Source: Cyanobacteriota bacterium (lineage in GTDB: Bacteria; Cyanobacteriota; Cyanobacteriia; PCC-6307; Cyanobiaceae). From it: 64,000 bases of DNA. Shown here in pieces: positions 1 to 64,000 of this stretch. Positions within the stretch are counted from its first letter, which is position 1; each line of letters begins with the position of its first letter. Location of the stretch: the NCBI GenBank assembly GCA_027620015.1, contig JAQCGH010000004.1:1-64000 (forward strand), in the 5' to 3' direction. Both the position numbers and the translations under genes were made by a program. The notes under the pieces are model-generated. The model searched no databases. It was given only the letters and a program-made list of their open reading frames with translations, and had not been told where the DNA came from.

Positions 1-2592
1 GGCCCGATCCCAAAGACCAAACTGCTGGCTAATCCGGGGGTTTTGGTTGATCAGGGCCTGAACTTGTTCGGGACCGAAGATTGGCGTCTGACTTGGGAAA
101 CGCAGCAACACCAATTCGCCGTAGTTGGGGGAGTCGCTGCGGGCCGCCAACCAGGCGGCCAAGTTAGGACGGGCTAGAGGAGTGAGAGGCTGCAGCAGCA
201 GGAATTCTGGCGGCAAATCTGGGGTCAGCTGGGCGCTGATGTGGTATGGCATTACAGGGATCTGACTACGCCCGTAAAGCTCTTTGGGTACCTGCCACAC
301 GTCATCACCGCTATAAAACACCCTCGGATCGGTGACGTGATACTTGAGAAGTTGGGAGGTCTGCAGCTCGAACTGGCGCTGGGGATAGCGAAAATGAGCC
401 TTTAGCGGAGCGGGCATGGCCGCAAGTGGCTGAAAAAGATCCGGGAACAAGCGCTGCCAGCCGGCAATGATCGGGTCCTGCGGTTCGGCCACGTAGAGCA
501 CAGCAGTTCCGTTGTAAGCGTCTACAACCGCCTTCACCGAATTACGTAGATAGCGAATATCGGCGTCGCCAGGCACGGCAGCGCTGTAGGGATAGCTGCG
601 GCTGGTGGTAAAGCCGTCCACAATCCAAAATTGGTTTTGATCGCTGGCAAAGGGACCCGGCTGCTCGAGCTGAACCGAGGCCAAATAGGGATCACCTTCG
701 AAGCGCACAAACGGAGCCATTCTGCGCAGGCGCTCTCTCACCTCCCGGCGCAACAGCAATCGCGTCTTAGATGTAATCGCCCCCTGCATCAGCAACTTGG
801 GCTCTCGTAGATATGTTGCCGCGGCCAGCCGGCCCCACGCAGAGCCGATCGGCACACCAGCTGAGCCGTCGTAGTGGGCGTAGAGGTTTTCGTCACCCTG
901 GGGGTAGTCAAACTCCTGCACCTTGGTGGGGGCCAGGGCGTAGGGAGACACCAATGCCCCGAAATAGAGGCTTGGCTTGCCGATGGGGATGCCGGCGCGC
1001 ACCTGGGCTGTAGTGATACCCAGCTGGGCATTGCTCTGCACCCTGGTCGATGCGCCCAGGTCACTAATGAAGTAATCGGGCAGGCCATCGGGGCTGCTGG
1101 TGTTGACCGGCGAAACGGTGAAGCCGTAGCCATGGGTAAACACCAGATGGGTATTTACCCATGTGCGAGCGGCCGGAGGCAGCGAAGCCTGATCGAGCTC
1201 CCGCGCAGTGATGAGCACGAGCTGGCGCCCCTGTCCCTGGTCTGCCGACAGGCTGTAGCGGTCAACCGCAGCGGCAGAAAAGCGGTAGTACACCCGCAAC
1301 TGCTGCAGCTGGCGATTGGTGGATAGCAGGGGTTGACTATCCCAAAGGCGAATGTTGCGCAGGGTGGACTGGCTTGCCTGCACATCAGCGCGGGTAAGAC
1401 GCCGCCTTGGCTTAACGAATCGAGTGCTAATGCCATCAAGTTGAAATGCTGCCCGGGTAGCCCTAATTGAGCGCGTCAAATAGGTAGTTTCCAACTGCAG
1501 CTCCCGTGGTTTAACCAGCAGCAGCTGGAGCAAAGGGGTAAGAGCACCCTCAAGCAAGGGCACCAGCAGCAGGCCCAATGAGACAGTCCCAAGCAAGGGT
1601 CCACGGATGCCCCGGCGTGGCAGGGGCAACAGCAAGGCGACAGCCATGAGCAGTGCCAAAAATGCCCCCACGGTGCGCATAGGCAACACCAAATGGACGT
1701 CGAGCCAGCCTGCACCGGGCACACTGCCAGCGGTGCTCAGCAGCAGCTGGTGACGGCCAAGCCAAAAACTGCCTGCTATCAGCAGGGCCAGCGAGCCGAG
1801 TGGCCAGCGCAGCTGAATCAGCTGCGCTGGTGTGAAACCGTGGAAACGGCCATCACTCAGCTGGGGGGGACGCGCCAAGATGCCCCAAAGCCCAGCCGCC
1901 AGGCAGCAGGTGCCCAGGGCAAGCAGAAGCGTGAGCCCCAAGGCCAGTGCAGGGAAACGCACCATGCCGAAGCTGATATCGGACCCGAGCATCGGCTCCC
2001 GCAAGCCACTGTCAGGAGCCAACAATGCAAGCCACCACATCCCCCAAGCCCGGCTGAGAACCGTGGCCGTTGCCAAAGAGGCCAGCGCCGCCACTAATCG
2101 GGGCGCCCGGCGCGGCCAGGCCAACAGGGCCGCCAGCAGCCCGGTCAGCAGCAGTAGCAGGGAAAACGGCATTCCATTCAGCAGGGTCAAACCGTGCAGC
2201 CGCCTTGGATCGAAGGGGTTCAGCACCAATCGCTGGGCTAGGCGCAGCAGCAGGGCCAGCGGCAAGAGTTGGGCCAGGGCGAGCAGCCCCATCCCAGCGG
2301 CATAGCTTGCTGGGGCTAGGCCTAAGCGCCGCTCACCTGAGTCGTCAGAGCCTGAACGCCAAAAGTGGCTTAGCCAACCCTGCAGCCCCATACCCAGCCC
2401 TAAGCCCAGGCCCATCAGGCCAACCTGCAGCAGCCAACGGCGCAGCAGTACCGAACCCTTAGCAAATTGCTCAAACCAGCTCCACTCGACCCAGAGGCGG
2501 GCTCCAAGAACGCCTAGTGCCAAAAAAAGAGCCAGGCCCAGGGTCACGCTGACCGCCGCACGCAGGGAGGCAGACAAGGGGCGCCTTGGCAT
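1..2592 (-). CDS. UPF0182 family large membrane protein (partial, runs off left edge)
   Basis: Minus-strand reading from ATG at 2592 gives MPRRPLSASLRAAVSVTLGLALFLALGVLGARLWVEWSWFEQFAKGSVLLRRWLLQVGLMG..., multi-TM, typical of the UPF0182 N-terminus; open to position 1. Absent from the ORF track because it is truncated. Confidence 0.8.
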   Translation of the reverse strand, partial: MPRRPLSASLRAAVSVTLGLALFLALGVLGARLWVEWSWFEQFAKGSVLLRRWLLQVGLMGLGLGLGMGLQGWLSHFWRSGSDDSGERRLGLAPASYAAGMGLLALAQLLPLALLLRLAQRLVLNPFDPRRLHGLTLLNGMPFSLLLLLTGLLAALLAWPRRAPRLVAALASLATATVLSRAWGMWWLALLAPDSGLREPMLGSDISFGMVRFPALALGLTLLLALGTCCLAAGLWGILARPPQLSDGRFHGFTPAQLIQLRWPLGSLALLIAGSFWLGRHQLLLSTAGSVPGAGWLDVHLVLPMRTVGAFLALLMAVALLLPLPRRGIRGPLLGTVSLGLLLVPLLEGALTPLLQLLLVKPRELQLETTYLTRSIRATRAAFQLDGISTRFVKPRRRLTRADVQASQSTLRNIRLWDSQPLLSTNRQLQQLRVYYRFSAAAVDRYSLSADQGQGRQLVLITARELDQASLPPAARTWVNTHLVFTHGYGFTVSPVNTSSPDGLPDYFISDLGASTRVQSNAQLGITTAQVRAGIPIGKPSLYFGALVSPYALAPTKVQEFDYPQGDENLYAHYDGSAGVPIGSAWGRLAAATYLREPKLLMQGAITSKTRLLLRREVRERLRRMAPFVRFEGDPYLASVQLEQPGPFASDQNQFWIVDGFTTSRSYPYSAAVPGDADIRYLRNSVKAVVDAYNGTAVLYVAEPQDPIIAGWQRLFPDLFQPLAAMPAPLKAHFRYPQRQFELQTSQLLKYHVTDPRVFYSGDDVWQVPKELYGRSQIPVMPYHISAQLTPDLPPEFLLLQPLTPLARPNLAAWLAARSDSPNYGELVLLRFPSQTPIFGPEQVQALINQNPRISQQFGLWDRA

Positions 2593-2730
2593 CAGAAGTC
2601 GATTCAGAACCTGAGGCTAGGAAGCCCTGGCTCATCAGCAAGCCAAAGCATTAAATAAATACCCGACATCTGAGGTCGGAATTAAATCAGCACCACGTCT
2701 AACGCTGTTAGCCTCAGCTCACTGCTAGGC

Positions 2731-4002
2731 GTGACTGTGACTGCCACCCTCTCCCGCTCGACCTTCACCGGATTGCGCTGCAAGGAATGCGGCCATCCCT
2801 ATGAAGCAAGCGCTCGCCATGTATGCGAAGACGTCTGCTTCGGTCCGCTTGAAGTTGTCTACGACTACGAGGCGATCAAGAATCGGGTGAGCCGGGCCAC
2901 GATCGAGGCGGGCCCCGCCTCGATCTGGCGCTACCGCGAATTCCTGCCAATAGAAGGCGACCCTATTGACGTAGGTACTGGCTTTACGCCGCTGCTCAAA
3001 GCTGGCAACCTTGCCAAGAGGCTGGGCCTCAAGAATCTCTACATCAAAAACGATGGCGTCAACATGCCGACGCTTTCGTTTAAGGATCGAGTGGTGAGTG
3101 TGGCTCTCACACGGGCCCGAGAGCTGGGTTTCACCACGGTGAGCTGCGCCTCCACCGGCAATCTGGCCAACTCCACCGCAGCAATCGCCGCTCACGCCGG
3201 ACTCGACTGCTGCGTGTTCATCCCCAGCGATCTGGAATTGGGAAAAGTGCTGGGCACCTTGATCTACAACCCCACGTTGATGGCGGTGCATGGCAACTAC
3301 GACCAAGTGAATCGACTTTGCTCCGAGGTCGCTAACACCTTTGGCTGGGGCTTTGTCAACATCAACCTGCGTCCCTATTACTCCGAGGGCTCGAAAACCC
3401 TTGGATACGAGGTGATCGAACAGCTGGGCTGGCAACTGCCAGATCACATCGTGGCTCCCTTGGCCTCGGGCTCCCTATTCACCAAGATTCGAAAGGGTTT
3501 TGACGAGTTCATCAAGGTGGGGCTGGTAGAGGAAAAGCATGTCCGCTTCAGCGGAGCTCAGGCTGAGGGCTGCTCCCCAATCGCCCAGGCCTTCGCCGAA
3601 GGTCGGGACTTCATCACCCCGGTGAAGCCCAACACAATCGCCAAGTCGATTGCCATCGGCAACCCGGCAGACGGCCCCTACGCCATCGACATTGCCACCA
3701 AGACCAACGGCACCATCGCCGCCGTCAGCGACCCCGAGATCATTGAGGGCATCAAGCTGCTGGCTGAAACTGAGGGCGTTTTCACCGAAACCGCAGGTGG
3801 CACAACAATCGCGGTGCTGAAAAAGTTGGTGGAACAGGGCAAGATCAATCCTGACGAAACCACCGTGGCTTACATCACAGGCAACGGTCTAAAAACTACT
3901 GAAGCAATCGCTTCAGCTATAGGCGAGCCCTACCTAATTGAGGCCCAGCTCGACAGCTTCAAAGCCGCCTGGGCAAAAGCGCAAGCCTCCCAGCAGCGCT
4001 GA
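2731..4002 (+). CDS. thrC: Threonine synthase (PLP-dependent, N-terminal zinc-ribbon-like CxxC)
   Basis: Protein with CKECGHPYEA, LSFKDRVVSVAL PLP-lysine motif and CASTGNLANSTAA; full length 423 aa. Confidence 0.9.
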   Translation: MTVTATLSRSTFTGLRCKECGHPYEASARHVCEDVCFGPLEVVYDYEAIKNRVSRATIEAGPASIWRYREFLPIEGDPIDVGTGFTPLLKAGNLAKRLGLKNLYIKNDGVNMPTLSFKDRVVSVALTRARELGFTTVSCASTGNLANSTAAIAAHAGLDCCVFIPSDLELGKVLGTLIYNPTLMAVHGNYDQVNRLCSEVANTFGWGFVNINLRPYYSEGSKTLGYEVIEQLGWQLPDHIVAPLASGSLFTKIRKGFDEFIKVGLVEEKHVRFSGAQAEGCSPIAQAFAEGRDFITPVKPNTIAKSIAIGNPADGPYAIDIATKTNGTIAAVSDPEIIEGIKLLAETEGVFTETAGGTTIAVLKKLVEQGKINPDETTVAYITGNGLKTTEAIASAIGEPYLIEAQLDSFKAAWAKAQASQQR

Positions 4003-4041
4003 TCAATCCCGCCCATTTCCCACGCCACTCCAATCCCCGCC

Positions 4042-4317
4042 ATGGCAGTTCAGGTTCTGATCCCCACCCCCCTGCAGAAGTTCACCAACGAGGAGGCAAG
4101 TGTGGATCTCGATGCCTCCAATGTGAATGGCCTGATCGATGCCCTCGAGGGACGCTATCCGGGGATTAAGGGTCGGTTGTGCGATGAGGCGGGCAAATTG
4201 CGCCGCTTCCTCAACGTTTACGTAAACAGTGAGGACATCCGCTTTCTCGACAACCAGACCACCAGCCTCAGCGACGGCGATGAGGTTTCGATTGTTCCAG
4301 CCGTGGCCGGCGGCTGA
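4042..4317 (+). CDS. MoaD/ThiS family ubiquitin-like sulfur-carrier protein
   Basis: 91 aa ending in VPAVAGG (C-terminal GG), MoaD-like beta-grasp pattern. Confidence 0.8.
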
Positions 4318-4378
4318 CCGAAGCCTCGAGCGCAAGCAAGTTCTTAATAGTGTTTAGATCCTGCGAGGAGCCAAAGCA

Positions 4379-5347
4379 ATGACCCAGGCCCCGATTCAGT
4401 CGATCCCCACTAACGACCACGCCCAGTGGCAAGCAAAGGTCGAGTTGTTCGACTACCGCCAGGCTGCTAATCCGGTGCGAGCCGGGCTAACCGAACCAAT
4501 ACCCCTGCACCAATGGGAGCCAGCGCTGCACCAGTCAGGGCCCACGGCAGTGCTGGCCCTCGATCTCAGCAGCGAGCTTGGCTGTAGCGCTCCAGCCACC
4601 AGTCCTGGCCTAGCTGCCCACTTCCTGCGCATCCAAGCTGGTGAGGGCCTCAAGGCAGAGGCGAACGCCACCAGCTTTTTGTTTTATGTGCTGCACGGAT
4701 CAGGGAGCCTCAAGCGTGCTGGCACTCCACAACTCGACTGGAGCACTGGAGATCTATTTGTATTGCCAGCTGGCGAGTCTCCCTTACTAAACGCAGACAC
4801 CACAAGCGTTCTTTATTGGGTACATGACGGCCCCCTGCTCAGCCACCTCGGCGTCGAGGCCAGCTCCGCCCGCTTCGAACCAACCCTTTACCCTGCCGCC
4901 CTGCTGCAGCAGGAACTTGACCAACTACTCGCCGATACCAGCTCTTCTCGCAGCAATAGGCTGAGCCTGCTGCTCGCTAACAGCGATCTACCCCAAAGCC
5001 GCACCGTGACCCACACCCTCTGGGCCATGCTCGGTGTAGTGCCTGCTGGCGCCATCCAGGCACCACACCGGCACCAGTCTGTGGCGCTCGATTTGATCAT
5101 TGATTGCGACCCGGGCTGTTACACCTTGGTGGGCACGGAGCTAGATGCCAGCGGTGCAATCGCCAATCCCCGCCGCATTGACTGGCAGTCCGGTGGGGCC
5201 TTCATCACGCCGCCCGGTTACTGGCACAGCCACTACAACTGCAGCGATCGGATGTCCCGATTGTTGCCGATTCAGGATGCTGGCCTACACACTTATTTGC
5301 GCAGCCTCGACATGCGCTTTGTCGGTAGCCTGCAGGGAAACATCTGA
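4379..5347 (+). CDS. Cupin-fold protein (two cupin-like halves)
   Basis: Cupin-like segments (LHGSGSLKRAG..WSTGDLFVLPAGE; APHRHQSVALDLIID..GGAFITPPGYWHSHYN). Confidence 0.7.
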   Translation: MTQAPIQSIPTNDHAQWQAKVELFDYRQAANPVRAGLTEPIPLHQWEPALHQSGPTAVLALDLSSELGCSAPATSPGLAAHFLRIQAGEGLKAEANATSFLFYVLHGSGSLKRAGTPQLDWSTGDLFVLPAGESPLLNADTTSVLYWVHDGPLLSHLGVEASSARFEPTLYPAALLQQELDQLLADTSSSRSNRLSLLLANSDLPQSRTVTHTLWAMLGVVPAGAIQAPHRHQSVALDLIIDCDPGCYTLVGTELDASGAIANPRRIDWQSGGAFITPPGYWHSHYNCSDRMSRLLPIQDAGLHTYLRSLDMRFVGSLQGNI

Positions 5348-7150
5348 ACCAGTCGTCTGGAGATGAGCCGCTTCATGACTTGTCACCACTGCTCTGAAGG
5401 ACTCACCTTCAATAGTTTCATCGCGGATCAACATTTCGACCAGCTCATCCATCAGGACGCGCCGAGGCTGCAGCAAGGCCACAGCCTGATCGAGGGCTGA
5501 ACTGGCAAGTTCGCGTACCAAGGCATCGATGCGATTGCCCGTTTCACGCGAATAGGCCCGCTCAGATCGCAGCCAGTCGCGGCCCAGGAAGACCTCAGCC
5601 TCAGCCCCCTCCAGGGCCAACGGGCCAAGGCTGGAGAAGCCGTAGCGGGTCACCATCTCCCTACAGATACGGGTGACCATATCCAAATCACCACTAGCAC
5701 CTTGGGTCACCTCAGCGGGACCAAACACAACTAGTTCAGCTGCGCGGCCACCCAAAGCAACAACCAGCCTGGCTTGCAGGTAAGCCTTGCTGATCAACCC
5801 GGAGTCGAGGATTTCCTCATCTGGCATCATTCGGGCAAAGCCCCCAACTCCGCCTGAACGCGGCAGCAGGGTCACCTTGTCAAGGGGATCCGCCTTTGGC
5901 ACCAAGGTGGTGAGCAAGGCATGTCCAACTTCGTGATAACCAATTAACCGCTTTTTGGCACTGTCCTGCAGCGGTGCAGCCGTCAGGCCCATGGTTATGC
6001 GCTCTAGAGCACCAGCTAGGGCGCCGTCGTCGATCTCGCTCTGGTGATGGCGAGCAGTGAGGATGGCTGCCTCATTGAGCAGGTTGGCCAGATCCGCCCC
6101 AGAGAAGCCCGGAGTGCGGCTGGCCCAGACCGAAAGCGCAACCGCCCCAGCTAAAGGGCGGCTGCGAGCATGCACCGCAAGGATCGCCTCTCGGCCGCGG
6201 CGATCCGGCAAGTCAATGGTGATACGGCGGTCGAAGCGGCCTGGCCGCATCAATGCGCTGTCGAGCACATCAGGACGGTTTGTGGCCGCCAGCAAAATGA
6301 CTCCCGAATTGTCTGCGAAGCCATCCATCTCGGTTAAGAGCTGATTGAGGGTCTGCTCCCGTTCATCGTTGCCGCCACCAATACCAGCCCCTCGCTGGCG
6401 ACCAACCGCATCTACTTCGTCGATAAAAATGATGCAGGGCGCTTTGGCTTTGGCCTTACGAAATAGGTCTCGCACCCGGCTGGCACCAACCCCCACGAAC
6501 ATCTCAACAAATTCGGAGGCGGCCATCGAGAAAAACGGCACGCCGGCCTCGCCGGCAATAGCCCGAGCCAAAAGGGTTTTACCGGTCCCCGGTGGACCTA
6601 CCAGCAGCACACCCTTGGGGATCTTGGCGCCAACGGCGGTAAAGCGTTCCGGCTCCTTTAGGAAGGTGACCACCTCCTGCAGTTCCTCCTTAGCCTCACC
6701 AATACCGGCCACATCTTCAAAGCGCACCGCCACACCGCCCTCCTCCTGCAACCGGGGCTTACTGCTGCCGAAGCCCATTGCCCTATTGGCCACCTGGGCC
6801 GAGCGACGGATCAACAGGACAAGCCCACCTAAGAGCAACAGCACCAACAATCCATTGGCAACTAGGCCAGCCGTAGCGCCATCTGCCCGGTCATCTCGCA
6901 CGGTGAGAGGCACCTTTCCCTGCTCGGCTGTGCGCAACAGCAGCTGGTCATTAGTGAATACCGGCACCGTGGTCTGGCGTCCGTCGTCGAAGCGCACCCG
7001 CGCCTCCCGCTGCCGTAACGACAACTCCAGATCCTTGACCTTGCCAGCCCGCAGATCCTTCAGCAGTTGGCTGTAAGAGGGAGCAGGGTCGCGAGTCGAT
7101 AGTCCGTTCAACCGCATGGATTGTCCAACCGGAGGAATGCTGTCGCTCAC
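5285..7150 (-). CDS. ftsH: FtsH-type ATP-dependent zinc metalloprotease
   Basis: Walker [25 protein letters not shown] region, zinc site HEVGH; GTG start after an in-frame upstream stop. Confidence 0.93.
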
Positions 7151-7234
7151 AAGGTTCTGTCTTTGCTCTGAGTTTAGCTATTTGACTAAAGGACAGGTGA
7201 CGATGGAAAATTGTGATTGACGTAGTAAGCCTGA

Positions 7235-7414
7235 ATGGCGGTTCCTAAGAAGAAAACTTCCCAGGGCAAGCGCAATCAGCGCCATGCCACCTGGAAAGGC
7301 AAGGCTGCCGTAGCAGCTCAGAAAGCTCTCTCTATTGGTAAGGCCGTGCTCAGCGGCAAGGCCCAAGGCTTCATCTATCCAGTAGACGATGAGGGCGACG
7401 ACGACGCAAGCTGA
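7235..7414 (+). CDS. rpmF: 50S ribosomal protein L32
   Basis: ATG at 7235 gives [59 protein letters not shown]; 59 aa, below the ORF-track cutoff. Confidence 0.93.
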
Positions 7415-7450
7415 ATCTTGCAAAACGCCTAATTGGGGTTCTGAGTTAAT

Positions 7451-8248
7451 TCAGCTCCCTTTAATCCAGCGCCGGCTTCCATCCAACACGCAGTGGCCGC
7501 TGGCTAGATCCAGCAATGGGTCTTGATAGAGGTGTGGGGGCAGGGAGCAAAGGCTGGAGCGCACCAGGAGATCCAGCTCAGATACCGGCAACCAGGCTTC
7601 GCCTCGGCGGCGCTGTTTCGCTTCAGCCTGCAGGCGCCAGCGGCGGGGTGATTGCCAGCTTTGCGGACGCAGGAGCCACAGCTGGCCGCAGCGCTGCCAA
7701 AGCAGCTGATAAGCCTCCAGAGCATGGTCCCAGTGAGGCAGCCATTCCACCTCCTCGGAGTTCAGTCCTGCCGGATGCTGAATATTTTCAAGGAATTCCC
7801 TGCCCAAACAGCGACAACCAAGCAGCCAGCCCTCCAGCAGTAACACCTCCGCTTCTACCTTCTCCTCTCCAGACCGGTCACCCAGGCCGCCCCGTAGGGC
7901 CTTGTCAAACCGAGGCAGCCGCAGGGCGCCGCCACCCTGCCAGACATCGAGACACTCCAGTGCCAGTGCCACGTCATGACTGCCAGGTAGCACCCGGGAT
8001 ACGCCAAAAGGATTGCCCTCAAGGGCCAGCTGCCGCTGCTCCCAGGGCAGGTAAAAGTCATCGATTGAAGCCACCGCCAACCCCAGCCCAAGACAGGCGG
8101 CACGCTGCTGAAGCACACGAGCCATAGTGGATTTACCGGCGCCCACAGGCCCATTGAGGGCGACCACCGCACGCTGACCGCTGCAAGCAAACATCTGCAA
8201 CTGGGCCAGCAGGGGTTGCACAAACCTGCGCTCTAGCTGGGAATCCAT
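7451..8248 (-). CDS. glyK: Glycerate 3-kinase (GLYK-like P-loop kinase)
   Basis: GPVGAGKSTMARVLQQ P-loop, SIDDFYLPWEQR, LLLEGWLLGCR typical of plant/cyanobacterial GLYK. Confidence 0.75.
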   Translation of the reverse strand: MDSQLERRFVQPLLAQLQMFACSGQRAVVALNGPVGAGKSTMARVLQQRAACLGLGLAVASIDDFYLPWEQRQLALEGNPFGVSRVLPGSHDVALALECLDVWQGGGALRLPRFDKALRGGLGDRSGEEKVEAEVLLLEGWLLGCRCLGREFLENIQHPAGLNSEEVEWLPHWDHALEAYQLLWQRCGQLWLLRPQSWQSPRRWRLQAEAKQRRRGEAWLPVSELDLLVRSSLCSLPPHLYQDPLLDLASGHCVLDGSRRWIKGS

Positions 8249-8595
8249 CAGGTGCCGAGCTTGAAGGCCTCAATCACCACCGCATACACCATGCCAATGC
8301 GCAGGTTGTCGACCAGCACCCAGCCAAGTCCGGGCGTAGCTCGAACCAAACGGCCGCGCAGGCGCACAACCAGCTCCACAAGCAGCAGCATTGCCAGCAC
8401 CGCCACAGGGCGCCCACCCGGGATAAGCAGCAGTACGTATGCCGTGAGATTGCTGCCCGAGTAGAAGCCAAGCAGCAAGGCCAAAACCACGCTGCTGCGA
8501 TGACTCCAATTGCCACGCAGATTGCCGAGCAGCTGGGTTCCCAGTTGCTCGATGGCCCGATTGAAGCGGGTGGGTTGCAGGTTCGAACGCGTCAA
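8248..8595 (-). CDS. ycf20: DUF565 / Ycf20-like membrane protein
   Basis: RFNRAIEQLGTQLLGNLRGNWSHRSSVVLALLLGFYSGSNLTAY... Likely TTG start at 8595 overlapping the upstream HAD stop (TTGA). Confidence 0.75.
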   Translation of the reverse strand: MTRSNLQPTRFNRAIEQLGTQLLGNLRGNWSHRSSVVLALLLGFYSGSNLTAYVLLLIPGGRPVAVLAMLLLVELVVRLRGRLVRATPGLGWVLVDNLRIGMVYAVVIEAFKLGT

Positions 8596-9344
8596 GTGGG
8601 CGAATCCTCCAGCAAGGCCTGGACATAGGAGAGCGTGATCTGCCGGCCCTGACAAGCGGGTCCACGCAGCACAGCCGCTCCGAGGCCCAACTGATCCACA
8701 ACCGCCCGCGCCTGCGCAAAGCGCTGCTGAGATTCCGCATGGCCGTAGTGGCTAAGGGTGAGCAAGCAAGCCACTCCCGCGCCTGAGGCGGCCGCAAGAC
8801 CGTTGCCAGAATCTTCCAAGGCAAGCGCTGAGCTGACGGGGCAACCCAGCTGCTGCAGGGCAAGCCGGTAGGCCTCTGGATCAGGCTTCATGTGGGCCAC
8901 ATCCTCTCCGCACACCCAGAAAGCGAAGTACTTGGAGAGCCCCCCCAGCAGATGCTCAGCCAGGGCCGCCACCGCAGCACGACCGCTAGTGGTCACGATC
9001 ACCTGGCTCAGACCAGCAGAACCAGCCGCAGCGATCAGCTCAGCCACTCCAGGACGCAGCCGCAATTCACCGGCAGCCACCAGCGCTCGGTAATGGTCTT
9101 GCTTGCGGGCCTGCAATTCACGGACCAACTCTGGCGGCGGCGGCTCGCCCAGGAGCCCTGCAAGAGCTGCGGTGATGCGTTCCCGGCCACCACTAATAGC
9201 CAGCAGTTCGCCGTAATGGGCTGCATCCCAATTCAGGGGCACACCAACGTCGGCAAAGGCCCTGTTAAAGGCCAAGCGATGGCCATCTCGTTCGGTCTCA
9301 GCCAGCGTGCCATCCACATCCCAGAGCAAGGCTTGCAGGGCCAT
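8592..9344 (-). CDS. HAD-superfamily hydrolase (CbbY-like)
   Basis: LLWDVDGTLAETERDGHRLAFNRAF, VTTSGR, KPDPEAYRLAL, LEDSGNGL HAD motifs. Confidence 0.85.
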   Translation of the reverse strand: MALQALLWDVDGTLAETERDGHRLAFNRAFADVGVPLNWDAAHYGELLAISGGRERITAALAGLLGEPPPPELVRELQARKQDHYRALVAAGELRLRPGVAELIAAAGSAGLSQVIVTTSGRAAVAALAEHLLGGLSKYFAFWVCGEDVAHMKPDPEAYRLALQQLGCPVSSALALEDSGNGLAAASGAGVACLLTLSHYGHAESQQRFAQARAVVDQLGLGAAVLRGPACQGRQITLSYVQALLEDSPT

Positions 9345-9447
9345 CAGCTGCTCTCATTAGGGCTTATCAAGCTAGATCTGAACGCTTTTGGGGGATGCGG
9401 CCTAGCAGCAGGTCCCGCACAATGACTTGATGTCGGTTGTTGTGTAG

Positions 9448-11328
9448 TTGCTGCCAGCCCTCCACGAACAACGCTGGCACCTGCCCGCTCCATTGGCACT
9501 TGGTGCCCTAGATGCAGCGCCTACAACCGAACCCCTGCCCCAACCACTGCTCGCACTGTTGAGCCGCCGCGGCTTCACCAGCCCTGAGGCCATCGCTGCC
9601 TTGCTGGATCCAGAGGAGGCACCGGCCGCCGAGCTCCACTTTCCCGACCTGGTTAAGGCAGTAGCGAGGCTGAAGCGCGCTTGCAGCGAGGGGGAAGCGG
9701 TGGCGATCTGCGGGGACTACGACGCCGACGGGATGACAAGCACGGCCTTGCTTGTGGGGGTTTTGCAGCGCCTTGGAGCCAGGCCAATCGCAGCGATCCC
9801 CAGCCGCATGGATGACGGCTACGGCCTCAACGCCGCGATGGTGGAGAAGTTGGCGGAGCAGGGGGTTGCCTTGTTGGTGACAGTCGACAACGGAGTGTCT
9901 GCCTTAAAGGCTCTGGAGCGAGCCGAAGCCCTTGGCGTCGAGGTGATCCTCACAGACCACCACACAATTCCCGATCCGCTGCCGCCCCACCTGGCCCTGC
10001 TGCATCCCCAGCGAACCCCGCCCGGATCCCCCTATCGAGGCCTGGCAGGGGTGGGACTGGCTTACGTGCTGGCAGCGGCCCTATGCCAAAGCCTGCGGCA
10101 CAACGACGGCCAGCAGATTGCCTTAAATCTCTTCTGCATCGGCACGATCGCCGACATGGCCCCGCTGGTAGGGGTGAATCGGCGCTGGTTACTAGATGGA
10201 CTGCCCCAGCTGGCCTTCAGCCCCCTGGCTGGCCTACAGGCCCTGCAGCGCCTTGCCGGACTGGAGGAAGCCCCGCTTGATGCCCAGGCGGTGGGCTTTC
10301 AGATCGCCCCACGCATAAATGCCGTGGGCCGGCTTGGCGATCCCCAACTGGTGGTAGAGCTGCTCACCACAGAAGATCCAAGCCGGGCCCTGGAGCTGGC
10401 CCGTGATTGCGAGGCGCTCAACCGTCAGCGCCGCGACCTCTGCAGCGCCATCGAAGCCGAGGCCTTGGCCCTCCTCGAGGCCGATGGTCCCCAACGCCCA
10501 GCCTTCCTGCTGCTGGCCCAAAACCACTGGCACCACGGCGTGATCGGTATAGTTGCTGCCCGGCTAGTAGAGCGCTTCGGCCTGCCAGCCGCCCTGCTCG
10601 CTGGTGAAGGGAATGGTCGCCTACGGGCCTCGGTGCGGGCTCCCCGGGGCTTTGCGGTGGATGAGGCCTTGCAGCAATGTGCGCACCTGCTGGAGCGCTT
10701 CGGCGGCCATCCCGCCGCTGGAGGTTTTACCGTGCGAGCCGAGCAGGTAGCCGCCCTGCACGAGCAGCTCAACCAACTTGCCCAAACCTGGCTTCAGCAG
10801 GCAGGCCATGGCACCCCTGTAGAACCGGAAGCCCTGCTCAACTTCGATCAGATCAACCGAAGCTTTTACCGCCAGCTGCAACGGCTCGAGCCCTTCGGCA
10901 TCGGCCACCCCCAGCCCGTATTTTGGAGCCGGGGCTGCCAGGTGGCGGCCCAGAAGCTATTGCGCGGTGGTCACCTGCAACTGGAGCTGCGCCAAGGCGA
11001 CGCCAGCCTGCGCGCCATGGGCTGGCGCTGGCAGGGTGAAACCAACCTGCCAGCCTTAATTGATGTGGCCTACCGCTTGCGGCTCGACTCCTGGCAGGGG
11101 GAGGAGCGGCTCCAGCTGGAGCTTGTGGGCTTGCGGGCTAGTAGTGGTAATGAGGTGGTACTGCAACACCACAAGCGCACCTACTGGTGTCGCCGCGAGG
11201 GAGCTGGGCTAGTGGTGCGCAATGCGGCCGGCGAAGAACTCACAAGCGCTGAGGGCGACAGCCACGACCACCCCTACGTGCGCGCTCTGATGCAGGACGC
11301 GGCACTGGCACTGGGCCTGGTCGCCTGA
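9448..11328 (+). CDS. recJ: Single-stranded-DNA-specific exonuclease RecJ
   Basis: CGDYDADGMTSTALL, TVDNG, TDHHTIPDPLP, GGHPAAGGFTV DHH/DHHA1 motifs. Start codon uncertain. Confidence 0.9.
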   Translation: MLPALHEQRWHLPAPLALGALDAAPTTEPLPQPLLALLSRRGFTSPEAIAALLDPEEAPAAELHFPDLVKAVARLKRACSEGEAVAICGDYDADGMTSTALLVGVLQRLGARPIAAIPSRMDDGYGLNAAMVEKLAEQGVALLVTVDNGVSALKALERAEALGVEVILTDHHTIPDPLPPHLALLHPQRTPPGSPYRGLAGVGLAYVLAAALCQSLRHNDGQQIALNLFCIGTIADMAPLVGVNRRWLLDGLPQLAFSPLAGLQALQRLAGLEEAPLDAQAVGFQIAPRINAVGRLGDPQLVVELLTTEDPSRALELARDCEALNRQRRDLCSAIEAEALALLEADGPQRPAFLLLAQNHWHHGVIGIVAARLVERFGLPAALLAGEGNGRLRASVRAPRGFAVDEALQQCAHLLERFGGHPAAGGFTVRAEQVAALHEQLNQLAQTWLQQAGHGTPVEPEALLNFDQINRSFYRQLQRLEPFGIGHPQPVFWSRGCQVAAQKLLRGGHLQLELRQGDASLRAMGWRWQGETNLPALIDVAYRLRLDSWQGEERLQLELVGLRASSGNEVVLQHHKRTYWCRREGAGLVVRNAAGEELTSAEGDSHDHPYVRALMQDAALALGLVA

Positions 11329-11329
11329 G

Positions 11330-12637
11330 ATGTCCTTCCCCCTAAACCGCGGCCAGCTTCACTTCTTGCTGCAACTACTGCTTTTAGGCCTGGTGGTGGG
11401 CTTGGCTTGCTGGCCCCTAAATCTCGTGAACCACGCCCAGGAGCTGCTGCTGCTGCACCTGCCCAACTTTTCCGGCAGGGCCTGGAATCCGCAGGCACTA
11501 GCGATCGCTCTAGCACCCGTGCTGGTGATGCCAGCGCTGCTTTGGATTCAGGCCGGTCCCTTGGCCCGGAGTGCAGGCTCGGGCCTTCCCCAAACGTTCG
11601 AGAGCCTGGAGGATCCCGAGCAGGCAGCCGCTTTGTTGACACCGGCCGCCACCGTGGCCCGACTCAGCCTCTGGTCGGCGGCGGGACTAGCCCTGTTGCC
11701 CCTGGGGCGTGAGGGTCCAGTCGTGCATTTGGGAGCGGCAGTGGCCTATGGGTTGAGGCAACGATTTCCTCGCCTGCTTGCCAAACTCAGCACCGGAAGC
11801 ATGATGGCGATCGGTGCCGGCGCGGGCCTGGCAGGAAGCTTTAACAGCCCGCTTATGGGAGCTGTGTTTGTGGTGGAGGAAGTCAGCAGAAGCTTCCAAA
11901 CAGCCTTGCTGTGGCCGGCGCTAGTGGTCTGCTCAGCAGCAGCCCTAGTGAGCAACTTGGCGGGCACACCGTTTTTCACATTGGGCTTGGTTCAGACCTT
12001 TCAGCCGGAATGGCAGCAACTGCTGTGGGCCTTGCCCGTCGGGGTGAGTGGCGGCCTTCTAGGCGGTCTGTTCAGCCGCATCCTCTGGTGGAGCTCAGCC
12101 CTGCTGCGCCAGAGAGTCCAGCAACGGCCCCTGGCCTGGGGGCTTGGGCTTGGGCTAGCCCTTGGCCTAATTGCCGTAGCCAGTGGTGGCTGGAGCGGTG
12201 GCGATGGCGAAGCGCTGATGACTCAGTTACTTGAAGGTAATGGCAGCTTGCCGGTGCCAGGCTCCCCGCTCAGCTTGATCGGCTGGATCCTGCTGGTGAC
12301 AGCCCGAATATTGGCGCCGATTATGGCCTTGGCAACGGGGATACCTGGAGGTCTTATTGATCCGGCCATCGCCATTGGTGCCCTGTTTGGCAGCGGAAGC
12401 CTGGAGCTCCTGGGTGGCAGCAGCGAGCTTGGACTGGCCCTAGGGATGGCGGCGTCATTAGCTGGCGCTACCCAGTTGCCTCTGATGACAGTGCTATTCG
12501 CCCTGCGCATGGCAGGGGATCAGCAGTGGCTCTTCGGCATCCTGCTGAGCGCCGTGGTCGGTGCCTATGTGGGCCGTCAGATCCAGTCAGAGCCGATTTA
12601 TCACGCCCTCTGGAACCTCGACCGAAACAGCGATTAG
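11330..12637 (+). CDS. ClC-type H+/Cl- exchanger
   Basis: [27 protein letters not shown]-terminal PIYHALW; about 435 aa multi-TM. Confidence 0.85.
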
Positions 12638-12741
12638 AGTGCTCCGCGGCGATAGAAGAGCACGAAGATCACGGCAGGCCCGGCCAGAGTGATCAGGGCC
12701 AGGGCGGCAAAATTGGCGATCAAGTGAAAGTCGATACCCAT
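12634..12741 (-). CDS. psb30: Photosystem II reaction centre protein Psb30 (Ycf12)
   Basis: Minus-strand ATG at 12741 gives [35 protein letters not shown], matching the Psb30 pattern (LAGPAVI...RRG.L). Not in ORF track (35 aa). Confidence 0.8.
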
Positions 12742-12785
12742 GGAGATTGCTGCCGGAAAGCAGTATTCGCTTTGGATACAGGTTA

Positions 12786-12872
12786 AGGGTCGATCCCTGT
12801 AGCCCATTCATGCCTGCGGGCTCTGTGATGGCTTGTCACAGCGGCAGCTACGCCTGGGCTATGGCTGAATGG
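12786..12872 (+). other. Candidate structured leader/ncRNA upstream of ykgJ-GDT1-GDT1
   Basis: 10-bp stem with one bulge (12804-12814 with 12863-12872), enclosed 6-bp stem CTGTGA/TCACAG (12823-12841), plus upstream AGGG/CCCT hairpin (12786-12798). Confidence 0.45.
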
Positions 12873-12891
12873 AGTCAATCGCTGTAGGGGG

Positions 12892-13263
12892 ATGGTCAAG
12901 GACAGTCAGAGCCATTGGCAATGCATCAGCGGCTGCGGAGCCTGCTGCCGGCTAGATCCCAGCCTGCGTCAGGAAGCAATTGAAGCTCTCAGCCCAGAGC
13001 AGCAGAAGCAGTATCTATCAATGGTTGGCCCCGATGGCTGGTGCATCAACTTCAACACTGGCGCTCGTAGTTGCCGCATTTATGCCGAACGGCCTGACTT
13101 CTGCAACGTGGCCAACCTGGTGCAGCTGTTTGGCACGGTTGATGATCCGAGCGCCGGCGGCCGCCTGGCAATCGGCTGCTGCCTTCAGCAAATCCGCAGC
13201 GAATACGGGGGCCGTGGCAGGGTGATGAAGCGCTTTAGGAGTGCCATTCGGAAGCGTTTATGA
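12892..13263 (+). CDS. YkgJ-family cysteine-cluster protein
   Basis: CISGCGACCRLDP ... GWCINFNTGARSCRIYAERPDFC cysteine pattern. Confidence 0.8.
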   Translation: MVKDSQSHWQCISGCGACCRLDPSLRQEAIEALSPEQQKQYLSMVGPDGWCINFNTGARSCRIYAERPDFCNVANLVQLFGTVDDPSAGGRLAIGCCLQQIRSEYGGRGRVMKRFRSAIRKRL

Positions 13264-13610
13264 GCAGTGAACCCGAACCCACCGCCAACCGAGCAGGCAG
13301 CTGGGGTGCTGTTTTTCTCACCACCTTCACCACGGTATTTCTGGCTGAACTGGGGGACAAGACCCAACTCGCCGCGCTACTGCTCTCTGCCCAATCAGGC
13401 AGGCCAGGTGTCGTGTTTATTGGCGCCTCCCTAGCTCTGATCAGCTCCAGCCTGGTGGGGGTATTACTGGGTCGCTGGCTGGCCAAGGTGATGCCACCAC
13501 AGCAGTTGGAGCGCCTAGCGGGAATCCTGATGGTGGCCCTGGGACTGTGGCTGGGCCGGCAAGCCGTACTGGGCCTGGTGCCCAGCCCCTCCGAACTTCC
13601 CCTCTCCTAA
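13260..13610 (+). CDS. TMEM165/GDT1 (UPF0016) half-transporter, copy 1
   Basis: FLAELGDKTQLAALLLS signature; 116 aa single-repeat form; ATGA overlap with upstream ykgJ. Confidence 0.87.
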   Translation: MSSEPEPTANRAGSWGAVFLTTFTTVFLAELGDKTQLAALLLSAQSGRPGVVFIGASLALISSSLVGVLLGRWLAKVMPPQQLERLAGILMVALGLWLGRQAVLGLVPSPSELPLS

Positions 13611-13625
13611 CCGCGGCGCTACCCC

Positions 13626-13928
13626 ATGCCCTTCGCCCTGCTCGCCTCGACCTTCGCCACAGTGTTTTTAGCTGAACTGGGAGACAAAACCCAGCTGGCC
13701 ATAGTGACAATCAGTGGCACTTCAACCCGACCGGGGGCTGTGTTTGCCGGCAGTTCAGCTGCCCTTGTGCTGGCTAGCCTGCTGGGCGCAGCAGCCGGTG
13801 GCTCTCTTTCCGCCGTTATTCCCACCAATGCCTTACAGCTAGCGGCCTCAGTTGGCTTCCTGGTAATTGGCGTACGCCTTGTCCAGCGATCAAGCAAACA
13901 GGAAGCCGAAGAATCGTTAGCTGAGTAA
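13626..13928 (+). CDS. TMEM165/GDT1 (UPF0016) half-transporter, copy 2
   Basis: FLAELGDKTQLAIVTISG signature; 100 aa. Confidence 0.87.
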   Translation: MPFALLASTFATVFLAELGDKTQLAIVTISGTSTRPGAVFAGSSAALVLASLLGAAAGGSLSAVIPTNALQLAASVGFLVIGVRLVQRSSKQEAEESLAE

Positions 13929-14063
13929 TATCTGTCAATGAAGGCCATGGTGGCCGTGGGCATTGCTCCGAGTCCAGACCGCCATAAACAGTCTTCAGTC
14001 CAACCACCGCCCCTGCACCCCAAGTTCTACGGGGCGGCCCCCTGCCAACCAGCCACCCCATCG

Positions 14064-16400
14064 ATGAAGTTCACGGTCGCCGACCTGCTCGACCAGCTGC
14101 CCGCCCAGGAAGCCTTGCCGCTAACAAAGCTGGAAAAAGCCCTGGGCATTAGCCAAGATGATGAAAAGAAACATTTGCAGATAGGCCTAGATGGCCTCAG
14201 CCGCCTTGGCCTTTTAGAGGTCAGCGAGGCAGGTGTCGTACGCCGCGAAGACCCTGAACTGATCGCCGCACGGCTGCGTTGTTCCAGCAAGGGCTTTTGC
14301 TTTGCCCTACGCGAAGACGGGGGCGAAGATATCTATATCCGCGATCACCAGCTCAACCACGCCTGGAATGGCGACCGAGTGCTGGTGAAGGTGACTCGCG
14401 AAGGTGGCCGTCGCCGCTCACCAGAGGGCGGGGTCCAGTGCGTTCTTGAGCGCCACACCACCTCCCTGCTGGCCCAAGTCGAGCAGCAGGATGAGCGCCT
14501 GGTGGCCACCCCCCTGGACGACCGTCTGCTTACGGCCGTGGAGCTGCCAGCCAGCGACGCAGCCCATCTCGATGACGAACAGGCCTCGGTCGTTGAAGTG
14601 CTAGTGGATCGTTACCCGGTGGGGCAATTTGCCCCCCAGGGCCATGTGGCGCGCAGTCTGCCTGTCAACGGAGGGGAAGCTGCCGACCTTGACCTGCTGC
14701 TGACAAAGCACCGCCTCCACAGCCGCCCTCAGCCACCCCGGGCAACCCTCAAAGCACTTGCCGCCAAGGAGCGCATCGACCTCACCGCCCAAGTCACCCT
14801 TCTACTGGAACCCTGGAGCGGCAAAGAAGCGCCCGCTCTACCAGCCCTTGGCATTGAGGAGCGCGACGGCGGCTGGACCCTGTGGGTGCATACCCCTGCG
14901 ATCACTGAGCGTTTTGGCGTCGGCAGCAGCCTCGACACCTGGCTTCGCAACCAAGCGGACGCTTACTGCACCGGGCACCAGTGGCTACCGCTGCTGAGTC
15001 CAGCCCTGGCTAAGGCCAGTGCCTTCAAGGTCGGCGAGGTTCAGGCAACCATCTCGGTAGCCCTGGAGCTGGGCGCTGACGGCAGCCTTGAGCACTACCG
15101 CTTCAGCCGCAGCCTGATCAATCCCGTGGCGGCAGTCGGCTTGGAAGCACTGAATGCCCTGGCGGAGCGCAAACCCAAGAGCCGCACCCTGCCAGCGGCT
15201 CTAAAGGGGTTAAAGGATCAGCTTGGCCTGCTCGAGCAATTGATTGCAGTGACCGGCCTGCTGCGCCAAACGCGGCAAGCGGCGGGATCCCTCGACCTCA
15301 ACCTGCCCCTGCCCGCTATTGACAGTCTGGGGGATCTGGCTGTGCCTGGTCCCGACAGCGCGCTAGCTGGGTGGCTCGTGAGCCTGGAGCCCCACCATCC
15401 CCTAGCCCTGATGCGCGAAGTAATGCTGCTGGCCGATCAGGCTCTGGGTAAGCATCTGGCGACTTTGGAACTGCCGGCGATCTATGCCACCAATGCCCTA
15501 GCGGACCCCAGCGACCTCAACGACGTTGCCAGGGCTGCTCTGGCCCTCGACATCCCGCTTGAGCTGAGCGAAGAGGGCAATGCAAGTGCGGCTGAATTGG
15601 CCGCCGCCTTCGCTGGCACGGACCGCAGCCGGGCCCTGCAGCAGCAACTGCAGGCAATCCTCAAGCCGATCCAGCTCAGCACCAGCACCGGCACCCATGC
15701 CCTCGCGGGCCTGCTTGAAGACGGGGCGGCCCTAGCCCCCTGGTGCTGCCCAACCCTGCATTACGCAGACTTGTGGAACCAGCAACTGCTGGTATTGCTC
15801 CTCACCGAGGGCAAGGACCGCCCCAGCGTGCGCCACAAGACAACTGTCGATCTGGCATCGGACGCCTGCCACGGCGCTATTGACTGGCCGCTGCTGGCCC
15901 CAAGCCAGTTGGCCCCATACCTGGAGGCTCAGGAGCATGGGCTGGTGCAGCGTCTCAATGGCCGGCGTCGTTTTTTATCTGAACTGCAGTCCGACCTACT
16001 GGCCATGCTCCAGGCCCGCCAGGCCGAGCCCCTGGTGGGCCAGGTGCTTCCTGGGGTAATTAGCGGTGTACAGAGCTACGGCTTCTTCGTGGAGGTACCG
16101 CCCTCCCAAGTGGAAGGCCTGGTGCATGTCAGTTCCCTCAAGGACGACTGGTACGAGTACCGCTCCCGCCAAAACCGCCTAGTGGGGCGCAAAAACCGTC
16201 GTATCTACATGCTGGGCGACCAGGTGGAGGTTGAGATCCAGAAGGTGGACGCTCTACGCCACCAGATCGACCTAGCCGTGGTGCTGCCCGATGGCTACGA
16301 CAACGAGACTGCCGACTCCTATTCCCAAAACCAGGACCAAAAGCAGGAGCATGACGACATCGACCCATTCGCGCCCATCGCGGTGCTGAGCGAGGTCTGA
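14064..16400 (+). CDS. RNase II / VacB-type exoribonuclease family protein with C-terminal S1 domain
   Basis: C-terminal S1 domain (GQVLPGVISGVQSYGFFVEVPPSQVEGLVHVSSL), cold-shock-like N-terminal region; ATG at 14064 (MKFTVADLLDQLPAQ) preferred over the ORF-track start. Confidence 0.82.
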   Translation: MKFTVADLLDQLPAQEALPLTKLEKALGISQDDEKKHLQIGLDGLSRLGLLEVSEAGVVRREDPELIAARLRCSSKGFCFALREDGGEDIYIRDHQLNHAWNGDRVLVKVTREGGRRRSPEGGVQCVLERHTTSLLAQVEQQDERLVATPLDDRLLTAVELPASDAAHLDDEQASVVEVLVDRYPVGQFAPQGHVARSLPVNGGEAADLDLLLTKHRLHSRPQPPRATLKALAAKERIDLTAQVTLLLEPWSGKEAPALPALGIEERDGGWTLWVHTPAITERFGVGSSLDTWLRNQADAYCTGHQWLPLLSPALAKASAFKVGEVQATISVALELGADGSLEHYRFSRSLINPVAAVGLEALNALAERKPKSRTLPAALKGLKDQLGLLEQLIAVTGLLRQTRQAAGSLDLNLPLPAIDSLGDLAVPGPDSALAGWLVSLEPHHPLALMREVMLLADQALGKHLATLELPAIYATNALADPSDLNDVARAALALDIPLELSEEGNASAAELAAAFAGTDRSRALQQQLQAILKPIQLSTSTGTHALAGLLEDGAALAPWCCPTLHYADLWNQQLLVLLLTEGKDRPSVRHKTTVDLASDACHGAIDWPLLAPSQLAPYLEAQEHGLVQRLNGRRRFLSELQSDLLAMLQARQAEPLVGQVLPGVISGVQSYGFFVEVPPSQVEGLVHVSSLKDDWYEYRSRQNRLVGRKNRRIYMLGDQVEVEIQKVDALRHQIDLAVVLPDGYDNETADSYSQNQDQKQEHDDIDPFAPIAVLSEV

Positions 16401-16403
16401 GCC

Positions 16404-17075
16404 ATGGTTCGGCCATCCGGAACCGGGCCGGTGGTGCTTGCCGTTTCTGGCGCCTCGGCCCAGCCCCTCGCCCAGCGTGCCCTGCAATTGCTTTTAGAGG
16501 CGGGAGAAGCGGTGGAACTGGTTACCTCGCGAGGAGCTATTGGTGTCTGGCAGGCCGAACTCGGTCTGAGGGTGCCCTCCGAACCTGATGCCCAGGAAGC
16601 CTTTTGGCGGGAACGCACCGCTGTTAGCACCGGGCAGCTGCGCTGCCACCGCTGGAACGACCAGGCCGCTGGCATTGCCAGTGGCAGCTTTAAAACCCGC
16701 GGCATGGTGATCCTGCCGGCCTCCATGGGCACCGTGGGGCGCATCGCCTCAGGGGTGGCAATAGATCTGGTGGAACGGGCCGCCGATGTTCACCTTAAAG
16801 AGGGGCGTCCACTTGTGATTTGTCCGAGGGAAACCCCCTGGAGCCTGGTGCACCTGCGCAACCTCACGGCACTGGCCGAGGCTGGTGCCCGCATCGCCCC
16901 CCCGGTGCCTGCCTGGTATCACCAACCCCAATCGATCGAAGACATGGTCGATTTTTTAGTGATCCGCATATTTGACGTGCTCGACTACGAACTCGGCAAC
17001 CTGCGCCGTTGGCAGGGACCGCCGCACCAGCCAGGATCCCCTGGAGCACCAGCCACTGGGACAACGTCCCAATAG
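16404..17075 (+). CDS. ubiX: Flavin prenyltransferase UbiX
   Basis: [58 protein letters not shown]. Confidence 0.9.
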
Positions 17076-17102
17076 GCCGCCTTCCTCACCCCAGTAGACC
17101 CA

Positions 17103-17582
17103 TTGGCCCTGCTGCAACGCCTGCTGCTGCTACCCCTGCTGGCTCCTTTGCTGCTAGTGCTGCTGGTAGGGGCCCTCAATCCCCGACCCAATACGGCCCT
17201 GCGCCTTCTGGTATGGACCAGCCCGGCCCTACCAATCGGAGCCTGGCTTGCCCTGGCCGCTAGTGCAGGAGCAGGGCTGAGCGCTGCCAGCGCAGCCCTA
17301 GCGCTGCGCACTGGCACGATCAACCTGCGCCGTCAGGTTCGCCGTGGCAGCAGTGCCGCCGAGCAGGCCTGGAGTCAGCCTCAGCAGCAAAGTCAAAGCG
17401 AGCCTGCACCTCGAGCCGCCGCCGGACCGCCACGCCCCCCTGGCGAACCAGCCCCAACCGTCGCCGTGCCGTTTCGGGTGATTCGCAAGGGCCGCAGCGA
17501 AGCTCCAGCTAGCGAACCGGTGGTAGCCAAGGCAGCTGCCGTGGGTGATGGCTGGAACAGCCCAAGCAACGACGACTGGTGA
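17103..17582 (+). CDS. Conserved hypothetical protein (two N-terminal TM segments, low-complexity tail)
   Basis: Open frame collinear with neighbours, Leu-rich N-terminus; no named family recognised. Confidence 0.5.
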   Translation: MALLQRLLLLPLLAPLLLVLLVGALNPRPNTALRLLVWTSPALPIGAWLALAASAGAGLSAASAALALRTGTINLRRQVRRGSSAAEQAWSQPQQQSQSEPAPRAAAGPPRPPGEPAPTVAVPFRVIRKGRSEAPASEPVVAKAAAVGDGWNSPSNDDW

Positions 17583-17635
17583 GCGAGCTGCCAGACAACC
17601 CCTGCTTCCATCAACCTGCGTAAAGTTCAATAGAG

Positions 17636-18073
17636 ATGCCGAAGGAACCTGCAACGGTGAGCGAATCCGCCCAGCCTGCTGCCAAAGATCAGCCCACAAA
17701 GGCCAAGCCGCCTGCAGCGGAGGATCAGCCATTTGAGATCTTTGTGCCCCAGCTACTGATACCAGCCCTAGCCAAGGAGATTGAGGGATACGGAGGCGCT
17801 GTTGCCGAACTGACCTATGTGCAAGGAGCCATGCCCGTGGTGGGGTCGGAGTGCTGGATGGTTCAAGGGGAGCTGCCGGGCCGGCGTCGCTTTTGGCTGT
17901 GCTTCACCAAACCAGATATCAGCTCAGCCAAAACAGTGGCCTTGGCAGAAGCAGGCAGCCAACCAAGCTTGCTGGAGTCCTTCCTAATTGACGAGAAGAA
18001 GATGAGCCTGCCCATGCTGGTATCCCGGTTAGTGCAGCGGCTCAACTGTCAGAAATGGCTCGGCCCGAACTGA
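17636..18073 (+). CDS. DUF2996 family protein
   Basis: VPQLLIPALAKEIEGYGGAVAELTYVQGAMPVVGSECWMVQGEL... FLIDEKKMSLPMLVSRLVQRLNGQKWLG-type cyanobacterial family. Confidence 0.65.
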   Translation: MPKEPATVSESAQPAAKDQPTKAKPPAAEDQPFEIFVPQLLIPALAKEIEGYGGAVAELTYVQGAMPVVGSECWMVQGELPGRRRFWLCFTKPDISSAKTVALAEAGSQPSLLESFLIDEKKMSLPMLVSRLVQRLNCQKWLGPN

Positions 18074-18121
18074 CGCCCAGGCCAACTACCATGCAACTAC
18101 TGCTGTAAGCCGCAAGCCTCG

Positions 18122-19228
18122 ATGGTGCCTCCCACCGCAACTGCCAGCGCTACTACCAGCCCAAGCCAAGCTTCTGTGGGCTCGAACGATGCCCCGGAGG
18201 TAAAAGATCCGGCCAAGGACACAATCCTTACTCCGCGCTTTTACACCACAGATTTTGACGCCATGGCGTCGATGGATCTGCGGCCAAATGAGGTGGAGCT
18301 TGAGGCCATTTGCGAGGAGTTTCGCAAGGATTACAACCGTCACCATTTCGTGCGAAATGGCGAGTTTGAGGGAGCAGCTGAGAAGTTAGATCCTGATACC
18401 CGTCGGGTTTTTGTTGAATTTCTTGAGCAGAGCTGCACCTCTGAATTTTCTGGCTTCTTGCTTTACAAAGAGCTCAGCCGCCGCATCAAAACCAAAAATC
18501 CACTGCTTGCTGAGTGCTTTGCCCACATGGCGCGCGATGAGGCTCGTCATGCTGGCTTCCTCAATAAAGCCATGGGAGATTTCGGGCTCCAACTCGACCT
18601 TGGCTTCTTGACTGCCAGCAAGTCTTATACTTTCTTCAAGCCCAAATTTATCTTTTACGCCACTTACTTGAGCGAGAAGATTGGCTACTGGAGATATATT
18701 GCCATCTATCGCCATCTGGAACAACATCCCGAAAGTAAAATCTTCCCGATCTTTAACTTTTTCGAAAATTGGTGCCAAGACGAGAACCGCCACGGTGATT
18801 TCTTTGATGCATTGATGAGGGCTCAGCCAGACACAGTTCGTGGTTTCACCGCTCGACTTTGGTGCCGATTTTTCCTGCTGGCAGTTTTTGCCACTATGTA
18901 TGTAAGGGACGTTGCTCGCAAAGAATTTTACGAAGCCCTCGGTCTCGATGCTCGCGAATACGACAAGGTCGTGATTGCTAAAACCAACGAGACCTCCGCC
19001 AGAGTTTTTCCGGAGGTGCTTAATGTTGATCATCCCAAGTTCTATATACGCCTAGAACGCCTGGTGAGCAATAACGCCAAGCTCAGCGAAGCAGACGCAA
19101 GCAAAGCACCTGGGGCTATAAAAGTTTTGCGCAAACTGCCTTACTGGATAGCTAATGGTGCAGAGATGGCCAAGCTTTACTTTACACCTGCTATCCGCAG
19201 CGAGCAATTCCAGCCTTCAGTGCGCTGA
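18122..19228 (+). CDS. acsF: Mg-protoporphyrin IX monomethyl ester (oxidative) cyclase
   Basis: [53 protein letters not shown] diiron motifs. Confidence 0.93.
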
Positions 19229-19300
19229 CCAATTCTTTTATTTGCTGAGGATTTTTGTTAATCCCGGCCTGCAGTTACTTCATTCCTTCGCTGAGTTCTT

Positions 19301-20761
19301 TTGGTTGCCTCCAAACCGGTTGTCCAGTCGGCTGCAGAACAGCCGTCAGAGCTAGTGGCAGATGCATTTGATCAAAGCTGGATGCTGCGGCTTGAAAGCT
19401 TGCTGGCGAGCGGCAGGGCTGCAGGTGCCGATCTAGTTGAAATTTTCTTGGAGCGCACCGACCACCTCGGTGTGCTGGCTGAACAGGACACCATCACCAA
19501 CGTCAGTCCCGCCTTCGGGATGGGCGCAGGCATCCGAGTGTTCCTGGACGATCGCGATGGCTTTGTCAGCACCAACGACCTGAGTGATAACGGCCTGATT
19601 CAGGCCCTCGAGCAAGCCCTTGGCATGCTCGGCCTTAGTCACAGCAGCAAAACTTCCGGCCCCTTCGGAGGTTTGAAGGTGATGCGCGATTTCGCCATTG
19701 ACAAAATGGATTGGCTTACTAACTGCCCCTCCATAGCTGAAGCAACCTTGAAGCTGCTTGAGGGAACCAGCCGCCTCGAGCATCACGGCAACCACCTACA
19801 GGCCAGGCGCGGCAGTTACTCCCGCGATTGGCAGTCGGTGCTGATTGCTGCCAGTGATGGCACCTTTGCCCGCGACATCCGCCTTCACCAGTCCCTGGGT
19901 TTAAACGTGCTCGCCGCGGACGGGGAGCACCGCGCTGGCCTCGGTCGCCGTTATGGCACATCCGATCGACCCGATGACCTGCGCCAATGGGACGCGGACG
20001 CCGCAGCGCAAGACGTTTGCACGAGTGTTGGCACAATGCTCTACGCCGATTACGTCGAAGCTGGACAGATGCCAGCGGTGCTGGCCAACCGCTTCGGCGG
20101 CGTGATATTTCATGAGGCTTGCGGCCACCTACTGGAAACCACCCAAGTAGAGCGGGGCACCACCCCCTTTGCTGAAAAGGTCGGCCAAGCCATTGCCCAC
20201 GAGGCAGTCACAGCAATTGATGAAGGCCTTAGCGAAGGCGCTTTTGGATCCCTTTCCATGGACGACGAAGGCATGGAGCCCCAGCGCACAGTGCTGATCG
20301 AAAACGGCATTCTCAAGCGCTTTCTCAGCGATCGGGCCGGCGAACTGCGCACAGGACATATTCGCACCGGCAGTGGCCGACGCCAGAGCCATACCTTTGC
20401 CGCCGCCAGCCGCATGCGCAACACCTTCATCGCCGCCGGCCCCCACACCCCCGAGCAGTTGATCAGCTCCGTCGACAAGGGTTTGTATTGCAAATCGATG
20501 GGTGGTGGCAGCGTCGGCCCCACTGGTCAATTCAACTTCGCCGTGGAGGAGGGCTACTTAATAGAAAACGGCCAGCTCACCAAACCGGTGAAAGGGGCAA
20601 CGCTGATTGGCGAAGCCAAGGAGGTGATGCCGCGTATTTCAATGTGCGCCAATGACCTGGAACTAGCAGCCGGGTTCTGCGGCTCCGTAAGCGGCAGCAT
20701 CTTCGTGACCGTTGGCCAGCCCCACATCAAGGTGGATTCGATCACCGTGGGAGGACGCTGA
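19301..20761 (+). CDS. tldD: TldD-type metalloprotease
   Basis: FHEACGHLLETTQVERG (HExxxH), MGGGSVGPTGQFNFAVEEGYLIENG. Start codon uncertain (TTG in track). Confidence 0.88.
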   Translation: MVASKPVVQSAAEQPSELVADAFDQSWMLRLESLLASGRAAGADLVEIFLERTDHLGVLAEQDTITNVSPAFGMGAGIRVFLDDRDGFVSTNDLSDNGLIQALEQALGMLGLSHSSKTSGPFGGLKVMRDFAIDKMDWLTNCPSIAEATLKLLEGTSRLEHHGNHLQARRGSYSRDWQSVLIAASDGTFARDIRLHQSLGLNVLAADGEHRAGLGRRYGTSDRPDDLRQWDADAAAQDVCTSVGTMLYADYVEAGQMPAVLANRFGGVIFHEACGHLLETTQVERGTTPFAEKVGQAIAHEAVTAIDEGLSEGAFGSLSMDDEGMEPQRTVLIENGILKRFLSDRAGELRTGHIRTGSGRRQSHTFAAASRMRNTFIAAGPHTPEQLISSVDKGLYCKSMGGGSVGPTGQFNFAVEEGYLIENGQLTKPVKGATLIGEAKEVMPRISMCANDLELAAGFCGSVSGSIFVTVGQPHIKVDSITVGGR

Positions 20762-20763
20762 CC

Positions 20764-22140
20764 ATGACCCAGCCCACTATCCAGACCCTGAACGCCGAGG
20801 ACCTCAGCAGCCGGCTCCAGCAACTGGCCCAAGGCGCCGGCATCCAGCAGTGGGATCTCGGCGCTTCCTGCAGCACCGACACCTCCGTGCAGGTCGACCG
20901 AGGTGAAGCCAAGCAGATGAAAGGTGCCCAGCGCAGCGCCATCACCTTGCGGGTGTGGAACGGCGACGGCCTGGTTGGTATCACCAGTACCTCAGATCTC
21001 AGCGATACCGGTCTTGCCCGGGCCCTAAGCGGTGCCCGCGAAGCCAGCGACTTTGGCAATGCGGAGGAGACCCCAGCGTTCTCTCCCCTGGCAACCGCAC
21101 CCCTAGCCCCACTAGATCAACCTCTTCATCAACCCCAGCCGATCCTCAGCCTGCTGGACACCCTCAAACAGGCCGAACGGCAACTGCTTGATCGCCACAT
21201 AGCGATATCCACCGTCCCTTACAACGGCCTGGCCCAGCGCAGCAGCGAGCGCCTGTATCTCAATAGTGAAGGGGCCTGCCGCCACCAGAGCCTAACCACC
21301 GCCAGTCTCTACCTCTACGCCAGGGCAGAGGAAGCCGGTCGCAAACCGCGCAGTTCCGGAGCCATGCGCATGGCCTACGGTGCCGCCGAGCTCGACATCG
21401 CCGGCTGCATCGAAGAGGCCGCCGAACGCACTATTGCCCACCTTGACTACGCACCGATTGAAACCGGCTACTACACCTGTGTTTTCAGCCCAGAAGCTTT
21501 CCTAGACCTAATCGGGGCCTTCAGCAGCTTGTTTAATGCCAGGGCCGTTCTGGATGGGGTGAGCCTCAGCCGCCGCGACTCCCTAGGCGAGAGCGTGGCC
21601 GTGCCTTTTCTGAGCATCCGCGACAACGGCCTGCACCCAGGCAATGTTGGCGCATCTGCCTTTGATGGCGAGGGCACCCCCACCGCCCCCCTAGATCTAG
21701 TGGCTGCCGGCATGCTGAAAAACTTCTTGCACTCGGAGGCGACGGCCCGAGCATTTGGTGTGGCGCCCACCGGCCATGCCGGCATGGGTGCAAAGGTGTC
21801 GGTAGGTGCCGATTGGTTCGAGATTGGGGTTACCCCAAATAGCGATGGCGGCCAGCAGGATCTAGACCGCTTAAACCATTCCGGACCCGTAGTTGTGATC
21901 GACTCCCTGTCGGCCCTGCATGCCGGAGTAAAAGCCAGCCAGGGTTCTTTCTCCTTGCCCTTTGACGGCTGGTTGGTTGAGGGTGGAGTCAGTCGCTCGA
22001 TCGAAGCTGCCACCGTCGCCGGCGACATCCGCACAGTGATGAAGGCGATCGTTGGCTTTGAAGGCGTGGCAAAAATCACCCCAGATGGCCTTTGCCCTTA
22101 CGTCTGGGTGGAAGGGCTGTCGATCACCGGCGAGGCCTGA
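20764..22140 (+). CDS. TldD/PmbA (TldE-like) family protein
   Basis: Paralogous to tldD; LSIRDNGLHPGNVGASAFDGEGTPTAPLDLVAAG; three nt after tldD. Confidence 0.85.
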   Translation: MTQPTIQTLNAEDLSSRLQQLAQGAGIQQWDLGASCSTDTSVQVDRGEAKQMKGAQRSAITLRVWNGDGLVGITSTSDLSDTGLARALSGAREASDFGNAEETPAFSPLATAPLAPLDQPLHQPQPILSLLDTLKQAERQLLDRHIAISTVPYNGLAQRSSERLYLNSEGACRHQSLTTASLYLYARAEEAGRKPRSSGAMRMAYGAAELDIAGCIEEAAERTIAHLDYAPIETGYYTCVFSPEAFLDLIGAFSSLFNARAVLDGVSLSRRDSLGESVAVPFLSIRDNGLHPGNVGASAFDGEGTPTAPLDLVAAGMLKNFLHSEATARAFGVAPTGHAGMGAKVSVGADWFEIGVTPNSDGGQQDLDRLNHSGPVVVIDSLSALHAGVKASQGSFSLPFDGWLVEGGVSRSIEAATVAGDIRTVMKAIVGFEGVAKITPDGLCPYVWVEGLSITGEA

Positions 22141-22150
22141 TCATCTGTCC

Positions 22151-23188
22151 TTGAAGATCCTCTTTTGGGGCACCCCCGCCTACGCGGTGCCCAGCCTTGA
22201 TGCGCTTGTGGCAGCAGGGCAAGAGCTGGTGGGGGTGGTGACCCAGCCAGATCGACGGCGGGGGCGGGGCAAGGGTTTACTGCCAAGTCCGGTCAAGGCC
22301 CGCGCCCTGGACCTAGGCCTTCCGGTGTTTACTCCGGAGCGTATCCGCCGCGATCAATCCTGCCAGCAACAACTGGCCGCTCTAGGAGCAGATCTATCGG
22401 TGGTGGTGGCATTTGGTCAGATCCTGCCGCCAGAGGTGCTGGCCCAGCCCCCTCTGGGCTGCTGGAATGCCCACGGCTCCCTACTGCCTAGGTGGCGTGG
22501 CGCTGGGCCGATCCAGTGGTGCCTGCTGCAGGGCGATAGCAGCACTGGCGTAGGGATTATGGCTATGGAGGAGGGCCTAGATACCGGGCCGGTGCTGCTG
22601 GAGCGCAGCCTCTCCATTGGCCTGCTGGAAAACGCCCAGCAACTGGGGCAGCGTCTGGCCCAGCTCAGCGCCGAGCTGCTGGTAGAGGCACTACCGCGCA
22701 TCGAAGCCGCCAAAACGGGCCCAGAAGCCGAACGGCTGGCTCGGCTGGGGGTTCGTGCCCAGGAAGCAGTGGGTATCAGCTATGCCCGCATGCTCACCAA
22801 GGAAGACTTACTAGTCGAATGGAACCAGTCGGCTCTGGAAATTCATCGCCAGGTAATGGGTCTATACCCAGGCGCCGTCACCCAATGGCAGGGCAAGCGG
22901 CTAAAACTTCTAGCCACCGAACCCTTGGTTGACAGGCTTGCTTCTCAACTGAGCTCAGATGCCCGCTGCTTACTGGCAACTCCGTCGGCATATTCATCGG
23001 CGTTGTCGGAAGCGGCGGCACCCGGAACCGTGTTGGCGCTTGCTGCCGATGCGGGTCTGGTGGTTAGTACTGCTGGCTGCCCCCTGCTGGTGCGAGCAGC
23101 CCAACTTGAAGGCAAGTCAACTACCCAAGGCCTGAGCCTGCTGCAGCAACTGGGCTGCAAAGCAGGTGATCAATTTGGAATCCCTTAG
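22151..23188 (+). CDS. fmt: Methionyl-tRNA formyltransferase
   Basis: LKILFWGTPAYAVPSLDAL, CWNAHGSLLPRWRGAGPIQWCLLQGD; likely TTG start at 22151. Confidence 0.92.
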   Translation: MKILFWGTPAYAVPSLDALVAAGQELVGVVTQPDRRRGRGKGLLPSPVKARALDLGLPVFTPERIRRDQSCQQQLAALGADLSVVVAFGQILPPEVLAQPPLGCWNAHGSLLPRWRGAGPIQWCLLQGDSSTGVGIMAMEEGLDTGPVLLERSLSIGLLENAQQLGQRLAQLSAELLVEALPRIEAAKTGPEAERLARLGVRAQEAVGISYARMLTKEDLLVEWNQSALEIHRQVMGLYPGAVTQWQGKRLKLLATEPLVDRLASQLSSDARCLLATPSAYSSALSEAAAPGTVLALAADAGLVVSTAGCPLLVRAAQLEGKSTTQGLSLLQQLGCKAGDQFGIP

Positions 23189-23286
23189 GCCCAACTTACG
23201 TTCTTTGCAATTAGGGCTACCTCTCTTTTCGACGCATTGGAACGCAAAAGAGCGAGCTCCAATCTGCCAAGGCAACTGGTTAATCC

Positions 23287-23532
23287 TCAGGGCAAGCCCG
23301 CAGACAGGGGAGGTGCAACCGCCTTGCGGTGAATGGCATGCAGCCCCTCTAATTGGTTGTGTACAGACAACAGTTGGTCGCGGATGTGCTGGCTGTTGTC
23401 GATGCGCCCCAGGGCCAGCAGCATCGACTCAATCTGAACCTTGCAGTCGATAAGGACACGGCATTCAGGGGATCCTGGCTCGTAGGACATAGGGCGGAAA
23501 ATCAACCACTCCATCTCAGCTGAGACAGCCAT
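23287..23532 (-). CDS. Small hypothetical protein
   Basis: ORF-track frame trimmed to internal Met (MAVSAEMEWLIFRPMSYEPGSPECRVLIDCKVQIESMLLALGRID...); the upstream part overlaps the helicase in another frame. Confidence 0.4.
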   Translation of the reverse strand: MAVSAEMEWLIFRPMSYEPGSPECRVLIDCKVQIESMLLALGRIDNSQHIRDQLLSVHNQLEGLHAIHRKAVAPPLSAGLP

Positions 23533-23584
23533 TAGCCGGTGTGTCCATTGCTGCGTTAGGACGAGATCAATAGAACTAGCTAGA

Positions 23585-25057
23585 TCAGCGCCCAGAGCTA
23601 TAGCGACCCCGGCGGCCCCCATCGCTGCTGCTGCGGGAAGGTCCTGCTGGGGGGCCACCACGGCGAGCACCACCCCTCCCCTTGCCCCTACCACCGCTGA
23701 GATCCAGGGGTGGAGCTGAGAGCACCTTTGGCTCAAAACCCGGCACCTCCAGACGCGGCAGGCGGGTGCCGATCATGCGCTCAATTGCGCGCAGTAGCTC
23801 ACTTTCCTCTGCTGCCACAAGGGAAATTGCATGGCCGTTGTGGCCGGCCCGTCCGGTGCGACCGATCCGGTGTACATAGTCCTCAGCCTGATTAGGAAGG
23901 TCAAGGTTGACCACGTGGGGTAGCTGGTGAATGTCAATGCCTCGGGCCGCCAGGTCGGTGGCCACCAGGACCCGCAAAGAACCAGCCTTGAAGTCGGCCA
24001 GGGCTCGGGTGCGAGCTCCTTGGCTCTTATTGCCATGGATAGCCGAGGCCGACATTCCCTCGCGGGTAAGCCGCTCGGCCATGCGGTTGGCACCGTGCTT
24101 GGTTCGCGAAAACACCAGAACCTGCTGCCAGTTATTGCTGCTGATCAGGTGACTGAGTAGATCCGCCTTGCGATCCATGTCGCAGGGATGCAGTAGGTGC
24201 TCAACCGTGGGAGCAGTGCGGTTTTCGGGAGTGGCTTGGAGCTGCACAGGGTTATGCAGAAGACCGGTGGCGAGGCGCCGAATATCCCCTGAGAAGGTGG
24301 CTGAGAAGAGCAGGTTTTGACGTTTAAGGGGCAGCAAAGCCAAAATCTTCTGGATATCGCGGATGAAGCCCATATCCAGCATCCGATCTGCCTCATCGAG
24401 CACCAAGATCTCGACTCGGTCGAGCCGCAGTGCTTTCTGCTGGAAGAGGTCCATCAGCCGGCCTGGGGTGGCCACCAGCACGTCAGTGCCGCGCTGCAGC
24501 CTGGAAATTTGGGGATTCACCTTGACCCCGCCGAAAACAACGTCGCTGCGCAGATCTAGATAGCGGCCGTAAGCCCGCACGCTTTCGCCAATCTGGGCTG
24601 CAAGCTCGCGGGTGGGGGTCAGTACAAGGGAGCGCACAATGCCAGCGCGGGCGTGCGGGCCGTGGCGCAGCCGCTCCAGCATTGGCAAGGTGAAACCGGC
24701 GGTCTTGCCCGTGCCGGTCTGGGCCGCTGCCATCACGTCGTGACCCGCCAAAACCGCCGGTATGCACTGGCCCTGGATCGGTGAAGGCTTGGTGTAACCC
24801 TTTTCGGTTACCGCCTTCAAGATCGGCTCACCCAACCCAAACGACGCAAAATCGAGCAGCTCAGTGGCATCGCCGCTGTGCGCATCAACGACCACCGCGG
24901 CGGCGCTTAGATCGGCGATAGCGGTATCGGATTGTAGAGAGGGTTGACGAATTACAGGTGGTGCGTGAATTCCCACCCTAGGGACCAGCGAAGTGGCTGC
25001 AGCGCTCGCATGGGCCATCGGGAAGCACGGCACAGCGCAGTAGCGGGCTGCGGGCAT
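23585..25057 (-). CDS. DEAD-box RNA helicase (RhlE-like)
   Basis: [39 protein letters not shown] motifs. Confidence 0.92.
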
Positions 25058-25325
25058 TGAAACGGCAATCGGGGTTGCCTATCACCCACTGGTTTTGCCA
25101 CCAGCGGGCATCGGTGGGCTGGCGCTGGGGCTTCACCTGCAGAGCGACGCTGGCAAGTTCGTATAAGCCATTTCGCAATTGATAACGGTGTCGCCGCTGC
25201 AAAACCAGAAAACTGCGGCCGCCAGCCTCAAGCCAGCGGCCAGGATGAGGCACCTCAGCCAGCACTGGTACCTCAAGCCAATCGAGCAGACGATCGCTGC
25301 CGATCTGGCGCAGCTCCACCCTCAT
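24978..25325 (-). CDS. Conserved cyanobacterial protein (DUF6464-like)
   Basis: [57 protein letters not shown]...[16 protein letters not shown] C-terminus; ATGA overlap with terC stop. Confidence 0.6.
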
Positions 25326-26071
25326 GACTTGAACGGTTTCGTCACTAAGGGAATGCGCACCGAAAAGCCCCAGACAAAAAGGGCAGCCACCAGCAGCAGC
25401 AGAAGCCACTCCGGCGGCACTACCTGGGGAAAGCCCAGGCGCACCAGCAGCCGAATGCCTACCAAACCCACCGCAAGATAGCCGGCCGTTTCCAAATGCT
25501 TATAGACCTCAAGCCAACGAATAAACAGCTCGGCGGTGAGTCTGAGGGCAATAACTCCGATCACCCCACCGGCCATCACCAGCCACAGCCGATCACTGAC
25601 TGCTACCGCTGCAGCCACGCTATCAAGCGAAAAAGCCAGATCGGTAAGGGCCAGGGTGGCCACAATTGATCCAAGTCCGGCGTGGTGCAGCGAGCCGGAC
25701 TTCTCAACCTCGTGGCCGGTCTCGCCGGCCCCCTCTTCGGGCTCAGACCACACCAGCAGAAGGTGGCGACCGCAAAGCCACATCAAATAGGACGCCGCCG
25801 CCAATTGCAGCGGCCAAAAGTTGAGCACCCAGCGAGCGGCCACGATCAACCCAAGCCGGAACACCAGGGCCAGGGCCAGGCCGAGATTCAGGGCCTGGCG
25901 CTGACGGGCCGGATCCTCCAGGCCCCGGGCAATCGCCGCCAGGGCAATGGCATTGTCGGCGGAGAGCACCGCCTCTAGAGCTACCAATAGGGGCAGCAGC
26001 AACAGCACCTCACGCCACTGGTCTGCCTGATTCAGCAGGGGGGTTAGGGATTGGATCGACTCCGCTTCCAT
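25322..26071 (-). CDS. TerC-family integral membrane protein
   Basis: VALEAVLSADNAIALAAIARGL, LTDLAFSLDSVAAAVAVSDRLW TerC motifs. Confidence 0.85.
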   Translation of the reverse strand: MEAESIQSLTPLLNQADQWREVLLLLPLLVALEAVLSADNAIALAAIARGLEDPARQRQALNLGLALALVFRLGLIVAARWVLNFWPLQLAAASYLMWLCGRHLLLVWSEPEEGAGETGHEVEKSGSLHHAGLGSIVATLALTDLAFSLDSVAAAVAVSDRLWLVMAGGVIGVIALRLTAELFIRWLEVYKHLETAGYLAVGLVGIRLLVRLGFPQVVPPEWLLLLLVAALFVWGFSVRIPLVTKPFKS

Positions 26072-26113
26072 AAGCTGCAGCGGGTCAAGATGAGTTCACT
26101 CTAGAAAGTTGGG

Positions 26114-26830
26114 TTGGAGCATCCGTTGAGCGAGCCGAATTTCAACGTCCAGCTGCTCCATGTCGAAGCAGGCAGCAGAGTAGTGCTGGTGCAAATAAGT
26201 CGTGATGGCCAGGTAATCGACTCGGCACTGGGCGAAGCGTCGACAGCCGAGGCTGCAGAAGACCGAGCCCGCCAACGCCTTGGTGAGCACCTACCAGTTG
26301 CCGCAACCCCCACATCGAGCGCCCTCATACCCGTTAGGGGTATTAATGCGCCCACCCAGGTTGAGCCCAAAGCTCAAGCCGATCACCCAGCGGCGCCCAG
26401 TCACCCGCCTGCCCAGGCGATCGAAGAACCGCCGATCGACCCCGATGATTGGAGCAGCGAATTAGCACGACTAGATTTACAACTGCAGCGGCTCGGCTGG
26501 AATCGCGAGCAGGAGGCCATTTATTTAGATCGAGTATTTGGTCACCCCAACCGCAACCGCCTCACCAGCTATGGGGACCTGCTGGCCTACCTACAGGCCC
26601 TGGAGGGCTTTGACGATGGCAGCGACCCCGCCAGCGCGCCACCCCCCCTACGCCGCAAGGAATTACTCAGCCAATGTGAGGAGCTGCTTAGCCAGTTGCA
26701 GTGGGATCCAGGCCAGGGTCGTGCCTTCCTCGAGCAACACTTCGCGTTAGCCAGCCGCCAACTACTTAGCGATAGCCAACTATTGCAATTCAATATGTTG
26801 CTTGAAAGTGAGTGGCTCGCCCGCAATTAG
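26114..26830 (+). CDS. Hypothetical protein with two degenerate tandem helical repeats in the C-terminal half
   Basis: LQRLGWNREQEAIYLDRVFGHPNRNRLTSYGDLLAYLQALEG aligns to LSQLQWDPGQGRAFLEQHFALASRQLLSDSQLLQFNMLLES. Confidence 0.65.
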   Translation: MEHPLSEPNFNVQLLHVEAGSRVVLVQISRDGQVIDSALGEASTAEAAEDRARQRLGEHLPVAATPTSSALIPVRGINAPTQVEPKAQADHPAAPSHPPAQAIEEPPIDPDDWSSELARLDLQLQRLGWNREQEAIYLDRVFGHPNRNRLTSYGDLLAYLQALEGFDDGSDPASAPPPLRRKELLSQCEELLSQLQWDPGQGRAFLEQHFALASRQLLSDSQLLQFNMLLESEWLARN

Positions 26831-26991
26831 GAGCCAGGGCTGCAGCACCCGGCCAAACTCAACAGAGCACCTAGCTACCACCCTGGGCTTGTACGCAGCG
26901 TGCGTGCTGCCAGTGAAGCGGCAATCGACGTCAATCAACACCATCTGGTGCCAGTTGCGAAGATCAGAGTCTGCTGAGATTCCCTGAACCC

Positions 26992-29900
26992 ATGCCCCTC
27001 ACCTCCCTGGTGCGCCAGCTGCAGCAGGTGCCCCTCACCGGGGAGGTTTTGCTCCGTCTGCAGCGGGCCGACCGCCTGCGGCTTAGTGGAGCGGGGCGCA
27101 ATGCCCGGGCCCTCGTGAGCAGCGCCCTCGCCGGAGCAGCCGCGGCACCCTTACTGGTGCTGGTTCCAACCCTTGAAGAAGCTGGCCGCTGGGCGGCACT
27201 GCTAGAGCTGATGGGTTGGAAAAGCTGCCAGCTCTACCCCACCAGCGAAGGTAGCCCCTACGAACCATTTGACCCCACCAGCGAAATCACCTGGGGCCAA
27301 TTGCAGGTACTCAGCGAACTACTAGATGCCCCCCGCCGCCTGGCAATCGTAGCTACGGAAAGGGCCCTGCAGCCCCACCTGCCGCCTCCCGAAACCTTGC
27401 AGGCGCAGTGCCTCAGCCTTCGCAAGGGCGACACGATCGATCTTGAACAGCTTGCAACCAGGCTCAGCCGGCTGGGCTACGAACGGGTGCCCACCATTGA
27501 GCAGGAGGGCAGCTGGAGCCGGCGCGGCGACATCGTTGATGTATTTCCAGTGAGTGCGGAGCTGCCCGTGAGGTTGGAGCTGTTTGGCGAAGAGCTAGAG
27601 AAACTGCGGGAATTCGATCCCGCCTCCCAGCGCTCGCTAGACGCCATTGAGGTGGTGCGGCTCACACCCACCGGCTACGGACCCCTAATCGCCGATGCCT
27701 TGCGCGAGTCGATGCCAAACGGTCTAGAGCGCCTACTCAGCCCTGAGGCCCTCGAGCAGCTACTCGAAGGTGGCACCCCGGAGGGAATGCGGCGGCTGAT
27801 GGGCCTGGCCTGGCAGCAGCCTGCATGCCTACTGGATTATTTGCCTCCCAACACCTTGATCGCCATCGATGAGCGGCGCCACTGCCTATCCCATGGAAAG
27901 CAGTGGTTTGAGCATGCCTGCGACCACTACGCCGACGTGGTGCAGGAGCTGGAACTAGAAGCCAGCGCGGCGCCAACGATCCTGCCGCCGCTCCTGCATC
28001 GTCCCGCGGCAGACGCCCTGGAGCAGGCGGAGGTGTTTGCCGGTTTCGATCTGGCCGAGCTGCACGAAACAGACCAGCACCCCAACAGCTTTGACCTGTC
28101 CTCTCGCTCAGTGCCTGCCTACCCCAATGCCTTCGGCAAGCTGGCCGGGCTGGTAAAGGGCTTTGTGGCCGAGAAAGCCACTGTCTGGCTGCTCTCGGCC
28201 CAACCCAGCAGGGCGGTGGCGCTGCTGGAGGAACACGAATGCATCACACGCTTCGTGCCCAATCCCACAGACTTTCCGGCCATCGACCGACTGGTGGAGC
28301 AGGCCACTCCAGTGGCTCTTAAAACCAAGGGCACTGCCGAGCTGGAGGGGCTACAGCTACCAGCCTGGCGGCTGGTGCTGATTACCGACCGGGAGTTCTT
28401 TGGTCAGCACGCCCTGGCTGCCAGCGGCTACGTGCGCCGTCGCCGTAAGGCTGCTAGCCGCACCGTGGATCCGGGCAAGATGCAGCCGGGCGATTTCGTG
28501 GTGCATCGCAATCACGGTGTCGGCAAGTTTCTGAAGCTGGAAAAATTGGCGATCGGCGGCGAATCCCGCGACTACCTTGTGGTGCAATACGCCGACGGCT
28601 TGCTTCGGGTTGCCGCCGACCAGCTTGGCAGCCTCGGCCGGTACCGGGCCAGCACCGATGCGCCTCCAGAACTAAATCGCATGGGCGGCACGGCCTGGGC
28701 TAACGCCAAGGTGCGCGCCAAAAAAGCCTTGCGGAAGGTGGCGATGGATCTGGTCAAGCTCTACGCCGAACGCAACCAAGCAGCTGGATTCGCTTTCCCC
28801 GCCGACGGCCCCTGGCAGCACGAGCTCGAAGATTCCTTTCCTTACGAACCCACCCCCGACCAGGTAAAAGCAATCGCCGATGTCAAGCGGGATATGGAGC
28901 AACCCCAGCCGATGGACCGGCTGGTGTGCGGCGACGTGGGCTTCGGCAAAACGGAGGTGGCGATCCGGGCAATCTTCAAGGCGGTCACGGCTGGCAAACA
29001 GGTGGCGATGCTGGCCCCCACCACGGTGCTGGCGCAGCAGCACTGGCGCTCCCTTTCGGAACGCTTTGCGCCCTACCCGATGAAGGTAAGCCTGCTAAAC
29101 CGCTTCCGCACCACTGCCGAACGCAAAACAATCCTGGAAGGATTGGGCGAAGGCACCGTGGATGTGGTGGTGGGCACCCACCAGCTGCTCTCCAAAAGCA
29201 CCGGTTTTAAGCAGCTGGGTCTGTTGGTGGTCGATGAGGAGCAGCGCTTTGGTGTCAACCAGAAAGAAAAAATCAAGGCGCTGAGGAAAGACGTAGACGT
29301 GCTCACCCTCTCCGCCACACCGATCCCTCGCACTCTGTATATGAGCCTTTCCGGCGTGCGGGAGATGAGCCTTATCACCACACCACCGCCGCTGCGAAGG
29401 CCGATCAAGACCCACCTGGCCGCCCTCGATGAAGAGACGGTGCGCAGCGCCATCCGTCAGGAGCTCGACCGCGGCGGCCAGATTTTTTACGTGGTGCCGA
29501 GGGTGGACGGTATCGAAGATGTAGCTTCTGGCCTGCGGCTAATGATCCCAGGCTTGCGGCTGCTTGTGGCCCATGGTCAGATGGCAGAAGGCGAGCTGGA
29601 GAGCGCCATGGTGGCCTTCAACGCCGGCGAATCGGACCTAATGCTCTGTACCACGATCGTGGAGAGCGGCCTCGACATCCCCCGTGTGAACACGATCCTG
29701 ATCGAGGACGCCCACAAGTTCGGGCTGGCGCAGCTTTATCAGCTGCGGGGCCGGGTGGGTCGAAGCGGTATCCAGGCCCATGCCTGGCTGTTTTATCCAG
29801 GCAATGCCTCCCTCAGCGAAGCGGCACGGCAGCGGCTGCGAGCGATTCAGGAATTCGCCCAGCTGGGATCTGGCTATCAGCTAGCAATGCGCGATATGGA

Positions 29901-30564
29901 GATCCGTGGCGTCGGCAACCTGCTTGGAGTGGAGCAGAGCGGCCAGATGGAAACCATCGGCTTCGACCTTTATATGGAGATGCTGCAGGAGTCGCTGGCT
30001 GAAATCCAGGGCCAAGACATCCCAGTGGTGGAAGACACCCAGATCGACCTGCCTGTGACAGCCTTCATCCCAGGCGATTGGATCACGGAAAACGATGAGA
30101 AGATCGCCGCCTACCGGGCTGCAGCAGAGTGCAGCAGCAAGGAGGAGTTGCTGGAACTCGCCACCGGCTGGGTAGATCGCTATGGGGCCATTCCTGCGCC
30201 GGTGATCTCTCTGTTGCAACTGATGGAGCTGAAGCTGGTGGCCAAGCGGTGTGGCTTCTCGCGCATCAAGCCGGAAAAGCCAAACATCGCTATGGAAACC
30301 CCCATGGAGGAGCCTGCCTTCCGCCTACTGCGCCAGGGGCTGCCCCAGCACCTACATAGTCGCCTGGTGTTTCAGCCCGGACCGGGTGCCACAGCCAAGG
30401 TGCTGGCCCGGGGCCTGGGAGTGCTGCCTGCAGAGAAGCAGCTCGAGGAGCTGATGGGCTGGCTGAACCTAATGGCGGAGCAAATTCCGGGTGCCGATGG
30501 CCTCACCGAGGCGCAGCGCCGTGAGCAGCTCAAGGCCCGCAATGAGGAGGTACTGGCTGTGTAG
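26992..30564 (+). CDS. mfd: Transcription-repair coupling factor Mfd
   Basis: 1190 aa with RecG-like helicase motifs (CGDVGFGKTEVAIRAIFKA, DEEQRFGVNQKE, QLRGRVGRS) and UvrB-homology N-terminus. Confidence 0.96.
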   Translation: MPLTSLVRQLQQVPLTGEVLLRLQRADRLRLSGAGRNARALVSSALAGAAAAPLLVLVPTLEEAGRWAALLELMGWKSCQLYPTSEGSPYEPFDPTSEITWGQLQVLSELLDAPRRLAIVATERALQPHLPPPETLQAQCLSLRKGDTIDLEQLATRLSRLGYERVPTIEQEGSWSRRGDIVDVFPVSAELPVRLELFGEELEKLREFDPASQRSLDAIEVVRLTPTGYGPLIADALRESMPNGLERLLSPEALEQLLEGGTPEGMRRLMGLAWQQPACLLDYLPPNTLIAIDERRHCLSHGKQWFEHACDHYADVVQELELEASAAPTILPPLLHRPAADALEQAEVFAGFDLAELHETDQHPNSFDLSSRSVPAYPNAFGKLAGLVKGFVAEKATVWLLSAQPSRAVALLEEHECITRFVPNPTDFPAIDRLVEQATPVALKTKGTAELEGLQLPAWRLVLITDREFFGQHALAASGYVRRRRKAASRTVDPGKMQPGDFVVHRNHGVGKFLKLEKLAIGGESRDYLVVQYADGLLRVAADQLGSLGRYRASTDAPPELNRMGGTAWANAKVRAKKALRKVAMDLVKLYAERNQAAGFAFPADGPWQHELEDSFPYEPTPDQVKAIADVKRDMEQPQPMDRLVCGDVGFGKTEVAIRAIFKAVTAGKQVAMLAPTTVLAQQHWRSLSERFAPYPMKVSLLNRFRTTAERKTILEGLGEGTVDVVVGTHQLLSKSTGFKQLGLLVVDEEQRFGVNQKEKIKALRKDVDVLTLSATPIPRTLYMSLSGVREMSLITTPPPLRRPIKTHLAALDEETVRSAIRQELDRGGQIFYVVPRVDGIEDVASGLRLMIPGLRLLVAHGQMAEGELESAMVAFNAGESDLMLCTTIVESGLDIPRVNTILIEDAHKFGLAQLYQLRGRVGRSGIQAHAWLFYPGNASLSEAARQRLRAIQEFAQLGSGYQLAMRDMEIRGVGNLLGVEQSGQMETIGFDLYMEMLQESLAEIQGQDIPVVEDTQIDLPVTAFIPGDWITENDEKIAAYRAAAECSSKEELLELATGWVDRYGAIPAPVISLLQLMELKLVAKRCGFSRIKPEKPNIAMETPMEEPAFRLLRQGLPQHLHSRLVFQPGPGATAKVLARGLGVLPAEKQLEELMGWLNLMAEQIPGADGLTEAQRREQLKARNEEVLAV

Positions 30565-30664
30565 GGGCCGCAAGCCAGCCAAACTTTGGCCCAAAGCCCA
30601 CCTTGATCAAGCAAGCTTCCGCAAAATTACGTTACATTGGTGAGAAGTTGTGTAACGGGTGTCC

Positions 30665-30838
30665 ATGGGTGAGGTAATTGGTACGAGTTCGGCCTTAGGA
30701 ACCGGGTTCAGCATCATTTCTGGAGTAGTGAGCCTCTTAGCTATTGGCATGTACGCCCTGCTTCAACCAGGTTCTGAAAACAACAACGATGACGACGATT
30801 CAGGTCCCGGCGGTGGATTGATGCAGCCGGCTGGCTGA
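30665..30838 (+). CDS. Small putative membrane protein with Asn/Asp-rich tail
   Basis: ATG at 30665 gives MGEVIGTSSALGTGFSIISGVVSLLAIGMYALLQPGSENNNDDDDSGPGGGLMQPAG*; 57 aa, under ORF-track cutoff. Confidence 0.55.
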   Translation: MGEVIGTSSALGTGFSIISGVVSLLAIGMYALLQPGSENNNDDDDSGPGGGLMQPAG

Positions 30839-30873
30839 TTTAGCTAGTTAGGCGCTCTGAAATTCACTACAAA

Positions 30874-31086
30874 TTAAGGGTTGTCTGAGCCTTCAGCAGC
30901 TCGTAATTCCGCTTTATAGCCTGCTGGCACCACAACTAAAAAAAGTAGCCACCAAGCCAGCACTCCTATGACGGCAGGCGCGGTGATCCACCAACGTTCA
31001 AGCAGCAGCCAACTCCCTGCCATTACAACGGCGCCGGTGAGCAAGATGCTCCAAGGCTGGCACCACCACGGTTTGATCTCCCACAT
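30874..31086 (-). CDS. Small two-TM membrane protein (DUF6737-like)
   Basis: MWEIKPWWCQPWSILLTGAVVMAGSWLLLERWWITAPAVIGVLAWWLLFLVVVPAGYKAEL. Confidence 0.6.
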   Translation of the reverse strand: MWEIKPWWCQPWSILLTGAVVMAGSWLLLERWWITAPAVIGVLAWWLLFLVVVPAGYKAELRAAEGSDNP

Positions 31087-31280
31087 AGAAGCAGGGTGGA
31101 CTATTTGGGATTGGGGCTGAACAAGCGGCACTACCAGCTAATTTTCTACCGATAGAGCCATCTTCGCCGCTTGCAGTCCAGTTAAGGCAGATGGGTAGCT
31201 AATGCTGAAATGTAAGAAGAAATTGTCCTGTGCTGGCAGTCAGAATTGGCAATCTGCCTGGACCGCAGTCGCTAAGGGGG

Positions 31281-32627
31281 TTATGGCTTGATTGAGCCCT
31301 GCGATGGCAGAGCAGCAGGCAAATTTGCGCTGCTTGGGATGTAGGCCTTCTCCACACCGTTAGAGCTGCGCAGGCGCTTCACCAACGTGGTTTCAGCCAC
31401 CCGATACTGGCTGTCTTTCTTGGTGCCGAGATCCTCAAGCTTGAGGCGCTGGGCCTCGAGCTCAGTCATCTTTGCCGTCACATCAGGGTTGATACCGTGC
31501 TTGTGGATGTCCCGGCCACTAGGGGTGAGGTATTTCGCGATGGTTACGGTCATGCCGGAGCCATCGGACAGTCCCCTCACCGACTGCACCAAGCCTTTAC
31601 CAAAGGTTTTCTGGCCCACCAGAACCGCCCGGTTGTTGTCTTGCAGGGCGCCGGAGAGAATTTCACTGGCGCTGGCCGAGCCTTCATTCACCAGCACCAC
31701 CATGGGCTTTGTCGTGAGGGCGCGACCATTGGCACGCTTTACATCCTTGATGCCGTCACGAGCTTTGGTGGACACGATCGTGCCCTCGTTGAGCCACTGG
31801 CGGGCGATCTCCACGCTTGCCATCAGCAGGCCGCCTGGGTTGCTACGTAAATCGAGCACGTAACCCTGGGCCCCTTTTTCTTCAAGATCCTTCACTGCCT
31901 GGCGCATGTCCTTGGTTGCGGTGGCATTAAATTGCTTAAGGCGGATATACCCAACCTTGACGCCATCAGAACTGGTGTTGATCTGGTGCTCGACTGCATG
32001 GAGCTCGATGCGCTCGCGAGTAAGAGATAACTCCAGGGTCTGAACTTTGCGCTTAAAAGTGAGGGTCACTTTGGTGCCAGCCTGACCACGAATCAGCTTG
32101 ACCGCATCCTCGGTGCTCATGCCCTTGGTCGACTTGCCGTCGATCGCGACAATTACATCCTTGGGCTGAACACCAGCCCGCGATGCGGGCGAACCTTCGA
32201 TAGGTGAGATCACCACCAAATTTTTTGTCTCCTTATCAAGGCTCAGCTGGATTCCCACCCCGGAGAGTTCTCCAGAGGTATCGATCTGCATCTCCTTGAA
32301 TTCCCTTGGATCGAGAAAGCGGGTGTAGGGATCATCAAGGCTGCCAAGCATGCCCCGAATCGCTTCGTAAGCCTCCTTTGGGCTGCCATAACTCTTGGCG
32401 AGCACGTCACGCCGCAGGCTGCGCCATTGCTCTGGCTTGTACTTGCCATTGATATCGAGATAGTCGCGGAAGACAATCTGCCAGGTTTGGTCGATCACCT
32501 CCTTCGGGCTATCGCTGATGCGGGAAGAGCTCCCTAAAGGAGTTACAAATTCCCTTGCCACGACCGCCGTGGCCGCACAAGCACCAATGCCGACCAGCGC
32601 AAGCAGGCTGGTGCGGGGACTGGCCAT
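31281..32627 (-). CDS. ctpA: Carboxyl-terminal processing peptidase (S41)
   Basis: PDZ region (GVGIQLSLDKETKNLVVISPIEGSPASRAGVQ) and S41 catalytic region (VNEGSASASEILSGALQDN; GQKTFGKGLVQ). Confidence 0.92.
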   Translation of the reverse strand: MASPRTSLLALVGIGACAATAVVAREFVTPLGSSSRISDSPKEVIDQTWQIVFRDYLDINGKYKPEQWRSLRRDVLAKSYGSPKEAYEAIRGMLGSLDDPYTRFLDPREFKEMQIDTSGELSGVGIQLSLDKETKNLVVISPIEGSPASRAGVQPKDVIVAIDGKSTKGMSTEDAVKLIRGQAGTKVTLTFKRKVQTLELSLTRERIELHAVEHQINTSSDGVKVGYIRLKQFNATATKDMRQAVKDLEEKGAQGYVLDLRSNPGGLLMASVEIARQWLNEGTIVSTKARDGIKDVKRANGRALTTKPMVVLVNEGSASASEILSGALQDNNRAVLVGQKTFGKGLVQSVRGLSDGSGMTVTIAKYLTPSGRDIHKHGINPDVTAKMTELEAQRLKLEDLGTKKDSQYRVAETTLVKRLRSSNGVEKAYIPSSANLPAALPSQGSIKP

Positions 32628-32720
32628 CAGGAAAAGCCGTGGCGGCGCGGGATAGAGGCTTTCAAACTAGCGCCGAAGACTCGTATTAGCTGGGTCGGGT
32701 TACCGGAACTGAGCAGAAGG

Positions 32721-33917
32721 TCAGGGATCAATCCAGCGACCATCCTCTTTAATCAGGGCAATCAGGGCTGCCACTCCCTCGACCTCCGGCACCCGCCGGA
32801 TCTCGTCGCGACCCCTATATAGAGAGATAGTGCCGGGGGTCTTACCTACGTAGCCGTAGTCGGCGTCGGCCATTTCGCCTGGCCCATTAACAATGCAACC
32901 CATTACCGCGATATCGAGGCCCGTGAGGTGGGCTGTGGCATTGCGCACCTGATGCAGCACCTGCTCCAGGTTGAAAAGGGTACGGCCACAGCTGGGGCAA
33001 GCCACATATTCCACCATCGTCTTCCGCAGCCCCAGAGCTTGCAGGATCGAGTAGCAAACAGGGATTTCCTTCTCGGGAGCCTCAGTTAGGGACACCCGAA
33101 TCGTGTCGCCTAGACCTTCAGCCAGCAGGGGTGCAATGCCAGCCGTACTTTTAATACGACCGTAATCACCATCACCGGCCTCGGTGACGCCCAAATGCAG
33201 GGGGTATGGGAATCCCTCCGCATCCATGCTGTCGGCCATCATCCGGTACGCAGCCATCATCACCGGCGCCCGCGAGGCCTTCATTGACACCACGATGTTG
33301 TGAAAGTCAAGCCGGTCGCAGATGCGAATGAATTCCATCGCGCTCTCCACCATGCCTCGGGGAGTATCGCCGTAGCTGAACAACATCCGCTCTGCCAAGG
33401 AGCCATGGTTGACACCGATTCGCAAAGCCTTGTCTTGCTGCTTGAGCAATTGCACCAAGGGTTCAAATGTTTCGGCGATGCGCACACCAATCGCGGATAC
33501 CTCCTCAGGACTGAATTCAGTGCGATTTGGATCAGGCTTGTCGAACACAAACAAACCCGGGTTTATACGTACCTTGTCGACATGCTGGGCAACCTCCAAG
33601 GCAATCTTCATGCCGTTGTGGTGTACATCCGCCACTAGTGGCACCGGCTGATAGGTATCTTCCAACCGCTGGCGAATTTCTTTTACCGCCTTGGCGTGGG
33701 CAAGGGACGGAACCGTAAGTCGCACGATTTCGCAACCCACTTCATGCAGCCTCCGTATGCCGGCGATGGCTCCCTCAATGTCGAGGGTGTCCTCATTGAT
33801 CATCGACTGCACCGCCACCGGGTGGTCGCTGCCGATCCAGATATCTCCCACCCGCACGCTGCGGGTCTGGCGCCGGTGAATCACGGTGTCGTAGCGAGCC
33901 GGGGTGCCGGTCATAGC
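32721..33917 (-). CDS. ispG: (E)-4-hydroxy-3-methylbut-2-enyl-diphosphate synthase
   Basis: [56 protein letters not shown]. Confidence 0.95.
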
Positions 33918-34044
33918 TGGGTTAGTCCGAGGCCGTAAAGACAAAGCCTGTCACAAAGACCAGACAAGCGAAGAAGGTGTCAAACGCAATGAGCGGTTCA
34001 GCGCGGCGGATGAGATGGTTCACGATGGCGGCCCCTCACTGGCC

Positions 34045-34653
34045 TCAGAGGGCTAGCAAGCATCGATGTACCTCCTGAAAGTCGGCTGCCGTGAGGGTGC
34101 GGGGCGAGCCTTTGGCCTGCGAGTTGAAGCGCAGTAGATAGGAGGGATGCAGAACCGGCATCAGGTTCCGGCCATGCAAAATTTCTTCTTCGCTGGCGTG
34201 CCACTTACCCCTCAGGCTGGTGATTCCGCCCTTGATACCCAGCACTCCCTCCAACGCCGTAGCCCCCAGCAGCAGGATCACGGCCGGATTCACTAATGCG
34301 ATCTGCCGCTCGAGCCAGGGACGGCAGGCAGCCAGCTCCATGGGCTTCGGCTTGCGGTTGCCGGTGGGACGGCACTTGACCACATTGCACACGTAGGCGT
34401 CTTGATTGCTATCAATGCCAGCGACAGCCAGTAGCTGATCGAGCAGCTGGCCCGAGCGACCCACAAAAGGCAATCCAACACTGTCTTCCTGAGCGCCGGG
34501 TCCCTCACCAATAAGCATCAGCCGGGCGGTGGGATTTCCCCGACTTACCACGACCTGCTGCCTCTCCGCAGCTAAACCACAGCGGCGACAGGCGGCGCAA
34601 TCGAGCAGCAACTGCCTCAAGGAATCGGGCGCTGCAGGGGTAGATGTCGTCAC
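34045..34653 (-). CDS. Uracil-DNA glycosylase family 4/5 (Fe-S type)
   Basis: CAACRRCGLA, LIGEGPGAQEDSVGLPFVGRSGQLLD, NVVKCRPTGNRKP, MPVLHPSYLLR. Confidence 0.88.
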   Translation of the reverse strand: MTTSTPAAPDSLRQLLLDCAACRRCGLAAERQQVVVSRGNPTARLMLIGEGPGAQEDSVGLPFVGRSGQLLDQLLAVAGIDSNQDAYVCNVVKCRPTGNRKPKPMELAACRPWLERQIALVNPAVILLLGATALEGVLGIKGGITSLRGKWHASEEEILHGRNLMPVLHPSYLLRFNSQAKGSPRTLTAADFQEVHRCLLAL

Positions 34654-34745
34654 GGCAAAACCATCAACGTGTAACTAGCTGGCAATTTCGTGCCCCCTTG
34701 AACCGTATGCGGCAAATCCGTAAGGCAGGATGCCAGCCAGTGCTG

Positions 34746-35966
34746 ATGCCGCGTGTCCTGATGCCGGACAAAGGGATAACCGCCGCGCCAACCACGAGTC
34801 TGGCCCTCTCTGCTCGGGCCCGGGCCCTACAGCCATCCCTCACCCTGGCCATTGCCGCCCGCGCCAAGGCCATCAAGGCCGATGGTCAGGACATCTGCAG
34901 CCTCAGCGCAGGCGAGCCTGATTTCGACACCCCAGCCTTCATCCGCCAAGCAGCGACGGCAGCTTTAGAGGCAGGCCACACCCGCTACGGCCCAGCTGCC
35001 GGGGAGCCGGCCCTGCGCGATGCGATAGCCGCCAAGCTCAGCACTGAAAACGGCATCCCCACCACCGCCCAACAGGTGTTGGTCACCAACGGCGGCAAAC
35101 AAGCGCTTTACAACCTATTTCAGGTGCTGCTCGAGCCAGGAGACGAGCTGCTGCTGCCTTCGCCCTATTGGCTCAGCTACCCAGAGATTGCCAAGCTCGC
35201 CGGCGCCTCGGTAACCATGCTGCCCAGCTCAGCGACCCAGGGCTTCCGCCTTGATCTGGCCCAACTAGAGAGAGCCATAACTCCAACCAGCAAATTGCTT
35301 GTGCTCAACAGCCCTGGCAATCCCACCGGCATGGTGCTGAGCCGGCCGGAGCTGGAGGAGATTGCCGCCGTGCTGCGCCGCCATCCCCAGGTGGCCGTGG
35401 TGTGCGATGAGATCTATGAATTCCTGCTGGCCCCAGGCCATTCCCACCACAGCTTTGCCGCCGTGGCTCCAGACCTGGCCAATCGCGTCTTCACGGTGAA
35501 TGGCTTCGCTAAGGGCTGGGCCATGACCGGCTGGCGCATTGGCTGGCTGACTGGCCCCCAGCCGGTGATAGCCGCCGCCAGTGCTCTGCAGAGCCAGAGC
35601 ACTAGCAACGTTTGCAGTTTTGCCCAGTTCGGGGCCCTGGCTGCGATCGAAGCGCCCCGCGACTGTGTGCACACCATGGCGGCTGAGTTCAGTAGGCGCC
35701 GCGGCCTACTCAGTGCGGGGCTGATGGCCATCGAAGGATTGAAACTGATGCCGCCGGAGGGAGCGTTCTATGCCTTCCCAGATGTGAGTCATTTCGGCCT
35801 CGATTCAATGACCCTCTGCAACCGGCTGCTTGACGAAGTGGGTCTGGCGGTGGTGCCAGGTGTTGCCTTCGGCGACGACCGCTGCATTCGGCTTTCCTGC
35901 GCTGTTAGCCCTGCCACCATTGAGGACGGTTTGGATCGACTGCAGCGATTCCTTGCTGCTATTTGA
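34746..35966 (+). CDS. PLP-dependent aminotransferase (class I/II, aspartate aminotransferase-like)
   Basis: SLSAGEPDFDTPAFI, LNSPGNPTGMV, NGFAKGWAMTGWRIGW. Confidence 0.9.
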   Translation: MPRVLMPDKGITAAPTTSLALSARARALQPSLTLAIAARAKAIKADGQDICSLSAGEPDFDTPAFIRQAATAALEAGHTRYGPAAGEPALRDAIAAKLSTENGIPTTAQQVLVTNGGKQALYNLFQVLLEPGDELLLPSPYWLSYPEIAKLAGASVTMLPSSATQGFRLDLAQLERAITPTSKLLVLNSPGNPTGMVLSRPELEEIAAVLRRHPQVAVVCDEIYEFLLAPGHSHHSFAAVAPDLANRVFTVNGFAKGWAMTGWRIGWLTGPQPVIAAASALQSQSTSNVCSFAQFGALAAIEAPRDCVHTMAAEFSRRRGLLSAGLMAIEGLKLMPPEGAFYAFPDVSHFGLDSMTLCNRLLDEVGLAVVPGVAFGDDRCIRLSCAVSPATIEDGLDRLQRFLAAI

Positions 35967-35981
35967 TTCTTTTGCGTTGCC

Positions 35982-36872
35982 ATGCCAACCCGACAACGCT
36001 GGACCGCCGCAATAGCGGGGTTTTGCATAACCCTGCTGCCTGCTGCCAAAGCCGAGCCGGTGCTGCGTATCGGCGCCATCCCCGACCAAAACCCCGAAAA
36101 GCTAAATCGCCTTTATGGCCTGGTGGCCGATGAGCTCAACCAGCAACTGGGGGTAAAGGTCGTGTACGTGCCTGCGACCGATTACACAGCTGCTGTTAGC
36201 GCTTTCCGCACCGGCAGCCTGGATCTGGTGTGGTTTGGCGGTCTCACGGGTGTGCAAGCCAGCCTGCAGAAACCAGGTGCTCAAATGCTTGCCCAGAGAG
36301 ATATCGATGCGCAGTTTTACAGCGTGTTTATCGCCAATTCCCGCAGCGGCCTCAAGCCGATCCATACCCAGAAAGGGCTGATCGCTCTCAAGGGCAAGCG
36401 CTTCACCTTCGGCTCGGAAAGCTCCACCTCCGGCCGGCTGATGCCCCAATACTTTCTCGCTCAGGCTGGCATCAAGTTGGCTGATTTCGCCGGCGGAGCT
36501 CCTGGCTTCAGTGGCAGCCACGACGCCACCATCGCCCTGGTGCAGAGCGGCACCTACGACGCCGGAGCCGTCAACGAGCAGGTATGGAAAAGCAGCCTGC
36601 GCAGCGGCAAGGCCAACCGCAGCAAGGTGGTACAGATCTGGCGCACCCCCAGCTACCCCGACTACCTCTGGTTGGGCCAGCCCAACCTCGATAAGCGCTT
36701 CGGCAAGGGCTTCAGCGCCAAGCTGCGCCAATCGATCATCAGCTGGCGATCCACAGATCCAGAGCAAAAGCAGATCTTGAACCTGTTTGGTGCCCAGCAA
36801 TTCACCACGGTTACGACAGGTGGATATAGGCAGATCGAGCAGGTGGGGCGGCAAATCGGCAAGATCCGCTGA
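35982..36872 (+). CDS. PhnD-type ABC transporter substrate-binding protein (phosphonate / putative selenate family)
   Basis: Signal-like N-terminus, RIGAIPDQNPEKLNRLYGLVADELN, FTFGSESSTSGRLMPQYFL, GGAPGFSGSHDATI. Confidence 0.82.
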   Translation: MPTRQRWTAAIAGFCITLLPAAKAEPVLRIGAIPDQNPEKLNRLYGLVADELNQQLGVKVVYVPATDYTAAVSAFRTGSLDLVWFGGLTGVQASLQKPGAQMLAQRDIDAQFYSVFIANSRSGLKPIHTQKGLIALKGKRFTFGSESSTSGRLMPQYFLAQAGIKLADFAGGAPGFSGSHDATIALVQSGTYDAGAVNEQVWKSSLRSGKANRSKVVQIWRTPSYPDYLWLGQPNLDKRFGKGFSAKLRQSIISWRSTDPEQKQILNLFGAQQFTTVTTGGYRQIEQVGRQIGKIR

Positions 36873-36933
36873 CACAGGTGGGCGTTTGGCTCCAGCAGCA
36901 TCCAGAATCAAATTTCTCCAGTGCCCTAGATCC

Positions 36934-37158
36934 GTGGTCTGGTTGATTGATTTGATCTTGCTGCTGGCCGGCTTTGTGCTTTGGAGCCGCGCCAATAACG
37001 AAGGTGATGAGGCATGGTCCCTATTTCTTCGCAGCATCGCCTTTCTTGATCTGGCTTTCATCACCTTTGGAAACGGCCAGTTAATTATCGAGATTGCCGC
37101 CCTGGCCCTGGCACTGATCCTGCCCTCAGCGGCCAGCCTGGAACGGCGGCGCAATTAA
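36934..37158 (+). CDS. Small hypothetical membrane protein inside the ABC cluster
   Basis: GTG start gives V(M)VWLIDLILLLAGFVLWSRANNEGDEAWSLFLRSIAFLDLAFITFGNGQLIIEIAALALALILPSAASLERRRN*. Confidence 0.5.
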   Translation: MVWLIDLILLLAGFVLWSRANNEGDEAWSLFLRSIAFLDLAFITFGNGQLIIEIAALALALILPSAASLERRRN

Positions 37159-37165
37159 CACGTCA

Positions 37166-37252
37166 ATGAATACCCGCGGCCCTGATCTAATTGAGGTGTC
37201 TCTAGTGGCGCTGATCCTGGCACTGATCGTTTACCGCCTCACCCTGGCCTGA
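37166..37252 (+). CDS. 28-aa putative membrane peptide
   Basis: ATG..TGA: MNTRGPDLIEVSLVALILALIVYRLTLA*, in the gap before the ABC ATPase. Confidence 0.35.
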   Translation: MNTRGPDLIEVSLVALILALIVYRLTLA

Positions 37253-37258
37253 AGGGCG

Positions 37259-38005
37259 ATGTCTGCACTGCTCGAACTCCAAGACATCACGGTCAAGGGC
37301 CGCAGCCAACCCCGCCTTGATGGGGTTTCACTTCAGGTAAGTGCCGGTGAACGGATCGCCCTGCTAGGCCCCAGCGGTGCTGGCAAAAGCACCTTGCTCG
37401 CTGTGGCCAATGGTTTGCTGACCCCGCAGCAGGGCCGGATGTTTTGGCAGGGGGAAACCCGGGCCCGCAGCGGACGGGCCAGGCGACGGCAGCAGGCCCG
37501 GATCGGCACCCTCTGGCAAGACCTGCGCCTGATTGAGGAGCTCACCGTGCAGCAAAATCTCAATGCTGCCCGGCTAGCCGTCTGGGGCTGGCCGCGGGCT
37601 CTGCTCAACCTGCTGATGCCCCTGGAGACAGTGGCCTGCAAAACAATTTTGCAGCGGCTGGATCTCGATCCAGCCCTGCTTAACCAGCCCGTCTCCGCCC
37701 TCTCTGGCGGCCAGCGCCAGCGGGTGGCCCTAGCCCGACTACTGCGTCAGGACGCTCAACTGCTGCTGGCCGATGAACCCTTAGCCAGCCTTGATCCACG
37801 CCTAGCTGATGAGCTTCTAACACTGCTACTGCAACTTGCCAGCCCGCCTCGGGCCTTGCTTTTGAGCCTGCACCGTCCAGATTTGCTCTCTGGTTTCGAT
37901 CGGGTGCTGGGGCTGAAGTCCGGTCGACTGGTGTTTGACAAGCCCAGAGCCAGCCTTGAACCAGGCCAGCTCGAGGAGCTCTATGCCGGGAGCCCAGGAG
38001 CATGA
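37259..38005 (+). CDS. PhnC-type ABC transporter ATP-binding protein
   Basis: GPSGAGKSTLLAVANG, SALSGGQRQRVALARLL, LLADEPLASLD. Confidence 0.9.
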   Translation: MSALLELQDITVKGRSQPRLDGVSLQVSAGERIALLGPSGAGKSTLLAVANGLLTPQQGRMFWQGETRARSGRARRRQQARIGTLWQDLRLIEELTVQQNLNAARLAVWGWPRALLNLLMPLETVACKTILQRLDLDPALLNQPVSALSGGQRQRVALARLLRQDAQLLLADEPLASLDPRLADELLTLLLQLASPPRALLLSLHRPDLLSGFDRVLGLKSGRLVFDKPRASLEPGQLEELYAGSPGA

Positions 38006-39588
38006 GGCCAGCGGCACCGTTATGGGTGTTGCTGCCCTGCCTGGTTGTCCTTCCTGTGCTGGCGTTGCTGCCGGGAATCAGCCATGGCGGCGGCTGGGAG
38101 TTGGTGGGGCAATTTGCTGCCGCAGCCCTGCGGCCTTCCCTTGATCCAATAGTGCTGGGCTCGGTGCTGGGCGGTCTAGCCGTGACAGTCGGAATGGCCC
38201 TGCTGGGCTGGGCCGGCAGCCTGGTGCTGGGTTTGGTGCTGGGAATCGCTAGTTCAAGGGTGGTGTGGCGCACCTGCTACGGCAGCGCCGCTCCAGCCAG
38301 CTGGATACGCCGCCTACTAGCCATACCGCGCTCGATTCACGAACTGCTCTGGGGGCTGCTGTTGCTGCAGGTGATCGGGCTACAACCAGTGGTGGCGGTA
38401 GTGGCAATCGCCATTCCCTTTGGCGCATTGGTGGCACGGGTGGTCAGCGACCTGCTGGATGCCATGCCCACCGCCAGCCTTGATGCCTTGCGCTGCAGCG
38501 GCAGCAACTCACCAGCCGCCCTATTCACGGCCCTGGGGCCACCCCTACTGCCCCAGGTGGTCAGCTATAGCGGCTACCGGCTCGAATGTGCCTTGCGCAG
38601 CGCAACCCTGCTAGGGGTATTCGGCCTAGGAGGTCTGGGCACCGAACTGCGCCTCACCCTGCAATCGCTGGCCTTCCACGAGCTTTGGAGTGGCATGTGG
38701 GCGTTGCTGGCGGTGATGCTGCTGCTGGAAGCCCTGATGGGCTGGCTGCGGCGGCGCTGGGCCATGCCGGCACGGCTGGGACTGAGCCAGCGGGGGGTGG
38801 GCAGCCAGGGCCAGGAGATGGTGGCTGTGGCAATGACCCTGCTGCCCGTGCTGGTGCTGGTGGCCTGGCGCCTCGAGGTGCACCCCGCCAGCCTGTTGCA
38901 ATGGCAGGGCATGCCACCGTTGGGCGCCGCCGACTGGGGCGCAGTGGGCGCCCTGCCCTGGCCGCGCCTGATCGGCAACACCTTGATGCTCACCTTGGTG
39001 GCCGCATCCCTAGCTGTTGGGCTGGCCCCGCTACTACTGCTGCTTGTACAGCCCTGGCCAGCTGCATGCGCCCTATTGCGAGGGGTGTGGGCCCTGGGCC
39101 GGCTGTGGCCGCCACCGCTCACGGCCCTGTTACTGCTGTTTGTGCTTCAGCCCGGGGTGCTCACAGGGGCCCTTGCCCTGGGCTTCCACAACCTTGGCAT
39201 CCTCGGACGCCTCTTACTAGAAGCCTCCGAGACCAGTGGCGACAATCAGGATCAGGCCCTGCTGACTGCAGGAGTGGGTCCGCGCCTAGCCATGCTCTAC
39301 GGACGCTTCAGCCACCTGGCTCAGCCCTACTTGGCCTACGGCGCCTACCGAGCTGATGTGATTCTGCGCGAATCAGTAGTAGTGGGGCTGGTAGGGGCCA
39401 CAGGGCTGGGCAGCCAACTACTGGAAGCCCTTAGTTCATTTGCCAATGACCAGCTAATAGCTCTGGTGTTGGCCTATGCGCTTCTGACCCTGCTGGGGGA
39501 AGATCTCAGCGACCGCGCACGCCAGTGGCTGCTGGAGACTACTCATGGTGATGGCCATCCCCAGGAAGCTGGTGGCACTTGGCGATAG
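38002..39588 (+). CDS. PhnE-type ABC permease, two permease domains fused
   Basis: 528 aa; two permease-like halves (LDALRCSGSNSPAALFTALGPPLLPQVVSYSGYRLECALRSATLLGVFGLGGLG and QALLTAGVGPRLAMLYGRFSHLAQPYLAYGAYRADVILRESVVVGLVGATGLG). Confidence 0.85.
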   Translation: MRPAAPLWVLLPCLVVLPVLALLPGISHGGGWELVGQFAAAALRPSLDPIVLGSVLGGLAVTVGMALLGWAGSLVLGLVLGIASSRVVWRTCYGSAAPASWIRRLLAIPRSIHELLWGLLLLQVIGLQPVVAVVAIAIPFGALVARVVSDLLDAMPTASLDALRCSGSNSPAALFTALGPPLLPQVVSYSGYRLECALRSATLLGVFGLGGLGTELRLTLQSLAFHELWSGMWALLAVMLLLEALMGWLRRRWAMPARLGLSQRGVGSQGQEMVAVAMTLLPVLVLVAWRLEVHPASLLQWQGMPPLGAADWGAVGALPWPRLIGNTLMLTLVAASLAVGLAPLLLLLVQPWPAACALLRGVWALGRLWPPPLTALLLLFVLQPGVLTGALALGFHNLGILGRLLLEASETSGDNQDQALLTAGVGPRLAMLYGRFSHLAQPYLAYGAYRADVILRESVVVGLVGATGLGSQLLEALSSFANDQLIALVLAYALLTLLGEDLSDRARQWLLETTHGDGHPQEAGGTWR

Positions 39589-40225
39589 CGGTGTTTTTGG
39601 CTGGGGGGATCCCCTTGAGGGGGGCTGGTGCGAGCGGCTACGACGTCACTGGATGGAACTACCGGGCGGCCCAGTGCTCTACAACCTCGGCGTGCGTGGT
39701 GATGGCCTGGAGCGACTGGCAGCCCGACTAAGCACTGAGGTTGGCTGCCGCGGTGAGCTACGGCGCCAGTTACCGCAGGGGATCCTGCTCGGCATAGGCC
39801 TCAACGACACCGCCCGGGTCGGACGGCCAGATGGGCGCCCTCAGCTTGATTACGAAGGTTTTTTGTTTGGCATGCAGCAGCTGCTGCATACGGCAAAAGA
39901 GATCGCTGCGGTCCATGTGATCGGCCTCACCCCGGTGGATGAGAGCGCCATGCCCTACGCCGGGGTGCTCTGGTATTCCGTAGCAGACATCCGTCGCTAC
40001 GAGGCCCTGCTGGAAGAAGCGTGCCTTGAGGCGAATGTGCCGTTCCTGCCCATGCTGGAGGGGCTGCTGGCAGATCCCGACTGGCCCCTATGGCTCAGCA
40101 ACGACGGCCTGCATCTCAACAGTGAGGGCCATCGCCGGGTGTTTGAGCGAGTGCGCTCCTGGAAGGCCCTTCTGGCCTGGGCCGATCTGCAGCTACTCCA
40201 ACAGCCCACCACCTTGGGCCACTAA
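39545..40225 (+). CDS. SGNH/GDSL-type hydrolase
   Basis: LVALGDSGVFGWGDPLEGGW, NLGVRGDGL, GIGLNDTA, SNDGLHLNSEGH blocks. Confidence 0.82.
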   Translation: MVMAIPRKLVALGDSGVFGWGDPLEGGWCERLRRHWMELPGGPVLYNLGVRGDGLERLAARLSTEVGCRGELRRQLPQGILLGIGLNDTARVGRPDGRPQLDYEGFLFGMQQLLHTAKEIAAVHVIGLTPVDESAMPYAGVLWYSVADIRRYEALLEEACLEANVPFLPMLEGLLADPDWPLWLSNDGLHLNSEGHRRVFERVRSWKALLAWADLQLLQQPTTLGH

Positions 40226-40329
40226 GAGGCGATGGCAAATCACCCTTTCAGGTGAGAGGGCTTCACCGCCCTGGGGGAGCCAGCCGCATGGGCACCGCGG
40301 CGACGGTAATACCCCGCCGCCTACTCACG

Positions 40330-41247
40330 ATGGCCACCGCTTGCCCATCAACTACTTGCCCATCCAATGCCTGCTCGAAAACATTTGCCCGCAAACTTCG
40401 CAGCGGCCGAGCCGAGCCATCCCAGGCCGGGCTAGGACCCGCCAGCCTGCAGAACCGCAACCGCAGCTGGCTTGAAGCTATGGCCGCCAGCCCCAACGCC
40501 ACAACCAAGCTTTGGTGGCGCAACATTCTGGTGGAGCAAAACCTAGCCCTGGTGCGCATGGTGGCCCAGCGCCAGAGCCAGCGCACAGGTCAACCTTTTA
40601 ATGAGCTTGTGTCTGCAGGTTCCTTGGGGCTGATTCGGGCCGTGGAGGCTTTCGATCTGCGCCAAAACTGCAATCTCAGCAGCTATGCGGTGCCGTATAT
40701 CCGCGGCGCCATGCTTCACGACGTCCGCGACAACGGTCAGCCGCTGCATACTCCACGGCGGCTGCGGGAGCTGCAGCAACGAGCTCGGCGGCTGCAGGAG
40801 AAACGCCGCAACGTGGGCCTTGCACCACTTGCAGCTGCAGGGCTTGCCTTAGAGCTCGGTTGCAGCACCGCCCAACTTGAAAAGGCCGGAGAAGTGCAGC
40901 GCGCCCTGCAGATGCTCAGTCTCGATACCCCTCTAAATGGCATAAGCGCGCAGGAGGGCACCTTGCTCGACCAGGTGGCTGCCGATTCCGCAACCACAGC
41001 CGGCACCGGAGATGGTCCGACAGGTGATGAGGGAGTTTTTGAAGCCCTCTGGCTGCGAGCCCAACTGGGCCGGTTAGGCGGCATCGAGAGGCGGCTGCTC
41101 ATAGGTCACTGGATAGATGGTCTGGGCTGGTGCGAACTGGCCCTTGAGCTCAAGCTCAGTAGCCACCAAGCCCAGAAACGTGGCGAGGCCCTACTGGTAG
41201 GGCTTCAGAAGAAGGCCATCGCCAGCAGCGCCGCTATCGCCGTCTGA
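40330..41247 (+). CDS. RNA polymerase sigma-70 family factor
   Basis: WWRNILVEQNLALVRMVAQRQSQRTGQPFNELVSAGSLGLIRAVEAFDLRQNCNLSSYAVPYIRGAMLHDVRDNG (region 2). ATG at 40330 preferred over track start. Confidence 0.8.
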   Translation: MATACPSTTCPSNACSKTFARKLRSGRAEPSQAGLGPASLQNRNRSWLEAMAASPNATTKLWWRNILVEQNLALVRMVAQRQSQRTGQPFNELVSAGSLGLIRAVEAFDLRQNCNLSSYAVPYIRGAMLHDVRDNGQPLHTPRRLRELQQRARRLQEKRRNVGLAPLAAAGLALELGCSTAQLEKAGEVQRALQMLSLDTPLNGISAQEGTLLDQVAADSATTAGTGDGPTGDEGVFEALWLRAQLGRLGGIERRLLIGHWIDGLGWCELALELKLSSHQAQKRGEALLVGLQKKAIASSAAIAV

Positions 41248-41981
41248 ACCCCGTTCACCAGCTCATTGCTGAGCCAGCTCCAACGTTGCTGGGCGGTGGC
41301 ACCGATAAGGCTTTCGATGAGTGTGGCCGCCAGTCCCACCAGGGTCACAAGCAGAAAGGAACCACTGCTCTCCAGCAGCCCTAGGGCGAGCATCAGGGCC
41401 GCCATCAGCGCACTTCCAAGCACGCTGGCAGCAGTGCCCTCAAGGCTGATCGCCCCTTCAGTGCCTGGTGGCACCGGACGCAAGGTAGTGATCAGCAGCG
41501 TGTGGCGCCCCCAGCGCTTGCCGATTTCACTGCCGAATGTGTCCGCCAATTTGGCCGCGAAGCTGGCAGCAAAGCCAACCAGCATCAGCGGCACCGCTGA
41601 CGGCACCAGGGCAGCGGCGCCAGCCAGCAGGGCGCCAGTACCAGCCGAGCCCCAAACGTTCTCCGGCCCGCGCAACCCGCCCCGCGCCTCCGCCAACCCC
41701 CGCGATTGCTTGGTGCGAAACCCCAGACGCGTCACCAGGGAGCCCAGTGCCAGATAGATCACCACCACCAGCCAGCCCCGTAGCCCGAGGCAACCCCATA
41801 GAAAACTGCCAAGGATGCCGGCATGCACCCAGCCAGCGCGGGTAAGCAGGGGTAGCCGCTGGGCCAGGGCGATCAGCAAGGCGTTTAGTGCCAAAGCCAA
41901 GAGCCAGTGGCTCAAGGTCTGGGGCGCGACGAGTGCAGGGGAAAGCAGCAGAGCCGGATCTTCAAGAGCCAAAGCAGACAT
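41205..41981 (-). CDS. DUF92 (TMEM19-like) membrane protein
   Basis: RAGWVHAGILGSFLWGCLG, ENVWGSAGTGALLAG, KLADTFGSEIGKRWGR; ATG at 41981 preferred. Confidence 0.82.
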   Translation of the reverse strand: MSALALEDPALLLSPALVAPQTLSHWLLALALNALLIALAQRLPLLTRAGWVHAGILGSFLWGCLGLRGWLVVVIYLALGSLVTRLGFRTKQSRGLAEARGGLRGPENVWGSAGTGALLAGAAALVPSAVPLMLVGFAASFAAKLADTFGSEIGKRWGRHTLLITTLRPVPPGTEGAISLEGTAASVLGSALMAALMLALGLLESSGSFLLVTLVGLAATLIESLIGATAQQRWSWLSNELVNGVQTAIAALLAMAFF

Positions 41982-42087
41982 CAGCACAGGGCGGCAGTGG
42001 CGCCAACAAAGTGTGTTGCACAGCGCCGCCGCAGCGTCACCTGGTAGCGCAGCAGCGGATAATCGCCATTGCGATGCTGCTGCTGTG

Positions 42088-42477
42088 ATGGTGTTCAACC
42101 GCAAGCCTTCCTTTTTCTTAGACCTTGGCAGCGAAGGCGCCACACCAGCGCAGGTGGCGATCGCCGAAGAAAAGCCCGATCCCAGCGAACCGGAGGCCAT
42201 CGAATCGGCAACTTTCGAAGTAAGCATTGACCCGACCGCTCAATCCACAGCGATCGAACCGCCTGCGACCCCAGTTTCAACAGGCTCGGCACCCACCACA
42301 GCTGAAGCGATCGCCGCCGCATTACGGGCTGTCCAGGAGGCCCTGCCCCCACCCAGCAACGTCACCTTCGCCCCCGACTGCCTCAATCCCACCAACACCC
42401 TGCCTAGCCGTCGTCGCTTAGCCGGCGCCAACCTGGCTGGCTTTAAGGCGATGGCCTCTGGGATGTTCCGCAACTAA
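42088..42477 (+). CDS. Hypothetical protein (acidic/low-complexity middle, conserved-looking C-terminus)
   Basis: MVFNRKPSFFLDLGSEGATPAQVAIAEEK...CLNPTNTLPSRRRLAGANLAGFKAMASGMFRN*. Confidence 0.55.
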   Translation: MVFNRKPSFFLDLGSEGATPAQVAIAEEKPDPSEPEAIESATFEVSIDPTAQSTAIEPPATPVSTGSAPTTAEAIAAALRAVQEALPPPSNVTFAPDCLNPTNTLPSRRRLAGANLAGFKAMASGMFRN

Positions 42478-43244
42478 TTCAGCTGGGCGCGCCAGTGGCT
42501 GAGCAGCCCCGCGGCCGTAACTGCAGCTGTGCTGCAGCGCAGGATTGTGCTTCCCAAGCTCACAGCTTGCCAGCCGTGGGCAAACGCCAAGGCTTCCTCC
42601 GCTGGAGTCCAGCCACCCTCGGGGCCAATCGCCACCGTGAGCAACTCGCTGGCCCCGAGCGGACTTACTAAACCCTCGAGCGCCTGGGCAAGCAGGGCAA
42701 GGCCTGGCCGCCTTGTGGTACACAGCAGCCCCCTGCCTGGACCACCTGGCGGCTGGCCCCCCAGCAGCTCGGCAGCTGGCCGCAGCGATTCCAGCTGGGG
42801 TTGCCATAGGCGCTCACACTGCTCCATAGCCTCCCGAAGGATCGCCTCAGTTCGCTCGAGCTTCAGTGAATCGGAAGCGACGCTGCGCTCGGCCTGCAGA
42901 GGTGTGAACCGATCCATGCCAAGTTCACAGGCCATGCGGAACAACACGTCCGCATCGCGCTTTGGCAGTGCCACCGCCAGCTGTAGTAAAGGCGCTGGTG
43001 GGTGCTCAAACGCAAGGGGAGAACCAATGGCCTGTTCCAGCTGAGCATGGTTTACAGGGCCCAACAGTGCAGTCCAGAGCTTGCCTGCCCCGTCAACTAC
43101 CGCAAAGCGATCGCCGGGGTGCAAGCGCAGCACCCGAGTGAGGTAGTGGAGCTCTTGGCGCTCCAGCTCCAGCTCACCGCCAGCAGAGGGGACTGTGGGC
43201 AAGCGACCGGAGGTTATTAGTAAACGGCGCAGGTCCCGGGTCAC
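42474..43244 (-). CDS. rsmE: 16S rRNA (uracil(1498)-N(3))-methyltransferase
   Basis: RRLLI..., YLTRVLRLHPGDRFAVVDG, IGPEGGWTPAEEALA, LGSTILRCSTAAVTA. Confidence 0.9.
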   Translation of the reverse strand: MTRDLRRLLITSGRLPTVPSAGGELELERQELHYLTRVLRLHPGDRFAVVDGAGKLWTALLGPVNHAQLEQAIGSPLAFEHPPAPLLQLAVALPKRDADVLFRMACELGMDRFTPLQAERSVASDSLKLERTEAILREAMEQCERLWQPQLESLRPAAELLGGQPPGGPGRGLLCTTRRPGLALLAQALEGLVSPLGASELLTVAIGPEGGWTPAEEALAFAHGWQAVSLGSTILRCSTAAVTAAGLLSHWRAQLN

Positions 43245-43252
43245 GCTGCCTT

Positions 43253-43771
43253 CTAGTCGTGGGACTGAGGATCTTCGTCATCCTCGTCGGCTTCATCATT
43301 GTCCTCATTTTCATCTTCAAGCTCATCGAGGCCAGGGAAAAGAGCATCGGGTTGCTCCTCGATCGGCCAGTCATCGTTTAGGCCGCCAATCAGTAACTCC
43401 TCAATCTCGAGAACGTCGTTGTTGAGCTGACCCAGGGCATTGATCAACACGTCGAGGGCGAAAGCATCACTGGTGCCGAGATCCACCCAGCAGCGCGCCC
43501 ACTCCTCCTGGTATTCCATCGGGCCCATGTTGTGCATCAGAGCTGGCAGTGCACCGGCAGCAGCCTCATGGCTGTAGGCCATCCAGCCAAGCTCCGCGCC
43601 TTCCTCATGGAGCTGGAGGTTCTCGGCGTTGAAGCCACCCAATTTACCTAGGTAAAACCAACTATCAAAAGCAGTTTCCAAATAGCCGCGCTCGCCTGAA
43701 CCCACCGGGTGGGGGAAACGCATCCAGATCCAGCAGTTGAAGGGATTGAATTCGCGAAAGCGCACCTCCAT
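43253..43771 (-). CDS. DUF3531 family protein
   Basis: MEVRFREFNPFNCWIWMRFPHPVGSGERGYLETAFDSWFYLGKLGGFNAENLQ... with acidic tail. Confidence 0.75.
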   Translation of the reverse strand: MEVRFREFNPFNCWIWMRFPHPVGSGERGYLETAFDSWFYLGKLGGFNAENLQLHEEGAELGWMAYSHEAAAGALPALMHNMGPMEYQEEWARCWVDLGTSDAFALDVLINALGQLNNDVLEIEELLIGGLNDDWPIEEQPDALFPGLDELEDENEDNDEADEDDEDPQSHD

Positions 43772-43832
43772 GACGGATTGGCTGCAGCACAGAACTGGCT
43801 CAATCAAACACGCCCGCCGGCATGCTGGAGGG

Positions 43833-44513
43833 ATGCTTGAGCTCCGCAACATCAGCTACCACCCGGCCAGCGCGGTGGCACCGGTGCTCTGCAGCGTCAG
43901 CCTCAGCTTGGCTGTGGGCCGGGCGTCCCTGGTGGCTGGTCGCAGTGGCAGTGGCAAAACCACCCTGCTGGAGGTAATCAGCGGCTTAGCCGACCCCTCG
44001 AGCGGCCAAGTGCTGTGGGAAGGAGAGCTCCTAAATAGTCGCCAGCTGCGTTGGCTTTGCGGCCTGGTGTTTCAGTTTCCGGAGCGTCATTTCCTCGGCC
44101 TCAGCGTGGGGCAGGAGCTGAAATTGGGTCACCGCCGGCTTACGGCAGAAGAAGCTCAGGCAGCCCTGCAGCTGGTGGGTCTAGAAGGCTTGTCACTGCA
44201 GCAGGCCCCAGAACAGCTGAGCGGTGGCCAGCAAAGGCGCCTGGCTCTAGCAGTCCAGCTGCTGCGCAACCCAAAGGTTTTGCTGCTGGATGAACCCACC
44301 GCTGGCCTCGACTGGGCCGTACGAGGGGAAATCCTGGAGCTATTGGCGGCCCTGTCCCAGGAGAGGGCCGTGCTGGTAGTTAGCCATGAGCCAGAGCTAT
44401 TTAGCGGCGTAATCGATGGCGGCTGGCGGCTGGAGCGAGGCCAGCTAGAACCCCTCAGCACGTTGCCTACGATTGGTAAAACGATGGCCCCATTAAAGAG
44501 AACCCAGCCTTGA
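43833..44513 (+). CDS. ABC transporter ATPase, ECF/CbiO-like
   Basis: [31 protein letters not shown]-loop, [27 protein letters not shown]. Confidence 0.85.
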
Positions 44514-45427
44514 GCGACAAACTTCTACGGGCCACGGCCGCCGCCGGCGGCATCCGAATGGTGGCGGTCACCACTACCCAGGCCAGCCGCATCGCCAGGG
44601 AGCGCCACCACCTCTCTTTTCTTGCCAGTGCCCTGCTTGGCCGCGCCATGACAGCTGGGCTGTTGCTCGCCAGCTCGATGAAGGTGGCCCATGGACGCGT
44701 AAACCTCCGCATCGCCTCCGACGGCCCACTCAAAGGCCTAATGGTGGATGCGGGCCGCAATGGCACGGTGCGCGGCCATGTGGGCTACGCGGGCTTGGAG
44801 CTCGAGCTGGTGAAAGATCCAGAAGGGTTGGCCCAATTTGACTTTAAAACCGCGTGCGGCACCGGCTACTTGCACGTGGTGCGAGACCTGGGTGAAGGCC
44901 AGCCCTTCACATCCACTGTGGAGCTGGTGAGCGGAGGCATCGGCGAAGACCTGGCCTCCTATCTGCTTCACTCCGAGCAGACTCCTTCGGCGGTGTTCGT
45001 AGGCGAACAGCTCGACAACAGTGGCGTGCTTTGCAGTGGAGGCGTGCTGGTGCAGGTGATGCCAAAAGCCGCCCGCGAACCTGCTCTAGTGGCCCTGCTT
45101 GAAGAGCGCTGCCGCGAGGTAAAACACTTCAGTCAACGACTAGCCGACTGCGAAGGTCAACTCCACAGCCTGCTAGTAGATATTTTCCCAGACCTTGATC
45201 CTCAGCCATTGGAAGATGCTGAGGCCTGCACGCCAGTACGGTTCCACTGCCCCTGCAGTAGGGAGCGAAGCGTCAGAGCCTTAAAGCTGCTGGGCCATGA
45301 TGAGCTGAGATCAATATTGGTGGAAGACGGCCATGCTGAGTTGACCTGTCACTTCTGCAACGAAAAATATATAGTTGAAGCAGAGGAGCTCAGCGAACTA
45401 ATTGCAGAATGTGCCCTAGTTTCGTAG
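44510..45427 (+). CDS. hslO: Hsp33 redox chaperone
   Basis: [18 protein letters not shown]-terminal FHCPCSRER ... CHFCNEKY (CxC, CxxC). Confidence 0.93.
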
Positions 45428-45453
45428 ACAATTAGTGCTGGTTAATCCAAAGA

Positions 45454-46131
45454 TCAGCCGATAAGCAAGGCACCAAGTAGCAACAGCAGTAACGCTGGCA
45501 GGCTTTGCACTTGGGGCATACTCAAAGGCAACCCAAGGGGCAAGGTGCTGGAAAGAGCACCAGCCAAGATTGCTCCCAATAGCAATCCGACGCAAAGAAG
45601 AGCAAAGCCCCAGCCGACAGCTGCGAGGAAGCGCCGATTGCGCCACTGCAGGTTGATAACAGCCATAGCCGTAGCCAAGGCCAGCACCAGATCCGGAGGG
45701 AAACCGGGAGCAGTAAGCAGTAAAAGCAGCAATACACCAAATATGGCCAGTGGGAACCAAAGCTCCCGCCCAGTAGCTAGAGACAATCCAGGAAGACTGA
45801 GCTGGGGGGCTGAAACCCTTGGCAACTGAAGCTGGGGCAAAGCCGGCATAGTCAGTTTGGGCGGCGGCGGGGCAAGTTGCTCCCTCTGGGAAGCGGACTT
45901 AGCCGCACTACTCACTCGGCCCTGCTGACGTTCCTTCAGACGCTCCATCAAGACAGAGTCGTAAGCAACCTCGATCCGAGAGCGCGCCATGGTGTCATCA
46001 CCTACCTCGTCGAGTCGGGCCAATTTGGCAGCTTGAACCTCGTCAAAGCCAGCATCTGCGGGTACGCCAAGTAGCTCGTAAGGACCAGAGGGTTCTGCGG
46101 CCGGGGATGGCTGGTCGGAGCGTTGAGTCAT
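45454..46131 (-). CDS. CPP1-like (DUF3353) J-like membrane protein
   Basis: YELLGVPADAGFDEVQAAKLARLDEVGDDTMARSRIEVAYDSVLMERLKERQQG followed by TM segments. Confidence 0.75.
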   Translation of the reverse strand: MTQRSDQPSPAAEPSGPYELLGVPADAGFDEVQAAKLARLDEVGDDTMARSRIEVAYDSVLMERLKERQQGRVSSAAKSASQREQLAPPPPKLTMPALPQLQLPRVSAPQLSLPGLSLATGRELWFPLAIFGVLLLLLLTAPGFPPDLVLALATAMAVINLQWRNRRFLAAVGWGFALLCVGLLLGAILAGALSSTLPLGLPLSMPQVQSLPALLLLLLGALLIG

Positions 46132-46197
46132 GAAAAGCCGTTTGAAGGCACCGGAGGGATAACAAAAATTCCCTTTAACCAGCGTATCGAGGCCTGA

Positions 46198-46437
46198 CTA
46201 AAAGAGGGGCTCACTGGAGAGGAATCCAGCCTCCAGTTGCAGACGGCGGCTGCAACTCTCTGCTTCCTCTGCCCCAAGGCGCTTGCGATGTTTGAGCAAA
46301 GGGAGCTGGGGAGGCAAGTGACTACCCTCTCTCATCTCAACAGTGGTGGCTCCAACGGGTTCCTTAGCGGGCAAGAAACTTACGTAATCCCAGCCCCCGT
46401 CAGGGCGGGGACGCACAAGCCAAAGATGCTTTGGCAT
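46198..46437 (-). CDS. DUF1651-like small protein
   Basis: MPKHLWLVRPRPDGGWDYVSF...LPPQLPLLKHRKRLGAEEAESCSRRLQLEAGF pattern. Confidence 0.5.
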   Translation of the reverse strand: MPKHLWLVRPRPDGGWDYVSFLPAKEPVGATTVEMREGSHLPPQLPLLKHRKRLGAEEAESCSRRLQLEAGFLSSEPLF

Positions 46438-46660
46438 CGCTGTAATTGTTCGTTACGTCTGATTCTGGCGCGCCCGCTCCCGTGACGTGACCAAGACTTC
46501 GGCTTGGAAGCCACCTGGGGGTCTGCTCTAAGTGCGTGGTGCACGCAGAGACAAAACACAGGTAGCAGACGAACCAACTACAGACCGCTCGCTATCGATA
46601 AAAATGACCACACCGGAAAAGCTGATGAAGTAATGAGAGTCGAGCTAAAAGCGTCCTAGG

Positions 46661-46987
46661 TCATCTGCACGAAGGGGCAGGAGTATTGCATTTGGCGGCC
46701 AATTCCCCCAGCCAGCTGCGCAACATCTCAATCGCATCGGTGCGCAGGCTGTAGTACACCCAGCGTCCCTCATCTCGTGCCTCAATCAAACCAGCCTCTC
46801 GCAGCACCTTGAGATGAAATGAGAGCTTGGATTGGGCCAGCCCCAGCTCACTGGTGAGCTCACAAACGCAACGTTCACCGCCAGCTAATGCTTCAAGCAC
46901 CTGGAGCCTAAGGGGGTCTGCCATGGCCTTCAACAGGGCCCGAGCCTTGGTGGGCTCAAGCATCGCAGGGTGATCTAGAACACTCAT
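46661..46987 (-). CDS. arsR: ArsR/SmtB-family transcriptional regulator
   Basis: MADPLRLQVLEALAGGERCVCELTSELGLAQSKLSFHLKVLREAGLIEARDEGRWVYYSL, C-terminal Cys residues. Confidence 0.92.
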   Translation of the reverse strand: MSVLDHPAMLEPTKARALLKAMADPLRLQVLEALAGGERCVCELTSELGLAQSKLSFHLKVLREAGLIEARDEGRWVYYSLRTDAIEMLRSWLGELAAKCNTPAPSCR

Positions 46988-46989
46988 AT

Positions 46990-47013
46990 ATCAACTTTAG
47001 TTGATCAATCAAC
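46990..47013. promoter_or_regulatory. Candidate ArsR operator: ATCAAC-TTTA-GTTGAT-CA-ATCAAC
   Basis: Three alternating ATCAAC/GTTGAT half-sites between divergent arsR and GAPDH. Confidence 0.7.
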
Positions 47014-47065
47014 TCATTTTGATTTAAGTTCGGGCCACTCTTGCCGCCCAGGCCGGCTCTGAACC

Positions 47066-48091
47066 ATGAAAATCGGCATCAACGGCTTTGGCCGCATCGG
47101 CCGCCTGGTGTTTAGAGCCCTGTGGGGGCGTCCTGGGATTGAGCTGGTGCACGTAAACGATTGCGGCGGTGATGCTGAAACCGCCGCCCACCTGCTCGCC
47201 TTTGACTCCGTGCATGGCCGCTGGAAACAGGCAGTGCAAGGACATACGCATGGATTCACCGTAGGCGGCCACTCGGTGAACTACACCCGGGACAGCAACC
47301 CCGCCGCCGTGCCATGGAGAGAAGCCGGCGTAGAGATGGTGTTGGAGTGCAGCGGTAAGTTCAAAACACCGGACACACTCAAGGCCTATTTCGACCAGGT
47401 GGGGCTCAAACGCGTTGTAGTGGCATGCCCGGTGAAAGGTGAGATCGCCGGAGCTGAAGCCCTAAACGTTGTATTCGGCATCAACCACCAGCTCTACAAC
47501 CCCGAGGAGCACCGCCTGCTCACGGCCGCCTCCTGCACAACTAACTGCCTGGCGCCAATCGTGAAAGTGATTCACGAGAGCTTTGGCATCAAGCACGGCT
47601 CAATCACAACCCTGCACGACGTCACCAACACCCAAGTAGTGGTAGATGGCTTCAAAAGCGACCTGCGCCGGGCCCGCTCTTGCATGCAGAGCCTGATACC
47701 CACAACCACGGGATCAGCAAAGGCAATTGCCTTGATATTTCCAGAGCTGAAAGGAAAGCTAAACGGCCATGCCGTTCGGGTACCACTGCTAAACGCCTCG
47801 CTTACTGATGCGGTATTTGAACTAACGCGCGAGGTGACAGTAGAGGAGGTGAATAGCGCCTTTGAAAACGCTGCAAACGGAGATTTACGCGGGATTCTTG
47901 GCTACGAAACCAGGCCCCTAGTGTCTGTGGATTATGTAAATGATGATCGCAGCGCAATCATCGATGCCGCCTCAACCATGGTGGTTAATGGCACACAACT
48001 AAAGGTGTACGCCTGGTATGACAACGAGTGGGGCTACAGCTCTCGCATGGCCGATCTGGTGAGTCATGTGGCTCAGATCGACGAGAACTGA
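47066..48091 (+). CDS. ArsJ-associated type I glyceraldehyde-3-phosphate dehydrogenase
   Basis: [41 protein letters not shown]; located between arsR and arsJ. Confidence 0.9.
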
Positions 48092-48100
48092 GCCATAGAC

Positions 48101-49336
48101 ATGAGCCGCGCCCTTTCCGCACTGCAGCAATACGCCATCGTGACGGCCAATTACTGGGCTTTCACCCTCACCGATGGAGCGCTGCGAATGCTCGTGGTTT
48201 TCCACTTCCACGAGCTTGGCTACAGCACCCTTGAGATCGCTTTTCTGTTTCTATTTTATGAATTTTTCGGCATCGTCACCAACCTCTATGGCGGCTGGCT
48301 GGGGGCGCGCTTTGGGCTGCGGCTAACTCTCTGGAGTGGCACCTTGATGCAGGTAGCGGCGCTGCTGATGCTGATCCCGGTCGCCGACGACTGGCCCAAA
48401 TGGTGGAGCGTCGCCTACGTGATGGTGGCTCAGGCGATCAGTGGCATAGCCAAAGATCTCAACAAGATGAGTGCCAAAAGCGCCATTAAAACGGTGGTGC
48501 AGGAAACCCCCAACAACCAGGCCAAAGGTCAACAGCAGCTGTTTCGCTGGGTGGCGATCCTCACCGGCTCCAAAAACGCACTTAAGGGGGTGGGGTTTTT
48601 CCTGGGCGGGGTGCTGCTCACCACGATCGGCTTCAACAACGCCGTAGGAGCGATGGCCGCAGGCTTGTTTATCTCCTTTTTGCTCACCTTGGTGCTGCCA
48701 GCAGAGATCGGCCGCATGAAGCAGAAACCAGGATTCAGCGCCATGTTTTCCAAGTCCCGCAAGATCAATCTTTTATCGCTGGCTCGCTTTTTCCTTTTCG
48801 GCGCGCGGGATGTGTGGTTTGTGGTCGCCCTGCCAGTTTTTCTGCAGACAGCCCTTGGTTGGCGCTTTTGGGAGGTAGGCGGCTTCATGGGCCTTTGGGT
48901 AATCGGCTACGGCATCGTGCAGGGGGCAGCACCTGCTCTGCGCCGCGCATGGGGCCAGAGTGCGCCTCCTGGAGCGTCTGCAGTTGAATTTTGGAGCGCA
49001 GTGCTTACTGCTATTCCCGCACTAATCGCCGTAGCTCTGTGGCGCCAGGTGGGGCAACCGGGAGTGGCGGTGGTAGTGGGGCTGGCCATATTCGGGGTGG
49101 TGTTCGCGATGAACTCCTCAATCCACAGCTATATGGTGCTGGCATATACCGATGCTGAATCGGTAAGCATCAACGTGGGCTTCTATTACATGGCCAATGC
49201 GGCTGGCCGGCTATTAGGCACAGTGCTATCTGGTGCTCTGTTTTTGCTCGGAGGCCTGCAGGTTTGCCTATGGGTTTCTAGTGCACTAGTGGGCGCTGCC
49301 TGGCTGGTGAGCAGAAGACTTCAGGCCTCGCAGTAA
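48101..49336 (+). CDS. arsJ: ArsJ-type organoarsenical MFS permease
   Basis: YAIVTANYWAFTLTDGALRMLVVFHFHELGYSTLEIAFLFLFYEFFGIVTNLYGGWLGARFGL, typical of ArsJ. Confidence 0.9.
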   Translation: MSRALSALQQYAIVTANYWAFTLTDGALRMLVVFHFHELGYSTLEIAFLFLFYEFFGIVTNLYGGWLGARFGLRLTLWSGTLMQVAALLMLIPVADDWPKWWSVAYVMVAQAISGIAKDLNKMSAKSAIKTVVQETPNNQAKGQQQLFRWVAILTGSKNALKGVGFFLGGVLLTTIGFNNAVGAMAAGLFISFLLTLVLPAEIGRMKQKPGFSAMFSKSRKINLLSLARFFLFGARDVWFVVALPVFLQTALGWRFWEVGGFMGLWVIGYGIVQGAAPALRRAWGQSAPPGASAVEFWSAVLTAIPALIAVALWRQVGQPGVAVVVGLAIFGVVFAMNSSIHSYMVLAYTDAESVSINVGFYYMANAAGRLLGTVLSGALFLLGGLQVCLWVSSALVGAAWLVSRRLQASQ

Positions 49337-49618
49337 GGAGCACCAATCTCAAAATTCAACGGGGGCTGGGAAAACGTTAAGTATTTAAAGCCTTCAAATA
49401 TCATCGCAGTTAAAATAACCACAGACAAGTCAGCATCCCATTCATGGGCGAAGGAATAACGTAATGGATTCCTAGGGGGAGGGGTAACCCTCCGAAAGAC
49501 AAGTAAAACATGAAAAACCAGATTAAGAATAGACACTAAGGAAAATAATTTGCAACAACATCTCGGCAAAGCAAGGCGTGAAGATTACGCGTATTACACA
49601 GCGACATATTCTCTACAC

Positions 49619-49643
49619 AAAAAAAAGGGGCTCAAAGAGCCCC
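49619..49643 (-). terminator. Rho-independent terminator downstream of pstS
   Basis: GGGGCTC-AAA-GAGCCCC hairpin followed on the minus strand by an 8-T run (A8 at 49619-49626). Confidence 0.85.
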
Positions 49644-49674
49644 CCATGCTGCATTATTTATAACTTTTAGACGA

Positions 49675-50649
49675 TCACTTACCGATCCGTAATACTGCCT
49701 TCTTGGCTGCAGCTTGGATAGTGTCCCGGAGGGGAACATAACCAAGATCGTCGGCAAATGCTTGAGCATTGTCGCTCAGGATGTAATTCATCATACTGCG
49801 TAGCGAATTAGTCTTATTTCCATTCCCCTTTTCGTAGAAAAGGAGATAAGTGAGTGTAGCGATTGGATATGCACCGGAAGCGGATGGATTGGGATTGTAA
49901 CCAGCCAGGTTCTTATCAAGCTTGATGTCGGCAAGAGCCTTGGCACCAGCAGCGGCAGTGGGAAGCATAAATTGGCCAGCCTTATTTTGAATGGCAGCGG
50001 CCTTCAGAGCTCCCCTTACATATGACTGGTTCACATAACCAATCGAACCAACGGTGGTATTGAGGACAGCAGAGACACCCTCATTACCCTTACCACCAAC
50101 GCCCACTTTCCATGCTACGGACTTGCCAGAACCAATGGTCCACTCTTTAGAAAAAGACTTCATCGATCCGGTGAATGCAGCTGTAGTACCAGAACCATCG
50201 GAGCGATGCGCCACAGTGATCTTGCCTTCCTTACAACCAAGCTGACTCCAGTTGTTTATCGATCCCATGAAGATCGAAACTGTTTGTTTCTGGGTAAGCT
50301 TCAGTGAGCAGCCAGGCTTGTTGTAGGCCACAGCGATCGACCCCCCAACGGTAGGGATCTGAACTACACCACGACTAACCTTCTTGATGTCCTTTTCCTT
50401 GATCGGGTCGTCAGTAGCACCAAAGGCAACGGTTTCATTGATGAATGCCTTGCGGCCACCACCAGAGCCAATGCTCTGATAGTTAACCTTAACCCCACCT
50501 GATTTGGACAACGTGGAAAACCAACGCTGATAAATAGAAGCGGGGAAAGTTGCTCCGGCACCAGACAAACGAACAGCAGCCTGGGAAGCTGCTCCGCCGA
50601 CTAGACCAGCAAATACCAGGGCCGTAAAAGATTTCTTAAGGAAAGTCAT
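49675..50649 (-). CDS. pstS: Phosphate ABC transporter substrate-binding protein
   Basis: RLSGAGATFPASIYQRWFSTLSK, YQSIGSGGGRKAFINETVAFGATD, VAHRSDGSGTTAAFTGSM. Confidence 0.95.
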   Translation of the reverse strand: MTFLKKSFTALVFAGLVGGAASQAAVRLSGAGATFPASIYQRWFSTLSKSGGVKVNYQSIGSGGGRKAFINETVAFGATDDPIKEKDIKKVSRGVVQIPTVGGSIAVAYNKPGCSLKLTQKQTVSIFMGSINNWSQLGCKEGKITVAHRSDGSGTTAAFTGSMKSFSKEWTIGSGKSVAWKVGVGGKGNEGVSAVLNTTVGSIGYVNQSYVRGALKAAAIQNKAGQFMLPTAAAGAKALADIKLDKNLAGYNPNPSASGAYPIATLTYLLFYEKGNGNKTNSLRSMMNYILSDNAQAFADDLGYVPLRDTIQAAAKKAVLRIGK

Positions 50650-50921
50650 TAGGTAAGGGACAATTCCAAAAGCATTTTAACAAATAGCCCCAGCTATATA
50701 CATTATGGGGAAATTAAGAGGCGGCAAAGCAATGGCAAAATATTGTCGCAGGCAATGTCATGAATAACTTTTTAGACTACCACGATAGCAACGGATTACG
50801 CAATAACCAACGCCAGGACCACCTTGGAGAAGAACGCGATGCCACAACAAAGTCTATACATCTAGTCATATAAAAGAATCAAGAATTAATCAAAATATCA
50901 CAGGAGCGATATACATGACAT

Positions 50922-50946
50922 AAAAAAGCCCCCTTTAGGAGGGGGC
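50922..50946 (-). terminator. Rho-independent terminator downstream of porin
   Basis: GCCCCC-TTTAGGA-GGGGGC with 6-T run on minus strand (A6 at 50922-50927). Confidence 0.8.
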
Positions 50947-51014
50947 TTAGAAAGTGTGTGTGAGAAACTACTAAGAGGAAGCAGTGAGGAGTGTCTTGAG
51001 ATGTGCGAATAAGA

Positions 51015-52583
51015 TCAGAACTTGATGGTAGTCTTGACTACAGCACCAAATACGTCTTGTTCAGCAGCGCTAGTAGTAGCACCAAGGCCATTATCTATAA
51101 AGAAAACAGCAGGTGTAACTGTGATCTTATCGCTTACCTTGAAGCGATAGAAGAGCTCATAAGCGAAGGTGTCTTCAGTTTTTACACCAGCTTCAGTATC
51201 ACCCTGTTGAGGCATAGCAAAGGCAAATCCAAGTGAATTACCCTTTACAAATGCATTATCCCACTGGAGTCCAGCTGTCCAACCAAAGGAATCATTGTTA
51301 CCCTTTGTCGCTGACAACCTTTCAACATTAGTACCACCAAGACCCAAGCTAATGGAGGGGATGATGCCTGTCTTTAAGGGCTTCCAGTAGCCACCAATTC
51401 CGTAGCTTATTGCATCTTGGCCAGCAGCTAATGTGGTTTGAGAAACTTTCGAACCTTTTCGAATGGTTTTTTGGCCTTCATTAATGTAATTAGCCGCTAG
51501 TGCTATACCCCAGTTTGGGCCAACATAGCCAAGCTGAGATAGCCAGCTATTACCTTCGTCGCCAAATAGTCCCTCACTAGAAACGGCAGCCTTCTTGTTG
51601 TCAGTGACATAGTTAGAGGAAACAGTAAAGTAGGGATTACCCTTCTTCACTTTTTGCTTCCAAGTAAAACCAAACAATGAACCGGTTGCCTTGTTGTAAA
51701 CACCTGTCGCACCTGCTAGACCAAAATAATCAAGAATACCAGACTTATAAGCAGAAGGGATAAATGCAACCGTCTCAGTATTACGAGCTAGAGGGCCAGC
51801 TGTAATTGTTAGGCCATCAATAGCCTTGAGTGGGAATTGATAATACAAACGGTCAAGGTTGATTGAGTCAGCTGTGCTAGCAGCAATATCGGCGCCAACC
51901 ATGTTTCCGGCAGATCCACTACCAGAAAATTGGTTGTCCTTTGCAAAATTGGCAGAGCGTAAACGCGAAACCAACTTACTTTTATCGCCAAACTGTGTTG
52001 TAAGGGTAAGGCGATAGTCGTAGTTAAACGTTGTCTTGTCTGCTGTTAGATCAGGGTTGCCATCAAGACCACCCAAGAAAAAATTTGCTACACCCTTAAG
52101 CCTGGTGGTGGTGGAGAACTGCTGGGCCTGCAGCTTGCCCACTTTCGACTCAAGTCCATCCACTCGTCCGGTAAGCACGGTTAGCTCGCCGTCGAACTCA
52201 TTAAGCAGCTTCTGCAGCTCGTCGGTCTTTTCGGTGACCCGGTCAAGGCAGGAATTAAGTAGGGCCGCCGCTTCATAGCGGGTCATGGCGTTGCCACCCT
52301 TGAATTTGCTGTCAGGGAAGCCGGCTACACAACCGTTCCTCTCAACCAGGTTGGCAAGTGCCTGGTAGGCCCAGTCTGTGGGCTGAACGTCGGAAAACTG
52401 GCTAACGCTGGTGACTTGATTTTTTGATTCCCAAGCACGGAAGCGATCAACGTCTTGCTGTTGCATGTACTCGTTGATGGCAGCACTGCCATTCAACGAA
52501 GCGAGCTCTTGTGCCGAAGCGGCCATTGGAGCCATCATGCTGGTGCCAGCTAAAGCCAGCAGCAACTTTTTGGAAAGATTCAT
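51015..52583 (-). CDS. SLH-domain outer-membrane porin (cyanobacterial OprB / iron-uptake-porin type)
   Basis: Signal peptide, SLH-like VSQFSDVQPTDWAYQALANLVERNGCVAGFPDSKFKGGNAMTRYEAAALLNSCL, coiled-coil, beta-barrel ending VVKTTIKF. Confidence 0.9.
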   Translation of the reverse strand: MNLSKKLLLALAGTSMMAPMAASAQELASLNGSAAINEYMQQQDVDRFRAWESKNQVTSVSQFSDVQPTDWAYQALANLVERNGCVAGFPDSKFKGGNAMTRYEAAALLNSCLDRVTEKTDELQKLLNEFDGELTVLTGRVDGLESKVGKLQAQQFSTTTRLKGVANFFLGGLDGNPDLTADKTTFNYDYRLTLTTQFGDKSKLVSRLRSANFAKDNQFSGSGSAGNMVGADIAASTADSINLDRLYYQFPLKAIDGLTITAGPLARNTETVAFIPSAYKSGILDYFGLAGATGVYNKATGSLFGFTWKQKVKKGNPYFTVSSNYVTDNKKAAVSSEGLFGDEGNSWLSQLGYVGPNWGIALAANYINEGQKTIRKGSKVSQTTLAAGQDAISYGIGGYWKPLKTGIIPSISLGLGGTNVERLSATKGNNDSFGWTAGLQWDNAFVKGNSLGFAFAMPQQGDTEAGVKTEDTFAYELFYRFKVSDKITVTPAVFFIDNGLGATTSAAEQDVFGAVVKTTIKF

Positions 52584-52587
52584 CGGG

Positions 52588-52596
52588 TCCTCACAC
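52588..52596 (-). promoter_or_regulatory. Predicted Yfr1 sRNA pairing site in porin mRNA leader (GUGUGAGGA)
   Basis: mRNA reads ...CGGUGUGAGGACCCG-AUG; GUGUGAGGA is complementary to UCCUCACAC of the Yfr1 motif ACUCCUCACAC and covers the GAGGA SD. Confidence 0.6.
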
Positions 52597-52678
52597 CGAT
52601 AGGGATGTCTTCACAAAGGAAGACGAATTAAATATATCGATGATGCAATCCAATAACGAGTACCTAGGAGACATCAAT

Positions 52679-52698
52679 AATGTGTTCCAGAACACATT
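52679..52698. promoter_or_regulatory. 20-bp palindrome AATGTGTTC-CA-GAACACATT upstream of porin
   Basis: Perfect 9-bp arms; resembles CRP-family TGTG-N8-CACA architecture. Confidence 0.55.
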
Positions 52699-52731
52699 GC
52701 CCTCGAAAAGCAGGAGTATTTCCAGCAACAA

Positions 52732-53751
52732 CTAGCCCAGCCAGGCCAGGGCTCGTATCAAGCCAGTCCTCAGCCAAGAACGCAGCCCTGCTGGCCGCAG
52801 CTCTGAAAGCAGAGCAAACCGCAGCTTGCGGCGCTGGCGATGAGGTAACAACTCATCTACAAGCTCGCGCCAATGCTCCCAGCAATAGCGTTGGTTTTGC
52901 ACCAGCAGCCACTCCAGTTGCGGCAATGTGTTTTCAAGTTTGCCTGGCACCTGGTCGTGGATGGCTCCTTGCAGCACCTGCAGATCATTCCACTCCCCAA
53001 GCAATTCCTGGCCATGCTTAAAGCGGTTGATCCAAGGCGCCGTGGCGGCACCTTGCAAAGGAGCAAGATTTTCCAGCAAGTAACTCACCTGTATGAGCTG
53101 ACGACGCAGCTCAAGCAGATGTTCGGTTTCAGCTGCAGCCCTTCTGGTTTGCCAACCCGGCTGCATGAAAAGGCCCTGCAAGGTGGCGCCTTGCCATTCC
53201 AACACCCACTGCGAAATTGGTTGTTCGCCAAGCGCTGTGAAGGCGGGCTCCTTCAACCAACGCTGTAGCTGGCCCAACCCGACTAAGTAGGAGCGGCTTT
53301 GCAGCACCTCCACCACATGGGCGTGGGCTTGCTCACGCTCGCGGCGCAACTGCTTGAGCACCGGACGCAGCGCCTTCGCCTCCACTGCCGGCAACTGGGG
53401 CAGGAAACCATCCTCAAGGCGTTCGCGTAAAACATCAAGATCTCGGGCCATCCCCAAACGGCGCACCCATTTGGCCAAGCGCTGATCGTTTACTGCTGCT
53501 GGCAGCTGCAGGCCAGGCTCAAACTGATTCAAGGTGGTACGCAGACGATGCATTGCTATCTGCATCTGATGCAGCAGCTCGGTGTCTTTTCCGGACGCAA
53601 CCGAGGCCTGCAATTGCACCAGCTTGGTTACATGCGCGTGTATCAGCTCTTGAGCAAAGACTCCACTGCTCAAACCGCTGCAGCGATTCATTAAACCCAT
53701 GCGGAAGTCAATGAGATGCAGCTTTTTGATGCTATCCGAACTTCGATGCAA
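52732..53751 (-). CDS. CHAD domain-containing protein
   Basis: HQMQIAMHRLRTTLNQFEPGLQLPAAVNDQRLAKWVRRLGMARDLDVLRERL; multiple HxxR CHAD signatures. Confidence 0.85.
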   Translation of the reverse strand: MHRSSDSIKKLHLIDFRMGLMNRCSGLSSGVFAQELIHAHVTKLVQLQASVASGKDTELLHQMQIAMHRLRTTLNQFEPGLQLPAAVNDQRLAKWVRRLGMARDLDVLRERLEDGFLPQLPAVEAKALRPVLKQLRREREQAHAHVVEVLQSRSYLVGLGQLQRWLKEPAFTALGEQPISQWVLEWQGATLQGLFMQPGWQTRRAAAETEHLLELRRQLIQVSYLLENLAPLQGAATAPWINRFKHGQELLGEWNDLQVLQGAIHDQVPGKLENTLPQLEWLLVQNQRYCWEHWRELVDELLPHRQRRKLRFALLSELRPAGLRSWLRTGLIRALAWLG

Positions 53752-54064
53752 CGCTTGCTTGCTCCTGCCACAGGCGGGAATTCAAAGCGCCAGAGGCAGT
53801 GAGCAGCAACGCAGTGGTGTCTGATCAGGAGCCTGCCAGTGGATCAAGAGTTTGCCACCGGCCACAATGCTGCCCTGGATAAGCAAGCACATCACCACCT
53901 GTAGCCACCTATCACCCGTGGACTGATCCATGAGAGTGCAAGTCGAATTAAATGGCATGTTGAGTCAGCCGACCAAGAGTCGTCAGTGCTCCTGACGACA
54001 CCGAGATTCCCTCTAACGCTTCTTATTCATACCTTGTAAATTTGCTTGTATTAAACAGATTCCC

Positions 54065-54346
54065 GTGCCCAGCAAAAGGCCCAATCAAACCCCACCAGAT
54101 CCGGAGAACACGACAGACGGTGTGAGCTCACCAATGGAACCCCACTCGGCTTACCACGGCTCCGATTGGACTCCTGAGCGTCTGATGTTTCACCAAAATC
54201 TCGAATCATTTGCCGAGAGGGTTGGCTTGGTGGTGGGCCTGCAAAGCAATGGCAAAGTGAGTCAGGAACAGGCCTACGCTGAAATACGCCGCATCTGGAA
54301 AGAACTTAAGGACAGCAAATCTAATTTGCTCGTGCTTCCAAAGTAG
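54065..54346 (+). CDS. Small conserved cyanobacterial protein (DUF7219-like)
   Basis: YHGSDWTPERLMFHQNLESFAERVGLVVGLQSNGKVSQEQAYAEIRRIWKELKDSK. Confidence 0.55.
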   Translation: MPSKRPNQTPPDPENTTDGVSSPMEPHSAYHGSDWTPERLMFHQNLESFAERVGLVVGLQSNGKVSQEQAYAEIRRIWKELKDSKSNLLVLPK

Positions 54347-54716
54347 AGCTGAGCACTAAACCACTAAACATTTCCTGCTCAGGATATTGCTGCTGACAAC
54401 CTGTTTTCTCTTCCCGGTTCGGTAGCGGTCACCAGAGGGCCATCCCTGGCTTACACGTGAAGCGGCAACAACACGTGCCAAGGAGTCACACAGCTACGGT
54501 TTCACAGGTAGGAGCGTCGAATACTGGGTCGGCACCAAGCCACGGTGCGCATGATCGTCTCAGGTCTTCAGTAGCCGGAGCAACAAGCTTCCAATTTTCC
54601 GATACTGGGCGTCGGGGAAACGGTCATGCTGAGGTAAGCAAAGGGCTATCTGGTCGCGGCAACAATGCCGTTAAGACAAACATCCTTACCAGTTCCACCG
54701 CAACCGATTCAGCACC

Positions 54717-55775
54717 ATGCCAAGCCAGCAGCTGAGCCTGCGTCAACCCGATGACTGGCATGTGCATCTGCGGGATGGCTCCATGCTGCAAGCAGTTGCA
54801 TTTGCTACGGCACGCCAGTTCGCCCGGGCGATCGTGATGCCAAATCTCAACCCGCCGCTAACAACGGCGGCGGCGGCTGAGGCCTATCGCCGTCGCATCC
54901 GCGAAGCCTTGCCAGACAGCAGTCGCTTCGAACCACTGCTGACGGCATATCTCACCGATGCCATTGATCCCGCCGAGATCGAAGGCGGCTTCCGCCAGGG
55001 GGCCTGGGTGGCTTGCAAGCTCTACCCGGCCAATGCCACCACCAATTCAGCCGCTGGCGTCAGCTCAATCGAGGCGATCACGCCCGTGCTCGAAACCCTC
55101 GAGCGCATCGGCATGCCCCTGCTGATCCACGGCGAAGTAACCAGCGCCGATGTCGACATTTTTGATCGGGAGGCGGTATTTATCGAGCGCCACTTAGAGC
55201 CCTTACTGCAACGCCACCCCGGACTGAAAGTAGTGCTGGAGCACATCACAACCAGTGATGCGGTTGATTTTGTGCGCAGCGGCCCGTCCAGTCTGGCGGC
55301 CACGATCACGCCACACCACCTGCACATCAACCGCAACGCCATGTTTGCCGGCGGCCTGCGGCCCGACTTCTACTGCCTGCCGGTAGCCAAAAGGGAATTG
55401 CACCGCATCGCCCTGCGGGGCGCGGCCACCTCAGGCAACCCGAAGTTCTTCCTTGGCACCGATTCCGCACCCCACACCCGTGATGCCAAGGAAGCGGCCT
55501 GCGGCTGCGCCGGAATTTTCAATGCCCCATTTGCTCTGGAGAGCTACGCGGCGGTGTTTGAGCAGGAAAATGCCCTGGAGAGGCTTGAGGCCTTCGCATC
55601 AGAGTTTGGACCACGGTTTTACGGGCTACCGCTCAACGAGACCACTGTCACCTTGGAGCGACAGCCCCTGGAGGTGCCCAGCCGGCTCCACCTCAATGAC
55701 GCAGCTGGCACCGCCTTCGAACTAGTGCCTTTCCATGCAGGTGAAACCCTGCCCTGGCGGCTGCTGCAACCCTGA
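54717..55775 (+). CDS. pyrC: Dihydroorotase
   Basis: [58 protein letters not shown]. Confidence 0.95.
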
Positions 55776-55900
55776 TCCTGCACTGGCCTGGTTGCCGATG
55801 AGGAAGGTTTGATGGTGCAGTTGATTGCAAAGAGCTGTTTCACCAGCAGGCGGATAAGCCGACGGCTGCCTTAGCAACGAGTCCAGACAGCCTGCGGGCG

Positions 55901-57388
55901 ATGGGCTTCTTCGTTCAACTCACCGACGCCATCGCCGACCGCCAGTCGTTGCTGGTGACAGGCCTTGATCCCAACCCCGAGATGCTGCAGAGCTGGTCAG
56001 CAAGGCGAGGCCTGTCAGGACGGTCCTTCCTCAGCCAGGCCCGCCACTGGATCAAGTCGGTGATTGAGGCCACAGCTCCGCATGTGTGTGCCTACAAGCC
56101 CAGCCTTGGTTTCTATCAAGCCCTTGGGCCGGTGGGACTGGAGCTGCTACTTGAGGTGCGCGACCTGGTGCCTCGCGATCTCCCTCTGATCATCGACGCC
56201 AAACACGGAGATCTCAACTCCTCATCAGCCCTAGCTCACTATCTATTCAAAGACCTGGGCGCCGATGCGGTGACCCTCTCCCCCCTGGCTGGCCAGGACA
56301 TCGCTGCCCCCTTCCTGCTCTATCCAGACAAGGCCGTGGTGATGACCTGCCACAGCTCAAACCAGGCGGCGCGTCAGATCCAGCACTACCCGAATGAGGA
56401 GACACCGCTCTACCTGCAGATTGTGCGCGAAACCCAGCTGTGGGCCACCCCCGACCAGCTGCTACTTGAAGTGGGAACCAGTGATCCCCAAGTCCTGGCG
56501 CGAGTGAGGGCTGAAGCGCCTGAGCGCTTCTTGATCCTGCGCAGCCTTTGGGGGGAGGAGGAGAAGCTCGACGCCATGCTTCAAGCCGGCCTTGGGGCCG
56601 CAGCTGACGGGCTGCTGCTACCCCTACCCCAAAACCTGCTGGTAGAGGACGACATGGCCAGCCAAGCCGAGGCGCTTAAACAGCAGATCACAGCTAAGCG
56701 GCAACAATGGCTGGAAAATCAGGAAAAGGGCAACCCAGATACCTGCGCTCTGTGGCTGCCTGAGAAGCAACCAAGCGCTGACCCACTCGAAAGCCTGATC
56801 GTTGATTTATTCGACATCGGCTGCTTGCTATTTGGTGATTACGTACAAGCTTCAGGCGCTGTTTTCAACTACTACGTAGATCTGCGGCAGATCATTTCCG
56901 ACCCAAACCTGTTCCACCGAGTGCTCCACGCTTATGCCGGCAAGCTGCATGGCCTCGAATTTGACCGCATCGCCGGCATCCCCTATGGCTCTCTGCCCAC
57001 CGCCACTGGGCTTTCACTACAACTGCACAAGCCGCTTATCTATCCCCGCAAGGAGGTGAAAGCCCACGGCGCCCGGCGCCTGATCGAGGGCGATTTTGAG
57101 GAGGGCGACCGGGTGGTGGTGGTAGACGACATCTTGATCACAGGCGGCAGCGTCCTAGAAGGCATCGGCAAGCTGGAAAACTCGGGCCTGAAGGTGCAGG
57201 ACGTGGTGGTGTTCATCGACCATGGCGGCGACCATGACCGCCGCGCCCGAGAGCGGCTGGCGGCGGCCGGCTACAACTGCCATTCCGTGCTGGACATCGC
57301 CCAAATCACCGCTGTGCTGCAGCGGGCCGGCCGGCTCAGCGATGCCCAGGCCGCAAGCCTCGGTTCGGGTGATGGAAACTCCGTTTAG
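55901..57388 (+). CDS. pyrFE: Bifunctional orotidine-5'-phosphate decarboxylase / orotate phosphoribosyltransferase (PyrF-PyrE fusion)
   Basis: N-terminal OMPDC (LIIDAKHGDLNSSSALAHYLF) plus C-terminal OPRT (PRKEVKAHGARRLIEG, RVVVVDDILITGGSV). Confidence 0.9.
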   Translation: MGFFVQLTDAIADRQSLLVTGLDPNPEMLQSWSARRGLSGRSFLSQARHWIKSVIEATAPHVCAYKPSLGFYQALGPVGLELLLEVRDLVPRDLPLIIDAKHGDLNSSSALAHYLFKDLGADAVTLSPLAGQDIAAPFLLYPDKAVVMTCHSSNQAARQIQHYPNEETPLYLQIVRETQLWATPDQLLLEVGTSDPQVLARVRAEAPERFLILRSLWGEEEKLDAMLQAGLGAAADGLLLPLPQNLLVEDDMASQAEALKQQITAKRQQWLENQEKGNPDTCALWLPEKQPSADPLESLIVDLFDIGCLLFGDYVQASGAVFNYYVDLRQIISDPNLFHRVLHAYAGKLHGLEFDRIAGIPYGSLPTATGLSLQLHKPLIYPRKEVKAHGARRLIEGDFEEGDRVVVVDDILITGGSVLEGIGKLENSGLKVQDVVVFIDHGGDHDRRARERLAAAGYNCHSVLDIAQITAVLQRAGRLSDAQAASLGSGDGNSV

Positions 57389-57606
57389 CCATGATCACCC
57401 CCTCCTGACCCAGGCACCCAGTCCGCTATTTCTCAGCACTTTGAGGATGCCTAGCGATAAATATCAAAAGCATTTTTTCATTGCAGTGCTGATCAACCTG
57501 CTAGCCAAGAACCTCACCCACCCGCCAGCTCCATCTGATGTGAGCGCCACTTAAAGCCTTAGGGTGAGAGAAGCGTCTTTGCAACTCCTGGACGCCCACC
57601 CGTGCG

Positions 57607-57822
57607 ATGAGCAGCAGTCAGGGACTCACCATCGGGGAACTCGAAGCCAATTATTCGCTCTACTGCAAGGCCCTAAGGCTGCTCCTTAAGGAGGGGAAAA
57701 CCGTGGCCGCTATTCAGCGCACCGTCTGCTGGAGCCGTTTAGAGCAACTGCATATCTGCCTGCCTAGTCGCTATAAGGCACCTGACTATCTCTGCGTTGT
57801 GCTGAAGCGCGATCTCGGCTGA
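57607..57822 (+). CDS. Small hypothetical protein
   Basis: MSSSQGLTIGELEANYSLYCKALRLLLKEGKTVAAIQRTVCWSRLEQLHICLPSRYKAPDYLCVVLKRDLG; preceded by GTGCG/ATG spacing and upstream of the RND gene. Confidence 0.5.
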   Translation: MSSSQGLTIGELEANYSLYCKALRLLLKEGKTVAAIQRTVCWSRLEQLHICLPSRYKAPDYLCVVLKRDLG

Positions 57823-57862
57823 CAATTAACCCAGGCCCGAGCAGCGCAACGCAAAGGCTCCA

Positions 57863-60800
57863 ATGAAATCGATCTCAGATCCCTTTCTGCGCCGGCCCGT
57901 GCTCACCCTGGTGGTGAGCTTGCTAGTGCTCTTGACGGGGCTGGTGTGCATACCACTCCTGCAGGTGGAAAACCTGCCGCCGATTGCTCCTGGGCGGGTC
58001 ACGGTGCGGGCTACTTATCCAGGTGCCGGCCCAGAGGTGGTGGAGCAGGGGGTCACCGCCCTGCTGGAGCAACAGCTCAACGGCCTCGAGCGGCTAGACA
58101 GCATCCGCTCCACCAGCTCCGCCAACGGCAGCTCGATCACCCTGGGATTCGAGGGCGGCGATCCCGAGCTCAACCAAATAAATACCCAGAACGAAGTGGC
58201 GGTAGTGACTCGCCAGCTGCCTGCTCCTGTGGCGCGCTTCGGGCTTCAGGTGCGGCGAAGCTCCGACGACCTGCTGATGATTCTCAGCTTCAGTGCCGAT
58301 CCCAAGCTCTATAGCGAAACCTTTTTGAGCGGTTGGCTCGATCAGGTGGTGAAAGAGAGGCTGCAGCGGGTGCCTGGGGTGGGCAACGTCACCCTTGCAG
58401 GTGGCAACAGCCTGGCCTTCAGGCTCTGGCTGAACCAGGCCCAACTTGAGCAGCGGGGCCTCACCATCGCCGAGGTGCGCACGGCCCTGCAGCAGCAAAA
58501 CGTGCTTGCTGCTTTGGGCCAAACAGGCGAAGCACCAAGCCCCAACGGCCAGGAGCTCACCCTGCCGCTGCGGATGGAAGGGCGACTGCGTAGTCCGGAG
58601 GAATTTGAGCAGCTGGTGGTGGGCCGCACTGCAAATGGTGGCTTCACCCTGCTACGGGATGTGGGCCGGGTGAGCCTGGGCAGCGAGAGCTACGACACGA
58701 TCGCCACCAATCTGCAGGGCAGGCCAGCGGTAGCTGTGCTGATCAACCAGCGCGACGGCAGCAATGCCATCGCCGTAAGCAAAGCGGTGAATGAAGCACT
58801 CGCGCAGCTCGCCCCCCAATTTCCGCCCGGGGTCGATCAGCAGCTGATTGTTGATGAAGCCGACTATGTGCGCGGCAGCATCCAGGGCACTCTCGACAGC
58901 TTGCGCGGCGCGGTGTTGCTGGTGTTCTTGGTGCTACTTCTTGGCCTTGGCAACAGCCGTCTGGCCCTGATCACCGCGGCCGCAGTGCCAGTGGCCTTGA
59001 TTGGCTCGCTGAGCGTGCTGAAGCTTGCCGGCCAATCACTAAACACTCTCACCCTGTTTGGCTTAGTGCTTGCTTCTGGGCTGGTGGTGGACGACGCCAT
59101 TGTGGTGAGCGAGGACATTGGCCGCCGGCTGGAATCTGGCAAGCCACCCCTCCAAGCTGCCCGCGAAGCCATGGCCGAGCTGGGCGGTGCCGTGGTAGCG
59201 ACCTCCTTAGCCCTGGTGGTGGTGTTTATCCCAGTGCTTGGCCTTGGGGGCAGTTTGGGCAAGCTGTACGCCCCGATCGCGATCACGATCTGCGGCGCCA
59301 TTGCCTTCTCCACACTCAATGCCCTGAGCTTCACACCGGTGGCGGGAAGCCGGCTGCTCAAACCGGAGATACGCGAACCGGCCTGGTTACGGCGTTGGAT
59401 CGACCCACCGCGGCGCTGGCTCGAAGCATTGGAGGTGCCCTACCGGCGCTGGCTGACCTGGACTATGGAGCGGCGGCGGCTAGTGGTGTCCTTACTACTG
59501 GCTGGCCTAATGGTCACAGGATTCGCCGTACAAGCCCTGCCCAAAGCCTTCATACCCCAGGAAGACAATGGTCAGCTGAGGGGGGTTGTGATCCTGGCCG
59601 ATGGCCTTGGACTGCAGCAAACCCAACGGGTGCTGGAGCAAGTGCGCCAGGTCGTAGCCGAGGAGCCGCTGATCACAAGGGCCACCTTTTATGCAGGGCG
59701 CTCCTTTGGAGACAGCAGCCCAAACAAGGGCATCTTCTTCCTGCGTTTGGCGCCGATCGAGCAGCGAAGCAGTGCCGAAGCAACTACTCAGGCCGTTGGA
59801 CAGAGACTCAATGGCAAGTTGCGCCGCCGCATCACCGATGCCGTGGTGCAACTCAGCGGGGCCCCCTCCGTGCGGGGTTTTAGTGCCGAAGGCGGCCTCG
59901 AGCTCGAACTACTGGACAACAGCAACGGTCAACTCAGCCTGCGTGACTTCGAGCAGCAAGCCCAGGCTTTCATCCGCGCCGCCCGAGCCACAAAAAACTT
60001 TGAGCGGGTTTCAACCCGTTTCAGCGCTGATGCTCCCTTAGTGCAGCTTGTGCCTGATCGGATGCAGATGGCCTCCCTTGGGGTGGATCTCAGCACCGTT
60101 GTCGAAACCCTTGGAGCCAGCTTCGGCAGCGACTACGTCAATGACAGCTTTGAGAGCGATCAGGTGCGCAAAGTAATCGTGCAGCTTGACGGCGCCTCGC
60201 GCCGCAGCGCCGATGACGTGCTCGCGCTGCAGGTAAAGACGCGAGAAGGCCAGCTAATCCCCCTGGCCCAATTGGTACGGATCGAACAAAACACGGGCCC
60301 AACCTCGATCAACCACACCCGGCTGGTGCGTTCGATCAGTATTCGGGCCCTACCCCTTGCTGGCGTAAGCAGTAGCCAAGCCATGGCCAGCCTGATGGAA
60401 GTGCAGCAGCAGATCAGCGGCAGCACCGAATTGGAATGGGCCGGACTGGCTCGGGAAGAGTCGCGCGCTGGCGGCGGCAATGTAAGGGTATTTGCCCTGT
60501 CGATCCTGGTGATGCTGCTTGTACTGGCAGCTCTCTACGACAACTTCGCCGACCCCTTGATCATCCTGGTGACTGTGCCGCTTGCGATGCTTGGGGCTAT
60601 TGGCGGGCTGATGTTGCGGGGCCTGCCGCTGGACGTTTATGGCCAGATGGGCTTGCTGGTACTGGTGAGCCTGGCCGCCAAGAACGGCATCTTGATAGTG
60701 GAATTTGCCAACCAGCGCCTGGCCGAAGGAATAGATCTAGACACGGCAATTAAAGGGGCTGCAATCTCCCGTCTACGGCCAATCCTGCTTACTGCCATTT

Positions 60801-60991
60801 CCTCACTAGCTGGCTTTTTGCCCCTGGTGATGGCCAGCGGCTTTGGCTCAGGTAGCCGTATCAGTATCGGCACAGTGGTGTTTTCAGGCCTACTGGTGGC
60901 CACCGTCCTCAGCCTGTTCGCGGTGCCGGTGGTCTACCGGATCGTCAAGGGCTGGGAACGAGACCTGACTAAGGCTGCTGCCGTGAGGTAG
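57863..60991 (+). CDS. RND-family (AcrB-like) efflux permease
   Basis: 1042 aa, [13 protein letters not shown] in TM4 region, two RND halves. Confidence 0.93.
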
Positions 60992-61016
60992 ATCCCCCAT
61001 CCATCAATCGAAGCCG

Positions 61017-61958
<942 letters not shown>

Positions 61959-62166
61959 CTAAATAATTTAAGACCAGAAGGTTTAGGACTGGACTCTTGG
62001 AATCAGTGAAGGAGCGTCAGGGTCACCCCCATAGCGCAGGCCTGCTAGTGCCATCCAACCCCTGCAAAGCCGCACAGCGATGGCTGGCCATGCAAAGCGA
62101 CACATGTGCGAAGCAATAGTGGGGATCCACACACATACTCATAAGTAAAAAGACTCATCCAGCTCC

Positions 62167-63795
62167 TCATGAAGCGAAATGGGCCTTGGCCTCATAAAGA
62201 GCTTCGCTGTCGATCAGAGCTAGGCCCTGCTCGCGGGCATATGCCTCCGTGTTTTTACGCACCTTGCCACGCACAAAGAAGGGGATCTTTGCCAGCTCAG
62301 CTTCACCATCCGGGCTCCAACCGATCACCCCATCTCCAGGAATGCTGGCCGGCTCGATGGCATTAGCGATGGAAGCAGAAGTGACCTCTGGGTGCTTAGC
62401 AGGGGCACTAGCACCCTCTAAATGGCTGAGATGGCCATCCACGAACTCAAAATCGTGGCGGAACATGCCGATCAGGTGCTCCTCTAAGCCCATCATTAGC
62501 GGGTGCACCCAGCTATCGAAAATCACATTTGCCCCCTCCCAACCCATCTGGGGCGAGGTACGCGCTGGCACATCCTGCACGTGCAGCGGTGAGCTGATAA
62601 CAGCGCAGGGTATGCCTAAGCGTTTGGCGCTGTGGCGCTCCATCTGAGTGCCCAGCACCAGCTCCGGCGCCGCCTCCGCCATCGCCGCCTCCACGGCCAG
62701 GTAGTCGTCTGAAATCAACGCCTCCAGCCCCAGCTCCTGCGCGGCCGCCCGCACATCCCGTGCCTGCTCGCGGCTGTAACTGCCAAGGCCGACCACCTTG
62801 AAGCCAAGCTCACGACTAGCGATGCGGGCTGCAGCGATGGCATGGGTGGCATCACCAAAAATGAACACCCGCTTACCGGTGAGGTAGGTGGAGTCCACCG
62901 AGCGCGAATACCAAGGCAGCCTTGAGCGCCGTTCAGCGGCGCAGGTGCCGTCGGCTGAGGTTTCTAGCTCAGCAGGCAGCTCCAAACCCAGCACCCCGTG
63001 CAGCTCCCGCAAAAAGGCGGCTGTAGCACCGATGCCGATCGGCACTGTCTTCACCGTATGCATACCAAAGCTGCGCTCCAGCCAGCTACATACCGGGCCC
63101 GCCAGCTCGGGATAGAGGCTCACATTGGCGTCAGCAGTGGGGATCCTGATGAGGTCGGCAGGACGGGCCCCCAGGGGCGCTACCACCGCCACATCAATGC
63201 CGTAGCCAGTCAGCATTTGGCTGATCTCGCGCACATCGTCGCGGCAGCGGAAGCCCAGCAGGCTTGGTCCCAGCAGATTGACCCGGGGCCGCCGGCCCTC
63301 CGCACGCCAGCGCATTGGATCGGGCTTGGGCTCGCCTGGAGGAGGCACTTGGGCCTTGAGCAGGCCACGCACCAGTTGATAGAGAGTTTCAGCGCCGCCC
63401 CAGTTCTCCTTTTTGGAGTAGGCCGGCAGGTCCAGGCTGACCACCGGGATGCCGCCCAGATCCATGGTCGCCGCCAGGGAGCCAGGCTGGTCTTGGATCA
63501 ATTCAGCGGTGCAGCTTTCGCCCACTAGCAGAGCCTCGGGCTGGAAACGCTCCACGGCTGCAGCTATCGAACGCTTCACCAGTTCAGCAGTGTCGCCACC
63601 CAAGTCGCGGGCCTGGAAGGTGGTGTAGGTAACGGGCGGGCGCCGGTCACGCCTTTCAATCATCGTGAAGAGCAGATCGGCATAGGTATCGCCCTGGGGG
63701 GCGTGCAACACGTAGTGCACCCCCTCCATCGAGGCGGCTATGCGCATGGCACCCACGTGGGGGGGGCCTTCATAGGTCCAGAGGGTGAGTTCCAT
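62167..63795 (-). CDS. chlB: Light-independent protochlorophyllide reductase subunit B
   Basis: [52 protein letters not shown] at 63795 preferred over track start. Confidence 0.96.
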
Positions 63796-63815
63796 GACTG
63801 TTAAGAGACGAATGC

Positions 63816-64000
<185 letters not shown>

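Follow-up and report, generated by a model that had tools for sequence, protein, structure and literature searches.

A conserved candidate Yfr1-binding site in the leader of Cyanobiaceae porin mRNAs and a Yfr1-like motif in their 3'UTRs

Introduction

In Prochlorococcus MED4, the porin mRNAs PMM1119 and PMM1121 are targets of the small RNA Yfr1 (PMC6778093). An E. coli reporter showed 4 to 5-fold repression of PMM1121, which Yfr2 relieved (PMC6778093). In Nostoc, 11 selected Yfr1 targets responded, and most of the predicted sites were located in the translation initiation region (PMC6974561). As Yfr1 is abundant and changes little across conditions, the tuning of its porin targets is a question raised by the published work.

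A sequence-only reading of the 64,000-nt stretch of Cyanobiaceae DNA analysed here (the window) had proposed that the leader of a porin mRNA is a Yfr1 target blocked at translation initiation. Its reference to repression of porin mRNAs by Yfr1 in MED4 agrees with the two mRNAs described there (PMC6778093). The locus is presented below together with the genome assembly to which it belongs (1.83 Mb, 80 contigs) and with porins of other Cyanobiaceae.

Results

The following features were assigned in the window.

51015..52583, minus strand: SLH-domain OprB/SomB-type porin, 522 aa (PF00395, PF04966, NF033921)
52588..52597, minus strand: GGTGTGAGGA, 10 nt perfectly complementary to the unpaired motif in the Yfr1 of the same genome
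52588..52592, minus strand: Shine-Dalgarno (SD) GAGGA within the Yfr1 site, 4 nt 5' of the AUG (read directly)
52582..52600, minus strand: leader hairpin ATCGG(TGTGAGGAC)CCGAT, with the SD and the Yfr1 site in the loop
52607..52624, minus strand: upstream leader hairpin GTCTTC(CTTTGT)GAAGAC (read directly)
50984..50993, minus strand: Yfr1-like motif CACTCCTCAC in the porin 3'UTR
50926..50948, minus strand: intrinsic terminator of the porin transcript
49675..50649, minus strand: pstS, phosphate-binding protein, downstream of the porin (TIGR00975, above cutoff)

The porin leader reads ...CCTATCGGTGTGAGGACCCGATG on the minus strand, with GTGTGAGGA at 52596-52588 and CCTATCGGTGTGAGGACCCG immediately 5' of the ATG (52583-52581). 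The perfect complement to Yfr1 that had been noted in this leader is present, and its length of 9 nt was an understatement, as 10 nt match the Yfr1 of the same genome (GTGCGAGCTTCGGCTCTCACACTCCTCACACCCTCC...). The GAGGA had been rightly placed inside the site, but its distance to the AUG is 4 nt and not about 6. The start codon is supported, as the N-terminus read from this ATG is a signal peptide (MNLSKKLLLALAGT...) kept in 10 orthologs. The ATCGG/CCGAT leader hairpin is identical in 10 orthologs of the window porin and is therefore without covariation evidence. The stem of the upstream hairpin occurs in orthologs as GACTTC/GAAGTC, GATTTC/GAAATC and GGCTTC/GAAGCC, which are compensatory changes relative to GTCTTC/GAAGAC.

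The porin gene directly precedes pstS, both being on the minus strand, and the porin's own terminator separates the two genes (49675-52583). We take this arrangement to resemble the phoE-pstS order in MED4. Pho-box-like repeats were seen downstream at other porin loci (L069, L072 and L076).

The search of the full genome for yfr1, which had been left as a check, returned a canonical gene at G000:C76:12404-12460 (RF01116, 63.9 bits, E=1.6e-12), the unpaired linker of which carries the 11-mer ACTCCTCACAC. The genome also encodes a Cyano-1 (Yfr2-like) RNA on contig C11 (RF01701) with GGTGTGAGGAGTG at its 5' end. The leader motif is common to the porin and to this RNA, a point missed by the sequence-only reading. 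We infer that the Cyano-1 RNA is the Yfr2 of this genome because its 5' end pairs with Yfr1 in a predicted duplex of -31.8. All three parts, Yfr1, the Cyano-1 RNA and the porin leader, were found in the genome and show complementarity, and the site in the leader is conserved.

The 9-mer GTGTGAGGA is expected 0.37 times by chance in 64 kb and a single copy is unremarkable; the significance of the site is therefore carried by its position and its conservation. Across the whole genome there are 27 copies of the 8-mer TGTGAGGA, eight of which extend to GTGTGAGGA, and six of these eight are accounted for by porin leaders, porin 3'UTRs, yfr1 and the Cyano-1 RNA. The eight copies are distributed as follows.

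Porin leaders: the window porin and a second porin (contig C37)
Opposite strand of two porin 3'UTRs (contigs C1 and C40)
Opposite strand of yfr1, and the Cyano-1 RNA (contig C11)
Two copies read as inside coding frames

In both porins of this genome with an intact 5' end, TGTGAGGA is located just 5' of the ATG. Contigs C1, C37 and C40 end inside porin genes, and because of these breaks at least one further near-identical porin is expected beyond those that can be read whole.

Conservation was assessed in 130 Cyanobiaceae porins with an assigned start. The 8-mer was found 2-11 nt 5' of the start in 92 of them, representing 21 of 23 genera, and the 9-mer upstream of the start in 86, compared with 0/130 for the reversed 9-mer used as a control. 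All type A orthologs have the motif, and it extends beyond the family: of 10 porins from other families of cyanobacteria, 8 retain the TGTGAG core. The conservation on which the earlier proposal depended is borne out. When full-length Yfr1 was used as the duplex query against ORF starts, the results were dominated by its own stem arms, and the unpaired linker alone was used for this reason. The linker was predicted to pair strongly with the porin leader (-19.3 kcal/mol), and this was the third best energy among the 122 ORF starts in the window. The hybrid energy of -18.5 outweighs the approximately 7 kcal/mol needed to open the leader, so that a net gain is predicted. The putative Yfr1 site in the leader is beyond chance. 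There is good support for reading it as a Yfr1 target, which would add a further case to the biology already published for MED4 and Nostoc (PMC6778093, PMC6974561).

The 3'UTRs of porin mRNAs, that of the window porin included, contain the counterpart of the leader motif, a mimic of Yfr1, which the sequence-only reading had also missed. In the same genome, the porin 3'UTR on contig C1 has GGACTGGATTCCTCACACATTTCCAGTCC and that on contig C40 a version with one base changed; in both, a hairpin loop holds the Yfr1 motif. A hairpin with the loop CCUCAC(A/G)C was found in porin 3'UTRs of nine genera (g1, g6, g10, g12, g36, g40, g41, g44 and g45), and in most lineages carrying the 3' motif it is housed in such an apical loop. 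The full 11-mer is rare in this hairpin class and the conserved core is CCUCACAC. All eight stem pairs vary on both sides, with a covariation of 0.626 compared with 0.233 for shuffled and at most 0.356 for slid alignments; these figures lean toward structure because they were computed on an alignment fitted to the structure model, but the differing stems are plain by eye.

The hairpin gave no match in Rfam. The 26 best hits of a model of the hairpin in 131 family genomes (E <=5.3e-5) were all just 3' of porin stop codons and included the non-training genomes G049 and G076, while its weaker hits were mixed. Weak hits outside porins (E 7.5e-5 to 0.01) were mostly inside ORFs and were treated as chance. 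The hit in the Prochlorococcus-like genome G018 is a porin terminator with ACTCCTCACAC in the loop (L202, 1501-1539). A gene for an RRM-type RNA-binding protein adjoins the porin at this locus. Low-GC Prochlorococcus-like genomes are mostly without the 3' motif. No description of a Yfr1-like element in the 3'UTR of a porin came up in the main texts of the papers searched. The putative conserved 3'UTR RNA element is an addition that is unlisted in Rfam, and a possible overlap with the Yfr10 of WH8102 is to be considered.

The window porin represents a hairpin-less form. Its 3'UTR contains GACACTCCTCACTGC about 25 nt past the stop codon, and the motif CACTCCTCAC shares ACACTCCTCAC with Yfr1. This motif is kept as CTC[CT]TC[AG]C in 11 of 11 orthologs examined, approximately as well as the terminator. 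It is unpaired and has no enclosing hairpin, and thus differs from the loop arrangement of Yfr10.

The relationship between the 3' motif and the leader was measured by contiguous complementarity. Long duplex energies, which this measure replaced, were noisy and failed to outperform shuffles in the window class. Among hairpin-class porins, complementarity to the own leader over 8 or more contiguous nt was seen in 59%; with shuffled 3'UTRs the share was 4.3%, and with the reversed leader 3%. Of 95 porins whose leader has TGTGAG, 42 have the 3' motif, and of 27 whose leader lacks it, none does (Fisher p=2e-6, a value that ignores shared ancestry).

One explanation is that the 3'UTR hairpin acts in cis, the CCUCAC core pairing with the leader GUGUGAGG of the same mRNA and closing the SD as in icaR, which we consider possible but rather unlikely. 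It would account for the 8-12 nt of complementarity to the own leader in most hairpin-class porins, and for two g40 porins in which the two sides have changed to match, with GTGTGAGGTT in the leader and AACCTCACAC in the 3' site. Own leader-3' pairs also exceeded swapped pairs within genera in 993 of 1000 permutations, but the excess is small (8.44 vs 8.27 nt) and ancestry may explain it. Complementarity of the 3'UTR to the own SD is beyond chance in the hairpin class but not in the window gene, where only 7 nt are complementary to the leader and the duplex energy is no better than shuffled.

The 3'UTR might instead give rise to a separate Yfr10-like sRNA, processed or transcribed, which would repress porins in trans; we hold this to be a doubtful alternative. 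In its favour, the loop-motif hairpin is followed by a linker and a terminator, and Yfr10 likewise has the motif in a loop atop a stem (PMC6778093), an arrangement found in the hairpin-class 3'UTRs.

A third explanation, to which we assign a rather low likelihood, is that the motif sponges the Yfr2-type RNA or serves as its target site, so that the porin mRNA would free Yfr1. For the window 3'UTR, the predicted duplex with the Cyano-1 RNA (-22.9) is stronger than that with the leader of the same mRNA (-12.9), and the 10-mer CACTCCTCAC has four genomic copies, namely in yfr1, on the opposite strand of Cyano-1, in the window porin 3'UTR and at one other position. The hairpin form, however, is predicted to pair equally with both partners, at -16.3 and -17.1 for its loop with porin leaders and about -17 with Cyano-1.

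In genera without an RF01116 match, most of the leader motif persists, although other RNAs that carry the Yfr1 motif occur in some of these genera. The leader motif is lost in G023, which has no Yfr1 match. The genomes of genus g5 (G014, G065, G088 and G136) have no RF01116 match, and their leaders have GTGTGAGGT or GTGTGAGTT and not GTGTGAGGA; this change may be a relaxation following the loss of Yfr1. A hairpin of the GACACTCCTCACACAA(G/T)TTGTC type, followed by a terminator-like stem, was seen in several low-GC genomes (L274, L289, L290, L296 and L270), some of which have no Yfr1 match; it looks like Yfr10. A GGGCCGCACTCCTCACACCGCGGCC hairpin is repeated beside similar flanks in G118 and G066 (L321, L322 and L323), and could represent a mobile element or else an RNA of the Yfr10 type.

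That the leader motif is simply an unusual SD region for strong translation, to which Yfr1 is incidentally complementary through its resemblance to the anti-SD, is improbable: GAGGA is plausible as an SD and the motif survives where a genus has no canonical Yfr1 match, but conservation extends beyond any SD pairing to the GTGT on its 5' side, not one of the eight genomic GTGTGAGGA copies precedes a non-porin start (27 8-mer sites read), and homologous porins are experimental Yfr1 targets (PMC6778093).

Discussion

The preferred reading is that the leader is a conserved Yfr1-binding site and that the 3' motif feeds back on the same circuit, and we consider the two together to be probable. Against it stand the persistence of the leader motif in genera that have no RF01116 match, the 7-nt own-leader complementarity and missing hairpin of the window 3'UTR, and the scarcity of the 3' motif in low-GC Prochlorococcus-like genomes. 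The single-stranded ACUCCUCACAC of Yfr1 would pair with GGUGUGAGGA of the leader, most likely covering the SD and blocking the initiation of porin translation. We infer the binding, the repression and the direction of the effect from complementarity and from the homologous systems. The Cyano-1/Yfr2-type RNA, whose 5' end mimics the leader, would titrate Yfr1 and relieve the repression. The 3'UTR motif, whether still part of the mRNA or released from it by processing, would then feed back on the Yfr1 circuit, our first choice of partner being porin leaders for the hairpin form and the Cyano-1 RNA for the hairpin-less form of the window porin. It could do so by pairing with its own leader, as a processed sRNA, or by binding the Yfr2-type RNA, and sequence does not separate these three routes.

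The more general proposal, that porin mRNAs of Synechococcus/Cyanobium relatives combine a 5' Yfr1 target with a 3' Yfr1/Yfr10 mimic as a built-in porin feedback loop, is a tentative one, which we would place a little short of an even chance. The presence of a Yfr1 pairing motif in the porin 3'UTR suggests that porin messages may be self-regulating in part. If this is true, a Yfr1-mimicking porin 3'UTR would couple the amount of porin message to the balance between Yfr1 and Yfr2.

PMM1119 and PMM1121 of MED4, alr0834 of Nostoc and others share with the window porin the same Yfr1 motif, homologous porins, and sites mostly in the translation initiation region. These targets belong to other lineages and were tested experimentally, whereas the window porin is a predicted target, and the main texts of the corresponding papers make no mention of the 3'UTR motif. 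Yfr10 in HL Prochlorococcus is a separate gene beside yfr2, whereas the present hairpin is within porin 3'UTRs. The icaR mRNA of Staphylococcus aureus is an unrelated gene in an unrelated organism, and OppZ and CarZ of Vibrio cholerae are processed sRNAs in a different chaperone context; compared with both, the evidence for the porin element comes from sequence. In icaR, as in the hairpin-class porins, a 3'UTR motif is complementary to the SD of its own mRNA (PMC3868564), and in the 3'UTR-derived OppZ and CarZ, again as in the hairpin class, an element of the 3'UTR is complementary to the translation start of its own mRNA (PMC7398697).
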